The notes below the pieces were generated by a model, which was not told where the DNA came from, searched no databases, and was given only the letters and a program-made list of their open reading frames with translations. Of a stretch of 64,000 nt of DNA, positions 1-64,000 are shown in pieces. This DNA is from Bryobacterales bacterium (lineage in GTDB: Bacteria; Acidobacteriota; Terriglobia; Bryobacterales; Bryobacteraceae): NCBI GenBank assembly GCA_003166865.1, contig PMUP01000025.1:11549-75548 (forward strand), read 5' to 3'. Each line of letters opens with the position of its first letter. Within the stretch, counting starts at the first letter, position 1. The position numbers and the translations under genes were made by a program.

Positions 1-572
1 GAATCGATCAGCGTCTTGTTCCGCAGCATCGCGCGCACCCGCGTTCGCACCACCGTGGGATGCAAGGGCTTGATGAGGAACTCGTCCGCGCCGGACGAAA
101 TACCGGCGATCTCGTTCTCCACCCCGAGGATGTTGGTGATCATCAGCACCGGGATCAGTCGCGTCGTCCGGTGCGCTTTCATCCAACGGCAGAGCTCCGG
201 GCCGCTCATCTCGGGAAGCATCAAATCCAGAATCACCAGATCGATTTTTTCCGTTTCGAGCAACGCCGTGGCCTCGGACGCTTTGTGCGCCTCCAGAATC
301 GTATAGGGCGTCGTCTTGAAAATCGCCTTGAGCAGCCGGCGGTTGATCTCTTCGCTATCCACTACCAGGATGGTGGCCGCAATGGCCGCGTTATGGTCCG
401 CGTCGAACAGGGGAATCGAAGCGGTTTCCAGACACGGATTGTCCACGTTGGGCAGGCCGTTGGGCAGGCCGTTGGGCAGGCCCTGGGGCAGGTCCTTGGG
501 CAAGCCCTCGGGCAGGCTCGTGGGCATGGCCCTCTGCGGAGTCGGACGCGGGGGTGTGTTAGGGACCGGCAT
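1..572 (-). CDS. response regulator receiver-domain protein (3' end cut by window)
   Basis: A CheY-like receiver domain reads on the minus strand from about position 370 to the window edge. It opens with ILVVDSEE, has the phosphoacceptor Asp in LVILDLMLPEMSG, and ends with the FLIKPLHP segment, whose K is the conserved lysine. The protein therefore takes a phosphate from a histidine kinase; its output domain, if any, lies outside the window. The ATG at 572 gives a long Pro-rich N-terminus (MPVPNTPPRP) and an internal ATG at 527 is a second candidate. Between them and the receiver lies a tandem LPxG-type repeat (GLPNGLPNGLPN), which is unusual ahead of a receiver domain. No strong ribosome site marks either start. 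The domain call is firm; the start is uncertain. Confidence 0.85.
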   Translation of the reverse strand, partial: MPVPNTPPRPTPQRAMPTSLPEGLPKDLPQGLPNGLPNGLPNVDNPCLETASIPLFDADHNAAIAATILVVDSEEINRRLLKAIFKTTPYTILEAHKASEATALLETEKIDLVILDLMLPEMSGPELCRWMKAHRTTRLIPVLMITNILGVENEIAGISSGADEFLIKPLHPTVVRTRVRAMLRNKTLID

Positions 573-745
573 TGCGGAGTGGCTGCCCCGGCCTGAAGCA
601 AGCTCACCAATACTTATCGTCCGAATATTGTGAAAAGTTTAATCTGTGATCGGCCTATCCTATTGAATCCAATCGGCCAGTGGTCCTCCTCCTCAAGAAA
701 ACCTGGGTGTATCTCGATACCACGAAGGGTATAGTAAAGCTTCGC

Positions 746-1759
746 ATGAGAATAGTTGCCGAGGCCCCCTGCCGAATCGACCTGGCCGGCGGCACCCTCG
801 ATATCTGGCCCCTGTACCTCTTTCATCCCGGCGCGGTCACGGTGAATTTCGCCATCAACCGCTATACACGCTGCGCGATTGAAACCCTTGGTTCCCCCGA
901 CATCCGCGTGCATTCCAACGATCTCAAGACGGCCGAGAATTTTGGATCGCTCGCGGAGCTCGATCGCGCCACCCGGCCCCGTCTGCCGCTGGCCGCCCAC
1001 TTGCTTCGTTTCTTCCGTCCGGGCACCGGTCTTGTCATGCACACGGATTCCGAAGCTCCCGCGGGCGCGGGCATCTCGGGATCCTCGGCGCTGCTGATCG
1101 CCGGCGCCAGCGCGCTCAATCGCCTCACCGGCTCCGGCCACAATCTCGAAAAGATCCGCGAGATCGCGCAGAACGTGGAAGCGCAAATCATCCGTGTGCC
1201 GGCGGGCGTGCAAGATTATTACCCGGCGCTGTACGGCGGCGTCAGCGCCATCGAACTCGGCGCCGGAGGCGTGCGTCGCGTCGCGATTCCCGTGGATCTC
1301 GACGACTTCAATCACCGCATCGTGCTCTGCTATACCGGCGCCCCCCGCAATTCCGGCATCAACAACTGGGAAGTGACCAAAGCCTATATCAATGGGGACT
1401 GCAAAATACAACGCAACTTCGCGCACATCGCCTCTATTGCATCCAGCATGCGCGTGGCTGTCAAAAACGCCGACTGGACCGAAGCCGGCCGTTTGCTGCG
1501 CGAAGAATGGTCGTACCGGCGCAAGAACGCGCCCGGCATTTCCACTCCCACGATCGATCATCTGGTCACAATTGCACGGCGCGCCGGCTCACTCGGCGCC
1601 AAAGTCTGCGGCGCGGGCGGCGGTGGTTGCGTGTTTTTCCTGGTCGAGCGCGGCGCTCAAGAGTGTGTATCGCGCGCCCTTCGGAAAGCCGGCGGCGAAA
1701 TCCTGCCCGTGCAAGTGGCCGCTCGCGGTGTCAAAATTCGAACAGGACCCCGGATTTAG
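746..1759 (+). CDS. GHMP-family sugar kinase
   Basis: The 337-residue product begins MRIVAEAPCRIDLAGG, the N-terminal GHMP substrate/nucleotide segment, and carries the ATP-binding motif APAGAGISGSSALL about 110 residues in (family pattern P-x3-G-L/I-x-S-S-A). A Gly-rich C-terminal motif KVCGAGGGGCVFFL completes the fold. Such kinases phosphorylate galactose, heptose-7-phosphate or similar sugars; the IDLAGGTLD opening resembles heptose-7-phosphate kinase relatives, but the substrate cannot be fixed. An upstream in-frame start at 680 adds 22 residues without family similarity, so the ATG at 746 is preferred. It ends 3 bases before the SirB1-like gene, suggesting co-transcription. Confidence 0.85.
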   Translation: MRIVAEAPCRIDLAGGTLDIWPLYLFHPGAVTVNFAINRYTRCAIETLGSPDIRVHSNDLKTAENFGSLAELDRATRPRLPLAAHLLRFFRPGTGLVMHTDSEAPAGAGISGSSALLIAGASALNRLTGSGHNLEKIREIAQNVEAQIIRVPAGVQDYYPALYGGVSAIELGAGGVRRVAIPVDLDDFNHRIVLCYTGAPRNSGINNWEVTKAYINGDCKIQRNFAHIASIASSMRVAVKNADWTEAGRLLREEWSYRRKNAPGISTPTIDHLVTIARRAGSLGAKVCGAGGGGCVFFLVERGAQECVSRALRKAGGEILPVQVAARGVKIRTGPRI

Positions 1760-1762
1760 ATA

Positions 1763-2572
1763 ATGAAAGCGCTACGGGCCGCACTGTTCGATTCGCCGGA
1801 GGCGCGGCTGGATCTGGCTGCTCTCGAAATCGCGTCCATCGAAACGCCCGATCTCGACCCGCAACCCTACCTGGCGATTCTCGATCGCATGGCCTCCGGG
1901 ATCGCATCGCGCCTGCCCGCCCCAGCCGCCGGCCGCGAGTTTGTGTCCGCCGCCAACCGCTACTTCTTCGACGAGCTCGGCTTCCAAGGCAACGAAATCA
2001 ATTACAACGATCCGCGCAACAGTTGCCTCAATTATGTTTTGGATCGCCGCACCGGAATCCCCATCGCCCTCTCGGCGGTCTATATCGAAGTCGCCCGGCG
2101 GCTCGGCCGGCCGGTTTCAGGCATCGGGCTTCCCGGCCATTTCATCGTCGAATACAACGACGGGGAATTCGCCACCTACATCGACCCGTTCCACTCGGGC
2201 CGGCTGCTCACCGCGGACGATTGCCGGCAACTCGCGCGCGAGCGCACCGGATCGGCCGCCGATGCCACCGCCCTCGCTCCTGTCGGTACGCGCTACATCC
2301 TGGTCCGCATGCTGAATAACCTGCGGTCTGCCTACTTCCGCGGCAAGCAGTTGGAGAAAATGGTGGCAGTCACCGATCTGTTGTTGGAAGGCTTCCCTGA
2401 GAACGCCGGCTATTACAAAGCGCGCGGCTTTGCCCGCTTGCGAATGCGCCAGTTCCGTGGCGCTCAGAGCGATCTGGAGATGTATTTGAAGTACGCGCCA
2501 GACGCCGAGGATCGCCCGCAAGTCACCGAGCAGCTCGGTGCGATTCACCGCTGGATGGGCCGGCTAAATTGA
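1763..2572 (+). CDS. SirB1-like transglutaminase-fold protein with C-terminal TPR
   Basis: The 269-residue cytosolic protein has a Transglut_core2 (SirB1 N-terminal) domain. Its hallmark stretch is NYNDPRNSCLNYVLDRR at about residues 75-91, followed by GIPIALSAVYIEVARR and GLPGHFIVEY; these hold the Cys and His positions of the transglutaminase-like fold. The last about 60 residues form a TPR-like helical pair around ENAGYYKARGFARLRM. Members are widespread in bacteria, but the biochemical role is unsettled. It starts 3 bases after the GHMP kinase stop, so the two form a likely operon. The gene ends convergently with glpX, 45 bases away. Confidence 0.85.
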   Translation: MKALRAALFDSPEARLDLAALEIASIETPDLDPQPYLAILDRMASGIASRLPAPAAGREFVSAANRYFFDELGFQGNEINYNDPRNSCLNYVLDRRTGIPIALSAVYIEVARRLGRPVSGIGLPGHFIVEYNDGEFATYIDPFHSGRLLTADDCRQLARERTGSAADATALAPVGTRYILVRMLNNLRSAYFRGKQLEKMVAVTDLLLEGFPENAGYYKARGFARLRMRQFRGAQSDLEMYLKYAPDAEDRPQVTEQLGAIHRWMGRLN

Positions 2573-2617
2573 CTCCCCGTATTCCTGGTATTCCTTGTCT
2601 CCCTTGTATTCCTCCCA

Positions 2618-3670
2618 TCAGAACAGCCTCACTCCTCGCCGATCCGGCTTCCCCGTCAAATGCACCGTATCGCGAAAACTGACCGTGTTCGGACTCGACG
2701 TCATTACCAAGGAGTGCGTCCGATGACCATCCCCGAAGAATCGCACGCCTTGCAGCAGATTCCCCGGCGTAACGCCGCACGCGGCGAAGATGATCTTCTT
2801 GCCCGGCGCCAGATCCTCGGCGCGATAAATCTTGTGCGGGTCGCGGATGCCCATCTTCTCCATCCGCCGCTCCATCTCCTTGTCGCCGACCACCAGCCGA
2901 CCGAGCATCTCGCCGTGCAGGCAGCGCATCGCGGCCGCAGTGATTACTCCTTCCGGAGCTCCGCCGATCCCCATCACCGCGTGCACGCCCGCGCCGCGCA
3001 CGGCAGCGGCGATTCCCGCCGACAAATCGCCATCACCAATCAATCGGATGCGCGCACCCGCCTTGCGAAGCTTCGCGATCAGCTCTTCGTGGCGCGGCCG
3101 GTCCAGCACCATCACCACCAGATCGTCCACGTCGCGATCCAGCCGCTTCGCGATCGCCTTGAGATTATCTTCCGGGGGAGCGTCCAGGTCGAGCGCGCCT
3201 TGACACCCCGGCCCGGCGATGATCTTCTCCATATAGCAATCCGGCGCGTGCAGCAAACCGCCCGCTTCCGACGCCGCCAGCACCGCGATCGAATTGGCCG
3301 CGCCGGTAGCGCACAAGTTTGTGCCCTCCAGCGGATCCACGGCGATGTCCACCGCGGGATATTCCAGGCCCGGGGGCGGCGTGGCGCCCACCCGCTCGCC
3401 GATATACAACATGGGCGCTTCGTCGCGTTCGCCTTCACCGATCACAATGTTGCCGGCGATGGGCACCTCTTCAAAAGCGCGCCGCATGGCTTGTACCGCG
3501 GCATGATCGGAGCCGGGCCGGTCGCCTTGCCCCATGGTGCGCGCCGCCGCGATTGCGGCCTCCTCCACCACGCGTGCCAGCTCGAACGCTAAATGTTCCG
3601 CTAAGTGCTGCTCTCCGCTCGCCGAATTGCGCGATTTATTCGGTCGGGACTTGGTCGCTTGCCCTGCCAT
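2618..3670 (-). CDS. glpX: fructose-1,6-bisphosphatase class II
   Basis: This 350-residue enzyme hydrolyses fructose-1,6-bisphosphate to fructose-6-phosphate in gluconeogenesis. Family motifs are clear: [16 protein letters not shown] (metal-binding Glu residues), VDPLEGTN (the lithium-sensitive phosphatase metal site), [13 protein letters not shown] and [13 protein letters not shown]. Length fits GlpX. The first about 20 residues ([20 protein letters not shown]) are basic, low-complexity and outside the fold. It is monocistronic here and convergent with the SirB1-like gene. Some GlpX proteins also act on sedoheptulose-1,7-bisphosphate; that cannot be judged here. Confidence 0.95.
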
Positions 3671-3775
3671 TGAGGCCGATCATAGCACGGCACACCCTCA
3701 GTCCAACCCAGAACCAAGGGCCGCGCAATCCGATCCGCCTTCCTGATATGCTGATACATCCAAGGAGACACACTC

Positions 3776-4348
3776 ATGAGAATACTCACCGTAGGAGCAA
3801 CGATCTTTTTTGTGGCCAGCTTGGGCTCGGCCTTTGCGCAGCCCAAGGCAGGAGGTCCTCCTCCCGGCCCCGGTCTCACCCTCACTTCCCCCGACTTCGA
3901 AGACGGCGGCGTCATTCCGAACAAGTACACGCAGGCCGATCCGAATCCTATTTCGCCGAAACTGGATTGGACGCACGTACCGCCCGGCACGGTCAGCTTC
4001 GCGTTGATCTTGCACGATCCCGACGTGGCAATTCAGAAGAAGAACGACGACGTTCTGCACTGGATGATCTTCAATATTCCAGGTACAGCGACAGGGCTTC
4101 CCCAAAACGTTCCCGCCAACGCGAAACTCGACGACGGCTCCATCAACGCCAAGAACCTGCGCGGCGGCGTCGGATTCATGGGACCGGGCATGGGTCCGCA
4201 GGGTCCCTATCATCACTACACCTTTGAACTGTTCGCTCTCGATATCAAGCTCGATCTCGGTCCCGATGCCACTCGCGCCGACGTTCTCGCCGCGATGCAG
4301 GGCCACATCCTGGCGAAGGGCATTCTCGAAGGCCGTTTTCATCGCTAA
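3776..4348 (+). CDS. YbhB/YbcL-type PEBP protein, secreted
   Basis: The 190-residue product has a Sec signal peptide ending near AFAQP (about residue 21), then a phosphatidylethanolamine-binding-protein fold. Diagnostic stretches are SPKLDWTHVPPGTVSFALILHD with the DP pair of the ligand pocket, VLHWMIFNIPG, and GPYHHYTFELFALD. Bacterial YbhB/YbcL relatives are periplasmic or secreted small-ligand binders of unknown function. A strong ribosome site AAGGAG precedes the ATG. A Pro/Gly-rich linker (KAGGPPPGPG) follows the signal peptide. Confidence 0.9.
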   Translation: MRILTVGATIFFVASLGSAFAQPKAGGPPPGPGLTLTSPDFEDGGVIPNKYTQADPNPISPKLDWTHVPPGTVSFALILHDPDVAIQKKNDDVLHWMIFNIPGTATGLPQNVPANAKLDDGSINAKNLRGGVGFMGPGMGPQGPYHHYTFELFALDIKLDLGPDATRADVLAAMQGHILAKGILEGRFHR

Positions 4349-4386
4349 CCGAGCCGCGACCGTGAGGGAGCGGAAGGAGGCGCCGA

Positions 4387-4854
4387 TTGAATAAATTTGG
4401 TGCCTGCGCGATCGCCGCCTTCACCCTACTTTCGCCGCGCGCGCCCGCCGCGGATCTTCCCGACGGCAAGGGCAAGGAACTGATTTTGCGCGCCTGCATC
4501 GGCTGCCATAAGCAGGACGAAATCGCCGCTTATCGCTTCACCAAGGACGAATACCACACCATTGCTTACCGCATGGGCGAGCGCGGCGCGCAGGCCACGC
4601 GGGGCGAACTCGACATCATCGCCGATTATCTGTTCGAGAATTTCCCCAAGATCGAGGACCCGGCCAAAATCAACGTGAACAAAGCCACGGCGCAAGAAAT
4701 CGCGGCGGGGCTCGCTCTGACGGCGGAAGAAGCCGACGCCATCGTGACATACCGCCAGCGCCACGGCGATTTTCACGCCTGGGGCGATCTGCTGATCATC
4801 TACGGCGTGGACGGCAAGAAGATCGCGGCGGCCAAGGATAAGATTAGTTTCTAG
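4387..4854 (+). CDS. exported mono-haem cytochrome c fused to a helix-hairpin-helix domain
   Basis: The 155-residue product starts at TTG, justified by the GGAAGGAGG ribosome site 6-7 bases upstream and by the signal peptide ending near PAAD. Residues about 37-41 are CIGCH, a single c-type haem-binding motif, so the mature protein is probably periplasmic. The C-terminal half starts with KINVNKATAQEIAAGL and continues with a second helix pair, the ComEA-like helix-hairpin-helix signature. HhH domains usually bind DNA backbone. Here it may act as a structural domain, as in quinohaemoprotein-type proteins, or link electron transfer to another partner. The gene lies 38 bases after the PEBP gene on the same strand. 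Confidence 0.8.
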   Translation: MNKFGACAIAAFTLLSPRAPAADLPDGKGKELILRACIGCHKQDEIAAYRFTKDEYHTIAYRMGERGAQATRGELDIIADYLFENFPKIEDPAKINVNKATAQEIAAGLALTAEEADAIVTYRQRHGDFHAWGDLLIIYGVDGKKIAAAKDKISF

Positions 4855-4863
4855 GTGCCAAAA

Positions 4864-6360
4864 TCAGTTTTTAGCGGACTTCGCGCCCGCCGAAAGCTCG
4901 CTGACCACCGGCAACTGCGACGTGTCCCAGCCTCCGCCCAGCGCCTCCACCAGCAGCACGCTCGATACCATGCGCCGCGTCAATAGATTCACCAGGGCCT
5001 CCTGTTCGCTGAACAACGCCGTCTGCTGCGTCTCCACTTGCAGATACGTCGCGGTTCCGGCCTTGTATTGCGCGGTGGTGATATCCAGCGCCAGTTGCGC
5101 CGCAGCCACGGTTTCGATGGTGGCGCCGGTTTCCCGCTCCAGAATCCGCAGCGCCGCCATTTGATCTTCCACCTGTTGAAACGCGGTCAATACAGTCTCG
5201 CGGTAGTTCGCCATGGCATTATCGAAATTGGCTTTCGCCACGTCCACTTGCGCGCGCCGTTTCCCGGCGTCGTACAAAGTTTGAGACGCGATGGCTCCGG
5301 CCGTCCAGAACCGGCCCGCCCAGGTAAACAGATTCACGAAGCTCGAACTCGCAAGACCCGCGCCCGCGCTGAGTGTCAAGGACGGATAAAACGCCGCGTC
5401 CGCGATTCCGATCTGTTCGTTCAGGGAGGCCATCTGCCGCTCCGACATGGCGATGTCCGGACGCCTTTCCAGCAACGTGGAGGGCATAGTCACCGGTACC
5501 TGCGGCGGCTCGCCCTTGAGGGTTCGCTTTTCGAGCGACAATTCGGACGGCGGCTTGCCTACCAGAATCGCAATCGCGTGCTCGTACTGCGCGCGCGCTA
5601 CGCCAAAATCGATCATTTGTTCCTTGGCCGAATCGAGCTGGGTTTCCGCCTGCGCCACATCGGCGCCCGAAGCTATGCCGGAATCGTGCCGCGCCTGCGT
5701 CAGCTTCAAAAAACCGGTGTAGGATTCCACCGTGGATTCGAGCAGCGCGATGTCCCCATCGGTCCCACGCAACTGAAAATAATCTTGCGCCAAGGTCGCC
5801 TGGTAAGTGAGTTTTGCGTTCTCAAGCTGCGCCGCGCTCGCCTGAGCGGTCTCCGCATTAGCTCGAACGTTACGCCGGATGCTGCCCCATAAGTCCACTT
5901 GATAGGAGACATCGAAGGGAATTTGAAAGCTGCCGAAAACGCCCGCGGAAGGCGGTAGATTCACCCCGCCCTGGCTGCCTCCCACCACGGGGCTGGCCGC
6001 CGATCCGACGGTCACCAGCGGGAACAGAGCCGACCGCGCAATCTGCACCGTGGCGCGCGCCGCCCTGTATTGGGCTTCCGCCGCCAGCACGTTCTGATTC
6101 GAAATGTTCACCTGCTCTTCGAGCGCATTCAGCTCGGGGTCGTTGTAGATCTCCCACCACTTCCCTTTGAGCGCGGTGTCGTTCGGCTGCGCTTCCTTCC
6201 AGCCGTCGGGAGGTTTCTCCTTGAACGCCTCGGGCACGGGAGCCACCGGCGGGTGAGTGTAGTTCGGCCCCACCACCTTGCAGCCGCTCGAAATCAACAG
6301 AGCGCCCGCGAGCGCGCAGAAAACGAACCCACGGGGCGGCCTATTCTTCTGATACAGCAT
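4864..6360 (-). CDS. RND-type outer-membrane efflux channel (NodT/OprM family)
   Basis: The 498-residue protein is a TolC-like factor. An N-terminal signal ends at a near-lipobox ISSGC (Cys about 27), followed by the family phrase VVGPNYTHPPVAPVPEAF and KWWEIYNDPELNALEEQV. Two repeated outer-membrane efflux halves follow, each with long coiled-coil helices, and LLERRPDIAMSERQ sits at the start of the second half, as in NodT/OprM. It would form the trimeric exit duct for an RND or ABC pump, but no inner-membrane pump or adaptor is next to it in this window. The gene is convergent with the cytochrome/HhH gene, 9 bases away. Confidence 0.9.
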   Translation of the reverse strand: MLYQKNRPPRGFVFCALAGALLISSGCKVVGPNYTHPPVAPVPEAFKEKPPDGWKEAQPNDTALKGKWWEIYNDPELNALEEQVNISNQNVLAAEAQYRAARATVQIARSALFPLVTVGSAASPVVGGSQGGVNLPPSAGVFGSFQIPFDVSYQVDLWGSIRRNVRANAETAQASAAQLENAKLTYQATLAQDYFQLRGTDGDIALLESTVESYTGFLKLTQARHDSGIASGADVAQAETQLDSAKEQMIDFGVARAQYEHAIAILVGKPPSELSLEKRTLKGEPPQVPVTMPSTLLERRPDIAMSERQMASLNEQIGIADAAFYPSLTLSAGAGLASSSFVNLFTWAGRFWTAGAIASQTLYDAGKRRAQVDVAKANFDNAMANYRETVLTAFQQVEDQMAALRILERETGATIETVAAAQLALDITTAQYKAGTATYLQVETQQTALFSEQEALVNLLTRRMVSSVLLVEALGGGWDTSQLPVVSELSAGAKSAKN

Positions 6361-6407
6361 GTATATAAGGACATTTTACCCCGTCCTAGGGCGCGCTGAC
6401 GATAGCC

Positions 6408-7112
6408 CTATTGGGCGGGTTCGCCCGGGTTCAGGTCGCGGATGGCGTAATCGGCCGGGGGTGTGAAGAGAGCCGGATCGGGTTCGTGCCGGTCCAGATT
6501 GCGGATCTTGGCAGTACTTTCGAGGTCCGGACCGGAAGATTTCTCCAGGCCGAACAGCCCGAGACCGCGCGCCACCCAGTGGTCTTGAACGCCAATGATC
6601 GACGGCTGTCCATCCACCGTGGTCGTGGTGCGTTCGCCTTCAAATTCGATACCCTCGATGGTCTGCTTTCCTAGGCTCTCCGTCTTCGAAGTCTTCTTTC
6701 CGGGCGCCGTGATCAGTGGGTCGATGGTAGTGAAACTGAAGACTCCCTCGAACTGTTGTCTCGTCGAGAACAGAAAACGACCCCCGGACTTTTACACCGG
6801 CAGCAGGATCGCCATAAAACCATCCGGCTTATTGAAAAGGTTGACGATAACCGCGGACTCCCCGTTAGCGCCTACCTCTTCCATTTCAGTTCTCATCCGG
6901 CCGGCGCCATCGCGATAGACCTTGGAAGTAAGCACTTCGGTCTTTGATGTTCCGTCGGGAAGTTTGGTGGCGCGCTGTTCGACGATTTCCACCGACAGCG
7001 GAGCGCCGGCCACCGCAAGCACCATCGTGACGGGCGGGATTCGCTGGGTTGGTCTTGGCGCAGGCGTTTGCGCAAACAGCGCGCTGCCCACCAAACCCGC
7101 GGCGATTATCAC
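6408..7112 (-). pseudogene. secreted Acidobacteria-type protein gene interrupted by an in-frame stop
   Basis: Reading from a GTG at 7112 gives a signal-like start (IIAAGLVGSALFAQTP) and a beta-rich domain ending GFMAILLPV. A TAA at 6792-6794 then stops translation. The same frame stays open beyond the stop for about 128 codons (KSGGRFLFSTRQQFEG, EGIEFEGERTTTTVDGQPS, ending RDLNPGEPAQ), and its composition continues the upstream domain. The two halves look like one ancestral gene of about 235 codons broken by a nonsense change. A stop codon just before the GTG also leaves the signal peptide without its usual basic n-region, so the 5' end may be damaged too. The function of the family is unknown. 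A sequencing error at the TAA is the alternative. Confidence 0.6.
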
Positions 7113-7305
7113 GATTTTTCAGTGGTCACAAACAATGCACACCCAAGAGGCGTGTTGATTGTATCAGTTCCTTCGAACCCCGTCGCTGGATTCTTCCATT
7201 TACTGATATGTTGCAGGCAGATGCCAAGCCGCGCGCGTCAGCAAGTCGGCCTCCCACGCCCCCGGGTGGCGCAAGTCGGGGTGTTTTGTGTTTGCCGGTG
7301 GATTT

Positions 7306-8985
7306 TTACGGTCTCAGGAAATCGAAGTCGCAGCCGAGATCGGCCTGCGTAACGTGATCCAGAAAGAGGCGGCCATATCCGCGTGTATAGTGCGCGGCCG
7401 GCGGCGTGAAACTGCGGGACCGGCGCTCCAGTTCATCCGCGGGAACCCGCAGTTCCAACTTGCGGCCCGGAACATCCAGCACGATCTCGTCGCCAGTCTC
7501 GACCAGCGCGAGCGGGCCGCCGATAGCCGATTCCGGCGCGACGTGCAGAACCACGGTTCCGAAGGACGTTCCGCTCATCCGCGCATCCGATATGCGCACC
7601 ATGTCGGTCACGCCCTCGTTCAGCAGTTTGCGCGGCATCGGGATGTGGCCCCACTCAGGGAATCCAGGCGCGCCTTTCGGGCCGCAATTGCGCATCACCA
7701 GCACGGTGTCGCGATCAACCGGCAGATCTTCACGATCCACTTGCGCCAGCATCTCGTCCCGAGTCTCGAATACCAACGCGCGCCCGCGGTGCTGTAACAA
7801 ATGCTTCGACGCAGCGCTCTGTTTGATAACCGCTCCGTGCGGTGCGAGGTTCCCGTGCAGGATCGCGATTCCGCCTTCGGCGTACAAGGGCTGATCGCGC
7901 GGGCGGATTACGGCGTCATTTCGCGACTGAGCGCCGCTGATGTTTTCGCCAATGGTCTTGCCGTTCACAGTCGCGCAATCGCCGTCGAGCTGATCCTGAA
8001 TCCGATGCATGACGGCTGGGATGCCGCCGGCGTAAAACAAATCTTCCATCAGATACTCGCCCGACGGCTTGACGTTGACAATGCAAGCCGTGCGCCGCGA
8101 AATGCGGTCGAAATCCTCGAGCGTCAGATCGATGCCAAGACGCCCCGCGATCGCAATCAGATGGATGACGGCATTGGTGGAACCGCCCAGCGCCATCAAG
8201 ACGGTGATGGCGTTCTCGAAGGCCGCCCGCGTCATGATGCGTGAGGGCGTCAGCCCCGGCTCGATCATGTCGACCACCGCGCGCCCGCTCAATTCCGCCA
8301 TCGCCAGCCTGCGGGAATCGGGCGCCGGGATGTTGGCGCTACCCGGCAGCGTCATGCCGAGCGCCTCCGCCAGACTGGTCATGGTGGACGCCGTGCCCAT
8401 CACCCCGCAGTGGCCCGACGTGCGCGCAATGCAGCCTTCGATTTCACACCACTCTTCTTCGGTGAGCCGGCCGGTGCGATATTGATCGAACAGCTTCTTG
8501 CCGTCAGTCCCGGAACCCAGCCGCTGCCCGCGCCATTCACCGGCCAACATCGGGCCGCCCGGAACAACCATCGCGGGAATATCGGCGCTGGCTGCGCCCA
8601 TCAATTGCGCGGGTGTGGTTTTGTCGCAGCCGCACAGCAGTACCACGGCATCCAGCGGGTTGGCGCGGATGGATTCTTCCACGTCCATCGCCATCAGGTT
8701 GCGATACATCATCGTGGTGGGGCGCATGAACATCTCGCCCAGTGAGATGGTTGGGAATTCCAGCGGCACTCCACCCGCCGCCCATACTCCGCGCTTGACG
8801 GCCGCCGCCACGTCCCGCAGATGGAGGTTGCAATTGTTGAGCTCGCTCCAGGAATTGCAGATGCCGATCACCGGCTTGCCGTCGAAGACGTCCGCCGGAA
8901 AGCCCTCCGACCGCAGCCAGGCCCGGCGGGCGAAGCCATAGTATTCGGGCGCCTGAAACCATTCGCGGCTGCGAGTATTCTTCAT
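7306..8985 (-). CDS. IlvD/Edd-family dehydratase, probably sugar-acid (arabonate-type)
   Basis: The 559-residue protein belongs to the Fe-S dehydratases that remove water from dihydroxy acids. The cluster Cys residues sit in LCGCDKTTPAQLMGA and TSGHCGVMGTASTM, and the NGKTIGEN and KGAPGFPEWG stretches are family landmarks. The CDKTTPA form and the MKNTRSREWF start are typical of arabonate/xylonate-type members rather than biosynthetic IlvD. The long upstream in-frame extension would cross the divergent regulator gene, so the ATG at 8985 is chosen. It diverges from a FadR-type regulator, its probable controller. It would form a 2-keto-3-deoxy sugar acid, but the exact substrate is not shown. 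Confidence 0.85.
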   Translation of the reverse strand: MKNTRSREWFQAPEYYGFARRAWLRSEGFPADVFDGKPVIGICNSWSELNNCNLHLRDVAAAVKRGVWAAGGVPLEFPTISLGEMFMRPTTMMYRNLMAMDVEESIRANPLDAVVLLCGCDKTTPAQLMGAASADIPAMVVPGGPMLAGEWRGQRLGSGTDGKKLFDQYRTGRLTEEEWCEIEGCIARTSGHCGVMGTASTMTSLAEALGMTLPGSANIPAPDSRRLAMAELSGRAVVDMIEPGLTPSRIMTRAAFENAITVLMALGGSTNAVIHLIAIAGRLGIDLTLEDFDRISRRTACIVNVKPSGEYLMEDLFYAGGIPAVMHRIQDQLDGDCATVNGKTIGENISGAQSRNDAVIRPRDQPLYAEGGIAILHGNLAPHGAVIKQSAASKHLLQHRGRALVFETRDEMLAQVDREDLPVDRDTVLVMRNCGPKGAPGFPEWGHIPMPRKLLNEGVTDMVRISDARMSGTSFGTVVLHVAPESAIGGPLALVETGDEIVLDVPGRKLELRVPADELERRSRSFTPPAAHYTRGYGRLFLDHVTQADLGCDFDFLRP

Positions 8986-9093
8986 GGCGGTTTCCCAGTG
9001 TACCGAACCCGCCGCCTCCTGCGTCTGCTTGCATGCAGGCTGTGCTAGGATGGATGAGATTTTCCATTCTGCGGACTTGAATATTGGGGACTT
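8986..9093. promoter_or_regulatory. divergent promoter region with candidate operator
   Basis: These 108 bases separate the divergent IlvD/Edd and GntR genes and must hold both promoters. A TGCATGCA palindrome at 9030-9037 sits inside a larger imperfect symmetry and is the best candidate for a regulator operator. The GntR site itself is unproven. Confidence 0.35.
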
Positions 9094-9843
9094 ATGAAAG
9101 ACCGCTCTTCCGGGGCCTCGGACCTCGCTGGTGAAGCTTACGTTATTATTCGCGAGCGAATTCTCCGTGGCGAAGTAGCCATCGGCCAGGTGATCTCGCG
9201 GCGCAAAATCGCGGCCGAGCTGGGCATGAGTTTTCTGCCGGTTTCCGAAGCATTTTTGCGGCTGGAGTTCGAAGGCCTGCTCGAAAGCCGTCCGCGCGCC
9301 GGAACCCGCGTGCGCATCCCCAGCCGCGAGGACGTGCGCGGCCACTATCTGGTGCGCGAGGCGCTAGAAGTGGAGGCTGCCCGGCTGTTCACAGAAATGG
9401 CGACTCCCGAGGAGCGCTCCGAGCTGTTGAAGCTGGGCGTGCGCGTGGATGTGATGCGTTCCCAGACGGAAACGAATCGCTTTTACTACTTAAACCTTCA
9501 CGAAAAGCTGCACCGTCGCATCTCCGAGTGCACGCGCTGCCCCGCGCTGTGCGACGCTATCGAGAGAACGCGCGCGTTATCGTCCACCTGGCTCTGCGTC
9601 GGAAGGGCGTTCAACGGGACGCCGTCGCGCCGGCATCAGGACCTCATGGAAGTGCTGGTGGGAATGGATCGCGAGGCGTCAGCCGCAGCCATGCGCGATC
9701 ACGTGATCACCAGCATGCAGCAGGCGCTGGAACGGCTCGAGCCTTACTTCCGCGCGCGCAAAGCGCAAGGCAAGACCTATTCGCGCAAGCAATTCTCCAT
9801 CGAACTACCCGCCGCCAAGGTATCTGCTTCTTCCGAGCCGTGA
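9094..9843 (+). CDS. GntR-family regulator, FadR (FCD) subfamily
   Basis: The 249-residue protein has an N-terminal winged helix (about residues 12-78) with the GntR phrase AYVIIRERILRGEVAIGQ, recognition-helix region RRKIAAELGMSFLPVSEAF and wing ESRPRAGTRVRIPS. An all-helical FCD effector domain follows; its metal-binding His pattern is seen in NLHEKLHRRI and MRDHVITSM. FCD regulators usually respond to carboxylic acids or sugar acids. It diverges from the dehydratase and converges with the aromatic-degradation operon (2 bases from its last gene), so it could control either. An S/T-rich C-terminal tail is nonconserved. Confidence 0.88.
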   Translation: MKDRSSGASDLAGEAYVIIRERILRGEVAIGQVISRRKIAAELGMSFLPVSEAFLRLEFEGLLESRPRAGTRVRIPSREDVRGHYLVREALEVEAARLFTEMATPEERSELLKLGVRVDVMRSQTETNRFYYLNLHEKLHRRISECTRCPALCDAIERTRALSSTWLCVGRAFNGTPSRRHQDLMEVLVGMDREASAAAMRDHVITSMQQALERLEPYFRARKAQGKTYSRKQFSIELPAAKVSASSEP

Positions 9844-9845
9844 CC

Positions 9846-10649
9846 TTAGGGAGCGCTCAGACGGGGCTGGTTCACAATCGCCTTGCGCGTCTGTTCCAAA
9901 CTGTTCTTTAGCGCTTCCTCCGGAAGCTCGTGCAGGATCGGACTCAGCAGCTTCGCCATCAAGAAAGGGATGTCGCGCGTCAGCGTGATGGACTCGCACG
10001 TGATGAAGACGCCGTCGTCGCTCTCTTCGAAAAACCAATAGCCGTTGATGCGCCACATCAGTCCGCGATCGTGGCCAGCCGGCAGTTCGTGCTCGTTGTG
10101 TTTGCCTGCGTTGGCGATCTCAACCACTCGCCGGCTCGCGGAGTGGCTGTAAGTTCGCTTTGGGTCGAGCGAAACGAAGTGAATCTCGTTCTCAATGTCG
10201 AGCACGTCGGATATGAAAAACTTCGACTTCACCACTCGGGTGCGGATCAAGAAATCGTCGCCGGTATGCGATTGCACTTTGACCTCGGTGACGTCGGGCT
10301 TATACATTTCGGAGTGGCGCGGATAATCCTGCACTATGCTCAGGACCTCTTTCAGCGTGGTCTTCGGAACAAAGACCGCTCCGATCCAGTCTTGAATGAG
10401 ACCGCCCGGAAGCGTCACAACGCCGTTGCCTTGGATGGGCTGCGCCGCAACCGCGCCGGCCAGCAGCCGCGCTCGAATATCGGGCGACTCTTCAAACCAG
10501 AGGAAATGCTCGCCGCTCCAGCGTGGCTGCATTCTTGATTCGGTGCTCGCGATGTAACGGTCGAACGATTCAGCGGTTTCGGGCTTGAGATCCACGGCGA
10601 GACAGACGCCCGCCGAGAGAACGGCAAGTATGAGAAAGAGCCGGGTCAG
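9846..10649 (-). CDS. exported START/SRPBCC-like protein at the end of the gallate-type operon
   Basis: The 267-residue product has a signal peptide (TRLFLILAVLSAGVCLA) and then a START-like lipid/aromatic-binding fold: GGLIQDWIGAVFVPKTTL, the phrase VQDYPRHSEMYKPDV and a C-terminal helix with LLSPILHELPEEALKN. The reading frame has no ATG, GTG or close TTG start that preserves the signal peptide. The only fitting start is a CTG at 10647-10649 that overlaps the stop of the preceding gene as CTGA. This mirrors the usual ATGA coupling and is inferred. Role unknown; it may bind a hydrophobic substrate in the periplasm. The stop lies 2 bases from the convergent GntR gene. Confidence 0.7.
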   Translation of the reverse strand: MTRLFLILAVLSAGVCLAVDLKPETAESFDRYIASTESRMQPRWSGEHFLWFEESPDIRARLLAGAVAAQPIQGNGVVTLPGGLIQDWIGAVFVPKTTLKEVLSIVQDYPRHSEMYKPDVTEVKVQSHTGDDFLIRTRVVKSKFFISDVLDIENEIHFVSLDPKRTYSHSASRRVVEIANAGKHNEHELPAGHDRGLMWRINGYWFFEESDDGVFITCESITLTRDIPFLMAKLLSPILHELPEEALKNSLEQTRKAIVNQPRLSAP

Positions 10650-11485
10650 ATGAACGCCACCACGTCGCGATAGCTCTTCGGCGCGTCGCCGCCGAAGTGC
10701 TTCTTCAACCCGGCTTCGACGCTCCAATCCATGCGCCGGACAATGGCTTCGGCCATGATCGGCTCGATATCGATTTCGCGCAGCGTGGCGGCCACCTCTT
10801 CCATTTCGCGGGCGCGGCGTTCCCCGTGCACGACTACACGGCCCACCATGTAGTCGGCGAGCTCCTTCCAATTGATGCCGGGGTAGCTTTCGGAAAGCGA
10901 CGCGAAGACGCGCTCGTCGGCGTGGTAACGGCTGGCGCCGAGAACGCATTCGGTGATCAGCGCCTCGAGTCCCTTGACGATGATGCTGCGGAACATTTTT
11001 GTCGCGGCCGCAGTGCCCACTTCGTGCGAAACAATCTCGGCCGAGATTCCGAAGGGCGCAAGCGCCGCCACAAAATCTTCCGCTCCGGCACCGCCCGCCA
11101 GCATGGGAACTTTGTGGCCGTAGGGCGGAACGGGGGCCATCATGGCGATTTCCGCGAAACGAGCGCCGGAGGCTTCGATGACACGCGCGATGGATTGCTT
11201 CAAGCCTGGCGAAACGGAATTCAGGTCGGCATAGATGTGATGCGCCGTGAGAAAGGGCGCATTCTGTTCGGCGGCATTCAGGGCTTGATTCGCCGTGACT
11301 GCCGACATCATGATGTCGCACGATTCGGCGAGTTCCCGGTTCGATTCCACTAATCGCGTTCCCGCTTCGCGAGCGCGATCGAGGACCTGGTTGGTAACGT
11401 TGATATCGAAAGCGGTGACCGGTTGCTGCAGACCCTTCGCAATATGATAGGCCGCTTCACCGAAGCCGACAAATCCGATTCGCAT
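10646..11485 (-). CDS. NAD(P)-dependent dehydrogenase with DUF1932 C-terminal domain
   Basis: The 279-residue enzyme starts with a Rossmann motif (MRIGFVGFGEAAYHIAKGL, GxGxxA type) of the 6-phosphogluconate/3-hydroxyisobutyrate dehydrogenase family. The substrate loop reads DLNSVSPGLKQ, and the helical C-terminal half (TAAATKMFRSIIVKGLEALITE, with the catalytic Lys region) matches DUF1932. The ATG overlaps the SLC13 stop by one base (TAATG), indicating translational coupling. Within the gallate-type operon it could oxidise or reduce a hydroxy- or oxo-acid intermediate; the substrate is not established. Confidence 0.85.
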   Translation of the reverse strand: MRIGFVGFGEAAYHIAKGLQQPVTAFDINVTNQVLDRAREAGTRLVESNRELAESCDIMMSAVTANQALNAAEQNAPFLTAHHIYADLNSVSPGLKQSIARVIEASGARFAEIAMMAPVPPYGHKVPMLAGGAGAEDFVAALAPFGISAEIVSHEVGTAAATKMFRSIIVKGLEALITECVLGASRYHADERVFASLSESYPGINWKELADYMVGRVVVHGERRAREMEEVAATLREIDIEPIMAEAIVRRMDWSVEAGLKKHFGGDAPKSYRDVVAFI

Positions 11486-12909
11486 TACAGTGCCCCAATC
11501 AGCTTCCAGTACCCAACCGACACGGCGACCGTGAAAATGGTAAATATGCCGTACATATTCGCGAGACGCACGCGCTCGGCGCCGCTGAACGCCAAGCCCT
11601 CAGTGATGCCTTCGCCCATCGCGACCCAAATGTTCTGATACGTGGCCCAGAACGGTACTGAGGGAATCAGCAACGCGGCTACCAGCACGAGCGGGGGAAT
11701 TCCGGCGGCGCTGGTGGTATCGACGATCGGAATAAACAATACCGCGATGGCGATGAAACCGCTAGGGTCGAGGAAACGCACCGCCAGCATCGCAATCGCG
11801 ACCACCACCAGCAACACCACCGCGCTGAATGTGAGATGTTCCGCGATGGGCACGAAGTAGCCAGCCAGCCAATCGGTAATTTTGTATTCGGTGAGCACGT
11901 TGCCCAGGCTGAAGATGCCGCCCATGAACAGCAGGAGCGTCCACGAGATGCCGCCCGCGATGTCGGCATTGCCGACGATACCCGCCAGCGCGAAGATGGA
12001 CAGTCCGACCATGCCGATGAAAAAGCTCGGCAAGTGATGCCAGCGATCGGTAGCCCAAAAGATGATGGAGCACGCCACGATCGCCGCCGTGATCATTTCC
12101 GCCCGCTTGAACGAACCCAGCTCGCGCAGCTTGGTGCGCACGAATTCAGGCGACGCGTTGAGCGCCCTTTCCGGCTTCAGTACCCACTGATTTCCGAAAA
12201 CGATGAGCGCGCACAGCGCCAGCACCGGCAGTTCGAGCACGCGGGCGTACGCCAGATAGCTGAGCGGCAGGTGCTTCACCTCGAACATCGACGCAACCAC
12301 GGGGCCATAGAGCGAGCCATAGAGCAAACCGCAGCCGGGCACCACTGCCATTTCGATAGTGGTCAGCATAATTAGCGCCGAGCCCTTGCTGCGCGGCTTC
12401 AAATCGAGGGACTGCACCAGCGCCCAGGCGATCGGCACCATGATCGCGGTCCGCACAGTCATGGAAGGAATCCCGAGCGAGAGCACCGTGCCGATCACGA
12501 AAAACGCCGCGAGAATCCCGGAGTAGGACGCCGGGAACAGCGACAAAATGTAGTAGGAGATGCGCGCGGCGAGTCCGGTCTTCTGCATGGCGAAGCCGTA
12601 ATAGAGCACCGCTAGCAGCACCCACCACGATCCACTCGAAAATCCGCTGAACACAAGCGCCGGTCTGGCGCCCGCGGGAATCAGCAGCGCCATCATCAAC
12701 ACCGACGCGACGCCGTTGTTCATCACGCCGAAAGCCCACAGCACGATGGTGAAGGCGGTGATGGCCAGCGCGGTTTGGCCTGCGCGCGTCAAGCCGTGCT
12801 GCGCGGGCATGAAGTAAATCGCGAGGCCGATGGCGATGGCGAGCAACAGCGGCAGCCACTTAACACGCGTCGCGGTGGTTGTGGCCGGCGGAGCTATCGC
12901 AGTCGCCAT
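11485..12909 (-). CDS. SLC13/DASS-family sodium-coupled carboxylate transporter
   Basis: The 474-residue membrane protein has about 11-12 hydrophobic segments. Family landmarks are the paired hairpin regions (FSSGSWWVLLAVLYYGF, SLGIPSMTVRTAIMVPIAW and, in the second half, PSVPFWATYQNIWVAMG). DASS carriers import di- and tricarboxylates with sodium. Placed between the dioxygenase and a dehydrogenase gene, it likely imports the aromatic acid or a related carboxylate that the operon degrades (inference). The gene lies 9 bases after the dioxygenase stop. Confidence 0.88.
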   Translation of the reverse strand: MATAIAPPATTTATRVKWLPLLLAIAIGLAIYFMPAQHGLTRAGQTALAITAFTIVLWAFGVMNNGVASVLMMALLIPAGARPALVFSGFSSGSWWVLLAVLYYGFAMQKTGLAARISYYILSLFPASYSGILAAFFVIGTVLSLGIPSMTVRTAIMVPIAWALVQSLDLKPRSKGSALIMLTTIEMAVVPGCGLLYGSLYGPVVASMFEVKHLPLSYLAYARVLELPVLALCALIVFGNQWVLKPERALNASPEFVRTKLRELGSFKRAEMITAAIVACSIIFWATDRWHHLPSFFIGMVGLSIFALAGIVGNADIAGGISWTLLLFMGGIFSLGNVLTEYKITDWLAGYFVPIAEHLTFSAVVLLVVVAIAMLAVRFLDPSGFIAIAVLFIPIVDTTSAAGIPPLVLVAALLIPSVPFWATYQNIWVAMGEGITEGLAFSGAERVRLANMYGIFTIFTVAVSVGYWKLIGAL

Positions 12910-12918
12910 GAAAAAATC

Positions 12919-14091
12919 CTACTTGATAGCCGTTGCTTCCGCCTGCTCCTGGCGCATGCGGCGCTGCTCGGCTTGCACCGTGATGAGCGACATCCACATG
13001 CCGAGGGGATGCGCGCCCGCCTCCACCAGCGGATGCGGCTTCAGCGATCGCACCGCATCGATGCTTTCATCCTTCATTGTTTCGAGCACCTGGGCCTGCT
13101 TTTCATTGAGGCCGTACTCGGACGCCAAAGCCAGGGTGTTCTCGAATAAGCGGCGGCGTAGAGGCTGGCTGAAACGAAGATCATACAGCAGCTTGTTCAG
13201 CGGATAGACGGCCGGATCGGGATGCCGGTAGAACTGATATCCTTCCGCGCTGCCAAAGCTGAACTTTGCTGCTGGTTCGGGCGTGGTGGGCGTGCCTTTC
13301 TTGTTGGGGATGAAGCGCATCACCGCGTGGCCGTGATGCCAGGTGGGCTGATAGGTGATCAGCTCGCCCGGCTGATTGCCGATAGCGCCGAACAGAATCA
13401 TCCAGGGCAGCATCTCGGTGTTGCCCACTTCGTCCAATTCTTCGTTCGTCAGTTCCAGCAGCGCGTTGTTGTTGCCGCGCTCCATGTGCGCGATGGCCCA
13501 CCAATCGAAATCGAAGGCCGGCTGCGGATATTTCCAGGCGCCCGGATAGTGCGACATGCCGCCGCTGGCGACGATCGCAATCTTGTACGGCGACTTGAGA
13601 ATTGCATCGCGAATGGCGGCGCCAAGCTGCGCGCACCGACGGGCCGAGGGCAGCGGAGGCAGGTAGGTGTTCACGAAAATCGGAATCACCGGAAGTGAGC
13701 GGCCTTCGATCACCCATTCGTATACGGCGGCGAACGCGTGGCCCAGCTCGGCGTCTTGCGAGTACGTCAGATCGAAGCCGTCGGCGACCAGCGAGTTCAG
13801 AATTTCCTCGGTGAAGCCATGAATCGGAAGCGCGTAGCTCTTGCGGGCGAAAGCGGCTTTGGACTTCTCGCCACCGACGACCGCGAAGGTGGGCACGGCG
13901 GAGAGGAAAAATGTTTCAAGGTGATCGCTGCCGATGACCATCACGGCGTCGGGTTTGATTTCATCCAAGTTCTTGCCGAGCTCGCGCATGGCGGCGATGT
14001 CGGCGTCGAGCTGCGCTTTGTCCTCGCTGGGCGGATAGGTGAATAGCTGCGGGGCGTGAACGGTGGCCGCTGCAAATACAATTTGTCCCAT
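12919..14091 (-). CDS. fused LigB-LigA extradiol dioxygenase, gallate-dioxygenase-like
   Basis: The 390-residue protein joins a class III extradiol catalytic domain (LigB, about residues 1-280) to a small LigA-like helical domain (about 305-375: RFSQPLRRRLFENTLAL, EYGLNEKQAQVL, HPLGMWMSL). Iron ligands fit His12 (ATVHAPQL) and His57 (GSDHLETF), and the catalytic His lies in ASGGMSHYPGAW. One-chain LigB-LigA architecture is typical of gallate dioxygenase GalA/DesB, while protocatechuate 4,5-dioxygenase has separate subunits; family knowledge and the GalB/GalC neighbours favour gallate. An AAGGAGT ribosome site precedes the ATG. Protocatechuate or a methylgallate could also be substrates. Confidence 0.82.
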   Translation of the reverse strand: MGQIVFAAATVHAPQLFTYPPSEDKAQLDADIAAMRELGKNLDEIKPDAVMVIGSDHLETFFLSAVPTFAVVGGEKSKAAFARKSYALPIHGFTEEILNSLVADGFDLTYSQDAELGHAFAAVYEWVIEGRSLPVIPIFVNTYLPPLPSARRCAQLGAAIRDAILKSPYKIAIVASGGMSHYPGAWKYPQPAFDFDWWAIAHMERGNNNALLELTNEELDEVGNTEMLPWMILFGAIGNQPGELITYQPTWHHGHAVMRFIPNKKGTPTTPEPAAKFSFGSAEGYQFYRHPDPAVYPLNKLLYDLRFSQPLRRRLFENTLALASEYGLNEKQAQVLETMKDESIDAVRSLKPHPLVEAGAHPLGMWMSLITVQAEQRRMRQEQAEATAIK

Positions 14092-14094
14092 ATA

Positions 14095-14835
14095 CTAACT
14101 CCTTACAACACTCCCGACATTGCTCCGGATATTCGCGGAAGTCTCCTCAGCGATTTCTTCATCGACATACTCGACTCCGAGTTCCTCTAGTTTGGCGCGG
14201 AGACCATAAAAATCGACACCCAGCTCGCCCGCGGCAAGGCGCTCGCGGGTTTTCACTTCCTTAGCGACGCGTTGTTGGCCCGCTTTGGCGACGTCGGCCG
14301 CGTTTGCGCGCGGCACCACCACGACACCGTCGGCATCGCCCACAATCACATCGCCCGGATTCACCACCACCCCTGCGCACACCACCGGAACGTTCACCGA
14401 ACCGGGGCTCGCCTTCACTGTACCTTGCGGGGAAATTGCCTTGGCCCACACCGGAAAATTGATAGCGGTGAGTTCGGTGGTATCGCGAACGCCGGCATCA
14501 ATGATTAACCCTGCCACGCCGTGGGCCTGGCATGAAGTACCCAACAAGTCGCCGAACATGCCGTCAGTAGATTCCGAAGTTGTGACCACCACCAAAACGT
14601 CGCCGGGTTGGCAGACCTCGACCGACGCGTGGATCATCAGATTGTCGCCGGGATGGCACAACACTGTGACGGCCGGACCCGATACCTTCGCCGCAAGGTA
14701 GATGGGCCGCAGGTAGGGGAACATCACGCCGGTGCGGCCTTGCGCTTCATGGACGGTCGCGGTCCCGAGTTCGCCGAGTAGCTTGACGGCCTGAACATCG
14801 GGACGCGGGATGTGGCGGAGAATTTTGTGGGACAT
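14095..14835 (-). CDS. RraA-fold 4-carboxy-4-hydroxy-2-oxoadipate aldolase (GalC/LigK-like)
   Basis: The 246-residue protein has the RraA-like fold: ATVHEAQGRTGVMF, DNLMIHASVEVCQPGDVLVV, FGDLLGTSCQAHGVAGLIIDAGVRD (metal/substrate loop with GxxRD) and the C-terminal GDVIVGDADGVVVVP. LigK/GalC members split 4-carboxy-4-hydroxy-2-oxoadipate into pyruvate and oxaloacetate, the last step of the 4,5-cleavage pathway. The ATG at 14835 is preferred; a GTG at 14844 adjoins the preceding stop and would add three residues. It lies between the dioxygenase (3-base gap) and the GalB-like gene. Confidence 0.85.
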   Translation of the reverse strand: MSHKILRHIPRPDVQAVKLLGELGTATVHEAQGRTGVMFPYLRPIYLAAKVSGPAVTVLCHPGDNLMIHASVEVCQPGDVLVVVTTSESTDGMFGDLLGTSCQAHGVAGLIIDAGVRDTTELTAINFPVWAKAISPQGTVKASPGSVNVPVVCAGVVVNPGDVIVGDADGVVVVPRANAADVAKAGQQRVAKEVKTRERLAAGELGVDFYGLRAKLEELGVEYVDEEIAEETSANIRSNVGSVVRS

Positions 14836-14844
14836 GCTTGGCAC

Positions 14845-15567
14845 TCAGGAGAATTCGCTGGCTACCTGCGGATACACGCGCTGGTACGCTTCGGCGTACT
14901 TGATTCCTTTTCGACCCGAGTTGCGCACGGCCTGCGTGCCACGCCGCTTAGCGAGATCGCGGTAGTAATTCCAAAGGTGCTCCTGCGCCTCCATCGACTC
15001 CATGGCTTTTTCTTTGATTTCGTAGACCGGAGTGATGTCGAGCAGCACTTGCGGCTTGAACTCGCACTGCTCGGGCTGATGCGGCTCAAAGATGAATACC
15101 GGAGGGGCGCCGAGCTGCTTGCCTTCCGCCGGATAGCCCGCCGCCTGAGCGTATACGCGCGTCTGCAACGTGAGCATGTTGGCGTAGGGATGGTCGGGGT
15201 TGTAGGGATCTTCGTAGGAATGCGTCAGAATCACTTCGGGCTGAAGCTGGCGGTATTCGACGACCATTTCGTGAATGGTCTCGTCAGATGCCTTGATCGG
15301 ATAATCGCCCGAATCGAAGAAACGGATTTCGGCGCCCAAAATTTCGGCCGCACGCTCGGACTCCTTCTGCCGCTCCTTTTTGACGCACTCAACGGTCATG
15401 CCTTCCTGCTTCCACAGCCGCTCGGATTCGCCGCGCTCGCCGAATGACAAGCACAGAATCCGGACGCGGTAACCCTTCTGCGCGTACAGCGCGATCGCTC
15501 CGCCCGCGCGCCACACGAAGTCGGCGGCATGGGCGCTCACTACCAATACGGTTTTGGGGGAATCCAT
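14845..15567 (-). CDS. PIG-L-family hydrolase, GalB-like 4-oxalomesaconate hydratase
   Basis: The 240-residue enzyme belongs to the PIG-L/LmbE zinc family. The usual AHPDDE metal motif is replaced by SAHAADFVWRAGG, the altered form associated with the GalB 4-oxalomesaconate hydratase subgroup, and the second zinc site reads THSYEDPYNPDHPYAN. GalB hydrates the ring-cleavage product to 4-carboxy-4-hydroxy-2-oxoadipate. Its place between the aldolase and the DUF6282 gene supports this reading over a deacetylase. Gaps to neighbours are 9-15 bases. Confidence 0.82.
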   Translation of the reverse strand: MDSPKTVLVVSAHAADFVWRAGGAIALYAQKGYRVRILCLSFGERGESERLWKQEGMTVECVKKERQKESERAAEILGAEIRFFDSGDYPIKASDETIHEMVVEYRQLQPEVILTHSYEDPYNPDHPYANMLTLQTRVYAQAAGYPAEGKQLGAPPVFIFEPHQPEQCEFKPQVLLDITPVYEIKEKAMESMEAQEHLWNYYRDLAKRRGTQAVRNSGRKGIKYAEAYQRVYPQVASEFS

Positions 15568-15582
15568 AACTTATCGAAGCCT

Positions 15583-16512
15583 TCAGTTGACCAGCGACGC
15601 CGGATTCGTGACGGCCATGCGCTGGATCTCGGCGGCCGAAAATCCGCCATCCAGCAAGGTTTGCGCGAACATCGCGAAGCCGTCGGATACCGGCGGATTG
15701 ATGGTTTGGCCGAGATCGGTGGACAGAACACAACGATCGGGACCGGCTTTGCGGATGCTCACCATCACTTCATCCCAGGGCGCTTTGCCGGTGTGCATGG
15801 TGGTGAAGCAGTGCTCGATGAACGCGCCTTCGCTGGCCAGCTCGGCTTGCTCCGCGGCAGTGAGATTCTGCGACGGAAACTCGGCGTGCGTCACTAGAAC
15901 CCGCTTTAGCTTCATCTCGCGCGCGCCACGCACTAGCGCGAAGATTTCCTTGCGTCCCAGGTGGCCGGTGGCCAGGATCATATTATGATGGCCTATTATT
16001 TCCAAACACCGTCGAGAAGCCTCGTTCAAGTTGCCCTTGTCGTCCAGGACCGTTAACGGCGGGGGCGCGATGCCGGTAGCGGCCAGTTCGCGCTGGATTT
16101 TGGCCCAAAACGGCAGCTTGGTGCTGGGACCATCCACGCGGCCGGCGGTTTCGTTGGCGGCGTCGACGGTGGGCATCCACACAATTTTCGCGCCGGAACG
16201 GCCGGACAGTTCCACGGCCACGGGATTCAATCCGCCGACACTGTGATTCAGGGTGATTGCGCCGAAAGCTTGAATGCCGGGCACCGCCTTAGTGACAACT
16301 TTGGCGCGCTCGGCGGTGGGAAAGTAGTGCGATTTCAGAACGAAGCCCTTGAGTTTTCGTTTCAGAAACTCGTGCGCCAAATCGATGTCATCGATGCGCC
16401 GTTCGATGACGTCGGGAGCCACATGAACCTGTAGATCGTAGCCGCCTTCGATCGCTTTCCACGCTGCGTCGGACACGGACGTGGACGTTGCCGTAACCGC
16501 TGGTGCGCTCAT
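15583..16512 (-). CDS. DUF6282-type amidohydrolase-like protein, first gene of the gallate-type operon
   Basis: The 309-residue product looks like a TIM-barrel metal hydrolase of the DUF6282 group. Possible metal ligands are His in DLQVHVAPDV, LKSHYFPT, ATGHLGRKE and VTHAEFPS, and Asp in VLSTDLGQ. The first strand has one His where typical amidohydrolases have HxH. The ATG at 16512 is preferred over a TTG at 16551. As first gene of the operon it may do a hydrolytic or lactonase-like step, analogous to LigI, which opens 2-pyrone-4,6-dicarboxylate, or substitute for the missing tautomerase. Both are hypotheses. Confidence 0.7.
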   Translation of the reverse strand: MSAPAVTATSTSVSDAAWKAIEGGYDLQVHVAPDVIERRIDDIDLAHEFLKRKLKGFVLKSHYFPTAERAKVVTKAVPGIQAFGAITLNHSVGGLNPVAVELSGRSGAKIVWMPTVDAANETAGRVDGPSTKLPFWAKIQRELAATGIAPPPLTVLDDKGNLNEASRRCLEIIGHHNMILATGHLGRKEIFALVRGAREMKLKRVLVTHAEFPSQNLTAAEQAELASEGAFIEHCFTTMHTGKAPWDEVMVSIRKAGPDRCVLSTDLGQTINPPVSDGFAMFAQTLLDGGFSAAEIQRMAVTNPASLVN

Positions 16513-17041
16513 TGCAAAGGCAGTATGACAGGGGGCGAAGATCGGTGTCAAGTTTCTGATCTTTCAGGTTTTGTTGAGTTTTTGAGCAAAAATGCGGGTT
16601 TCCGTAACAGGCGGGCCAGGATGGCGAAGGCGGCCTGAATGACGTAACAGTCAGATTGCGGTTCCGCCCGAGATAGCATCGCAGGTTCCTCCCGGAGAGA
16701 AGGTTGCGGTTGTACTAGCGTGGGGCGTATCTAAGAGTTTTGAGCCGCTCCGCACAAAAAAGCGCGTGCGACGCGGCGAGGAAGAAAACGCATGGCGCGA
16801 GGCAGGCTGCCGCCGGTTCGACTCTGCGTACGGCCCCGACGACTCGGTTTATGAGCGGCTGATACATGACCCTTCGACCGGGTGAAGTCGTCCTGATTCG
16901 GATTGACTTTCAGCGATGCCGGGCAAAGAGCGTCCGGCCGATTGCCGAAAAGGCCCCGCCAAGCATCGACACGAGTGTCGATGCGGCACGCCTGGGGGGC
17001 GTGCGCCACAACAGCGAAGATTTTCGTGGCAAAACTAAGTG
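16513..17041. other. intergenic region with two tandem hairpins
   Basis: No convincing gene lies in these about 530 bases between the catabolic operon promoter and the end of the TonB receptor gene. The operon promoter must be in the left part. Two inverted repeats sit near the right edge: 10-bp arms GCATCGACAC/GTGTCGATGC at 16963-16984 and 7-bp arms GCACGCC/GGCGTGC at 16986-17004. They lack a T-run on the minus strand, so they are not classical terminators, but they could stabilise the 3' end of the receptor transcript. Confidence 0.5.
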
Positions 17042-20000
17042 CTAAAAGCGAATATGCAGCGCGACCTGGACTACGCGTGGACCGAGCGTAGTGGAGACCT
17101 GCCCGAAGGTCTCGCTGTTGATATTGGTGCTGGGATTGGCGAAGTTCGCGTGGTTGAAGACGTTGAATGCATCCAAGCGAAGTTCCGCGTCCAGTCTCTC
17201 CTTATTGAAGAACTTGAAATGCTTGGCGAGAGCGATATCCAGATTGATGTCACCTGGGCCGCGAATGGCATTGCGGCCAAGAGTACCTTCGGTGAACTGC
17301 CCGACTAACGCCGCGGCATTGGCTTGGGCAGCTGTGTCCAGAGCGATTAGTGGCGCATTCGTGAACGCCGCCGGGTTAAAGAAGTAATTCCCGACGTTAC
17401 CGCCGATGTTCTGCTGGCCACGGGGGTTGTACGTGGCTACATTCGGCAATACCAGATCGGCGCGCACCAAATTGGGGTCGCCGTCTCCTGCCGGCCCGGG
17501 ATCGGTATTGCTAGGCAGGTTTAGCCCGGCGAATATATCCAGCGGAAAGCCAGTGCGCCAAGTCGCGATGGGGTACAAGCTCCAGCCTTTGGTCAAGAGT
17601 TTTGGGCCGCCCTGCCAGGCGCGATCGAAGGGTAGATCCCATCCGCCGGAGAGCGAAATCACCTGACGCACATCGGTATCTCCGGAAGCCCAGAAATAAT
17701 TCTCATCGTAATAAGGCACCTGATAGTTCCGCTGGCGAAAGCCCGACACGTTGTCGAGTTCGTGCGACCAGGTATAGGCGAAAGTATAAAAGGCGCTCCC
17801 CAGCTTTGAACTGGCGTAGCGCCGGGTGACGCTCACCTGGAGGGCGTTGTAATTCGCGATTCCGACATTCTTGAACTCATCCATTTGCGAAAATATGAGA
17901 TTGGCGGGAGACGTATTGTAGATTCGCGTGTTGGAGCCAAGCGGAAATGGATCGATATCCACCAGCGACGTCAATTTGTGCGCGTCATAACCGACGTAAC
18001 CAGTCTCCAGAACCATTCCGGCGGGTAGCTCCTGTTGGATGTTGAGGTTGTACTGGTACACGTAAGGCGTACGGAGATGCGGATCAACCAAGAAGAGTTC
18101 GTCCGTACTTCCGAAGGGCTCAGAGGCAGCAAAACTCGCATTACGGCTTGGGGGCGTGGACGGGAACCCGTTGGGAGTTCCTGTATTGTTGGTGCCGAAC
18201 GGATTGGACAGATATCCGGAAGGGCCCGTCTCGGTCCCGCTGGGAGGGTTGAACTCCAGGAAAGGCTCGTTGTAGAAAGGTGGAGATCCGTTGAATTGAA
18301 GATTGTCCTCGCCCTTGAGGATGTCATAGAAAACCCCGAAGCCGCCGCGAACCGCGGTCTTGGCGTTGCCAAAGACATCCCAGGCGAAACCGAAGCGCGG
18401 CGCCCAATCGTTCTTGTCAGGGAAGTTCACGCCTTTGGGAGCGCCCGGATCGCCTGGAAAGACTATGCCGGGAGGCGCATTGACAAAGCGCGTGCTCTGT
18501 TCGCCGGGTATGAAGCTGAACGATCTTCCCTGGGTATCGTATTTCGGCTCGGCATATTCGTAGCGGATGCCGACGTTGAAGGTCAGCCGGCGGGTCATGT
18601 GAAAGTCGTCTTGCGCGTAGCCCGCAATCTGATGCGTTCGAATGTCGTTGAGGGCATTAGAAGCCTGATAGTAGTTGTCCGGCAAGCCGAAAAGAAAATC
18701 GGCCAGATCCGTACCCGAGCCAACGTAGGTCCCTGGCCCGGCAAAAGTGAAGCTTCCGTTTCCATAGAAGTCATACTGCGTGTTGTTCTGATATGGAGAG
18801 AAGTAGAAGCCGAACTTCATGTTATGCCGGCCCTTGGTCCACGTGAGGTTGTCGTAATAAGCGTAGATCGTATTCGCGAACGTCGTCGGTCCGCCTGGGT
18901 CGAAGCCGGTAGAAAGGCCACTGCCATTGAAATAGAGAATAGGCGGCCCGGTGACGATATCGGGTGTGATGTTGATCCCGAGATCCGCCGGAGTCACTTT
19001 GCTCAACGCTGTTGTCGGGACGGATTGGTCTGTATCGGCGCGGACCGCGGTGATGCGGGCCTCGTTTAGAAGAGAGGGGGTGAAGACGTGAGTGTAATTG
19101 ATGTTTGCCGAATAAGTCTGGATCAAATTCGCGGCGGTGTAGCCACTCACGTCGGCGTTGGTGAAGGGATTGGTGATGTCGCTATCGTGAGCGGTGAAAG
19201 TTGCTGACAGAGTATCGCGGCTGGAAATAGAATAATCGAGCTTGCCGAGATATTCGTTGTTGTTGTTGATCGCGGACGAGGTGGGGAAGAGAAAGCCGCT
19301 GGGCGAAGTGGGAATAAGACCGTACTTAAAGTAGGCCTGCGCGACCGGATCTATGCTTCCAGGGTTGATGATGCCCTTGGCGGCGAGCGTGGGGTTGGGC
19401 TGATAGTAGGGGTTGGCTTGAAGGAAGGCGACCACGTTAGGATCGGGGCCGCCATTCACCGCTTGCGAGAAATTTCCCGCCGCTTCCGCCGGCGTATAGG
19501 TTTGCACTTTACCCTCTAGCTGCACTTGCGTTTGCTTCTGGCCCTGATAGGCGAAGAAGAAGAAGAGCTTGTTGCGGATCAAGGGGCCGCCGAACGTTCC
19601 GCCGTACTGGTTACGCTGGAGGATCGCGCGGGGCAGACCCTGCTGGTTATTGAAGAAGTCGTTCGCATCGAAGTCGGTATTGCGAACGTAGTCGTAAATG
19701 GTGCCGTGCCACTGATTGGTGCCGCTCTTACTGACCACGCTGACGATTCCGCCGGCGTTGCGGCCGTATTCGGCGGTATAGGTGCTCTCGAGGACGCGGA
19801 ATTCCGCGATGGCATCGGGATTGGGATCTATCACCACGCCATTCGAGAGCAAGTCGTTATTCAAACCGCCGTCCAGCAGATAGGTCACCGAGTCCGTACG
19901 TCCGCCGCCAATGCTATAGTTGCCGGCGCTGGTGTTATCCGGATTGGTGGGTGTAACGCCGGGCTGGCTGGCCAGCAGATCCAGCACGTCGCGTCCGTTG

Positions 20001-20461
20001 AGGGGGAGCTCGTAGATGGCGTCGCCGGTAACGGTACCGCCGACGATGGAGTTCCCTGTCTCCACGCCGGTGGCCCGGCTCTCAATGGTGATATTGGTAG
20101 TGGTGGCGCCGACCTCCAAGCCCAGATCCACGCGCAGCGTCTGATTAATTTCGAGCGGGTTGGCCGGTCTGGAAATGCTCTTGCTAAATCCGGCAGCCTC
20201 GGCGCTGACTTCGTAGTGTCCAATGGGAAGCTGGAGCACCTGGTAGAAACCCTGGCTGTTGGCAAGGGCTTGCTTGCTTGTTTGAGTGTCGAGGTTGGTT
20301 ACGACGACCTTCGCGCCGGGGACCACCGCACCGGTGGCATCCGTGATATTCCCGGCTATTTTGCCGGTGGCATCCTGGGCCCAGGTGGCGGGTGTCAGGA
20401 GTAGCAGTGAAAGTACAGCCGTGGCGGCCGACGCGGAAAAAGAGAATTTGAATTTGTCCAC
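17042..20461 (-). CDS. Oar-like TonB-dependent receptor with carboxypeptidase-regulatory domain
   Basis: The 1139-residue protein has a signal peptide (ending near TWAQD), then a carboxypeptidase regulatory-like beta-sandwich (about residues 32-115: ATGKIAGNITDATGAVVPGA), a plug domain (YELPLNGRDVLDLLASQPGV, YLLDGG, AEYGRNAGGIVSVVSKSGTN) and a large beta-barrel ending in LHIRF, the terminal aromatic used for outer-membrane insertion. The layout is typical of the expanded TonB receptor families of Acidobacteriota, which take up oligosaccharides or other large nutrients; substrate unknown. The GTG start is supported by an AAGGGAGAA ribosome site. No TonB/ExbBD lies nearby. It appears monocistronic. 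Confidence 0.92.
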   Translation of the reverse strand: MDKFKFSFSASAATAVLSLLLLTPATWAQDATGKIAGNITDATGAVVPGAKVVVTNLDTQTSKQALANSQGFYQVLQLPIGHYEVSAEAAGFSKSISRPANPLEINQTLRVDLGLEVGATTTNITIESRATGVETGNSIVGGTVTGDAIYELPLNGRDVLDLLASQPGVTPTNPDNTSAGNYSIGGGRTDSVTYLLDGGLNNDLLSNGVVIDPNPDAIAEFRVLESTYTAEYGRNAGGIVSVVSKSGTNQWHGTIYDYVRNTDFDANDFFNNQQGLPRAILQRNQYGGTFGGPLIRNKLFFFFAYQGQKQTQVQLEGKVQTYTPAEAAGNFSQAVNGGPDPNVVAFLQANPYYQPNPTLAAKGIINPGSIDPVAQAYFKYGLIPTSPSGFLFPTSSAINNNNEYLGKLDYSISSRDTLSATFTAHDSDITNPFTNADVSGYTAANLIQTYSANINYTHVFTPSLLNEARITAVRADTDQSVPTTALSKVTPADLGINITPDIVTGPPILYFNGSGLSTGFDPGGPTTFANTIYAYYDNLTWTKGRHNMKFGFYFSPYQNNTQYDFYGNGSFTFAGPGTYVGSGTDLADFLFGLPDNYYQASNALNDIRTHQIAGYAQDDFHMTRRLTFNVGIRYEYAEPKYDTQGRSFSFIPGEQSTRFVNAPPGIVFPGDPGAPKGVNFPDKNDWAPRFGFAWDVFGNAKTAVRGGFGVFYDILKGEDNLQFNGSPPFYNEPFLEFNPPSGTETGPSGYLSNPFGTNNTGTPNGFPSTPPSRNASFAASEPFGSTDELFLVDPHLRTPYVYQYNLNIQQELPAGMVLETGYVGYDAHKLTSLVDIDPFPLGSNTRIYNTSPANLIFSQMDEFKNVGIANYNALQVSVTRRYASSKLGSAFYTFAYTWSHELDNVSGFRQRNYQVPYYDENYFWASGDTDVRQVISLSGGWDLPFDRAWQGGPKLLTKGWSLYPIATWRTGFPLDIFAGLNLPSNTDPGPAGDGDPNLVRADLVLPNVATYNPRGQQNIGGNVGNYFFNPAAFTNAPLIALDTAAQANAAALVGQFTEGTLGRNAIRGPGDINLDIALAKHFKFFNKERLDAELRLDAFNVFNHANFANPSTNINSETFGQVSTTLGPRVVQVALHIRF

Positions 20462-20624
20462 TTCGATTTCTCCCTTAATGCATGTAAAACTTTCGCGCTC
20501 GCAGTGAGCGGACGAGAACCCTTCAAGAGCAACCCTAATTTTCGAGATGGTAACACAGTTGTAAGAACTTATCGAGTTTGTAAGGTTCTTAACCTGTGGG
20601 CCGGGCAGGCGCGGGCGCCACGGT

Positions 20625-22775
20625 CTACGCCAGGTTCATACGCCGGAGCAACGCCGGGTAGCGGGGATCGGAGCGAAGGTTCTCGAAGAGTGGCGTGTTC
20701 TTCAAGCCCAGCACCTGTTGATCGCGCTGATCGATGGCCCGGTCCGCCCATTGGAAGGCGTCATCCAGGTTGCCGAGCGCGCAGTTCACCACGGTAAGAG
20801 GTCCGGCTAAGGAGTTCGTTTTGGCGGCCATCGCTTCGAGTTCCACCAGGATGCCCCGCGCGGCATCGCGGCGCCCAGTCATAGCTAACACAGCTCCGGC
20901 ATACATTAGCGTAAGGGGATAGCGCCCGTGCACCTGAAGCGTGCGTTCGGCCAGATCGACGGCTTCCTGGGAGCGGCCCTGGCAGGCCAGTATGTAGCTA
21001 AGAACTAACTGCGCCAGGGAATGGTTCGGATCCATGTCGAAGCTTCGCCTTGCAACATTGGCCGCTTCCTCATAGCGGCCCGTGAACGACAGCAGATACG
21101 CGCGGACCACGCCGTAGGACTGCGAGAGCGGGTCAAGTTCCAGCGCGCGCTCGACTTCCGAGAGCGCCTCGGTGAGCCTGCCGGTAGGGCGCAGGCACCA
21201 ATGGGAGTAGGAGAAGCGGACGGCCGCGGCTGTGGGATTGGAGGCGATGGCGCGGAGGTAATGTTGCTCGGAAGCCGCCCAATCGTAGTCCAGTGCGGCG
21301 CAAATCTGGCCGGCAACGGCGTGGGCTTCGGGCAGCAGCGGATCCGATGGCGGCCTGCCAGACATGGTACTCGGCGAGGGCCGCGTAGGCCGGAGCATAT
21401 TGCGGGTCCAGCGCGATGGCGCGCTCGAAGCATTGACGGCCGCGATTCGAGAGAGGCCGGCGTGAATTGGGTCAAATGGTGGCGGCCTTCCAGCGTGGCT
21501 TCGTAGGCAGGGACGTTGGTAGCGGCGCGCTTTACCAGGGAGTGACCAGTCAGGTTGAGCTGGAGTTCTTGAACAATGGCTGCGGAAATTTCATCCTGGA
21601 TGGCGAATACGTCGGTCATTTCGCTTTCGTAACGCTTGGACCATAAATGGCCGCCGTCTTCGGCGCGGATGAGCTGCGCGGTGACGCGGATGCGCGGGCC
21701 GGCCCGGCGTACGCTCCCTTCCAGCACGTGCGCGACGCCCAGCGTTTCGGCAATCCCACGGATGTCCTGTTCTTTGCCGCGGAAAGCGAACGCCGAAGTA
21801 CGCGCGATCACCTTCAGCCCGGGAATCTGCGCCAACAGGTTAATGATTTCTTCCGCCAAACCGTCGCTGAAATATTCCTGCTCCTTGTCCGTGCTCATGT
21901 TAGCGAAGGGCAAAACGGCGATAGAGGGCGGTAGTGGCGACACGCCGGAAACCGCGGCGCCTGGCGAACTGATCCCGCTGTGCGCGGCTAGCAGCGCTTC
22001 CTTCACTTGCGCCATGGACTGGAAACGGTCGGCGGGCGATTTTTGCAAGCAGCGCGCGAGGATGTTTTGCAATGGCGGTGGCACTGGGAGCGGCGCGGGC
22101 TGTTTGTGCAAGATGGCGGCCATGATGGCGATGGTGGAATCCCCGGTGAAGGCGCGCCGTCCGCTCAGCATTTCGTAAAGCACCAAACCGAACGAGAAAA
22201 CATCCGAGCGGGCGTCGACGGGCTTCGCTTCGGCCTGCTCGGGAGACATGTAGGCGGCGGTGCCGAGGATGGTGCCGGCCTGGGTGAGGCCGATGGTCGC
22301 CGTCGAACCCGCCCCTGCTCCCGGACCGTCCGCGTCGCGGGACAGGCCCAATTGGGCAAGCCCAAAATCGAGCAGCTTGATGCCGGACGCCGTCACCAGG
22401 ATATTGGCGGGCTTCAGATCGCGATGCGTGATGCCTTTGGCGTGCGCGGCCGAGAGCGCATCGGCGATCTGCACGGCATGGCGCAACGCGACATCGAGAT
22501 TCAATGGACCGGAGAGTGGCGCGCCTTCGATGAACTCCATGACCAGGTAATCCGGACCGACGTCGTAAACCTGGCAAATGTTGGGATGATTCAGTGCTGC
22601 GATGGCTTTGGCTTCGCGCTCGAAGCGCTCCGAGAACTGCGCCGCGGAGACCTTAGATGGCGACGGCGCGATCCAAACGCGGGTCCCTGGCACGATACAC
22701 TTCTCCCATGCCGCCCGCCCCGATGGGGGCGAGGATTTCGTACGGCCCGAGTTTCGTGCCGGCAGACAGGGTCAT
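20625..22775 (-). pseudogene. Ser/Thr protein kinase with TolB-like and TPR domains, three frameshifts
   Basis: The ATG at 22775 starts a Pknb-type kinase: [15 protein letters not shown] then DRAVAI, where an extra base at about 22655 creates a TAA exactly where the catalytic Lys of VAIK should follow; removing it gives AIKVSAAQFSERFERE. The next frame holds HRDLKPANILV, DFGLAQ and MSPEQ, then a TolB/FlgO-like domain (PSIAVLPFANMSTDKEQEYFSDG). A second shift near 21445 and a third near 21341-21350, probably with a small deletion, are needed to reach the C-terminal TPR domain (EAHAVAGQI to YPALLRRMNLA). With three lesions, decay is likelier than programmed frameshifting; sequencing indels are the alternative. 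Confidence 0.8.
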
Positions 22776-22810
22776 AGGATGGGCTCACTCAGTTTAGTCG
22801 ACTCAGGATT

Positions 22811-23737
22811 CTAGTGTTTGCCGAGGAAATTCAAAACCGCGCGGTTAAAAAGTTCCGGCTGCTCCCAATAGGCAGAGTGGCCGGCTTCGGGCACGATTGA
22901 TACCTCGGAGCCTTTGATGCGCGCGGCGAAAAGGTGCAGGACCGGCGGGGGCGCGTAGAGGTCGGCGTCGCCGGTCAACAGGAGAGTGGGCGCTTGGATG
23001 GTTTCAAGCAAGGCAAAAGTCATTCGGTTGCGCAGCGGCTGCGGCGGCGTGGGAGGCCCTGGTGGCCGGCTCATCTTTTCCAACTCCACCCAACGCTGGG
23101 TGCCTGCGGCGTTACCCGCCCGGTACGACGGGCCCAATTCGCGAAATTCCGGCGGCAGCGCATCAAATTGGGGCTGCGGACGAATCCGGCGGCCCAGCTC
23201 GAGGTAATCCGCATCCTGCACGCCACCGATTGAGTTGGCGATCACCAGGCTGCGCACCCGCTGTGGGTACGACAAGGCGAAATCGAGCGCGACGAACGCT
23301 CCGGCCGCCGTACCGGCAAGGTGCACGCGATCGAGGCCCAGCTGGTCGAGCAAGGCCAGTAGGTCGTCGGCGGCGGTACCGGGTTGGGATGAGGCAGGCT
23401 GCGATGAGGCAGGCTGCGATTCCGCTGAATTGATCGAGGTCCGGCCCCAGCCGCGCCGGTCGAAGGCAATCACGCGGTAGCCGGCCGCGGCAAAAACGGG
23501 AATCTGGTATTCCCAGACACGGCTGCTGCCGGTGGCCGCATGCAGCAAGATCAGCGGCGCTCCGTTACCCCCGGTATCGCGGTAGAAGATCCGCGCTCCG
23601 GGGACGGTCGCGTATGCTTCGCGAACGGCGGATTCCGCGGAGGCCGGAGACTGGGCCGGCAGCGTCGCGACGGGAAATGCGCCCAGTCCAAGAGCGGCCC
23701 ATGTTGTGAAACTGTAGCGTGCTAGTCGCGACGGCAT
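22811..23737 (-). CDS. exported alpha/beta hydrolase-fold protein lacking the nucleophile serine
   Basis: The 308-residue product has a signal peptide (LGAFPVATLPAQSP) and a clear alpha/beta hydrolase fold: LILLHAATGSSRVWEYQIP (oxyanion region), VIAFDRRGWGRTS, acid loop TGDADLYAP and His in PEAGHSAYWEQPE. The nucleophile elbow reads AGTAAGAF, so the G-x-Ser-x-G position (residue 144) is Ala. It is therefore either catalytically different or a binding protein. A 15-bp tandem duplication (23388-23417) encodes a repeated SQPAS between the first strands. It ends 35 bases from the kinase pseudogene start. Confidence 0.85.
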   Translation of the reverse strand: MPSRLARYSFTTWAALGLGAFPVATLPAQSPASAESAVREAYATVPGARIFYRDTGGNGAPLILLHAATGSSRVWEYQIPVFAAAGYRVIAFDRRGWGRTSINSAESQPASSQPASSQPGTAADDLLALLDQLGLDRVHLAGTAAGAFVALDFALSYPQRVRSLVIANSIGGVQDADYLELGRRIRPQPQFDALPPEFRELGPSYRAGNAAGTQRWVELEKMSRPPGPPTPPQPLRNRMTFALLETIQAPTLLLTGDADLYAPPPVLHLFAARIKGSEVSIVPEAGHSAYWEQPELFNRAVLNFLGKH

Positions 23738-23804
23738 TTACGCGATTTTACCTCAGGCTCCCTGGATGGAACTGCTTTGCGCCACCGCTGCAACCGCGTA
23801 GGAA

Positions 23805-24554
23805 TCATCCGCGTCCGATGAACGGCATCTTGGTTGCCATCACGGTCATGAATTGCACGTTCGCATCGAGCGGCAGGTTCGCCATATAAAGGACCGCGTC
23901 GGCGACCAGCTTGACGTCTATGCGCGGCTCGATCGCCTTTGTTCCGTCGGCTTGAGCGACGCCCGCGGTCATGCGCTCGGTCATCTCCGTGGCCGCGTTG
24001 CCGATGTCGATTTGCCCGCACGCGATGTCGTACTTTCGGCCATCGAGCGAAATGCTCTTGGTGAGGCCCGTGATGGCGTGCTTGGTCGCGGTGTAAGGCG
24101 CGGAGTTGGGCCGGGGCGAGTGCGCGGAGATGGATCCGTTGTTAATGATGCGTCCGCCGCGCGGCTGCTGCGACTGCATGAGGCGGATGGCCTGCTGGGC
24201 GCACAAGAATGCGCCGGTCAGGTTGACGGCTACGACCGCGTTCCACTGGTCAGGGGTCAGCTCTTCGATAGGAATGCCGGGAGTGCTGGCGCCCGCATTA
24301 TTAAACAGAAGGTCGAGGCGTCCGAAAGCTTCCTTCGTTCGGGCAAACAGCGCGGACACTGCGTCGGGCCGTCTGATATCCGTTGGAACCACGATCATGG
24401 AACCGTGGCGGCGCTCAGCCATCGCGGCTGTGCCTTCCAATTCAGCAACGCGGCGTCCGGCCAGCACGACGGAATATCCGGCGGAGTTCAACGCGAGACT
24501 CACCGCGCGGCCGATGCCGCTGCCTGCTCCGGTGACAAGCGCGATGCGGCTCAC
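23805..24554 (-). CDS. short-chain dehydrogenase/reductase
   Basis: The 249-residue SDR has TGAGSGIG (NAD(P) binding), the NNAG motif, catalytic Ser in GSISAHSP and YTATK (Tyr/Lys pair), so all active-site residues are present. The GTG start overlaps the stop of the DUF3237 gene (GTGA), giving translational coupling; a longer frame upstream is out of register with that gene and is rejected. Together with DUF3237 and an aldo/keto reductase upstream it forms a compact redox operon. Substrate unknown. Confidence 0.9.
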
Positions 24555-25009
24555 AAAAGCTCCCAGAAGCGAAGCGCCACTTTGTCCGGATATCGCTCTC
24601 CGACGCCCAGGATGATGGCGCGTGTGAGCCAGATGCATTCGTCGGCGCTGGTTTCGAACGTCGCGGCGGAGCGGAAATAATATGAGGCGGGCTCCACTGG
24701 TTCGCCGCGATTGAGGCGCTCGAGTACTTGGGGCGGGCCGTGCCGCAGGCCGCGATTCACAACGTAGATGAGCGCGCCTGGATCGGTCTGAATGGTGTAG
24801 CGCGCATCTAATTCCGCTGCTCCATCCGGACGCAGGATCTGCCAGTCCGCGCCGCCAGGCAGGATGCGACCCTTCAACCGCGCGCCTTCCACGCGCCCGC
24901 CCGTGATGGGAATCACGCGCCGGTGGCCGTTCTGCGTCTCGCCAAAATCGAGCGGCGCGCCGATCTCCACGTCTACTTGGAATGCAAATCGCAGCTCTGG
25001 CGCGTTCAC
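24551..25009 (-). CDS. DUF3237-domain protein
   Basis: The 152-residue protein matches the DUF3237 beta-barrel family: [44 protein letters not shown] and [11 protein letters not shown]. These proteins are often found beside SDR and aldo/keto reductase genes; their biochemical role is unsettled. It lies 3 bases after the aldo/keto reductase gene and overlaps the SDR start by 4 bases, so the three are almost certainly one transcript. No signal peptide is seen. Confidence 0.85.
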
Positions 25010-25012
25010 GGG

Positions 25013-25963
25013 TTAATAGTCGCTGGCTTCGTTCAAGGCTTGGATTGAAGCCGGGTCCAGTTGAAGATTCGCGGCGTCCACCAGATCCTTCAACTGCTCG
25101 ACGCTGGTGGCGCTGGCGATGGGAGCGGTAATGCTGGGCCGCGCAATCAGCCACGCGATGGCTACTTTCCCCGGCGTGGAATGGAGCTTTGCGGCCACTT
25201 CATCCAGCGCCGCAAGAATCCGGAATCCGCGCTCGTCCAGATACTTCTTCACCATCTGCCCGCGCGGGCCTTTGGACAGATCGCTCTCCGATCGATATTT
25301 GCCCGTCAAGAATCCGCTGGCCAGCGCAAAGTAAGGAATGACGCCAATGCCTTCCTTCAAGCAGACCGGCTCCAGATCCTTCTCGTATGCGGCGCGTTCG
25401 TAAAGATTGTAGTGCGGCTGGAGGCACTCGTAGCGCGGAAGCCCGTGCTGCTTGCTCACCTTCAGCGCTTCGGCTAGGCGCTCCGCGGTGTAATTGGACG
25501 CGCCGATCGCGCGCACCTTGCCCTGCTTGATCAATTGCTGGTACGCTTCCAGGGTTTCTTCCAAAGGCGTGCTCGCGTCATCGATGTGGGACTGATAGAG
25601 ATCGATGTAATCCGTTTGCAGCCGCTGCAGCGAGTCTTCCACTTCGCGCAGGATGTAGGCTTTCGAAAGTCCCTTCTTGTCGGGTGCGAGCTCGATGCCG
25701 ACCTTGGTGGCAAGAATCACTTTCTTGCGGTTGCCGCTGCGCTTGAACCAATTGCCGAGCACCGTCTCGGACTCGCCGCCTTTGTGGCCGGGGACCCAGC
25801 GCGAATAGACGTCGGCAGTGTCGATGAAATTGAACCCCGCTCCAACGAAAGCGTCCAGGATCGCGAAGGAAGTCGGCTCGTCGGCGGTCCAGCCAAAGAC
25901 GTTACCACCCAGGCAAACGGGAGAGACTTCGAGAGGGGACCCTCCCAGCTTACGGGTCTTCAT
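25013..25963 (-). CDS. aldo/keto reductase
   Basis: The 316-residue cytosolic enzyme has the AKR barrel. The catalytic Asp and Tyr lie in [12 protein letters not shown], the Lys in [10 protein letters not shown], and the His in [23 protein letters not shown] and the C-terminal [16 protein letters not shown] form the NADPH site. It reduces aldehydes or ketones, possibly of sugars; the exact substrate is unclear. It heads the AKR-DUF3237-SDR operon. The ATG at 25963 is preceded by an AGGAGCAGTT-type ribosome site. Confidence 0.93.
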
Positions 25964-26046
25964 TAATTAACTGCTCCTTATTATTTGGAAACCGACTCCC
26001 TTGGCCCTTACCAGGGCAACCGGTCGCGGCATTCCATCTCGGTTGC

Positions 26047-26850
26047 CTACTCGCCCTTGCACTTTCCGCCCGGGCAGCGGTTGTTCTCTTCGCAGACGTA
26101 CTCGTAGAGCCCGGCCGCGTCCCAATCCGGATGCAACGCCATGGTGAAGTCCTGCGACCAGGGCGCGGTGAAAACTTTCGGATCGTCGATGGTGAGCTGA
26201 TAGGACAGCGTCTTGTCGTCCTGCCAGCGAATGTGCTCCACCGTGCGCAGGGCGTCGCTGTGCATGCGGTACTGGTTTTTGTCCGAGTAGTAGTAATCGT
26301 CCAGGCCCCAGCGCTTGAAGTTGGTGCTCTCAACCACCAGCGTGTCGCCGTCCCAATGTCCGACCGGATCGCCCAGATACGTGGCCTCGATTCCCGTGCG
26401 ATGCGCACGCCCGTCGAGGGGAATGATGCGCGTCATGCGCTGGAATTCGTGCACGATGACCAGATAGTTTTTACCCTGCACGAACTGGACCGCGTTGGCG
26501 GAGAGCATGCCCGACGGAAAACCGGCCGGCATGCAAAACTCGCGTGGTTCGTCGTGGCGCGGATCGCCAGTGGGCGGCTCAAAGAACGGCATGCCGCCGG
26601 GTTTGAACGGAGCGAACTTGTGGCGATCGAAGACGGTCGCGGAACAGCGGCAGCGCTCGCCCTCGCTGGACTTTGGCCACTCATAGACGCCGCTGAAGTC
26701 GGGTTTGCCGTCGGCGGTGCGCGGCAATCCCTTCGAGTTTGGAACCTTGGCGTTTTGCGGCTGCAAACGCGCGGGTGACAGAACCAATCCGGCCAGCAGC
26801 GCCCCGAAGGCCATCCGGCGCCCGATCCGATCGGCAGATGTTGTCTTCAT
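26047..26850 (-). CDS. secreted conserved protein of Acidobacteria type, function unknown
   Basis: The 267-residue product has a signal-like N-terminus (RRMAFGALLAGLVLSPARL) and a GKPDFSGVYEWP opening, then a beta-rich domain with GDPVGHWDGDTLVVESTNF and EHIRWQDDKTLSYQLTIDDP. Similar repeated secreted proteins are common in Solibacter-like genomes without assigned function. The Cys-rich tail (YVCEENNRCPGGKC) may form disulfides. An AGGAGG ribosome site precedes the ATG. It follows the DUF6152 gene by 18 bases. Confidence 0.75.
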   Translation of the reverse strand: MKTTSADRIGRRMAFGALLAGLVLSPARLQPQNAKVPNSKGLPRTADGKPDFSGVYEWPKSSEGERCRCSATVFDRHKFAPFKPGGMPFFEPPTGDPRHDEPREFCMPAGFPSGMLSANAVQFVQGKNYLVIVHEFQRMTRIIPLDGRAHRTGIEATYLGDPVGHWDGDTLVVESTNFKRWGLDDYYYSDKNQYRMHSDALRTVEHIRWQDDKTLSYQLTIDDPKVFTAPWSQDFTMALHPDWDAAGLYEYVCEENNRCPGGKCKGE

Positions 26851-26868
26851 GATAGGTCCTCCTAGGCG

Positions 26869-27300
26869 TCAGTTCTTGCCGTCGCGCTTCGAGTCCGACT
26901 GGCCCGGCTCCTGGCTGGTAGTGAACACCTGGCGGCCGTCGGGGAACGTCACCTTGGTTCCGTTGGCGTTGTCCGAACCGTCCTTGGCGCGAAAACCTTC
27001 GACGTAGATCATCATTCCCGGCTGGATGACATCTTTATTGATGCCGCGGCGCATGAGCTGGCCGGGCGCGCCGCCGGAAAAGGCCCAGTGTGTGATTTTG
27101 CCATCCGCGGTCTTCTCGTCGACAAAGAACCAGATGTGGGGATTCATCCATTCCACCTTGGTGACCACGCCCGAGACCTTGACGGGTTTGGTGTCGTCAT
27201 ACTCGGCGGAGAAAGAATGATGGGCCAGGATGGGCAACGCGCCCAGCGCCAGGCCGAGGAGGAGAGAAGCAAACGATACAGCTTTGACGGACGTGTTCAT
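26869..27300 (-). CDS. DUF6152-family secreted protein
   Basis: The 143-residue product has a Sec signal peptide ending near ILAHHSFSAEYD; the AHHSFSAEYD start of the mature protein, GVVTKVEWMNPHIWFF and a small beta-barrel fit the DUF6152 family. These are exported, of unknown function, and recur with the neighbouring secreted-protein type in Acidobacteriota. The ATG at 27300 sits directly before the signal peptide; an upstream start adds 11 residues of no family character. Confidence 0.85.
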   Translation of the reverse strand: MNTSVKAVSFASLLLGLALGALPILAHHSFSAEYDDTKPVKVSGVVTKVEWMNPHIWFFVDEKTADGKITHWAFSGGAPGQLMRRGINKDVIQPGMMIYVEGFRAKDGSDNANGTKVTFPDGRQVFTTSQEPGQSDSKRDGKN

Positions 27301-27402
27301 GGAGCGAACCTCATGGAACAAACCTGCGGACAACGGCAGGATATCGCGAGTTCCGCTGCCAGCGCAAGGCGGGCGTAAGGGGCGTAGCGGGTGGCAGGCG
27401 GT

Positions 27403-27963
27403 TTACTGCCGGCGCGGTGAGGATTGCAGTTCAACGCCCTCGCCTGAATCCTCGCGAGAGTCGAGCGGGGCCTTCCGCAACAAATGCCGCAGCGCGCCCT
27501 CGCCTCCCGCACCTGCCTGCGTTCCAGCCAACTTGCCGTTGCGATCGATGAGCACATACAACGGGAAGCTCTTGGCTTCGAACACCGCCGCCAGGTTCGT
27601 GTCTTCCATTAGAATTACTTTGGACGACCGAGGCGATTGTTCCAAAAACTGTTTGACCTTCTTCTTCGATTCGCCCACATTTACACCGAGTATCATGAGC
27701 CCTTGGCTCTCGAATTCCTGGCCAATACTTTCAAGCGCGGGCATATCGCGTTTGCAATAGGGACACCAAGTCGCCCAGAATTGCAATAAAACCACCTTGC
27801 CGTGGATGGAATCGTTGTTGATGGTTTCACCGTCCATCGTTTTCGCATGAAACTTGGGAGCAGGCTGCCGGCTGTCGAGGGCGAGAACGATCCCTGGAAT
27901 TGAAAGACCATAACCGATGGCGGCGAGCGCTCTTCTGCGAGAAATCGGACAATGCCGAAGCAT
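27403..27963 (-). CDS. TlpA-like thiol-disulfide oxidoreductase
   Basis: The 186-residue protein has a membrane or signal segment (ISRRRALAAIGYGLSIPGIVLAL) and then a thioredoxin fold. The redox site is WCPYC in LLQFWATWCPYCKRDMPAL, and the cis-Pro loop is KSFPLYVLIDRNGKL. It probably acts outside the cytoplasm in thiol reduction, such as cytochrome maturation. The ATG at 27963 fits the signal; a longer reading from 28116 is basic and not family-like. The tail after about residue 160 (DSREDSGEGVELQSS) looks disordered. A 102-base gap separates it from the DUF6152 gene. Confidence 0.88.
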   Translation of the reverse strand: MLRHCPISRRRALAAIGYGLSIPGIVLALDSRQPAPKFHAKTMDGETINNDSIHGKVVLLQFWATWCPYCKRDMPALESIGQEFESQGLMILGVNVGESKKKVKQFLEQSPRSSKVILMEDTNLAAVFEAKSFPLYVLIDRNGKLAGTQAGAGGEGALRHLLRKAPLDSREDSGEGVELQSSPRRQ

Positions 27964-28031
27964 TTTGTGAAATTCTACCACAGCGATTGTTCGATGTTTA
28001 GATTCGGCTGCGGCGGGAAGCGCAGCTTCGC

Positions 28032-28342
28032 CTACGGCGCGACTGCGGATACTGCCGCGAAGTCGATGCCCGGCCTTCCGCCTCGCGATTCCACTAACTG
28101 GTTCATTTCCGCCCAAGTGTTTTGTATGGCTGCCGGAGGGGCGTCAGGAATATTGGCGTCTCGCCAAGTGAAAATTCGACGAAGTAGGTCTTGCCCTGCT
28201 CGTTCCCGCGCACCAGGGTATGGGGCGTTTCCAGAACCAGTTTCAGTTTGATTGCCCAGGCCCATTGCCTCGCGATTACGCTCGCGAGCGCTGCTTCGGA
28301 GCCGGCCTTCGCATGGTACGTCACCATGACTGTCTCGGGCAT
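28032..28342 (-). pseudogene. small monooxygenase-like (ABM-fold) gene with one frameshift
   Basis: Reading from the ATG at 28342 gives MPETVMVTYHAKAGSEAALA and a dimeric alpha/beta-barrel (antibiotic-monooxygenase-like) start, up to GKTYFVE. There the frame runs out of family sense. One base added near 28171-28177, in an A4 run, restores the second half (IFTWRDANIPDAPPA, MNQLVESRGGRPGIDF, ending SAVAP), giving about 103 residues, the normal size of this family. It may be a genuine deletion or a homopolymer error. The function of such proteins is varied. Confidence 0.65.
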
Positions 28343-28371
28343 GGCGCTCGGTTGTTTGGGGGTTCGTGCCG

Positions 28372-29148
28372 CTACTGACTGGGCGGCATGTTCAGGAGAC
28401 CCGTCACGGTGTGTATGCGCGCGTCGGGTGTCATTTCAAAAACATTGAGGCCGCTCATCAACTCTTTCCCATCGCCCGACGTCGCAACCCAATCGGCGAC
28501 AATTACGCCCTGACAATGGCGGATTTCACCCTTGCGACGCATTCGTACGCCGGGCATGAAACGCTGCGACGCGCCCGCGTGCGCCGACAGGTCCTCCAGA
28601 CCGTGCAGCAGGCCGAAGCGATCGCGAAAACGAACATCCGCCGCCGCGATCCGCGCGAATTCGGCGTCGCGAGCCTGGTGATCCGCGAGCGCCCATGCGT
28701 CGAACCAGGCATCGACCAAGCCGGCAGCATCGGCGAAAACCTCATCGGCCACGACGTTGGCAAACAGCGAGAGCTGAAAGCGCCAGCCCTGCACGTGCTC
28801 ATCGCGCGCGGGCGCATCGGCAAATTCGTGCAACAGGTGCAGCCGCGTTGCGGCCCCGGCCGGCTCCAACCGGATGGTCACGCGCGAACCGCCTGGCGGA
28901 ATCGGCTGGCCGCTGGCGTGTCCCCAGGTAAAGATGATGCGATCCGGCGAGGCGATTTCGAGGACTTCACCCACCACTTCCACCGCGTTTGGGTGACGAA
29001 TGCAAATCTTGCCGCCCGGGTGCGGCTGGATGGTCGAACCCGCGCCCCACCATTTGGCCCAGCGCGCGCTATCGGTAAAATACCGGAACACAGTCTCGCG
29101 CGGGGCTTGAATCTCCACCGATCGCTCGACTTTATATTTGAGATCCAT
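28372..29148 (-). CDS. AHSA1/SRPBCC domain fused to a SnoaL-like domain
   Basis: The 258-residue protein starts with an AHSA1-type SRPBCC domain (VERSVEIQAPRETVFRYFTD, WWGAGSTIQPHPGGKI, VGEVLEIASPDRIIFTWG). It continues after about residue 145 with a SnoaL/NTF2-like alpha/beta-barrel (VDAWFDAWALADHQARDAEFARI, GVIVADWVATSGDGKELMSG, LNVFEM). AHSA1 proteins beside an ArsR regulator are a recurrent pair, but the SnoaL extension is less usual. It starts 4 bases after the ArsR stop, so co-transcribed. Ligand unknown. Confidence 0.85.
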   Translation of the reverse strand: MDLKYKVERSVEIQAPRETVFRYFTDSARWAKWWGAGSTIQPHPGGKICIRHPNAVEVVGEVLEIASPDRIIFTWGHASGQPIPPGGSRVTIRLEPAGAATRLHLLHEFADAPARDEHVQGWRFQLSLFANVVADEVFADAAGLVDAWFDAWALADHQARDAEFARIAAADVRFRDRFGLLHGLEDLSAHAGASQRFMPGVRMRRKGEIRHCQGVIVADWVATSGDGKELMSGLNVFEMTPDARIHTVTGLLNMPPSQ

Positions 29149-29152
29149 GCTC

Positions 29153-29509
29153 TCAGCCTTTCTTCGTTCTGGGGCGTCGATGCGGCCGGGGCCCGCGCCG
29201 CGTCTGCTCCAGCTCCGCTTCCAGCTTCAGGGCCCAAAGCTTGTCGTCCCACATCTGTTCCAACATCTTGCCTAGCTGGCCTAGCGCCTCCGGGCGCGCC
29301 CGATAAAACCGATTTCTGCTTTTCGCGCGCGTCTGAATCAGTCCCGCTTCCGCCAGCGATCGAAGCTGGAGCGAAACCGCTCCGAACGTCACGTCCGGCA
29401 TGGCCTGGTGAATTGCCCCGGCGGTTCGTTCTTCCTTCCATACCAGCCGCAGGATTTCGCGGCGGCGGGGCGACGCAATGGCGGCCAGAATCGCAGCCTG
29501 GGAGGGCAT
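29153..29509 (-). CDS. ArsR-family winged-helix regulator
   Basis: The 118-residue protein has an ArsR-type winged helix-turn-helix: AIASPRRREILRLV, recognition-helix region TFGAVSLQLRSLAEAGLI and wing KSRNRFYRARPEAL. No Cys metal site is seen. It is paired with the AHSA1 protein downstream, a common arrangement in which the regulator represses its own operon. The extreme C-terminus (RRGPRPHRRPRTKKG) is highly basic. Confidence 0.88.
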   Translation of the reverse strand: MPSQAAILAAIASPRRREILRLVWKEERTAGAIHQAMPDVTFGAVSLQLRSLAEAGLIQTRAKSRNRFYRARPEALGQLGKMLEQMWDDKLWALKLEAELEQTRRGPRPHRRPRTKKG

Positions 29510-29612
29510 GTGGATACTTTAGATTAAACTAAAATAGTTGTCAAGGCTCTTCGCGAATCAGCCTGTGCTGGCAGCAATCTCGGATACAATAGTTGACCGA
29601 AGGAGCGTCACC

Positions 29613-29975
29613 ATGTCAGCAGGACCGGCGAATGCCGCCGCAGTTCCACCCTTGAGCCTTCGCACTTACGTGGAAGGCGACGCGACCATTGTCCAGTGCA
29701 CCGGCAAGCTGACCAGCGGCCTCACGGGCATTCTTCGCGACGAAGTGAAGAGCCTGATTCCGCATTCCAAGAAGATCGTCCTGGATCTGACCAACCTCAC
29801 GCAGATGGACAGCCTGGGCCTGGGAACAATCATGGGTCTGTATGTTTCGGCCAAGACCTCGGGCACGACGCTCATCTTGATCAACTTGAGCCCGCGCGTC
29901 CGCGAGCTGTTCCGCATCACTAACGTGTGGTCCGTCCTGGAAGTGTACGGCGAGAATATCATCCGGATGCCGTGA
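29613..29975 (+). CDS. STAS-domain anti-sigma-factor antagonist
   Basis: The 120-residue protein is a single STAS domain: TYVEGDATIVQCTGKLTSG, the phosphorylatable Ser in LTQMDSLGLGTIMGL, and LINLSPRVRELFRITN. Such proteins bind anti-sigma kinases and release sigma factors when dephosphorylated. No partner kinase is adjacent. The ATG at 29613 has GAAGGAGC upstream as a ribosome site; the longer upstream frame is not conserved. It converges with the broken phosphoesterase gene. Confidence 0.9.
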   Translation: MSAGPANAAAVPPLSLRTYVEGDATIVQCTGKLTSGLTGILRDEVKSLIPHSKKIVLDLTNLTQMDSLGLGTIMGLYVSAKTSGTTLILINLSPRVRELFRITNVWSVLEVYGENIIRMP

Positions 29976-29995
29976 TTCCGTTTCGGCGGCAGACC

Positions 29996-31247
29996 TTACC
30001 TCGACGGCCGGCGCTTGAAGAAATCGACGGCATCGTGTCTGGTCTGCATCTGCGACAACACTGCAGCGGGATCCAGGCCGTAACGCCGTGCCGTGCCTGA
30101 CACCAGGCTCTTTTGCAGATCGTTCAACGGCAAGGTCAGCGGTGTGGCGGAAACGGCCGTGCTCGGCGGCGCGATGGTGGGGACAGAGGTGCGCGGGTTA
30201 CCCAGCGTTAAGACCTGTTCCAAGCTGGGCGCGACCGCGATGCGTTTGCTCGGGAGCATGCTGGATTCCGGAATTGAGAGCCAATCCCGCAACGTCGCCA
30301 GCACCGAGGTATGGTCATACGGCACGCTGGTGTTAGAGCGGAACACGGCGCTGGCCTGCACGTACTGTGAGACCACCACCGCGGGTATTCGTACTCCGAA
30401 GCGGTTGAACGTGAAGCCCTCCTGTCCCGGGTCGCTGGCCGTATCCGGAGTGACGGCGTTGGGTGCGGGCGGCACGTGATCATAGCAGCCTCTGTGCTCG
30501 TCATAGAGAATCACCAGTAAAATGCGATCAAATGCGGACGACTTGCTGACCGCGGTCCAAATCGCGTACAGAAACTGCTCACCGGCGGTCACGTCGTGTG
30601 GTGGATGCTCGTCGTTCGGATCCACTAGAAAGCTGGCCTCAAGTACTTGCGACGGCGTCAGGATCGTATCGTTATAGACTGGCCAGGATTTTCCCAGCGA
30701 CTTCAGCACGTTGAAGATGGTGGGGACATCCCAATCGTAAGGATCCGGAGGGCCGCCGTTGTTCACATTGCCGTTAGAGGTGCCGGCGTGGACAAACGCG
30801 CGGTTGGGCCAAGTCTAACTCGGAACCGAACAGAACCATGCGTCCGAGACCGCGTAGTTCCGAGCCAATGCGGTGAGCACGGGAACCTGTGAAGGGCTGT
30901 AGGTCTGCATGATCTGATCGGCATCGGGTGGGTTTCTGTCCTGGTAGTTGACCAGAAACCCCAGCATGGCCGGAGTTGGCACTGACTCAGGCGGCCCGAA
31001 GACTTGCGCGGTCACGTTATCGAAGGTCTCTTCCGGATCTGGATACGGAACCGTGAAAGTAGGATTTGTTCCGCGGATTCCACAAACTCGAATTCAATCC
31101 GTTGTACGATTGTGGGCTCCCCGGGGGAAGGAACAGGGTTGGCGCACTGGCGGGCGGTGAATAAAGCCGACCGCACAGATTATCCAGCGACCGATTTTCC
31201 AACATTACTACCACGATATTGGTGATGTTCGGAAGAATTCCCGCCAT
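29996..31247 (-). pseudogene. phosphoesterase (phospholipase C-like) gene broken by a frameshift and a stop
   Basis: The start (ITNIVVVMLENRSLDNL) is the phosphoesterase-family metal/nucleophile opening. The frame shifts near 31075-31082: the first frame ends at RSGRDLR, and the real continuation PYPDPEETFDNVTAQVFGPP is one frame over. A TAG at 30815-30817 then interrupts VPS-TWPNRAFVHAG; the expected codon is CAG, so a single C-to-T change would explain it. The rest is intact to RRPSR: DEHRGCYDHVPP and PYDHTSVLATLRDWL carry the C-terminal His/Asp motifs. Two lesions of different kinds make inactivation likely. Confidence 0.8.
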
Positions 31248-31370
31248 GGCTTGCCTCCAGATGCATTTATTAGCGTCGCATATCTAGGCGGCAACGCGGG
31301 CGGGCATAACGGAGATCACATCACGAAAGCAATATCGAGCCCTGCTTCGATCCACGTTGTACCGCGGTAT

Positions 31371-31500
31371 CTATACTAAAAAAGTATAGTAACCATTGGC
31401 CGCAGCCCTCGGCTGCTTGATTGAATTTGCTCCATACCAGCGCTACTAGAGCATTGACAGGCTCTCTTGAATGCCTTATAGTAGATCAAGTTACTATAGT
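31371..31500. repeat. inverted repeats upstream of the ANTAR gene
   Basis: A hairpin with arms CTATACT/AGTATAG and an A5 loop lies at 31371-31389, and a GCAGCC-CTC-GGCTGC hairpin at 31402-31416. The 9-mer TATAGTAAC at 31385-31393 recurs inverted as GTTACTATA at 31490-31498. A further TATAGTA/TACTATA pair spans 31477-31498 over the start region. The recurring TATAGTA core suggests a regulator site or the relic of a small inverted-repeat element. The remaining bases between the broken phosphoesterase gene and 31471 hold no gene. Confidence 0.5.
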
Positions 31501-32244
31501 ATGCCAATAAGCCCGAACCCGTGGGAAGACATTCGGCCGCTTCCGCGCAGTCTTCAGCCGCTCGCGCAGATCGCTCTCAAGGAGGCTGGCGCGGACGGGT
31601 ACGCGATCTATCAGGTGGATCCGAAGACAGATGTGCGCGAGTTGAAGTTTGCGGGAGGCGCCCCTGTGCCAGAATCGGGCGCCGCAGTTCCGCAGTCCGG
31701 TGATGCCGGCTTCACGGTGACTTCGTTTCCCTTGCACGCGGGCGATGAGGTGACCGGCGTCCTGGCGTTCGTGTTTCGCCCAGCGGCCGTCTCGCCTCGC
31801 GCGCAGTCCGTTTTGGAGCGGATCGCTAGCGCCATCGAAGAAGTCTGGCGGCTGTCGCTGATACCCCAAGCGTATGCGCGGAATGCGGCTCGCATCGGCG
31901 AATTGGAGGCGGAGCTGGCTGATTCGAAAATTGCCGATCGTGCATGTGGCTTGCTCGCCGCCGGGCCGCAGCCTCCCGCCGCCATCGATACCATCGCGCG
32001 GCACGTGGAAAGCGTGCTACGCCCGGGACAACTGGCGGCCGTGCTTGGGCAATTGCTAGTGGAAATCGAACAGGAGATCTCCGAACGGGATTTGGCCAAC
32101 CGAGCGAAGGCCTTGCTGCAAAGCCGCTATGGTATGTCGGAGGACCAGGCCCACGTGCACCTGCGTTTGGTGAGCCGCAAATCACGCAAGCGGCTGCGAG
32201 ACGTGGCTCGGGATCTGTTGGAGGAAGCGATTTCTCATGCTTGA
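31471..32244 (+). CDS. GAF-like sensor with C-terminal ANTAR RNA-binding domain
   Basis: The 257-residue protein has an N-terminal GAF-like region (about residues 20-130: DGYAIYQVDP, FPLHAGDEVTGVLAFVFRP), a coiled-coil linker (AARIGELEAELADSKI), and a C-terminal three-helix ANTAR domain (LANRAKALLQSRYGMSEDQAH, with KRLRDVARDLLEEA). ANTAR proteins bind paired hexaloop hairpins in mRNA leaders to prevent termination. ATGs at 31471 and 31501 both fit. No canonical target hairpins with AxxGxx loops were seen nearby. It overlaps the next gene by 8 bases. Confidence 0.82.
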   Translation: MPYSRSSYYSMPISPNPWEDIRPLPRSLQPLAQIALKEAGADGYAIYQVDPKTDVRELKFAGGAPVPESGAAVPQSGDAGFTVTSFPLHAGDEVTGVLAFVFRPAAVSPRAQSVLERIASAIEEVWRLSLIPQAYARNAARIGELEAELADSKIADRACGLLAAGPQPPAAIDTIARHVESVLRPGQLAAVLGQLLVEIEQEISERDLANRAKALLQSRYGMSEDQAHVHLRLVSRKSRKRLRDVARDLLEEAISHA

Positions 32245-32848
32245 ATCTGCATCCTTAAAGCGCAACACGGACGTTCGTGATTCCGGCGACCTGTCGATCG
32301 GCGAAGCTTCCGTGCTTGTGATTCCCGGCTGGAACGGTTCCGGCGCGGGACACTGGCAGACGCTGTGGGAGCAGAAATACTTGCGATTCCGGAGGGTGGA
32401 GCAGCGCAATTGGACCCGGCCGCCGCGTGAGGAGTGGATTGCCCAGATCGACGACGACCTCGATCGCGCACCCTCGCCCACGTTTCTGGTGGCGCACAGT
32501 CTGGGTTGCCTGGCCGTGGCGCATTGGGCGGCAGCAGCCGGTAGCAAGACGGATCGCGTGGCGGGGGCGTTCCTGGTTGCTCCGCCGTGGCTCACCCAGA
32601 GCGATCAGTGTCCGGCGCAATTGACTGACTTCCTGCCCATGCCGCTCGAGCGGCTGCCCTTTCCCTCCCTGCTCGTCGCGAGCGAAGACGACCCGTACTT
32701 GCCCGTTGAAATCGCCGCGCGGCCAGCCTCCGCATGGGGATCTCAATTCATCGACGTCGGACGGCAGGGCCACATCAATGTCGCATCCGGCCACGGCCCC
32801 TGGCCAACCGGCGAGGGCTTGCTGCGCGGATTCGTGGCGCGGGGCTAG
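32237..32848 (+). CDS. RBBP9/YdeN-type alpha/beta hydrolase
   Basis: The 203-residue protein has the RBBP9 fold: VLVIPGWNGSGAGHWQTLW, nucleophile elbow AHSLGCLAVAHWA (Ser in HSLG), acid in ASEDDPYLP and His in GRQGHINVASGHGPWP. Bacterial members act as small serine hydrolases of unclear substrate. It overlaps the ANTAR gene's end by 8 bases, pointing to coupled translation with that regulator. Confidence 0.9.
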   Translation: MLESASLKRNTDVRDSGDLSIGEASVLVIPGWNGSGAGHWQTLWEQKYLRFRRVEQRNWTRPPREEWIAQIDDDLDRAPSPTFLVAHSLGCLAVAHWAAAAGSKTDRVAGAFLVAPPWLTQSDQCPAQLTDFLPMPLERLPFPSLLVASEDDPYLPVEIAARPASAWGSQFIDVGRQGHINVASGHGPWPTGEGLLRGFVARG

Positions 32849-32892
32849 ACGTAGACCGCTCGCGCGTTGTAGTTTGACAGTAGCGGTCTCGC

Positions 32893-35301
32893 ATGAAATC
32901 TCGCCTCGTAACGCTGCTATTGGTGTCGCTGAACGTCTGGGCGCAGCCAACACCAGAGTCCCACTTCGGACATCCCATCGGCGTCGACCGAGAGCTGCTC
33001 GATTGGGACAAAGTTGTCTCGTACTTCCAGTCGCTCGCGAAAACCAGCGACAAGATCCGCGTCGAGGAGCTGGGAAAGACCGCCGAAGGCCGGCCGTTCA
33101 TCGCCGCCACCATCAGCTCGGCGGCGACACTTCGAAACCTGGACCACTATCGGGAAATCCAGGCGAAGCTCGCCGATCCACGCCGCACAACGCCCGAAGA
33201 ATCGGCCCGGCTGGCTACCGAGGGAAAGACCGTGGTGCTGATCACGTGCTCCATTCACGCCACCGAAGTCGCATCCACGCACTCCGCTATTCAGTTCGTT
33301 TACAACCTGCTCACCGAAGATACGCCCAAGTTCCGAGCCATTTTGGACAACGTCATTATTCTACTGGTTCCCTCGCAGAATCCCGACGGAGTAGATATTG
33401 TGACGCGCTGGTATCGCAAGACTTTGGGCACCGCATATGAGGGCACGTCGCCGCCGGAGCTGTATCAAAAATATGTCGGACACGATAACAATCGCGACTG
33501 GTATATCTTTTCGCAGCCGGAAACGCGCCTGACGGTTTCACTTCAAAACGCCTGGCACCCCCAAATCGTTTACGACGTCCACCAGCAGGGGTCTTATGGA
33601 TCCCGCATGTTTGTCCCGCCGTGGCTGAATCCGATCGATCCGAACGTCGATGCGACTCTGGCGCAGGAAGGCAATTACCTTGGGCTCGGCATGGCGGGGG
33701 ATTTGACGGCGGCCGGCAAGAAGGGCGTGGTGACGAATGCGCTTTACGACTTTTGGACGCCAGCCCGGCAGTACATGGCATACCACGCCGGCGTGCGCAT
33801 TTTGAGCGAAGCCGCCAGTGCGTCACTCGCGAGTCCGCTGACGGTGCGGCCCGATCAGATACAAGCCACCGGCCTCGGCTACAACCCGCGCGAACGGAGC
33901 TGGAATTATCTGGAGCCGTGGGAGGGCGGGACGTGGCGGATCGGCGACATCGTCGATTATCAACTGATCGCCTTTGAGAGCTTGCTGTATGAGGCCGCCA
34001 CGCGGCGCGTGGATCTGTTGAGGAACTTCTACGCGGTGGGTCAGCGGGCCGTTGCGCGAACGTCGCCGTATGCGTTCGTTATCCCGCGCGCGCAAACGGA
34101 TCCGGGCTCTGCTCGAAAGATGCTTGAGGTGCTGAGCTTCGGTGAAGTAGAGATTGAGCGTGTGAGCGATGCGTTCGTGGCTGGCGGAAAGCGCTATTTG
34201 GAAGGAAGCTACCTTATTCGCATGCAGCAGCCCTACAGCAGCTACGCGAAGACGCTGCTGGAGCGCCAGCACTATCCCGACTTGCGATTGTACCCGGGCG
34301 GTCCGCCGCAGCGGCCATACGATGTGACTGCGCAGACGTTGCCTCTGCTGATGGGAGTGGAGACGGAGACCGTGGATGGGCCATTCAGCGTCGCCTCAAG
34401 CCCGACGAAATCGTTTGAATTCGAGCGAAACGTGCCGGCGACCCTGGGCCCGCTTGCGGCATCGGACTCCGATACCTGGCGCGCAGTCAACAAAATCTGG
34501 AACGGCGGGGCGCCTGTCTTTCGTAACCCGGGGACGGGCGATTTCTTCGCGCAGCTTCCGCAAACCGTGGAGTCGGTGAAAATCCCCAGACCGCGCATCG
34601 GGCTCTATAAGAGCTACGTACCGGTCATCGACGAAGGTTGGACGCGCTGGCTGCTCGAGGACTTTGGCTTCGCATATCGGAACGTTCTGAACCCCGACAT
34701 CGACGCCGGCAACCTGCGCCAGCGCTTCGATGTCATTGTGTTTCCGGATCAGCCGGCCTCGCAAATCGCAAGTGGCTTCGAGCCAGACACGATGCCGCAG
34801 GAATACACCGGCGGATTGAACTCGAAAGCCGCAGCCAACTTGAAAAACTTCGCCGAGCAGGGCGGCATACTCGTCTTCTTGAACCGATCGGCAAACTATG
34901 CCGTCGAGCACCTCCAGCTCGACGTCAAGAACGTGGTGGCCGGAGTTTCGAATCGCGATTTCTATTCGCCCGGATCTTTGCTCAACGTTACGCTAACGCG
35001 GAGTCCCATAACACTCGGGCTGCCGAAGAACATCGCGATATGGAGCGAGGATAGTCCGGCATGGGAGGTTCCGGCGAACAGCAAAGACTACGTCATCGCC
35101 CGCTATCCCGACGATCACCTGTTGGCATCGGGATGGTTGCTCGGTGAGTCTTATATCAAGGGTCGAGCGGCAGTCGTCGAAGTCCCCATCGGACAAGGCG
35201 AGGCCGTACTGTTTGGCATGCGCCCGCAGTACCGCGCCCAGAGCTATCAAGCGTTCAAATTGTTTTTCAATTCGCTTCTTAATAACTATCCGCCGCGTTA
35301 A
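32893..35301 (+). CDS. secreted M14-family zinc metallopeptidase
   Basis: The 802-residue protein has a signal peptide (MKSRLVTLLLVSLNVWAQ) and an M14 carboxypeptidase domain. Zinc ligands fit His122 and Glu125 in CSIHATEVASTHS, and His230 in YDVHQQGSYG. The following about 500 residues form an additional beta-rich and class I glutamine amidotransferase-like region (RQRFDVIVFPDQP, FAEQGGILVFLNRSANY) common to large bacterial M14 members. It probably degrades peptides outside the cytoplasm. Nothing shows co-transcription beyond a 44-base gap to the preceding gene. Confidence 0.9.
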   Translation: MKSRLVTLLLVSLNVWAQPTPESHFGHPIGVDRELLDWDKVVSYFQSLAKTSDKIRVEELGKTAEGRPFIAATISSAATLRNLDHYREIQAKLADPRRTTPEESARLATEGKTVVLITCSIHATEVASTHSAIQFVYNLLTEDTPKFRAILDNVIILLVPSQNPDGVDIVTRWYRKTLGTAYEGTSPPELYQKYVGHDNNRDWYIFSQPETRLTVSLQNAWHPQIVYDVHQQGSYGSRMFVPPWLNPIDPNVDATLAQEGNYLGLGMAGDLTAAGKKGVVTNALYDFWTPARQYMAYHAGVRILSEAASASLASPLTVRPDQIQATGLGYNPRERSWNYLEPWEGGTWRIGDIVDYQLIAFESLLYEAATRRVDLLRNFYAVGQRAVARTSPYAFVIPRAQTDPGSARKMLEVLSFGEVEIERVSDAFVAGGKRYLEGSYLIRMQQPYSSYAKTLLERQHYPDLRLYPGGPPQRPYDVTAQTLPLLMGVETETVDGPFSVASSPTKSFEFERNVPATLGPLAASDSDTWRAVNKIWNGGAPVFRNPGTGDFFAQLPQTVESVKIPRPRIGLYKSYVPVIDEGWTRWLLEDFGFAYRNVLNPDIDAGNLRQRFDVIVFPDQPASQIASGFEPDTMPQEYTGGLNSKAAANLKNFAEQGGILVFLNRSANYAVEHLQLDVKNVVAGVSNRDFYSPGSLLNVTLTRSPITLGLPKNIAIWSEDSPAWEVPANSKDYVIARYPDDHLLASGWLLGESYIKGRAAVVEVPIGQGEAVLFGMRPQYRAQSYQAFKLFFNSLLNNYPPR

Positions 35302-35313
35302 CGTCTTGGTCCC

Positions 35314-36267
35314 TTACGCTCGCAAGCGCAGGAAAAACCACGCGACTCCAACCGCGAGCAACAGCGACGCGGCCACCGGTACCGCATGGCGCAAGAATGT
35401 CACACGCACCAGCCGTCCCAGAATCAGGGCAAATAGCGCGATGAGAAGCAGTTCGCAAATCGCCACGCCAGAGAAAAATGTCAGGATGTGGTAACCGCTT
35501 TCGGCCAGAAACGCGGCGAAGTACGCGCCGTGAAACAGGCCCAACACGGCCACCACCAGCCAGCGCAGGCTCGATTGCGGCAGCAGGATAATCTCGAACG
35601 CCAGGTACGCGATGGTGAGCGCGGCGGCCGCCTCGATGAAACGAGGTGAGAGCGACAAGCTGATCCGCGGCGTGATCGTGCAAGCCAGTGCCTCCGCCGC
35701 CAGGAACGAGGCTGCCAGCGCGACTAACTCGCGGCGGCTTCGGGCTGCCAGCACCAGCGCCGCGAGAAACAACAGCGGCGCAAGACCTCCCGCGGCGCGC
35801 TTGAATCCAGCGGATATTTCGCGAACCGCTGTCTCGAATGCGGTTGGCGGCCGGAAACGGATTTCCGCCTGAGTGTACGAGAGATCGAACACGGCTTGGT
35901 CCGTTTTGTCGCCGCGATAAGCCCGCAGCAAATGCACGTGATTCGGAACCGTGACGGAAGCCAGCGTGCATTCCGCTTGCAACGTTTCCACCGGGGCAGG
36001 GAACTGATAATCCACCGTGCAGACATAGGTGTCCTGCTCCTGCCGGCAAGCCTGGCCGGACGGCTTCCCCCAGGCGCCTCCGCTTTCAAAACGAATGTGA
36101 TCCAGCAGCGTGTGCTCCGGCTCGCGCACATGGGCCACTTCATACATGGGCATGCGCAGTTCGTAGTGTGCGCGATCGCCGTCCACTTTCAAGTCGCCCG
36201 TGCTCATGCTCACCATGTGCGCCGTGAGTGGAAGCGCGAAGACGAGAAGCCACGGAAGGCTTTTCAT
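35314..36267 (-). CDS. HupE/UreJ-2-family membrane protein with extracytoplasmic N-domain
   Basis: The 317-residue product has a signal sequence (WLLVFALPLTAHMVSM), an extracytoplasmic domain of about 150 residues with a Cys pair (GQACRQEQDTYVCTVDY), and about six C-terminal membrane segments with GLFHGAYFAAFLAESGYH, the His/Glu-containing metal-transport-like motif of HupE/UreJ-2. It may move nickel or cobalt; the metal is not shown. The ATG overlaps the AI-2E permease stop as ATGA. No hydrogenase or urease genes are nearby. Confidence 0.8.
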   Translation of the reverse strand: MKSLPWLLVFALPLTAHMVSMSTGDLKVDGDRAHYELRMPMYEVAHVREPEHTLLDHIRFESGGAWGKPSGQACRQEQDTYVCTVDYQFPAPVETLQAECTLASVTVPNHVHLLRAYRGDKTDQAVFDLSYTQAEIRFRPPTAFETAVREISAGFKRAAGGLAPLLFLAALVLAARSRRELVALAASFLAAEALACTITPRISLSLSPRFIEAAAALTIAYLAFEIILLPQSSLRWLVVAVLGLFHGAYFAAFLAESGYHILTFFSGVAICELLLIALFALILGRLVRVTFLRHAVPVAASLLLAVGVAWFFLRLRA

Positions 36268-37343
36268 GGCTCTGCACTGGGCGTCAGCAAATGGCCCGCG
36301 CGTGCCCGGCGCAACCGGACAAAAAGCACGCGCAGAATTGCAAGCAGAGGGACCGAAAGAAACATGCCCAGCACGCCCGCGATCTGATCGCCGGCCAGTA
36401 CGCCAAACAGCACCAGCATCGGATTGAGGCGCACGCCTTTGCTCATCAGGTATGGCGACAAAAAGTAGTCTTGCACCAGCCGGTACAGCAGCCAGAAGAT
36501 TACGTACAGCCACACGTGATTGTAGCCGCTCAGACTGGTTACCAGCAGCACGATCAGGCCCGCGGCCGCCGGTCCCACCACGGGTATGAACTCACCCAGT
36601 GCGGCTACGCCCGCCAGCAGGACCGCATAGGGCGCGCCGCTGAAGCCGAGAAAGATGTTGTGAGCGGTGAAGCTTGCCGCGGACAAGAGCACCAGCGCGC
36701 GGATGTATTCGCCGAGCAGGAGATTAATGTCTTCGAGAATGCTTTCCACCACGGGCCGCCGGCGCTTCTCCACCAAGCCCACGACGAATTCATCCCGAAT
36801 GGTTGCGCCGTCTTTCAAAAAGAAAAACGCGAGAATGGGAATCAGGATGAAGTAGAGCGCATACTTCGCGCCGGATACAAGATGCCCGCCGAAGCTCATG
36901 ACGTAAGGCAGAATCTCCTGCCCACTGGTGCTCAATTCACCTTGAATCGTCCGTATAATGTTAGCGCGGGCCGGCTCAATCCAAGTTGGAAGAGGCACGA
37001 TTTGCATCCAGGAGAGGTTTTTCAGCAGTGCGGGTAGCTGCGTCGCGAGACTGTTGGCCTCGTCAGCCAGCCGTGATCCCAGCGTCAGAGCCAATGTGAT
37101 GATCGCTCCCACCAGCACCAGGTAAACCATCGCCAACGCGATGCGTGGTGAGAATTGGCGAGGTGTGATGCGCTCCACGAAGCCGACCAGCGGTATCAGC
37201 AAATAGGCGAACAGCAGGGCGATGATAAACACCGCGAGCGTTTCGCGGATCGCGTAAGCCGTGGCCACCAGCAAGGCCACCAGAAATACGGTCCAAGCAG
37301 CACCCGCCGCTTTGGCATCGATGCCCAGCATGCAATACAGCAT
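36264..37343 (-). CDS. AI-2E-family transporter
   Basis: The 359-residue membrane protein has about eight hydrophobic segments and the AI-2E family landmarks: FIIALLFAYLLIPLV, a long amphipathic periplasmic region (residues about 90-150), and LGEFIPVVGPAAAGLIVLL with VQDYFLSPYLMSKGVRLNPM. Members export signals or act as Na+/H+ antiporters; the substrate is unknown. ATGs at 37343 and 37331 are both possible. Its stop overlaps the HupE gene start by four bases. Confidence 0.88.
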   Translation of the reverse strand: MLYCMLGIDAKAAGAAWTVFLVALLVATAYAIRETLAVFIIALLFAYLLIPLVGFVERITPRQFSPRIALAMVYLVLVGAIITLALTLGSRLADEANSLATQLPALLKNLSWMQIVPLPTWIEPARANIIRTIQGELSTSGQEILPYVMSFGGHLVSGAKYALYFILIPILAFFFLKDGATIRDEFVVGLVEKRRRPVVESILEDINLLLGEYIRALVLLSAASFTAHNIFLGFSGAPYAVLLAGVAALGEFIPVVGPAAAGLIVLLVTSLSGYNHVWLYVIFWLLYRLVQDYFLSPYLMSKGVRLNPMLVLFGVLAGDQIAGVLGMFLSVPLLAILRVLFVRLRRARAGHLLTPSAEP

Positions 37344-37406
37344 AGCGTGAAGCCCGAGGGTCCGGCGTCGGGTAGTGTCCTGATTTGAATTCAGGATCGC
37401 TACTTG

Positions 37407-37814
37407 TCAGGTCGAAAGCGGTAGACTCCGGAAAAGATCCCGATAATCCGTGAGTGCCAACGCCTCCAGGGCGCATGCTTCCTCAATCGTGAACCAACGG
37501 AACTCGGTATGTTCGTCGCCCAGCAGCACTGGTTCGCCGCCGCTCCATTCAAACACGATGAAGAAATGGTACGCTGCTTCGTCATTTGAGCCTGGCTCGG
37601 GTTTTAGGATGCTTCCCACCGCCGTAAAACGTAGCGGGGTTAAGCCAACTTCCTCTTTGGCCTCGCGGATTAATGCTTGCTCGACTGTCTCGCCGGGCTC
37701 GACATGGCCGCCGATTACGTCCCAGCAGTTTGGGCACACGGCTTTGTGTGGCGCGCGCTTGGCCAGCAAAAGGCGCGTGGCGCGGACAAAAATAGCGCAT
37801 GCACAATGTGTCAT
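37407..37814 (-). CDS. NUDIX hydrolase
   Basis: The 135-residue protein contains a complete Nudix box at about residues 35-57, beginning GGHVEPGETVEQ and ending REAKEEVG, so the divalent-metal pyrophosphohydrolase site is intact. Four Cys in the N-terminal half (THCACAIF, KAVCPNCWDV) include a CPNC pair. It likely cleaves a nucleoside diphosphate derivative, perhaps an oxidised nucleotide. It is monocistronic in this window. Confidence 0.9.
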   Translation of the reverse strand: MTHCACAIFVRATRLLLAKRAPHKAVCPNCWDVIGGHVEPGETVEQALIREAKEEVGLTPLRFTAVGSILKPEPGSNDEAAYHFFIVFEWSGGEPVLLGDEHTEFRWFTIEEACALEALALTDYRDLFRSLPLST

Positions 37815-38007
37815 GTGGCTTCCGCCACGATGGTCATTCTCACCGCGAAGTCACCGATTCCTCAAGCGTCCAGATCCTATCAGAAACATCGGCGGCATGG
37901 CAGGGGAATGCGAAGAGTCTTGTGCAGCCGGACTAAATACCCGAATTCAAACTAGGACATTGCCCGGCGTCGAAGACCAGGAGCGCCACGCTGTTATTCT
38001 TAGAACG

Positions 38008-39600
38008 GTGTCCACCACAAGTACGGGTCAGATGCGGCAGCTCGTGGAAGATCTGCAAACTCTGGAAGACCGTCTGCGCCAAGGCGGCGGGGCCAAGCGC
38101 ACCGAGAAGCAGCATCGCGATGGCAAGCTGACGGCGCGCGAGCGAATCACAAAGCTGCTGGATCCGGGGGCGATGTTCCTGGAAATCGGACTGCTGATCG
38201 CCTACGACCGATACGATGGACAGGCGCCGGCCGCCGGAGTAGTCACCGGTGCGGGCAAGATCGAGGGCCGTCCCGCAATCATCGTGGCCAACGATGCCAC
38301 GGTGAAAGCCGGTGCGTGGTGGCCGGAGACCATCACCAAGATTCTGCGCGCGCAGGAGATCGCGATGCGCAATCGCGTTCCGATCGTTTACCTGGTGGAC
38401 TCGGCCGGAGTGAATCTGCCGTTGCAGGACGGCATCTTTCCCGGTCAGTACGGCGCGGCACGCATCTTCTACTACAATTCGCTGATGCGGCGCAGGCTGC
38501 ATGTGCCACAAATCGCGGCGGTGATGGGCCCATGCATCGCCGGCGGCGCCTATTTGCCCGCTCTGAGCGACGTCATCATCATGGTGGAAGGCACCAGCTT
38601 CATGGGCCTGGGCGGTCCCAATCTCGTAAAGGGCGCGGTGGGACAAGTGATCGATGCGGAGTCGCTCGGCGGCGCGCACATGCACACCACGGTCAGCGGT
38701 GTAGCGCATTTCATGGCCAAGGATGACGCGGCATGTCTGGAACTCATCCGGCAGAGGTTTCGCGCTTTGCCGCCAGGTGCCCAAGCGCTGCAAGGCACGG
38801 CACCGGAAAAACCCGCCGAAGGTTTGTACGACTTGATGCCCGCCGATCACCGGCTGCCGTACAACATCGAGGATGCGATCGCGCGAATATTCGATCGCGA
38901 TGACTACCTGGAGTTTCAGCCGGCGCACGCGCCTGAACTACTGTGCGCGGATGCGAAGCTGTTCGGGCGTAGCGTGGCTGTGGTCGCGAATCGCCGCGGA
39001 TTTCTCAAAACCGAGAGCGGAGCGCGCATCGGCGGAATTGTTTACACCGGGTCGGCGCGCAAAGTGGCGTACTTCGTCGAGAACGCAGAGCGAAATGGCG
39101 TGCCGCTGATCTATCTTCAGGATGTTTCCGGTTTCATGGTGGGGGCGGAGGCCGAGCGCGAGGGAATCATTCGCGCGGGCGCCGAAATGGTGGAGACCAT
39201 GGCGTGCGCCACTGTTCCGAAGATCGTGCTCACGCTCAATCACGCGAGCGGCGCGGGATATTACGCCATGGCCGGCCAGGGCTTCGATCCGAATTTTACC
39301 TTCGGCTGGCCAACCGCGCGCATCGGCGTGATGGAGGGCGATTCGGCGGTGCAAGCGATTCATGGCCCCGAGCTTGAAAGGCTGAAAGCCCAGAGCCAAG
39401 CGGTTCCGGACGATCTCAAGGAACGGATCGAACAAACACGCGCGGACTACGATCGCTGGCTGGACGCGCGCTACGCCGCGGCGCGCGGGCACGTGGATGC
39501 GCTGATCGATCCGCTGGAAACCCGGCGAGTGCTGGCCTTCGCACTGGAAATTTCGACCGCGCACGATCACCGCGAGCACTTGGCGTTGGAGACTTTGTAG
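38008..39600 (+). CDS. acyl-CoA carboxylase carboxyltransferase (beta) subunit
   Basis: The 530-residue subunit transfers carboxyl from biotin to an acyl-CoA. Crotonase-fold signatures include DGKLTARERITKLLDPG, GPCIAGGAYLPALSD, FMGLGGPNLVKGAVGQ, NRRGFLKTESGARIGG and NHASGAGYYAMAGQGF. The pattern resembles methylcrotonyl- or geranyl-CoA carboxylase beta subunits. The GTG at 38008 matches the usual N-terminal length; an ATG at 38032 is an alternative. The two AtuA-like genes follow (gap 16 bases), which points to an acyclic-terpene or branched acyl-CoA pathway. Biotin carboxylase and carrier come from the opposite strand. Confidence 0.88.
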   Translation: MSTTSTGQMRQLVEDLQTLEDRLRQGGGAKRTEKQHRDGKLTARERITKLLDPGAMFLEIGLLIAYDRYDGQAPAAGVVTGAGKIEGRPAIIVANDATVKAGAWWPETITKILRAQEIAMRNRVPIVYLVDSAGVNLPLQDGIFPGQYGAARIFYYNSLMRRRLHVPQIAAVMGPCIAGGAYLPALSDVIIMVEGTSFMGLGGPNLVKGAVGQVIDAESLGGAHMHTTVSGVAHFMAKDDAACLELIRQRFRALPPGAQALQGTAPEKPAEGLYDLMPADHRLPYNIEDAIARIFDRDDYLEFQPAHAPELLCADAKLFGRSVAVVANRRGFLKTESGARIGGIVYTGSARKVAYFVENAERNGVPLIYLQDVSGFMVGAEAEREGIIRAGAEMVETMACATVPKIVLTLNHASGAGYYAMAGQGFDPNFTFGWPTARIGVMEGDSAVQAIHGPELERLKAQSQAVPDDLKERIEQTRADYDRWLDARYAAARGHVDALIDPLETRRVLAFALEISTAHDHREHLALETL

Positions 39601-39616
39601 GGAGACTCTGTAGACG

Positions 39617-40951
39617 ATGATCCGAATCGCGAATGGGCAAGGCTTCTGGGGCGATTGGCTGGAAGCGCCCGTGCGGCTGGTTGAGCAGGGGCCGATTGAT
39701 TATCTCGCGCTCGATTATTTGGCCGAGATCACCATGTCGATTCTCCAGAAACAGAAGGAGGCCGATCCGAGTCTCGGCTACGCGCGCGATTTCCCGCCGT
39801 TGATTGCGCGCATCCAGCGGCGGCTTCGGGAGCGCGAGATCAAGGTGATCGCGAATGCCGGCGGCGTAAATCCGATTGCCTGCGCGCTGGAAGTGCGGCG
39901 CGTGGCGCCTTCGCTCAAGGTGGCCGTTGTGCTGGGCGATGATGTGTCCGGAAGATTGGACGAGTTTCTGGCGGCTGGGCACGCGATGAAGAACATGGAT
40001 ACCGGCGAACCGCTGAGTACGATTCGCGATCGCATCTTGAGCGCGAATGCGTACATTGGGGCTTTCCCGCTGGCTGAAGCTTTGGAGGCTGGGGCCGATG
40101 TGGTGATCGCGGGACGCTGCACCGATACCGCGCTGTCTCTTGCTCCCATGATTCATCGCTTTGGCTGGAAGCCGGAGGAGTGGGATAAACTCGCGGCTGG
40201 AACAATTGCCGGACATATTGTCGAGTGTGGAGCTCAATGCACCGGCGGCAACTGCCAAGTCGACTGGCAGAGCATTCCGGACATGGCGAACATCGGCTAT
40301 CCAATCATCGAGGCCGAACCCGACGGCAGATTCAACATCACCAAGCATGAAGGCACGGGCGGGCGCGTGTCCGTCGACGTGGTGAAAGAGCAACTGCTCT
40401 ACGAGTTGGGCGATCCGAAGAATTACATCACGCCCGATTGCGTGGCCGATTTCACCAGCATCCAGCTAAAAGACGCTGGACCGGATCGGGTTCAGGTGTC
40501 GGACATCCGCGGCGGTCCGCGCCCGGAGATGTTGAAGCTTTCCATCGCCTATTCGTACGGATGGAAGGCGATCGGAACGCTGGTGTATAGCGCGCCGCAA
40601 GCTCTCGAAAAATCCAAAGCGGCCGATCGGATTGTGCGCGAGCGGCTGGATCAGCTCGGGCTGAAGTTCGAAGAGATCTACACCGAATTCTTCGGCGTGA
40701 ATGCGTGCCACGGGCCGGTGGCCGTTCCGAATCCCGATCCGCCCGAGGTGCAGGTCCGAATTGGAGTGCGTGGGCAAGACCGGAAAGCTGTCGATCGCTT
40801 TACCCGTGAATTGATTCCGCTGGTGCTCAGCGGTCCGCCAACAGGCACAGGTTTCGGGGACGGCCGGCCGCCGGTGCGCGAGGTTGTGGCATACTGGCCC
40901 GCTCTGATTCCGCGCGAACTGATCCAGACCTCGGTAGAGGTGGTGGAATGA
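39617..40951 (+). CDS. AtuA-family (DUF1446) protein, N-terminal part of the classical AtuA
   Basis: The 444-residue protein covers the DUF1446/AtuA catalytic-like region: [58 protein letters not shown] and [20 protein letters not shown]. AtuA is required for acyclic terpene utilisation in Pseudomonas, but its reaction is unproven. Here the protein ends before the small C-terminal domain, which is a separate gene that overlaps as ATGA. Confidence 0.85.
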
Positions 40952-41280
40952 AAATCCCGCTCTCGCGCATCGCGCACGCCCGCTCCGGCGATAAGGGCGA
41001 CACGTCTAATATTGGCGTCATCGCATTCGATCCGCGTCATTATCCCGTGTTGGCGCGCGAAGTGACTTCCAAACGCGTCAAACAATTCTTTGGCGAAATG
41101 GTGAAGGGTCAAGTGGAGCGCTACGAGCTGCCGAATCTCGGCGCCTTGAATTTTCTGTTGCACGATGCACTGGGCGGAGGCGGGACTTTGTCTTTGCGAA
41201 TCGACGCGCAGGGCAAGACCCTTGGCGCCGCGCTATTACGCCTGGAAATCGAAGTTAGCGAGAGCGAGCTCGCGAGCTAA
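40948..41280 (+). CDS. AtuA C-terminal domain as a separate small protein
   Basis: The 110-residue product ([37 protein letters not shown], and a GGGGTLSL stretch) matches the C-terminal domain that ends full-length AtuA. Its ATG overlaps the preceding stop as ATGA, so the two halves are made coupled and likely assemble. The 3' end overlaps the convergent accC gene by 26 bases. Confidence 0.85.
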
Positions 41281-42601
41281 GAAACGACGTATCGAATTGG
41301 CCCGAGATGAAGTCGGGATCCTGCATGATGCGTTGATGCAGAGGGATGGTGGTGTAGATGCCTTCCACCACGAACATGTCCAGCGCGCGGCGCATACGGG
41401 CGATTGCTTCTGTCCGATCGTGTCCGTATGCGATCAATTTGGCGACCAATGAATCGTAGAAGGGCGGAATCACGTAATCGGTATAGGCCGCGGTATCCAC
41501 GCGAATGCCGACGTCGCCCGGTAGATTCAGCGCGGTGATCCGGCCGGGTGATGGCGCGAACGTCTCGGGATTCTCGGCGTTGATCCGGCACTCGATCGCA
41601 TGGCCCCGGACCGTGACCGGCTGCCGGATGATTTCAGGGAGCTTGTAGCCCGCTGCGATCAGAATCTGGCTCTTCACCAGATCGATTCCGGTGATCGCCT
41701 CCGTTACCGGATGTTCCACTTGAATGCGCGCGTTCACTTCGATGAAGTAGAGATTGCCAGTGCGATCCATCAGGAATTCGATGGTGCCTGCGTTGGTGTA
41801 GCCAATCTTCGTCATGGCCGCGCACAGCCGTGCTCGCATCTTCTCGCGAAGCTCCCCGCTCACGGCCGGCGATGGCGCTTCTTCGAGCAGCTTCTGATGC
41901 CGCCGCTGAATGGAGCAATCGCGCTCGCCCAGAATCTCGACACTGCCGTGCTCGTCGGCCAGCACCTGAAACTCGATGTGCCGCGGCGACTCAACCAGCT
42001 TCTCCATGTAAACGTCTTGCGATGAGAACGCAGCGCCGGCTTCCTGCTGCGCTTGCGTCAACAATGATGGCAACTCGGAGGCCTCATGAACCATGCGCAT
42101 ACCGCGCCCGCCGCCACCGGCCGACGCTTTTAGCATCACCGGATATCCAATGCGGGCGGCCGTCTCCAGGCCCTCCTCCGCGCTCTGAAGAATTCCATCC
42201 GATCCGGGCAGGATAGGAACACCGCACTCTGCCATCGCGGCGCGCGCATGCTGCTTCAATCCCATGGCGCGGGTGACGGCGGGCTTCGGTCCGATAAATT
42301 TGATTTCCGACGCCTCGCACACTTCGGCGAAATCCGCGTTTTCACTCAAGAATCCGTAGCCGGGATGAATGGCATCGACGTTCGTGATTTCGGCCGCGCT
42401 GATCACCGAAGGAATGTCGAGATAACTGCGCGAGCTTTTGGCGGGACCAATGCAGATGGCCTCATCGGCAAATCGCACGTGCAGGCTGTGGCGATCGGCC
42501 TCCGAGTAAACGGCCACCGTCTTGATGCCCAGATCCTTGCAGGCGCAGATGATGCGAACGGCGATTTCGCCTCGATTGGCGATCAGGATTTTCTGGAACA
42601 T
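41255..42601 (-). CDS. accC: biotin carboxylase subunit
   Basis: The 448-residue ATP-grasp enzyme carboxylates biotin on its carrier. It starts [17 protein letters not shown], has ATP-binding Gly-rich [14 protein letters not shown], catalytic [16 protein letters not shown] and [15 protein letters not shown]. Most biotin carboxylases have N-T-R where this has N-A-R; the variant is tolerated in the family. It follows accB by 29 bases. It may serve both fatty-acid synthesis and the carboxyltransferase encoded convergently. Confidence 0.93.
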
Positions 42602-42606
42602 ATCAC

Positions 42607-42634
42607 CTGGGACACATCAACTGGGACACATCAA
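42607..42634. repeat. 14-bp tandem duplication between accB and accC
   Basis: The unit ctgggacacatcaa occurs twice head-to-tail, reaching into the accB stop codon. It looks like a small replication-slippage duplication; any effect on accC translation is unknown. Confidence 0.6.
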
Positions 42635-43074
42635 TGTGGACGAATGGCGAACAGGGCCTCTCCGTACTCCACCGGGCGGCCACTTTCCATCAGTTTGGCC
42701 ACCACGGTTCCGGCAACTTCCGACTCGATTTCGTTCATGAGCTTCATCGATTCGATGATGCACATCACTTGCCCAGGTTCCACTGCATCCCCCACCTTCA
42801 CGAACGGCGGGTCGCCGGGCTTAGGCGATTCGTAATACGTTCCAACGATCGGCGACTTGACAATGTGCTCGCTCGCGTTGGGCGCTGCCGTGGCACCCGG
42901 TTGCCCTGTCTCCACGAGTGTCGTCGCCTTGGCGTCGGCCGAAGCCGCGATCTCCTGCTTGGGTTCCAGCGTGCGCCGGATGCGGACGCGGTCCTCGCCA
43001 CGCTCGATCTCCAGCTCAGCGATGCCGCTTTCGATCACCAACTGTATCAGCTCTTTGATCTCGTCGTTCGACAT
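42631..43074 (-). CDS. accB: biotin carboxyl carrier protein of acetyl-CoA carboxylase
   Basis: The 147-residue carrier has an acidic helical start (MSNDEIKELIQLVIESGIAELEIE in the AccB style), an Ala/Pro-rich linker (about 50-70), and a C-terminal lipoyl-type domain with the biotinylated Lys in CIIESMKLMNEIE. It carries carboxybiotin between AccC and the carboxyltransferase. It is the gene before accC in the usual accB-accC order and follows the M24 peptidase by one base. Confidence 0.93.
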   Translation of the reverse strand: MSNDEIKELIQLVIESGIAELEIERGEDRVRIRRTLEPKQEIAASADAKATTLVETGQPGATAAPNASEHIVKSPIVGTYYESPKPGDPPFVKVGDAVEPGQVMCIIESMKLMNEIESEVAGTVVAKLMESGRPVEYGEALFAIRPH

Positions 43075-43075
43075 T

Positions 43076-44140
43076 CTAGAGAAGTCTTAGCTCCTTGGAA
43101 GTGGGCGTGAGAACTTCGCAGCCATTCTTGGTTACCAACACAGTGTCTTCGATGCGAATGCCTCCGAAATCGCGGATGTAGGCGCCCGGCTCAATTGTTA
43201 TAGCCATGCCGGGTTCGAGTTTCGTTTTGTCGCGGCGGCCCAGACGCGGCCCTTCGTGAATCTCAAGCCCCAAGCCGTGGCCCGTGGAGTGCACGAACTC
43301 TTTTCCCAGGCCTTCGGTTTCAAGCACGCGGCGAGCCGCGCGATCCACTTGCGCAGCGGTGATTCCCGGGCGCACCGCGTCAATGGCCGCGAGTTGAGCT
43401 TTCAACACCGCGTTGTACATCCCGCGCACGCGGCGGCTAGGCCGGCCAAAGAACAATACGCGCGTCATGTCGCTCATGTAGCCGTCCTGGCACGCGCCCA
43501 TATCAATTAATAGTAATTCATCGTTCGCGAGCTTCCGCGCGGTGGGCTGCGCGTGCGGCAGCGCCGATCGCGATCCGATGGCAACGATGGTTTCGAATGC
43601 GGCCTTTTCAGCTCCGAGCCGCCGCATCTGGTATTCGAGCTCCGCGGCAATCGCGGATTCCGGGGCGCCCAGCCGGATGGACCGCGTGGCTTTTTCGAAC
43701 GCCTCGGAGTTTGTCAGCACGCTGCGGCGAATCTGCGCGATCTCGCCCGAGGACTTGATCATTCGAAATTTTTCGACCACCGGGCCGATCGGCTTGAGCC
43801 TCACGCCCTTGGGCAGCGATTCGCCAAGCCGCTGATGCATTTCGTACAGCATCCGCGAGGCTTCAAACCCCATGCGCTTCCAGCGGCGCTTACGAATCGT
43901 TTGGACCGCCGCTTGATCGAGTGGAGTCTTGGTGACGGTCTTGACTTCGCACCTACATTCTTCCGCGGCCTGAATGGTGAAGCGCGGATCGGTGAACAGC
44001 GTTTGTGAATCGGGCGTGAGCAGCAGCAGGCCGTTGTCTCCCGTGAAGCCGCTCAAGTAGCGAACATTCGGAGGCGACGAGACGAGTAGCGCATCGATCT
44101 TCAGCTCGGCAAATGGAATGGCTGCGCGATCAGCTAACAC
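43076..44140 (-). CDS. M24-family Xaa-Pro aminopeptidase
   Basis: The 354-residue enzyme has a creatinase-type N-domain (residues 1-130) and a pita-bread metallopeptidase domain. Metal ligands fit Asp in LIDMGACQDGYMSDMTR, His in STGHGLGLEIHEG, Glu in ITIEPGAYI and Glu in GGIRIEDTVLV. It removes N-terminal residues ahead of Pro. The start is GTG at 44140, overlapping the quinone reductase by 11 bases. A gene of this type before accB-accC is a common arrangement in bacteria. Confidence 0.9.
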   Translation of the reverse strand: MLADRAAIPFAELKIDALLVSSPPNVRYLSGFTGDNGLLLLTPDSQTLFTDPRFTIQAAEECRCEVKTVTKTPLDQAAVQTIRKRRWKRMGFEASRMLYEMHQRLGESLPKGVRLKPIGPVVEKFRMIKSSGEIAQIRRSVLTNSEAFEKATRSIRLGAPESAIAAELEYQMRRLGAEKAAFETIVAIGSRSALPHAQPTARKLANDELLLIDMGACQDGYMSDMTRVLFFGRPSRRVRGMYNAVLKAQLAAIDAVRPGITAAQVDRAARRVLETEGLGKEFVHSTGHGLGLEIHEGPRLGRRDKTKLEPGMAITIEPGAYIRDFGGIRIEDTVLVTKNGCEVLTPTSKELRLL

Positions 44141-45083
44141 TGAGCAGCAGCTTTCCGGTGGTCTTGCGGCTTTCCAGATCGCGATGCGCTTCGGCGGCGT
44201 CCGCGAGTGGATAGACCTTGTGGATGTGCAGCCTCAGTTTGCCTTGGCCGATCCAATTCAGGACATCGTTGGCGCGCCAATCCAGCTCGTCGGCAGTGGA
44301 GGAATAGTTCGCGAGCGAAGGACGGGTCAGATACAGCGAACCCTTCTGGCTCAGAATGAGGGGAGCAAAATCCGGCACCGGTCCGCTGGCATTGCCAAAG
44401 CTCACCATCATGCCGCGCGGGCGCAGGCAATCGAGGCTTTTCATAAAGGTCGACTGGCCGACGGAGTCATAAACTACGTGCATGCCCTTCGCCTTGGCCG
44501 TGAAGTCCTCCTTGGTGTAAATGATCACTTCGTCGGCGCCGCAATCCTTGGCTTGTTTGGCTTTTTCTTCGGTGCCGACGGTTCCGACAACATGCGCGCC
44601 CAGCATCTTCGCCATCTGCACGATCAACCTCCCGGTTCCCCCGGCCGCGGCGTGGATCAGGCACGAATCGCCCGGCTTCAGCGGATAGGTGGAGTGCGTC
44701 AGGTAGTGCGCGGTCATGCCTTGCAGCATCGCTGCCGCCCCAGTTTGAAAATCGACGGAGGCTGGAATCTTCACCAGTTGCCAGGCGGGCACCACTGCGT
44801 ATTCGGCGTAAGAACCGCGCGCCATCGCGTACGCGACGCGATCGCCGGCCGCGACGTTTGTGACATCCGGACCAACAGCTTCCACGGTCCCCGCGCCTTC
44901 ACTGCCCAACACGATCGGCGGCGGAGCCGGATAAACTCCCTTGCGAAAATACACGTCGATGTAATTGACGCCCGACGCGACAATCTTGACGAGTGCCTGG
45001 CCCGCGCCCGGCGAGGGTTTCGGAAGGTCAGCATATTTCAAGTTTTCGACGCCACCCGTCTGTTCAACATAGACTGCCTTCAT
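44130..45083 (-). CDS. quinone oxidoreductase-like (QOR) medium-chain dehydrogenase
   Basis: The 317-residue enzyme has MKAVYVEQTGGVENL at the start, GSEGAGTVEAVGPDV, and the NADPH site HAAAGGTGRLIVQMAKMLGA; no structural-zinc Cys cluster is present, as in zeta-crystallin/QOR. It reduces quinones or enones with NADPH. Its ATG overlaps the stop of the upstream hypothetical gene as ATGA, and its 3' end overlaps the M24 gene, so at least four genes (hypothetical-qor-M24-accBC) run as one unit. Confidence 0.92.
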   Translation of the reverse strand: MKAVYVEQTGGVENLKYADLPKPSPGAGQALVKIVASGVNYIDVYFRKGVYPAPPPIVLGSEGAGTVEAVGPDVTNVAAGDRVAYAMARGSYAEYAVVPAWQLVKIPASVDFQTGAAAMLQGMTAHYLTHSTYPLKPGDSCLIHAAAGGTGRLIVQMAKMLGAHVVGTVGTEEKAKQAKDCGADEVIIYTKEDFTAKAKGMHVVYDSVGQSTFMKSLDCLRPRGMMVSFGNASGPVPDFAPLILSQKGSLYLTRPSLANYSSTADELDWRANDVLNWIGQGKLRLHIHKVYPLADAAEAHRDLESRKTTGKLLLSVS

Positions 45084-45628
45084 AGTGTTCGTAGACTCCT
45101 TCGAAAATGAACAGCGATTGCGTACAAGATCAGGTATAGCAGGCTGAACGGGAATAAGACCACTCGCGCGAGCGTGCGGACGGCTCCCGAGCCGGTAAGA
45201 CCGGCGCGATACAGAATGAAATAGCGGATCTGAGCGAGATGCCCGTGGTCGAGCCAAAAGTAGTCCCCGTTTTCATTGACCACGAACACCTTGCCGGGAA
45301 GCCGCGCAGCCAGCGCCCATTTCCATTTGGTCATGATGGCCTCGGCGGAGCAAATGATGCCGAGGACGACGTAACCGTTGCCGTCGAGTTCGTCATAGAG
45401 GCGCTGCCGCGAGCGGCTATCGGGATAATCGGTGACGCGATACACCGCGCCCCGATCCAAGCGGAAGTTTTTCGGCACGCCACCGTAGCAGGTGACGAGA
45501 TCGCATGTCATTTGAGGATAATCCCGGTAGAAATACGGCAGCAGATATTCGAATAGCTCGCGGCTGCCGCTTTCGATAAGGAGCACGCGCGAGAACGGCG
45601 GACTGGATCGAGTGAAGAAGTGGCGCAT
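45080..45628 (-). CDS. hypothetical protein with C-terminal membrane segment
   Basis: I do not recognise this 182-residue protein. It opens with a possible Rossmann-like strand (SRVLLIESGSRELFEYLLPYF), includes LVTCYGGVPKNF, GYVVLGIICSAEAIMTKWK and GKVFVVNENGDYFWLD, and ends in a hydrophobic stretch (ARVVLFPFSLLYLILYAIAV) followed by basic residues. That suggests a peripheral membrane protein with a C-terminal anchor, perhaps a glycosyltransferase relative. It overlaps the QOR gene start by four bases. Confidence 0.7.
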   Translation of the reverse strand: MRHFFTRSSPPFSRVLLIESGSRELFEYLLPYFYRDYPQMTCDLVTCYGGVPKNFRLDRGAVYRVTDYPDSRSRQRLYDELDGNGYVVLGIICSAEAIMTKWKWALAARLPGKVFVVNENGDYFWLDHGHLAQIRYFILYRAGLTGSGAVRTLARVVLFPFSLLYLILYAIAVHFRRSLRTL

Positions 45629-45640
45629 CGGCGCGGATGG

Positions 45641-46150
45641 CTAGGTCAGCTCGAAAAATGCGGCCACGGGAGTGGAGAAGCCGGGCAGGGTTGCATCTTC
45701 GATGATCTGATCGGCCTTTGCTCGGTGGATTGAATCGGCAAGGTGGACCATAACGGACCGGGCGTCTGGATAAACAACCCATACTGATTTAGAGCCGTGA
45801 CTTAAATACACGTCAATCTTTTGTCTTAGATGGATCTCAAGGTCGGTCGGCGAAATAACTTCGATAGCCAAATCGGGGGCGCCTTGGATATACGTGTCCC
45901 TGGGGTCCAGGCGGGCGAGAGCCACCACGCTAATGTCAGGCACGAAAACGTTGCCGGGACTGGCAACGAACGCTGTGAGCGGCAGTACCTTCAGGCCAAG
46001 GCTGCGGTTGGCAGAAATATAGGCAAACAGAATCTCCAAAAGGTTATTACGGATGATGTCGTGCTGCGCTGGTGGCGGAGGCTGAGTAGCCTCGGGCATC
46101 GCCAGGAACTGACCGGACGTGAGGAGGGTGGTCGCCGCCATCGCTACCAT
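45641..46150 (-). CDS. Uma2/DUF820-family putative endonuclease
   Basis: The 169-residue protein has the Uma2 fold of the PD-(D/E)XK type: NNLLEILFAYISANRSLG, VPDISVVALARL (acidic metal site), LAIEVISPTDLEIHLRQKID and VWVVYPDARSVMVHL. These are widespread, often multicopy proteins of unknown function in Acidobacteriota and cyanobacteria. ATGs at 46150 and 46141 are both plausible. It follows cimA by 29 bases on the same strand. Confidence 0.82.
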   Translation of the reverse strand: MVAMAATTLLTSGQFLAMPEATQPPPPAQHDIIRNNLLEILFAYISANRSLGLKVLPLTAFVASPGNVFVPDISVVALARLDPRDTYIQGAPDLAIEVISPTDLEIHLRQKIDVYLSHGSKSVWVVYPDARSVMVHLADSIHRAKADQIIEDATLPGFSTPVAAFFELT

Positions 46151-46179
46151 TCTAGCGCGCAGGGCTGAACTGTCGGAGC

Positions 46180-47778
46180 TCAAACGCCCCAACAGTAGTC
46201 TTCCACAACCTTGTCGACGTTTTCGTCTTGCTCGGTCAGGCGCATCAACTCCAGGCGGATAGCGTCCACCAGCGCGCCCCAGCTCGCTTCGATTACGTTG
46301 TCGGAGACGCCGACGGTGGCCCAGCTCCGGCGATGATCCGACCATTCGACCAGCACCCGAACCTTCGCGGCCGTGCCCTTCTTGGGTTCCAGCACGCGAA
46401 CCTTGTAGTCGGTCAGCCGGACGTCTTTCACCTGCGGATACACATTGGAAAGGCACTGGCGCAGGCACAAATCGAGCGCGTTCATGGGACCTTGGCCGGT
46501 GGCGCTGGCCGTATGAACGCTGTCTTGGATGCGCAGCGTGACCGTGGCCGTCGTTCCGCCCACCAGCCGCGTGGTGACGTCGTAGTTCACCACATCGAAG
46601 ACGCTCCAGCCGGGATGCAGCGCCTCGCGGACCAGCAGCTCGAAAGTGCCTTCGGCCGCCTCCAGTTCATAGCCCTGATGTTCCAGGTCCTTGATGCGTT
46701 CCAGCAATTGGCGCCGCGCATCGGCATCCAGACGCTCGGCCAATCCGTGCTGCTTCAATTTGTAGAGCACATTGCCGCGGCCCGACAGATCGCTGAGCAG
46801 AACACGCTGCCGGTTGCCGATCGTCTCCGGTTTTACGTGCTCGTATGTCGACGAATCTTTCAACACAGCGCTGACATGCACGCCCCCTTTGTGGGCAAAC
46901 GCGCTGTGGCCGACGTACGGCTGATCGTTGCGCATCGGCAGATTCGCCAGCTCGGCGATGTAGCGCGCCGCCGTGCTCAACGTTTGCAAATTTTCCTTAC
47001 CGATCGTGGTGTGGCCAAGCTTCAGTTCGAGATTCGCGATGATCGACACCAGGTTCGCGTTGCCGCAGCGCTCGCCATAGCCGTTGATGCAGCCTTGCAC
47101 ATGCGTGCAGCCGGCTTCCACCGCGGCCATCGTATTGGCCACCGCGACATCGCAATCGTTGTGCGTGTGGATGCCGATCACGCCATCGAACCGCTTGCGG
47201 ACTTCCGAGACCACTTCCACGATCCGGTGCGTGAGGTTGCCGCCGTTGGTGTCGCATAGGCAGAGCACATCGGCGCCCGCCTTTTTCGCGGCTTCCAGCG
47301 TGCGCAGCGCGAACTCGGCGTTGGCGTTATAACCGTCGAAGAAGTGCTCGGCGTCGTACACGACTTCGCGGCCGTGGTCTTTCAGATATTTTACGGTCTC
47401 CCCGATCAGCTTCAGATTCTGCCCTTCGTCGATGCCCAGCGCCCGACGGACATGCAGATCCCAGCTCTTGCCGAAAATGGAGATTGCCGGGGTCTCCGCA
47501 TCCAGCAGCGCTCGCACGTTCGGATCCTGTTCCACCGTGTTCTTCGCGAAGCGCGTGGAGCCGAACGCCGTCAGCCGGGCGTGCTTGAACTTGACGTCTT
47601 GGGCGCGCTTGAAAAACTCCTTGTCCTTCGGATTGGAGTTGGGCCATCCGCCCTCAATGTAGTCGATCCCCAGCTCGTCCAGCTTCTGCGCGATGATGAG
47701 TTTGTCGTCGACAGAGAATGAGACAGCCTCGCCCTGAGTGCCATCCCGGAGCGTTGTATCGAAAGTTTGAATGCGCAT
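46180..47778 (-). CDS. cimA: (R)-citramalate synthase
   Basis: The 532-residue enzyme condenses acetyl-CoA and pyruvate to citramalate, the threonine-independent entry to isoleucine. The catalytic barrel shows DTTLRDGTQGEAVSF, HTHNDCDVAVANTMAAV and the GYGERCGNANL loop; the C-terminal about 150 residues form a LeuA-type allosteric domain. The CimA-type length (about 530) and the ilv context favour it over 2-isopropylmalate synthase. It follows ilvC by 4 bases. Isoleucine feedback is expected from the family. Confidence 0.9.
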   Translation of the reverse strand: MRIQTFDTTLRDGTQGEAVSFSVDDKLIIAQKLDELGIDYIEGGWPNSNPKDKEFFKRAQDVKFKHARLTAFGSTRFAKNTVEQDPNVRALLDAETPAISIFGKSWDLHVRRALGIDEGQNLKLIGETVKYLKDHGREVVYDAEHFFDGYNANAEFALRTLEAAKKAGADVLCLCDTNGGNLTHRIVEVVSEVRKRFDGVIGIHTHNDCDVAVANTMAAVEAGCTHVQGCINGYGERCGNANLVSIIANLELKLGHTTIGKENLQTLSTAARYIAELANLPMRNDQPYVGHSAFAHKGGVHVSAVLKDSSTYEHVKPETIGNRQRVLLSDLSGRGNVLYKLKQHGLAERLDADARRQLLERIKDLEHQGYELEAAEGTFELLVREALHPGWSVFDVVNYDVTTRLVGGTTATVTLRIQDSVHTASATGQGPMNALDLCLRQCLSNVYPQVKDVRLTDYKVRVLEPKKGTAAKVRVLVEWSDHRRSWATVGVSDNVIEASWGALVDAIRLELMRLTEQDENVDKVVEDYCWGV

Positions 47779-47782
47779 GGAA

Positions 47783-48832
<1,050 letters not shown>

Positions 48833-48845
48833 CTAATGTGTCTTT

Positions 48846-49400
48846 CTAGTGTCTCGTTTCCAGTTTCTCGTCCGCTTCGTCCACTGCCGCGTTGCGCGGA
48901 ACGGGGGGCGCAAGGCGCAGCTTCTTGGCTTCCAGTGAAATCGCCAACGCACCCGAGCGCGTCACTTCGATTTCGCCATAGCTGCGCATCACGTCCAGAA
49001 ATTCGTCCAGCTTCTCGGAATCGCCCGTAACTTCCAACGCAAAGCCCTCGGTGGATGAATCCACCACGCGAGCGCCGAAGATCTCCGCCTCTTTCAGGAT
49101 GGCCGTGCGGCTGGCCAGCGGCGCGCGCACGCGCAGCAGCGCCATTTCGCGTTTGACGGCTGGCGAGTCAGTGAGGTCTGAAGCCTGCAGGACGTTGACG
49201 AGCTTGTTCATCTGCTTGATCACTTGCGAGCGCAGTTGCGGCTCAATGTCGACCACGATCGTCATTCGCGACAGCGTCGGGTCCAGCGTCCGAGCGACAG
49301 TCAAACTCTCGATGTTGTAACCGCGCGCGCTCAAAAGGCCCGTGATGCGCATCAGCGCACCCGGTTTATTTTCCACCAGCAGTGAAATCAGTTGCAGCAT
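48846..49400 (-). CDS. ilvN: acetolactate synthase small (regulatory) subunit
   Basis: The 184-residue subunit starts with an ACT domain (ISLLVENKPGALMRITGLLSARG, NIESLTV), the valine-feedback site, followed by the C-terminal activation domain (FGARVVDSSTEGFALEVTGD). It is placed 9 bases after ilvB, as usual. The last about 25 residues (PPVPRNAAVDEADEKLETRH) are acidic and nonconserved. Confidence 0.94.
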   Translation of the reverse strand: MLQLISLLVENKPGALMRITGLLSARGYNIESLTVARTLDPTLSRMTIVVDIEPQLRSQVIKQMNKLVNVLQASDLTDSPAVKREMALLRVRAPLASRTAILKEAEIFGARVVDSSTEGFALEVTGDSEKLDEFLDVMRSYGEIEVTRSGALAISLEAKKLRLAPPVPRNAAVDEADEKLETRH

Positions 49401-49409
49401 CTTCGGCCC

Positions 49410-51173
49410 CTACGCTTCCACCGGTTGCGGCGGTCCCAACACCATCTCGTTGATCGCCCCGCCCGCCGGCACCATGGGATATACGTTCTCATATCGCGCC
49501 ACGCGCACATTCAAAAGGTACGGACCGGGCTCGCGCACCGCTTCCTCGAGCGCCGGAGCGAGCTGATGCGCACCGTCAATGGTCCGGCCTTTGAATCCGT
49601 AGGCCGCGGCCAGCTTCTCGGCGTCCGGGAAGGAGTTCAGTTCGGCCTGGGATATTCGGTTGTTATAGAACAGCTCCTGCCATTGGCGGATCATTCCCAG
49701 ATAGCCGTTATTCACAACAATGATCTTGATCGGCAGCGCGTGATTCGCGATGGTGGCGAGCTCGGGAATCGACATCTGGAAGCCACCGTCGCCCACGATG
49801 GAGAACACCAGCTTGTCGGGGCGCGCGAATTGCGCTCCGATGGCGGCCGGCAGGCCAAAGCCCATCGCGCCCAGTCCGCCCGAGTTGATCCACAGGCGCG
49901 GCGAGTTGAAGCGGATGAACTGCGCCGCCCACATCTGGTGCTGGCCGACGTCGGACGTCACGATGGCTCGGCCGCCCGAAAGCCGATCGATTTCACGCAT
50001 CACATGCTGCGGTTTGATCTCGCTGGTGGACACTTCCGGCAACAGCGGATGCTCGGCTTTCCAATCGTGAATCTGACGCCACCAATCGGCGCGCGCGGGC
50101 GCATTCTGTTCTCGGGCTTGCGGCGCCAATTCGTGCAGAACTTTGTTCAGTTTATCGAGCACCCGCTTGACGTCGCCCACGATGGGCAGATCGGCCACGC
50201 GGTTCTTGCCGATTTCCGCCGGATCGATATCCACGTGGATCACCTTGGCATGCGGTGCGAACGCCGCCAGGCGGCCTGTCACGCGGTCGTCAAAGCGAAC
50301 GCCCAAAGCGATCAACAGATCCGCGCCCGACATGCCCATGTTGGACGCATAGCTGCCATGCATGCCCGGCATGCTGATGTAGTTCGGATGCTCGGCCGGC
50401 AATCCGCCCAGCCCCATCAGGGTGGTGACCGCGGGTGCATCCACCAGTTCCACGAACTCGCGCAGTTCCTCGGATGCGTCCGCCGCGATGATGCCGCCGC
50501 CCGCGTATACGAATGGCCGCCGCGATTCCCAGATCATCTGCGCCGCGCGCCGGATTTGGCCGGTGTGACCCTCGGTGAAAACCTTGTACCCCGGCAGATG
50601 GATGGACGAAACGGGGGTGTAGTGCGCCTGGGCTTGGAAGACGTCCTTGGGAATGTCGACGAGCACGGGACCCGGCCGTCCGCTCGACGCAATGTAGAAC
50701 GCCTCGTGAACCACTTGCGGCAGTTCCGCGATGGTCTTCACCAGGAAATTGTGTTTCGTGCAAGAGCGCGTGATGCCGAACGTGTCGGCTTCCTGAAACG
50801 CATCGCTGCCGATCAGTTTGGTCGAAACCTGGCCCGTGATCGCGACCACTGGAATGGAATCCATCATCGAATCCACCAGCCCGGTCACCAGATTCGTGGC
50901 GCCGGGACCGGACGTGGCGCAGCAAACACCCACTCGTCCAGTGGATCGGGCATAACCCTCGGCCGCGAATGCCGCGTTCTGTTCGTGCCGCACCAGAATG
51001 TGGCGGATCGGATGGTCATAAAGAGCGTCATACAACGGCAGCGTGACGCCTCCCGGGTAGCCGAAAATGCAATCTACATTCTCGCGAACCAGACATTCCA
51101 GAAGAATCTGGGAGCCGGACATCAGTTTCGATTCCGTCACGCCGCTCGTTCGATGCACTGTGCTCGTCGACAT
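49410..51173 (-). CDS. ilvB: acetolactate synthase large (catalytic) subunit
   Basis: The 587-residue ThDP enzyme forms acetolactate or acetohydroxybutyrate. Landmarks: catalytic Glu region IFGYPGGVTLPLYDALYDHP with RHEQNAAFAAEGYAR, FAD/linker domain with GGGIIAADA, and C-terminal ThDP site VGDGGFQMSIPELATI with VVNNGYLGMIRQWQ. The ATG has a strong GGGAGGATAG ribosome site. It is first in ilvB-ilvN-ilvC-cimA and downstream of the attenuator. Confidence 0.96.
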   Translation of the reverse strand: MSTSTVHRTSGVTESKLMSGSQILLECLVRENVDCIFGYPGGVTLPLYDALYDHPIRHILVRHEQNAAFAAEGYARSTGRVGVCCATSGPGATNLVTGLVDSMMDSIPVVAITGQVSTKLIGSDAFQEADTFGITRSCTKHNFLVKTIAELPQVVHEAFYIASSGRPGPVLVDIPKDVFQAQAHYTPVSSIHLPGYKVFTEGHTGQIRRAAQMIWESRRPFVYAGGGIIAADASEELREFVELVDAPAVTTLMGLGGLPAEHPNYISMPGMHGSYASNMGMSGADLLIALGVRFDDRVTGRLAAFAPHAKVIHVDIDPAEIGKNRVADLPIVGDVKRVLDKLNKVLHELAPQAREQNAPARADWWRQIHDWKAEHPLLPEVSTSEIKPQHVMREIDRLSGGRAIVTSDVGQHQMWAAQFIRFNSPRLWINSGGLGAMGFGLPAAIGAQFARPDKLVFSIVGDGGFQMSIPELATIANHALPIKIIVVNNGYLGMIRQWQELFYNNRISQAELNSFPDAEKLAAAYGFKGRTIDGAHQLAPALEEAVREPGPYLLNVRVARYENVYPMVPAGGAINEMVLGPPQPVEA

Positions 51174-51198
51174 CTATCCTCCCTAAATCAACTCCCCT

Positions 51199-51249
51199 AA
51201 AAATCAAAAGGCCACCGAGTGGTTTTTCTTTCCCCACCCGATGGCCTTT
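51199..51249 (-). terminator. intrinsic terminator of the ilv attenuator
   Basis: On the minus strand a 16-bp stem (arms AAAGGCCATCGGGTGG and CCACTCGGTGGCCTTT, fully paired with two G-U wobbles) encloses an 11-base A/G-rich loop and is followed by TGATTTTT. It lies 25 bases before the ilvB start, so it would end transcription before the structural genes. Confidence 0.9.
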
Positions 51250-51271
51250 CGGAAACTGTTGTCCGAAGCCC

Positions 51272-51376
51272 TCAAGCGGGGCTGGGTACTACGACCGTAA
51301 TAAGAATAGGCCGGAGCTTCGGAACTTGACCACTTGAAAAGGCAGACGCATTCGTACCCGGTAAAGTACGCGACAC
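51272..51376 (-). CDS. ilv operon leader peptide
   Basis: A 34-residue peptide starts at GTG (51376) with GAAAGGG about 9 bases upstream and ends PILITVVVPSPA at a TGA. Seven consecutive codons are I-L-I-T-V-V-V, an enrichment for the amino acids made by the operon plus threonine, the isoleucine precursor. It has no other family likeness. Together with the overlapping hairpins it forms an attenuator. Too short for normal gene finders. The GTG start is inferred from the ribosome site; the stalling function is inferred. Confidence 0.82.
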   Translation of the reverse strand: MSRTLPGTNASAFSSGQVPKLRPILITVVVPSPA

Positions 51377-51492
51377 GTCAATTTGCCCTTTCAACGTGAT
51401 CATTGGATTTAGATTATCGTAGCAGCGTGGCAAATGCAAGGGGGTGTTTGTATAAATTCTGTTAATCCAAGCATTCGCGCCGGCCTATGCAT

Positions 51493-51515
51493 TTGTACGG
51501 TTTGAATGTGTACAA
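51493..51515. promoter_or_regulatory. inverted repeat before the DUF1778/GNAT toxin-antitoxin genes
   Basis: TTGTAC (51493-51498) and GTACAA (51510-51515) form a perfect inverted pair with an 11-base spacer, 22 bases before the antitoxin ATG. A TACAAT at 51511-51516 could be the -10 box. An operator overlapping the promoter is what autorepression by a DUF1778 antitoxin-toxin complex would require. Confidence 0.5.
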
Positions 51516-51537
51516 TATTGGTTAGGAGTCGCTGCCT

Positions 51538-51819
51538 ATGCCAAGAAGAGCGGTTGAAGACAATAGCCGGATGTCCCTGCGGATTCGCGCCGAGGAAAAA
51601 GCGCTGCTCTTGCGCGCGGTGGCGCTGAACAATACGGACCTTACGGATTTTGTCCTTCGTCACGCCTTACTTGCCGCCAAGTCCGTCATCGAGGCGGCGG
51701 ATCACGTGCAGCTCTCTGCGAGGGACAGTTCACGGGTTCTCGATCTGCTGGAGAATCCGCCTCCGCCTAACGCGAAACTGCTGGCGGCTGCTCGGGCTTT
51801 GCCAAAGCGACGATCATAA
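51538..51819 (+). CDS. DUF1778 (TacA-type) antitoxin
   Basis: The 93-residue protein has an N-terminal ribbon-helix-helix DNA-binding segment (MSLRIRAEEKALLLRAVALN, TDLTDFVLRHAL) and a C-terminal toxin-binding tail (LENPPPPNAKLLAAARALPKR), the TacA layout. It is followed after 2 bases by a GNAT acetyltransferase, the matching toxin. It should bind the inverted repeat upstream. The ATG follows a TTAGGAGTC ribosome site. Confidence 0.9.
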   Translation: MPRRAVEDNSRMSLRIRAEEKALLLRAVALNNTDLTDFVLRHALLAAKSVIEAADHVQLSARDSSRVLDLLENPPPPNAKLLAAARALPKRRS

Positions 51820-51821
51820 TC

Positions 51822-52343
51822 GTGGCGGCGTGGCACGAAGAGCCGATTACCAAGAAACATGACCGCGAAGCCTTCGACTGCGGCGAAGAAGCGCTGAATG
51901 AATTCTTGCGCCGTCACGCCCGCAAGAGCCACGAACTGGGCGGCGCGAAAACGTTCCTTGCCATTGATGATGCCGACAACAAAACCATTCTCGGATTCTA
52001 TAGTCTCAGCCCCGCTTCGGTTGACCATGCCCGAACGCCGGAGATTGCACGACGGGCGTTAGCGCGCCATGACGTTCCGGGCTTCCGCTTGGCGCGCCTG
52101 GCGGTGGATCGCAGGCTGCAGGGGCAGGGAATTGGCGGACAACTTCTCCTCGCGGCGGGGAGACGCTGCTTGTTGGCCGCAGCGGAGGTTGGCGGCGTGG
52201 TGCTTGTCATCGACGCCAAGAATGAAAGAGTAGCCGGATGGTACGCCAGCTATGGCGCTGTGCCGCTGCTGGACGCTCCGTTATCTCTGATGCTTCCGCT
52301 CGCGACAATCGAGGCCGCGCTCAAAAATGCCGGGAAATACTGA
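51822..52343 (+). CDS. GNAT-fold (TacT-type) toxin
   Basis: The 173-residue acetyltransferase has FDCGEEALNEFLRRHARKS, the N-terminal TacT-type signature, the acetyl-CoA loop RLQGQGIGGQLLLAA and GVVLVIDAKNERVAGWYASYG with the catalytic Tyr. TacT toxins acetylate the amino group of charged tRNA and block translation. The start is GTG, 2 bases after the antitoxin stop. Pairing with DUF1778 makes the toxin role likely; tRNA specificity is unknown. Confidence 0.9.
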   Translation: MAAWHEEPITKKHDREAFDCGEEALNEFLRRHARKSHELGGAKTFLAIDDADNKTILGFYSLSPASVDHARTPEIARRALARHDVPGFRLARLAVDRRLQGQGIGGQLLLAAGRRCLLAAAEVGGVVLVIDAKNERVAGWYASYGAVPLLDAPLSLMLPLATIEAALKNAGKY

Positions 52344-52387
52344 AGCGTTGAGATTGCAGTCCAGCGTTCATCAAAACAGCACAATCG

Positions 52388-53431
52388 TCAATGGCGATGC
52401 TTGGGATTGTTCCGCATGGCTTTGTGAATTGCCTTCCATTTGGCCTTTACGGCGGTTCTGGCGAGCGCGTCCTCTTTGAGCATTTCGTGTCGCAGTTCAG
52501 CTTGTAACTTGCAGTAGCTGCGCCATCGCGACGAGTCGATCTCGCCCCTTCTCAACGCACTTTGGACTGCGCAATCGGGCTCGTTTGTATGGGTGCAGTC
52601 ACCGAACCGGCATTCAGAGGCAAGAGCGGCCACGTCATCGAACACCTCATCCAGGGAATCTTCAGTTGCCCATAACTGCAACTCACGCATTCCGGGGGTG
52701 TCAATAACTGCGCCCCCTTCCGGCAGCGGGATAAGCATGCGGCTTGTGGTTGCGTGGCGGCCACGTGAATCCGCCTCGCGGACCGGCAGGGTAATCTGAC
52801 TCTGCTCGCCGATGAGCGCGTTCACGATTGTCGATTTTCCCACTCCGGATGATCCAAGAAACGCGACTGTCCGGCCGCGGATCACGGACCGGAGATCCTG
52901 CACGCTCTCGCGCGCATTCATGACCAGGTGTGGAACGCGTTGCGCCACGGCGGTAACCTGTTCAAGCCGCGCCGAGAGGGCGTCGCAGAGGTCGGATTTA
53001 TTCAGTACGATCAGCGCGTCCCCACCGCTCTCATGGGCCAACACCAGGTAACGCTCCAGACGCCGCACATTGAAATCGCCGTCCAGCCCGCAGACGATCA
53101 CCGCCAGATCCACGTTAGCTGCGATCACCTGCTCGGCGACTGTTCTGCCGGCGACGCGGCGAGAGAACTTGGTCCGCCGCGGGAGTACAGCTTCGATCAA
53201 GGCCAGTTTTGGATCGACCTGCCGCGCTGCCACCCAGTCGCCGACCGCAGGCAGGACAGCGTCATACCGCAACCGCCCGGCGGGAACGGCTTCGTAATCC
53301 CCGCCCTCGAGATAGATTCGATATTGCTCATGAGCCGCGAAGGAAACCCGCCCGAGTTCCAATCGCTGAGCCGCGTGCGGCTCGAAAAGCTCACGGATAT
53401 GAGCATCCGCTCCAATCTGTTCCAGAAACAT
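52388..53431 (-). CDS. rsgA: ribosome small-subunit biogenesis GTPase
   Basis: The 347-residue circularly permuted GTPase has an OB-fold start, then G-motifs in the order G4 (LNKSDLCD), G1 (GSSGVGKST) and G3 (DTPGM), and the C-terminal zinc knuckle CRFGDCTHTNEPDC. RsgA acts in late 30S maturation. The ATG at 53431 fits the family length; a longer frame adds nine residues. It is monocistronic and convergent with the toxin gene. Confidence 0.94.
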   Translation of the reverse strand: MFLEQIGADAHIRELFEPHAAQRLELGRVSFAAHEQYRIYLEGGDYEAVPAGRLRYDAVLPAVGDWVAARQVDPKLALIEAVLPRRTKFSRRVAGRTVAEQVIAANVDLAVIVCGLDGDFNVRRLERYLVLAHESGGDALIVLNKSDLCDALSARLEQVTAVAQRVPHLVMNARESVQDLRSVIRGRTVAFLGSSGVGKSTIVNALIGEQSQITLPVREADSRGRHATTSRMLIPLPEGGAVIDTPGMRELQLWATEDSLDEVFDDVAALASECRFGDCTHTNEPDCAVQSALRRGEIDSSRWRSYCKLQAELRHEMLKEDALARTAVKAKWKAIHKAMRNNPKHRH

Positions 53432-53614
53432 TTCTGTTCGCTCCAAGCCGAGACACACTTCACCCTTGGGGATTTAGTGAGTTGTCATGAAAGGCGCAAC
53501 TCGCGCCTTTAGCGAACAGTCATAGGCGGCTCTCTCTAGGTAATAACATACTCGGGTTGGCCGCCAAGCGACCTCCCGCCAGCTCTTCGGACGTGGGCCT
53601 GATATCGTGGAAAA

Positions 53615-54678
53615 ATGAGGCTTCTGATCATCGGCGGCACCGGCTTCATGGGACCGTCCGTGTTGAACAGGCTGGCGGCCGAAGGGCACGATTTGGCGGT
53701 CTATCATCGCGGGGTCTCCCGGCCATCGCTGCCTGCGGGAGTGCGTGAGATCCTGGGCGACCAGCGCGAGCTTGCGAAATCTGCGCCCGAGTTCCGCGAT
53801 TTCTCCCCCGACGTCGTAGTCAACTTCATCCTCGCGAGCGAACGCCAAGCCCAGACCACCATGGACGTGTTCCGCGGAATCGCGCACCGCGTTGTGGCGC
53901 TGAGCAGCGGCGATGTCTATCGCGCTGCCGGAATCCTACACGGCACCGAGCCCGGCCCGCTCCAGCCGATGCCGCTGACAGAAGAGTCGGATCTGCGCAC
54001 GAAAGGCCAGACCTATCGTGAAGAAGTGATGGACTCGATCCGCATAAGACTGCCCTGGGTGGATGACGACTACGACAAGATCCCAGTGGAACGAACGGTC
54101 CTGAGCGATCCGGAACTGGCCGGTACGATCCTGCGCTTGCCGATGGTCTACGGCCCGGGCGACGCGTTTCACCGTTGCATCCATACCTCAAGAGAATGGA
54201 CGACAGCAGGCCTGCGATTCTGATCCAGGAGGACGCGGCGCAATGGCGCGGTCCGCGCGGCTACGTGGAGAATGTGGCTGCTGGAATTACGCTGGCGGCG
54301 ACGGCATCGAAGGCCGCGGGGCGTATTTACAATTTAGCCGAGCCGCAATCGTTTTCCGAACTCGAGTGGGCGCAGCAAATCGCGCGCGTCGCGGAATGGA
54401 CCGGCTCAGTGCTGACCATGTCCGTGGATCTCATTCCCGCGCATTTGAAACTTCCGTACAATTCGGCGCAGCACTGGACCATGAGCAGCGCGAGAATTCG
54501 CGAGGAGCTGGGCTATGCCGAACCCGTGCCGATCGAGACTGCGCTCGCCCGCACCATTGAGTGGGAGCGCGCGAATCCGCCGGGCGAGATCGACCCGGGC
54601 CAGTTCGATTATGCCGCTGAGGATGCAGCTCTCGAGCGGCTTCGTGTGAGCGAAAGAATCGCGCTCTCCGGAGCCTAA
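53615..54678 (+). pseudogene. NAD-dependent epimerase/dehydratase gene with one frameshift
   Basis: The first frame (MRLLIIGGTGFMGPSVLNRL, NAD motif GxxGxxG; VVALSSGDVYRAAG; LRLPMVYGPGDAFHR) has an SDR-epimerase N-terminus. It ends in an unrelated tail (CIHTSREWTT) after 54174. One base missing near 54174-54176 joins it to the second frame, LHPYLKRMDDSRPAILIQED, which contains the substrate-binding half (GPRGYVENVAAGITLA, AGRIYNLAEP) to 54678. The joined protein of about 354 residues has normal family length. Real deletion and sequencing error remain the options; no slippery motif is obvious. Confidence 0.75.
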
Positions 54679-54698
54679 GCGTTCAGATCACGGCCTGG

Positions 54699-55805
54699 TC
54701 ACTTCGCCGGATGAAGAATCAGCTTCTGCACGCGCCAATTCAAGATCTCCGCGGTGTAGATTTCATTCTCGGCCGGGCACGCCATTTCGTGAATCCATCC
54801 GAACTGCTTCGGTTGGTGACCCATGCTGCCGAAAACGCCCAGGACTTTGCCGTCCAGCGTCAGTTTATACACGCGCCCCGGATATGCGTCCGCGCTGTAG
54901 AGGTACTGCGTGGGCCCGGGTGTGATGCAAATGGCCCACGGCGCTCCGCTTTGCATCGTTCCATTGGGCGGCGGCGCTCCTACCGTATCGGGAGGTTGAG
55001 CCGCGGGCGGATTGCCCATCCACATGTGGACCCCGGCTGGGACCGGCACATCAATGGTGATCTGGCGCAGGAACGTTCCGTCGGGGTCAAAAACCTGAAT
55101 GCGCCGGTTGCCGCGATCCGCCACATAGATGTTGCCTTTGTCGTCCGAAGCGATGCTGTGCGGCGTGTTGAACTCTCCTTGCCCTGTGCCAGGAGTGCCC
55201 CACTGCTTCACCCAATCACCGTTCTTGTCGAACTTGGCGACACGCGAGTTGACGTAGCCATCGCTGATGAAGATGTCGCCCTGCGGATCCCAGGTGACAT
55301 CGGTGGGCTGCCGGAACTGGCCGTTCACTGCTGGACGCGGCTTGGGCACCCGTTTCCACGGCTCCGCGCCTTCGTCGGACGCTTCCTTCTTGCGCCCGAA
55401 CACCATCACCACACGGCCCTCGGGATTGAATTTGATCACCATGTCCGAGCCTTTGTCGATGGCCCAGAGATTGTCGTCCTTGTCCACGCGGATGGCGTGC
55501 GCGAAGGACCAGGCGTATAGATTGTGGCCGACCTCTCGAATGTATTTGCCGTCCGGGCCGAACTCGAGAATCTGCGCGGCGGTAGCGCCGTAGGCTGGCC
55601 CGGTGGTGTTGCCCCGCGAAAAGACGAACACGTGCTTCTTCGAGTTCACCGCGACGCCCGACGCCTCGCCCAGATACAGATCCGGCGGAAGCTTCAGGAA
55701 ATTGGGAACCGATTCGTAGGGGATCTCCGGGACCTGTGGTCCCAGGTCATCGCCGAACGCAACAGCACTGCAAAATACAACGGCAAGGGTCCAATAGCGC
55801 GTCAT
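54699..55805 (-). CDS. exported NHL-repeat beta-propeller protein, peptidyl-amidating-lyase-like
   Basis: The 368-residue product has a signal peptide (TLAVVFCSAVAFGDD) and about five to six NHL-type blades, e.g. FRQPTDVTWDPQGDIFISDG, FNTPHSIASDDKGNIYVADR and NRRIQVFDPDGTFLRQ. The layout resembles the amidating-lyase-like propellers that are numerous in Solibacter-like genomes, where the function is unproven. A Pro-rich insert (NPPAAQPPDTVGAPPPNG) interrupts the fifth blade. It is convergent with the epimerase gene. Confidence 0.85.
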   Translation of the reverse strand: MTRYWTLAVVFCSAVAFGDDLGPQVPEIPYESVPNFLKLPPDLYLGEASGVAVNSKKHVFVFSRGNTTGPAYGATAAQILEFGPDGKYIREVGHNLYAWSFAHAIRVDKDDNLWAIDKGSDMVIKFNPEGRVVMVFGRKKEASDEGAEPWKRVPKPRPAVNGQFRQPTDVTWDPQGDIFISDGYVNSRVAKFDKNGDWVKQWGTPGTGQGEFNTPHSIASDDKGNIYVADRGNRRIQVFDPDGTFLRQITIDVPVPAGVHMWMGNPPAAQPPDTVGAPPPNGTMQSGAPWAICITPGPTQYLYSADAYPGRVYKLTLDGKVLGVFGSMGHQPKQFGWIHEMACPAENEIYTAEILNWRVQKLILHPAK

Positions 55806-55897
55806 GCTAGCCTCCTCAGGTACGCAGTGCTACAATATCAAATCTCAGGGCTAGCAGCGCACAGACAGGGCTAGCAGCGCACAGATAGGAGCACCGA

Positions 55898-57337
55898 TCA
55901 GTGCAACCGGAGCATGGTCGCGCTGCCTGCCGGAACATCTAGCTCCATCTCGCCACCCACTACGCGTACCCGCTCGGACGGGCCGGGGGCCCATTTACCC
56001 GCACTGCTGACCGGCGATCCACCTAACAGCAGACCATCTTTGCTCGAAAGCGACGGCGCGGTGAGCCGGAGCGCAGTTGCGGTGGCGATTCCGGGACATG
56101 CCGCGCGCACGTGAGCCTCGCGTGTCGCTTCTTTGTTCACTAGCGTCAGCCAGATGTTGCCGTTATCCGAACGCACCGCATAGGCCGTGATGTTCAGCCC
56201 GCCGGTGTCTATAGTCAACTTGATGCGATCTCCGCGGCTGGCCACTCGAAACGCGAGCATCCCATAGTACAAAGGCTGGGCCCGGTAGACATGGGCTGAA
56301 TCGACAATAACCGGCGAGTACCAGCTCACAAAGCCCAACTGGTTGACCCCGGTTTCCAAGTTAACGCCGGCGGCGTTGAACTGCGCTAGCGTGAACAGGA
56401 AATCGAGGCCCCAGAGACTTGCGGCCATCGTGTCGCTTACTCCGGGCTTGCCGCCGCCAAAGCAGGAATTGGTTTCGCAAATTCGATAGCGCACCCCGGC
56501 CGAGCGAGAGGCCGACTCTATCCGCCCGAGGGTACCCGCCAGAACTTCATTCGGCTTCAGCAGGTTTTCTATCGTGCTGGCCGGATTTTCCGGAGGGCCC
56601 TCTGCATAGTGATGTTGCGTGAGCAACTGGAGATCCTTAGCTTCGGTGGTCGCGAATTGCTCCAGCCAGTCGGTCTGAACGAAAACGTCGGGCCCGGCAA
56701 ACGGCGCGTTCGGAAGCCTGTTCCGAATGGCCTTCTTGAACCGGCTGTACTCGGCGTAGTAATCGGCGTAAGAGTAGTTGCCAGGCCGGTGGGTCCCGGG
56801 GAACAGATCTGGCTCATTGCCAATCTCGAACGCCAGCAGACTACCGCCCATGATGGCCGCCACCGCGACGGCTTCATCGACGGCTTGGTCCATCGTTCCT
56901 CGGCCCAGATTGAGTCCCCAGATCAGCCGCCAGCCCGTGGCGCGAAGAAACGTGCCAAGGTCGACCAGGCCGCGGCGATCGACCACCGTTCCCGCGGGCG
57001 ACGAAACTGCGGGGCCATCTGGCGACCACGAGTGGTAGTCGGATGTGTTGCCACCAATCCGAATGACGCCGCGAGGTCCCAGCGTGCGCACAAACTGCAC
57101 ATAGCCCTGGTTAGCGCTGGTGAGCAAACCACGTTCGGACACCGAAGAAACCTCATAACCGAGCCCCATGAAATCGGTTGGGATTCGGCCAAGCCGCGCT
57201 TGGGGCTGCACCTGGACCCGCACGGCGTAGCTCGGTTTGGCTTGCGCCAGGCTGCGGATTGGGAGTGCGGCAACCGGTACTCCAAGAAGCCCGGAGATGA
57301 ACGCGCGCCGGTTTGAGAGAGCACGAGTCAAGTCCAT
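55898..57337 (-). CDS. exported GH79-like glycoside hydrolase
   Basis: The 479-residue product has a twin-arginine-like signal (SNRRAFISGLLGVPVAALP) and a TIM barrel of GH79/GH30 character. The acid/base Glu fits FEIGNEPDLFPG (about residue 202) and the nucleophile Glu fits YRICETNSCFGGG; the C-terminal beta-sandwich ends with SERVRVVGGEMELDVPAG. GH79 members cleave glucuronides, including modified proteoglycans. The ATG at 57337 fits the signal; the longer frame adds 40 residues rich in Cys. It follows the GT-C-like genes by 10 bases. Confidence 0.78.
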   Translation of the reverse strand: MDLTRALSNRRAFISGLLGVPVAALPIRSLAQAKPSYAVRVQVQPQARLGRIPTDFMGLGYEVSSVSERGLLTSANQGYVQFVRTLGPRGVIRIGGNTSDYHSWSPDGPAVSSPAGTVVDRRGLVDLGTFLRATGWRLIWGLNLGRGTMDQAVDEAVAVAAIMGGSLLAFEIGNEPDLFPGTHRPGNYSYADYYAEYSRFKKAIRNRLPNAPFAGPDVFVQTDWLEQFATTEAKDLQLLTQHHYAEGPPENPASTIENLLKPNEVLAGTLGRIESASRSAGVRYRICETNSCFGGGKPGVSDTMAASLWGLDFLFTLAQFNAAGVNLETGVNQLGFVSWYSPVIVDSAHVYRAQPLYYGMLAFRVASRGDRIKLTIDTGGLNITAYAVRSDNGNIWLTLVNKEATREAHVRAACPGIATATALRLTAPSLSSKDGLLLGGSPVSSAGKWAPGPSERVRVVGGEMELDVPAGSATMLRLH

Positions 57338-57347
57338 CGCCCCGCGT

Positions 57348-58532
57348 TCAGAACCAGTGCAGCATGGCAGTTGGCAGCAGCCATCGCACAATTTGAATTG
57401 GGAGTGGGTATAACCACCACAATCCTGCATTGCCTTCCAGATAATATGTTGGAACAAGGAAGGAGATCACTCCGCTGATCGCAGCAAGCTTCTCGATCTG
57501 TTTTACTCCCTCGCTGCTATTCAGAGCGGCCAAGGCGACGAAGACGGCTGGCAAGCAGTATGCCATGCTCCGGGTTACATCGGCGACAGCCAATGATGCC
57601 ACGATCATCCCTACCAGAGCCGCGGAAAATGTAGCCGCCGCCAAATAGCGCTTTTTGAGGAATAACGCGAGCAAGCCGAGTACGACGAGAATCCAGCTTC
57701 CGCCCAGGCCAGTCCAAATCGCGAGTGGAATCACGTTGGTTTGTTGCGAGAGCACGGAGAGCCCTACTCCGCTGGCGGCGTGCAAGTAGGAATGCGAGGA
57801 AGCGAGGTACGCCCTGGTCCCGAGATACGCTGCGATGGCCACCACCACGGCAGCGGGCTTACCCGCCAGGAAGCGCCGGATACCGGCGTCCTTGTACGCG
57901 TATAACAAGAACACAAACGATGAGGCGATGAGCGCTCGTTCATCGGTCCAAGCGGCCAAGAACAGAAATGTACCGGTGAGGAGCGATGACGACGTCGCTA
58001 ATGCCGCAAGCAACAGGCAAAGGGCCAGTGCGTCATAGTAGCCGCCCCGCAACTCGTGAAAAGCCGCTTCACCAGGCCAGGTACAGGCCGTCGAAAGACA
58101 AACGAACAGCGCTACTCTCTTGCTGGCGCTTAGTGTGAAAGCCACTTTCAGGACCAGGTACAGAAGAACGATTCCAACGCAAGCAAAAAAGATCAGCAGC
58201 CCGGCTTGATGCAGGTGAAAGACATGGGCCAACATCGGTACGGTCAGGCGAAACGTCAGATTGCTCTCGTGCGATCCGGCGGGGAAGGTCCGGCTGGTGT
58301 CGATCAGAGGATGATCAAACTTCACCTGCGCATCACGCCACTTAGCTGCAAAAAAAAACGTTCCAAGCGCGTCGTAGTTCGGAACTGCCCGGAAAAGGGA
58401 TATGGCCAGGACGCCAAACAGGGCCTTCAACTTCCAGTAGGGCCCCGAAAGCAGCCGGTCGATTCCGGCGGAAATGCGGATGCGAAGCCTTTGATAGAGC
58501 CGCTCAACGGTCCTGCTCTCCGCGGGGCTCAT
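57348..58532 (-). CDS. polytopic membrane protein, GT-C-like
   Basis: The 394-residue protein has about nine to ten hydrophobic segments with short loops. The first periplasmic loop holds KFDHPLIDTSRTFPAGSHE, and acidic residues occur in FLAAWTDERAL. I do not recognise a specific family; the arrangement resembles the GT-C glycosyltransferases that use lipid-linked sugars. The ATG overlaps the stop of the upstream GT-like gene as ATGA, so the two are coupled. Confidence 0.7.
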   Translation of the reverse strand: MSPAESRTVERLYQRLRIRISAGIDRLLSGPYWKLKALFGVLAISLFRAVPNYDALGTFFFAAKWRDAQVKFDHPLIDTSRTFPAGSHESNLTFRLTVPMLAHVFHLHQAGLLIFFACVGIVLLYLVLKVAFTLSASKRVALFVCLSTACTWPGEAAFHELRGGYYDALALCLLLAALATSSSLLTGTFLFLAAWTDERALIASSFVFLLYAYKDAGIRRFLAGKPAAVVVAIAAYLGTRAYLASSHSYLHAASGVGLSVLSQQTNVIPLAIWTGLGGSWILVVLGLLALFLKKRYLAAATFSAALVGMIVASLAVADVTRSMAYCLPAVFVALAALNSSEGVKQIEKLAAISGVISFLVPTYYLEGNAGLWWLYPLPIQIVRWLLPTAMLHWF

Positions 58533-60436
58533 CGTGCGGGATTGAGACCCACGGCGGTAACCACCACGCTTAGCTCGCGTTGGTCGCCATTGCCGAGCTT
58601 GTCGGCCGCCTTGTCGAATTGAAAGTTCACTAGCACCAAGCCCGGCCGAAGCGCCTCGGCCGGTATTGCGGCGGAATAGGTGTGTTCGCCCGCTCCCGTG
58701 AAGGTGCGGGCGGGGAGGACCTTACCGCCGGCATCCGCGCTCAAAGTCATCGCGCCCAACCTGTGAAGTTGCGCATCGGGAAGATAAATCTTGAGCACCA
58801 GTTCAGCCCCATTCCGCTCGGACCCGGCTGGAGCCTTGAGCAGAACAGAGAAGTTCTTCGCAGTCCAGCGCCACTTCCCCGCTTCGATGCTGTAAAAGCC
58901 GTTCAACAATTGGGCGGCATGTGCCGGATCGCCCATATTGACGCTACTGCTAGCCTCGGGATTGGAGACCTTGCGATAAAGGTCAAACGATTCATGTTCA
59001 AAGACTCCGGTCTGCCAGAACGTGTCGCCGCCGAAATGCCGAGTGGCTTGATATCCCAGCAGCTCGAGAAGGTCGCACCAGCGCTTCTGGGCCCCGATTT
59101 CCGTGTAACCCACCAGCACCTGGTCGCGCCGGGACGAAGCGAACAGCGCGCTCGGATCGTTAGCAGTGTTTTGTTTGGACCAATCCCAATAAGCGGGTCG
59201 CGCTCCGTCGTGAAAATCGGAGTATATATTCGCGGAAAAATACGGCTGCAGCGCGGTGGCTGAGTATCCAATCGCGTACAGTCCGCCTCGGGACAAACCT
59301 GGCTCCGGACTTTGCCGCAGATATTGAGCTGCCGCCAAACTGCCGGAATAGGCCTGGCTCCAGTCGTATTGGACAGCCCTGGCAGTCCAGTAACATTGAA
59401 ACCCGATTGCAACTGTTAGCGCTACGATCGTGGGCGCAGTCACTCGGGTCTTGTACGCCGAGATCCAGATCGCAAACAGCCAAGCCAGGAATAGGGTGCC
59501 CAGGTGCCACGCTTGCGAATAGACGATCGTTCCAAACAGGCACAGAGCCCCGCTCGCCAGCAGGAAGACCAGCCATCCGCCGCCTCGCCACAGGAACGGC
59601 AATGAGAGCGCAATCACGGCCAGGGACACCAGCCAATAGCCCGTGAAAGCCCCCGCAAAGGTGGTCTCGGCGACTCCGGGAAAGTAGTGCAGGTTCCCCA
59701 GGCCCCGGTGTTCGGCGAAAGCCACGTCTTTCGCCGGCCACGCGCAAACCATGAAGAAGCCGAGCGTGAGCCAGTAAGCGAGGCCAGCAATTGCGAGCTT
59801 CCAGCGCTGGGAAGCTTGGAGCCGGTCCCATTGAACCGCCCAGGGCGAATAAAGAGTCACCCAGATGCAAGCAGATATCAGAAAGCCGTGTACGCTGACG
59901 CCCGCCAACAGGCCGAGGAGCACCGTCGTCAGCCCGGGCTTGCTTCGCGCCTGCGGATAAACGGTCGCGATCGCAAATAGTAACGGAGCGGCTAAAGCAT
60001 AGCTGCGCGCTACGACTGCATATTGGTAACACAGATAGAACGTAAATGGCAGCAGGATCCGAATGAAAAGTGGCAGGGGCGCATATCGAAGCAGAAGATA
60101 CACCGCTGCCAGCCCCAGGATGCCGGAAACGAAGTTGTAGGCTGAGTAAGGCAGGCCCAGCCAAATCAGAGCGTGCAGCAAGGTTTGCCAAAGCCCGGGC
60201 GTTCCTTCGTAGTGCAGCAACCTGCCCCACAAATCGGCCAGGCTTGCGTCGCGCCCCAAGAGCCAGCTCTGCGCCTCGTCGGCCCAGGGCTCATGAAAAT
60301 GAATCGTCAACGCCACTAGCAGCGCGTAAGCGCCGCCGGCGAAGTAGAGCAACGGGTGCGCACGCGGCTTCGCGCGGGCAAGGACTGAGGACTCCGGTGC
60401 CGGCGAATCACTTCGTGTAGCTGTCTGTGCAGACAT
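58529..60436 (-). CDS. polytopic GT-C-like membrane protein with C-terminal soluble domain
   Basis: The 635-residue protein has about ten membrane segments in residues 25-330 and the GT-C first-loop motif HEPWADEAQSWLLGRDA (paired acidic residues). A soluble domain of about 270 residues follows (QVLVGYTEIGAQKRWCDLLEL, VLKIYLPDAQLHRLGAM, ending in a beta-sandwich with LVLVNFQFDKA). It probably transfers a sugar from a polyprenyl phosphate to an acceptor; specificity unknown. The next membrane protein overlaps its stop. Confidence 0.75.
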   Translation of the reverse strand: MSAQTATRSDSPAPESSVLARAKPRAHPLLYFAGGAYALLVALTIHFHEPWADEAQSWLLGRDASLADLWGRLLHYEGTPGLWQTLLHALIWLGLPYSAYNFVSGILGLAAVYLLLRYAPLPLFIRILLPFTFYLCYQYAVVARSYALAAPLLFAIATVYPQARSKPGLTTVLLGLLAGVSVHGFLISACIWVTLYSPWAVQWDRLQASQRWKLAIAGLAYWLTLGFFMVCAWPAKDVAFAEHRGLGNLHYFPGVAETTFAGAFTGYWLVSLAVIALSLPFLWRGGGWLVFLLASGALCLFGTIVYSQAWHLGTLFLAWLFAIWISAYKTRVTAPTIVALTVAIGFQCYWTARAVQYDWSQAYSGSLAAAQYLRQSPEPGLSRGGLYAIGYSATALQPYFSANIYSDFHDGARPAYWDWSKQNTANDPSALFASSRRDQVLVGYTEIGAQKRWCDLLELLGYQATRHFGGDTFWQTGVFEHESFDLYRKVSNPEASSSVNMGDPAHAAQLLNGFYSIEAGKWRWTAKNFSVLLKAPAGSERNGAELVLKIYLPDAQLHRLGAMTLSADAGGKVLPARTFTGAGEHTYSAAIPAEALRPGLVLVNFQFDKAADKLGNGDQRELSVVVTAVGLNPAR

Positions 60437-60579
60437 CCGTGTGGTCCAATTTTAGACGCTCAGGGGCCGAAGTGTTAACAAAAACTCGAAACTTTGCGCT
60501 CCCGCGCGCTTCTATGGTGAGATAAGTGAAGTATTCCAGTTTTACCAGCGAACCCTATCGTCCGCTGAACTTCCATCTT

Positions 60580-62205
60580 ATGACAGAACCTTCCCCAGGA
60601 ACCGCCGTGATCATCGGCGCTGGCCCAGCCGGCTTGACGACTGCGCTGGAGCTGTTGCGCCGCAGTTCTATCCGCCCGGTGGTGTTGGAGAAGAGCGCCT
60701 ACATGGGTGGCATATCGCGGACGGTGGCATACAAAGGCAACCGGATTGACATCGGCGGGCATCGCTTCTTTTCAAAATCAGACCGGGTGATGGATTGGTG
60801 GATGTCGGTGGCGCCCGTGGAGCAGACCGCGGAAGGAAAGCACCGTCTGGTGTATCAAAACCGCGAACGGGTGCTCAACTCGAACGGCGCCACGGCCGGC
60901 TCCGATGCCGGCGGCTTGGTGATGCTGGTGCGGCCGCGCAAGTCGCGCATCTTTTTTCTGCGGAAGCTCTTCGATTATCCCCTCCAGCTCAATCTTGCAA
61001 CCCTGCGAAAGCTTGGCGCGTTGCGTACTCTCAAGGCCGGATGCAGCTACCTGGCCAGCGCGATGCGGCCCATACACCCCGAGAAGACCCTCGAGGATTT
61101 TCTGATCAATCGCTTCGGCCGGCATTTGTACGGGACCTTCTTCAAGAGCTACACCGAAAAGGTCTGGGGCGTGCCGTGCCATCAAATTAGCGCCGAGTGG
61201 GGAGCGCAGCGCATCAAGGGGCTCTCGCTTCGCAAAGCTATCCTGCACCATTTCAAGAAGCTGGTAGGCGCCGGATCGGACGAGGTCAGCCAGAAAGATA
61301 CCGAAACCTCTCTGATCGACAAATTTCTCTATCCCAAGCTCGGTCCCGGCCAATTGTGGGAAGAGGTGGCCACCCGCGTCTCGGCGGAGGGCGGCGAGAT
61401 TCTCACCGGTTGGACGGTCTGCGGCATATCTACCTCGGGCGATCGCGTCACCGGAGTAACGGCTCGCAGCGATGCCGGTGAACAACGCTTTTTCCCCGCG
61501 CAATACGTGTTCTCCACCATGTCCGTGAAGGAACTGATCCAGGCGTTTGATGTCCCGCCGCCCCGCGAAGTTCAGGAGGTAAGCAATGGCCTGTTGTACC
61601 GCGACTTCATTACGGTCGGGCTTTTGCTCAATCGCCTGAACATCAGCGACCCAGGCGGCGAGTTGCTGAAAGACACCTGGATCTATATCCAGGAGCCGGA
61701 TGTTCTCGTCGGCCGGATGCAGATCTTCAACAACTGGAGCCCGTACCTGGTCAGCGATCCGGAGAAGGTGTGGATCGGTCTGGAATACTTCTGCTACGAC
61801 ACCGATGAGCTGTGGCGCAAGCCGGACCAGGATATGATCGCCTTGGCTGTCCAGGAGGCCGAACAGCTGGGGATCGTTGCGCGCGCCGATGTTCTGGACG
61901 GCACCGTGCTTCGCATGGAGAAAACGTATCCGGCCTACTTCGGCACCTATGATCGCTTCCCTGTGATTCGCGATTTTGTGGACCGCTATGAGAACCTGTT
62001 CCTGATCGGCCGCAATGGCATGCACAAGTACAACAATCAGGACCATTCCATGCTGACCGCCATGACCGCCGTGGACAACATCGTCGCTGGCCAGCGCGAC
62101 AAGTCCAATATTTGGGCGGTCAACACCGAGATGGAATATCACGAATCCAAGGACCAGCTTCCCGACGAAGCCGAGCAGGAACGGACCGCGACCGCAGTTC
62201 GCTGA
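60580..62205 (+). CDS. FAD-dependent amine-oxidase-fold protein (UDP-galactopyranose-mutase-like)
   Basis: The 541-residue protein has the N-terminal dinucleotide motif [17 protein letters not shown] and [26 protein letters not shown], followed by a substrate domain with [19 protein letters not shown] and a C-terminal FAD-binding [19 protein letters not shown]. The HRFFSKSD and NNQDHSM phrases recall the protoporphyrinogen oxidase / UGP mutase-like group that accompanies polysaccharide genes. The ATG at 60580 is preferred to a GTG at 60526, which adds 18 residues. It diverges from the GT-C pair, suggesting glycan work (inference). Confidence 0.82.
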
Positions 62206-62228
62206 TCACATCAGGGTGGGAATCTGCC

Positions 62229-62612
62229 CTACGTTGCGTATTGGGCGATCCCGTCGCCGAAGGACCAATTCTCTTTCGCCACCTCGACAAGATTGATGAC
62301 CACGTCTTCCGGCCGGACGCCCGGCTCTTTCCCCAGTAGCTCCGTGATTTTCTTGTATAGAGCGCGCTTCTGGTCCAGCGTCCGTCCCCCGTTCAGAGTG
62401 ATCTGAATGAAGATAACTTCGTCCGTACGATTGATCCCGAGATAGGAGGGATCGTAAATCAGTCCGTCAGCCTGGTGCTCGGTGATTACCTGAAAGCGGT
62501 CCTGCGGCGGTACGTTGATCGCCTCCACCATCGCGCGATGAACTCCGTCCGCGATCTTGTGGCGATACTCTGTCGTCTTTCCCTGGCGTAGCGATATTCG
62601 AACCAAAGGCAT
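62229..62612 (-). CDS. tautomerase-family protein
   Basis: The 127-residue protein begins MPLVRISL, so Pro2, the general base of the tautomerase superfamily, follows the start Met. The beta-alpha-beta halves are seen in KTTEYRHKIADGVHRAMVEA and EVIFIQITLNGGRTLDQKRA. The Tautomerase_2-type length of about 125-130 fits. A longer reading into the rnpB region is rejected because it lacks Pro2. It is convergent with the FAD protein gene and divergent from rnpB. Confidence 0.9.
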   Translation of the reverse strand: MPLVRISLRQGKTTEYRHKIADGVHRAMVEAINVPPQDRFQVITEHQADGLIYDPSYLGINRTDEVIFIQITLNGGRTLDQKRALYKKITELLGKEPGVRPEDVVINLVEVAKENWSFGDGIAQYAT

Positions 62613-62657
62613 GACCGTATTATCTGCCAGACCCGGAGCCTTTCTGCAAGAATGGAG

Positions 62658-63035
62658 TTGGGCCTGTTGTACGGGTGGTCGCTCGCGGGCGAGCTTTACT
62701 CGCCGGCGGGAGGAAAGTCCGGTCTCCATAGGGCAGCATGCCGGCTAACGGCCGGGGGGGTTCGCTCAAAGCGGATTTCACGGAAAGTGCCACAGAAAAT
62801 ATACCGCCGGGGATTCGTGTGAAAGCTCGACATTCTCGGTAAGGGTGAAAAGGTGCGGTAAGAGCGCACCGCGGGCGGAGCGATCCGCCTGGCAGGGTAA
62901 ACCCCATGCGGAGCAAGACCAAATAGGGGAGGAGGGGCGGCCCGCTCCGTTCGACTCCCGGGTAGGTTGCTAGAGCTTGGCAGCAATGCCTCGCCCAGAG
63001 GAATGATCGCCGCCTTTCGGGGTACAGAAACCGGC

Positions 63036-63055
<20 letters not shown>
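62658..63055 (+). ncRNA. rnpB: RNase P RNA, bacterial type A
   Basis: The about 398-base RNA has terminal pairing TTGGGCCTG at the 5' end with CAGGCCCAA at the 3' end (helix P1). Conserved elements follow in order: GAGGAAAGTCCGG (62710-62722), GCCACAGAAA, the P12 hairpin with GGTAAGAGCGCACC, GAGGAATGATCGCC near 62999, and ACAGAAACCGGCTTAC (63024-63039). It is the catalytic subunit that trims tRNA 5' ends. Only about 45 bases separate it from the tautomerase ATG, so its promoter overlaps that gene. The 3' 20 bases overlap the histidine-kinase stop region. Confidence 0.93.

Positions 63056-64000
<945 letters not shown>

Follow-up and report, generated by a model that had tools for sequence, protein, structure and literature searches.

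Architecture of the ilv locus

The window, i.e., the whole stretch of 64,000 nucleotides that was analysed, carries the operon ilvB-ilvN-ilvC-cimA on its minus strand. An earlier, sequence-only reading of this DNA had proposed this operon, and NCBIfam, from which the four gene identities are taken, confirms it. ilvB (49410-51173), encoding the large subunit of acetolactate synthase, matches TIGR00118 with 792.5 bits at a cut-off of 538.35. It is followed by ilvN for the small subunit (48846-49400; TIGR00119 and NF008864 above cut-off), ilvC for ketol-acid reductoisomerase (47783-48826; NF004017 and TIGR00465 above cut-off), and cimA for citramalate synthase (46180-47778; TIGR00977, 698.9 bits at a cut-off of 450). 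The gene after cimA (45644-46468, minus strand) encodes a putative Uma2-like endonuclease. At the other end, a divergent plus-strand pair (51538-52343) adjoins the putative ilv promoter and comprises a TacA-like antitoxin (PF08681) and a GNAT acetyltransferase, likely a TacAT-type toxin-antitoxin system. A bacterial class A RNase P RNA lies at 62663-63054 on the plus strand (288.7 bits).

Upstream of ilvB, all on the minus strand, a promoter-like TTGCAT-N17-TAATCT (51411-51439) precedes an ATG by 7 nt, approximately where transcription is predicted to start. This ATG opens a leader reading frame of 43 codons plus TGA (51272-51403; MITLKGQIDVSRTLPGTNASAFSSGQVPKLRPILITVVVPSPA*), as read from the frame itself and from a comparison of starts and frames over 54 loci. 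The leader peptide ends in ..PILITVVVPSPA (longer form ..KLRPILITVVVPSPA) with its stop at 51272. Its candidate regulatory codons ATT CTT ATT ACG GTC GTA GTA (51287-51307) occupy positions -11 to -5 relative to the stop codon and encode the I-L-I-T-V-V-V run noticed earlier. The TGA (51274-51272) lies inside the 5' half of the antiterminator (51262-51281; CCCCGCT-TGA-GGGCTTCGGA), which is delimited by a covarying outer helix and by folding. The 3' half (51232-51253) includes the 5' arm of the terminator; the antiterminator helix includes CCCCGC:GGGUGGGG, and the hairpin is predicted at -30.5 kcal/mol with the ribosomal A site at codon -7. In the intrinsic terminator (51205-51251), 51251-51234 pairs with 51222-51205 around an 11-nt loop. 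The U-rich tail TTTTGATTTTT (51199-51209) follows, and 25 nt separate its end at 51199 from the ilvB start.

The sequence-only reading had correctly placed the stop within the antiterminator segment and a terminator before a T-rich tail; it gave this terminator 16 bp, and 18 pairs, including wobbles, are counted here. It had confined the element to 51199-51376. These elements do lie there; however, the leader probably starts at the in-frame ATG at 51403 and not at the GTG at 51376, so that the element extends 27 to 63 nt past 51376, with the promoter-like pattern reaching 51439.

The folding z-score of the element is modest (-2.26, with 5 of 200 shuffles as good), and the case consequently rests on conservation. 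A simple promoter and terminator scan of the window called neither signal, because it permitted loops of 3-8 nt (11 here) and required a TTGACA-like -35 box. In the 6.67-Mb genome to which the window belongs (G000), the covariance model R1 finds one clear copy of the element; two further matches, at E 1.04 and 2.27, were regarded as fortuitous.

Conservation in the family

The comparison set comprises G000 and 60 further genomes of its family, 58 of the 61 having ilvB at threshold. The nearest named relatives are Bryobacterales/Acidobacteriia MAGs, which suggest that the family is Bryobacterales and fit the earlier guess of an Acidobacterium. Upstream regions of ilvB were read at 56 loci, leaving out G003 and G059, which begin inside the gene. 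A BCAA-rich leader and a terminator are present in 55 of these 56 (L045 and L061 corrected by eye), the exception being L025 with a decayed element. In the relatives, terminators were picked by at least five T in eight, and the stop of L045 was chosen by hand. Alignment A1 holds 54 of the 56 loci; L025 and L061, whose terminator was first mis-picked, are omitted, the latter being restored for the later swap and codon analyses.

An automated rule, i.e., a terminator plus a leader with at least seven I/L/V in its last 18 residues, is positive in 50 of the 56 family regions vs 0 of 1120 dinucleotide shuffles. Of the family's regions upstream of leuA and ilvD, 0 of 51 are positive (29 of 30 leuA and 22 of 30 ilvD; the other nine of 60 are truncated at a contig edge or belong to more distant homologues), a control weakened by the possibility that some of these genes sit inside operons. 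At E <=0.01, R1 has matches in 109 of the 121 family genomes, 82 of the 86 high-quality ones among them. Some matches stand before genes other than ilvB, and that in G040 is a terminator only, before an unrelated gene. When searched against 80 ilvB loci of named genomes, R1 gave a sole full-length match, in an Acidobacteriia MAG. Among the nearest named MAGs, two have an upstream region that could be read: L066 carries the element with 104.5 bits; in L065, the region upstream of ilvB lacks it and keeps the promoter pattern, and no cimA was found after ilvC.

Loss of the leader or the stems among relatives would have spoken against attenuation as proposed earlier, yet nearly all family loci keep both leader and terminator. 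Judging from sequence comparison and folding models, the element very probably controls transcription of the ilvBNC-cimA operon by ribosome-mediated attenuation. The likelihoods given to this reading and to its rivals below are not those of mutually exclusive cases and do not add up to one.

Two alternative helices covary

The two alternative pairings recognized in the sequence-only reading are both borne out by covariation. In the terminator, 91.5% of cells are paired over 54 aligned sequences and 8 of 14 pairs have changed on both sides, a covariation score equalled by 0 of 500 shuffles. In the outer helix of the antiterminator, 5 of 7 pairs have changed on both sides (12 cells); these pair-change counts are affected by seven rows of A1 (L026, L029, L038, L051, L056, L058, and L059) whose antiterminator is shifted by one column. 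A separate 1:2 protector hairpin finds no clear support: the one candidate pairing, GGUC:GGCC, is formed in 69.4% of cells, and its covariation score is equalled by 116 of 500 shuffles.

Moreover, over 87 elements the stop-overlapping arm pairs better with its own partner than with swapped partners, none of 3000 permutations being as good. This advantage also holds within the 35 non-canonical and the 19 most divergent arms. For the non-canonical arms the gain is small (4.60 of 8 with their own partner vs 4.26 with the canonical partner), and relatedness remains in the swap test. In L301, L313, and L314, the stop-overlapping arm pairs poorly with the terminator.

The same arm bears on the idea that the leader peptide itself acts, either by nascent-chain arrest in cis or in trans like peTrpL of Sinorhizobium meliloti, as described in the accessible part of PMC7298713, with tRNA supply playing no role. 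The C terminus is indeed strongly conserved, 51 of 59 leaders ending in Pro-Ala. However, the Pro-Ala codons are the antiterminator arm, and four loci (L029, L063, L051, and L308) have altered arm and peptide alike while retaining pairing with their own terminator. Further, the N-terminal parts of the leaders vary freely among relatives. We hence consider an acting peptide very unlikely.

Ribosome position and the proposed switch

To model stalling, a ribosome was set on each codon in turn and the RNA beyond it was folded as it stands before synthesis of the terminator 3' arm, a thermodynamic treatment with an assumed footprint. Over 53 loci (L014, whose stop lies 7 nt further upstream, is omitted), the mean predicted sequestration of the terminator 5' arm is 0.81 for codon -7, 0.72 for -6, and 0.56 for -5, and falls to 0.12-0.13 with the A site at -1 and at the stop. 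The window element follows this profile with 0.82 (-7), 0.82 (-6), 0.65 (-5), and 0.01 at both -1 and the stop. In these folds and in the compared sequences, antiterminator and terminator appear mutually exclusive, with the position of the ribosome setting which one would form.

Outside the clade with a split operon described below, Ile and Val are both present in 58 of 59 leaders. Ile is most frequent at codons -9 to -11 (38, 32, and 32 of 59) and Val at codons -7 and -5 (49 and 44 of 59). According to the sequestration profile, the Ile codons at -9 to -11 and the Val codon at -7 are well placed, whereas the conserved last Val at -5 is borderline, a stall there being predicted to give partial antitermination (0.56).

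The attenuator that we infer from this arrangement combines termination, ribosome stalling, leaderless initiation, and a response to Ile and Val. The transcript would begin with the leader start codon or a few bases ahead of it. With ample charged Ile- and Val-tRNA, the ribosome would proceed to the stop and cover CCCCGC(C/T)-UGA, the 5' half of the antiterminator; the terminator would then form and transcription end before ilvB. Masking of the leader RNA segment CCCCGCUUGA would thus be expected to cause termination. If Ile- or Val-tRNA runs short, the ribosome would instead stall at ATT, GTC, or GTA codons at least six codons upstream of the stop, the stop-overlapping segment would pair with the terminator 5' arm, and polymerase would enter the operon. 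Most likely, the operon is switched on by such a stall for lack of Ile or Val, as codon placement and modelled folding suggest.

Putative sensor codons separate in a clade with a split operon

The strongest evidence for the putative attenuator comes from the codons of leaders whose operon has lost cimA, the gene for the Ile-only step. In the 61-genome sample, ilvB and cimA share a contig in 50 genomes and are apart in G008 and G050; contig ends interrupt the region in two genomes, and in seven at least one of the two genes has no match. Genomes G035 and G026 carry second, more distant citramalate synthase homologues outside the ilv operon (G035:C236 and G026:C9; 57% and 47% identity). We read 21 cimA upstream stretches, from one genus and from suspect genomes. 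An attenuator precedes cimA in 13 of the 13 cases without ilvC in front (12 by rule; L271 by eye, its element being chosen by hand) and in 0 of the 8 upstream stretches with ilvC in front.

Between codons -15 and -5, the 13 stand-alone cimA leaders contain 3-5 Ile and 0-2 Val, whereas the ilvB leaders of the same clade contain 4-6 Val and 0-1 Ile. The latter numbers refer to the 10 elements kept among 13 ilvB upstream regions, those of L025, L302, and L304 having decayed; the ilvB and cimA sets, 13 each, overlap in 11 genomes. Both kinds of leader are richer in Leu (means of 2.2 and 1.5 vs 0.9 elsewhere). The split clade is single in the tree (support 99/87), and the codon shift is consequently one natural experiment, not 13, its outcome being maintained across many lineages; row-wise P values, which treat rows as independent, overstate it. 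Read in this way, the Ile and Val content of the leader follows the downstream enzymes.

This divergence weighs against the reading that the leader senses a general slowdown of translation and not Ile or Val specifically. Stalls anywhere from codon -7 upstream are predicted to give the same fold, as such a sensor would require. However, Ile and Val content has diverged with the downstream pathway after the split, and both residues favour set codon positions, which makes a general sensor a very improbable explanation.

Further copies occur in relatives. L269 and L275 have Ile-rich leaders before a second acetolactate synthase small-subunit gene, and L270 has one before an ACT-domain protein that falls below the small-subunit cut-off. 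L280 and L298 (G314 and G354) show an attenuator-like element before threonine ammonia-lyase (ilvA), each leader with 2 Ile codons; in the genus of these two, no copy was found at ilvB in three genomes (L309, L310, and L312). On balance, we favour a history in which the near-leaderless, family-wide Ile/Val attenuator was duplicated and its sensing divided as cimA left the operon, the ilvBNC copy turning to Val (and Leu) and the cimA copy to Ile. With the additional copies before the second small subunit and ilvA, this would amount to a small set of related attenuators.

Codon choice in the leader

Val codons of the leaders are GTA in 56% of cases vs 6% in 30 ilvB genes, and Ile codons are ATT in 60% vs 23%. 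Such a preference would fit the reading of particular tRNA isoacceptors. Leader codon bias is attributed to selective tRNA charging in the accessible portion of PMC1183508, where rarity alone is called an oversimplification.

The codons also bear on the notion that a ligand-binding riboswitch or T-box runs the terminator, with the small ORF incidental. A terminator/antiterminator pair exists, and ppGpp riboswitches, one such candidate, occur before ilvB in other bacteria according to the available text of PMC10272879. Yet no Rfam family reaches its gathering score at the element, and a search at E <=5 gave two unrelated matches near E 2, far under gathering. Moreover, it is the codons that form the conserved part: the frame is kept, Ile and Val track the enzyme, and certain synonymous codons are preferred. 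A riboswitch or T-box is thus an even less likely explanation than the two above, and a ribosome-mediated attenuator remains the preferred reading.

Leader start and putative promoter

Of 54 family loci, 47 have a TTGCAT-N16-18-TANNNT pattern ahead of the leader, vs 1 of 1080 shuffles; with looser criteria, a best site was obtained at every locus. In 24 loci, the distance from the -10 box to an ATG or GTG is exactly 6 or 7 nt, and each of these 24 codons is in frame with the leader stop; this spacing and constant frame suggest leaderless or nearly leaderless translation of the leader in those loci. In the remaining loci, 8 to 60 nt separate the -10 box from the first in-frame ATG or GTG.

The least probable reading, a plain unregulated terminator that insulates ilvB from upstream transcription, fits a terminator that is strong and widely present, but has no use for a promoter-like pattern before the leader or for a covarying alternative helix.

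Relation to known attenuators

The attenuators of Escherichia coli follow the classic plan, which includes a 1:2 hairpin as well as a ribosome-binding site, the ilvBN leader containing Val and Leu and the ilvGMEDA leader Ile, Val, and Leu codons. In both systems, leader codons match the operon products, as they do here. Both are named in PMC1183508.

The closest known system appears to be the ilvBNC attenuator of Corynebacterium glutamicum, followed by mycobacterial ilvB1 and the actinobacterial predictions in the available text of PMC1262725. As far as the accessible parts of PMC11857589 and PMC10272879 describe it (ilvL; ilvB-II motif), the C. glutamicum element likewise precedes ilvB-N-C in this order, has an Ile/Val leader including a GUA control codon, starts transcription one nt from the leader start, and possesses an antiterminator that overlaps the terminator. 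A near-leaderless leader peptide is therefore not new (PMC11857589). In contrast, the C. glutamicum peptide has 15 residues vs 43 here and belongs to another phylum, the two systems being compared by description. An anti-antiterminator is proposed there and is not clearly supported here; the acidobacterial operon adds cimA, and its antiterminator arm holds the leader stop.

In ilvB1-ilvN-ilvC of Mycobacterium tuberculosis, according to the portion available of PMC13236596, a BCAA-rich uORF with a GUA regulatory codon likewise precedes the genes, and the antiterminator is masked once the ribosome has reached the stop codon. This operon is actinobacterial and without cimA. Its 3' ends have been mapped experimentally, whereas the element described here is known from sequence, from which its leader, codons, helices and covariation, promoter-like pattern, gene context, and enzyme-tracking codon content are read.

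New here are the occurrence in Acidobacteria and the unusually clear record of how the sensor was split; the mechanism is ordinary and of a known kind. For such attenuation, the phylum is nearly undescribed. A survey of attenuation across bacteria by Lopatovskaya et al. in 2010 may include cases from Acidobacteria. In the accessible text of PMC2965389, attenuators are predicted in Acidobacteria by terminator analysis, almost none in phyla such as Acidobacteria having associated functions, and "ilv" is absent from its main text. Within the freely accessible literature on leader peptides and attenuation in Acidobacteria and Solibacter, the available parts of PMC2965389 and PMC4833913 do not describe the element. 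The attenuator proposed here would give a likely function to predicted attenuators of a large, little-studied phylum. It also provides an evolutionary test of the attenuation model, as cutting the operon between the shared and the Ile-only steps is accompanied by a corresponding separation of sensor codons in the daughter leaders. Additionally, the natural series of leaders lends itself to work on the influence of codon choice and stall position on the response.

Looser relatives in other acidobacterial families

Beyond the family, 63 acidobacterial ilvB upstream regions were analysed (62 sampled plus L149). The automated rule is positive in six (L149, L176, L178, L181, L194, and L204). A longer stretch adds L205 and L206, and inspection by eye adds L186, giving nine elements from six families. 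None of the 14 genomes from the next family in the class showed a leader of this kind.

In all nine, a segment on or close to the leader stop can pair with the terminator 5' arm, over 12 nt in L149, 9 in L205 and L194, 8 in L186 and L204, 7 in L178 and L181, and 6 in L176 and L206. Compared with shuffles, this length is clear for L149 (0 of 500 as long), L205 (4 of 500), and L194 (6 of 500), borderline for L204 (20 of 500), L186 (30 of 500), and L178 (32 of 500), and not clear for L206 (60 of 500), L181 (92 of 500), and L176 (129 of 500). From their sequences, the nine appear to be looser relatives of the family attenuator.

A phylum-wide search with R1 at E 0.1 gave matches, most of them weak, in 48 of 247 genomes. 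The four operon genes were looked for at 32 loci: three elements stand before ilvB (L144 and L147 of the family, and L149) and two before ilvN (L158 and L167). The latter two (G255 and G247), from a seventh family (f28), have a BCAA leader and a terminator before ilvN, followed by ilvB in L158 or ilvC in L167. Finally, L152 (G219, family f46; approximately 1480-1625, minus strand) combines a terminator with a Val-rich leader that contains two Phe codons (..VVFGFVGVVVLVVRPTG*) and precedes prephenate dehydratase and ilvD, possibly a mixed Phe/Val attenuator.
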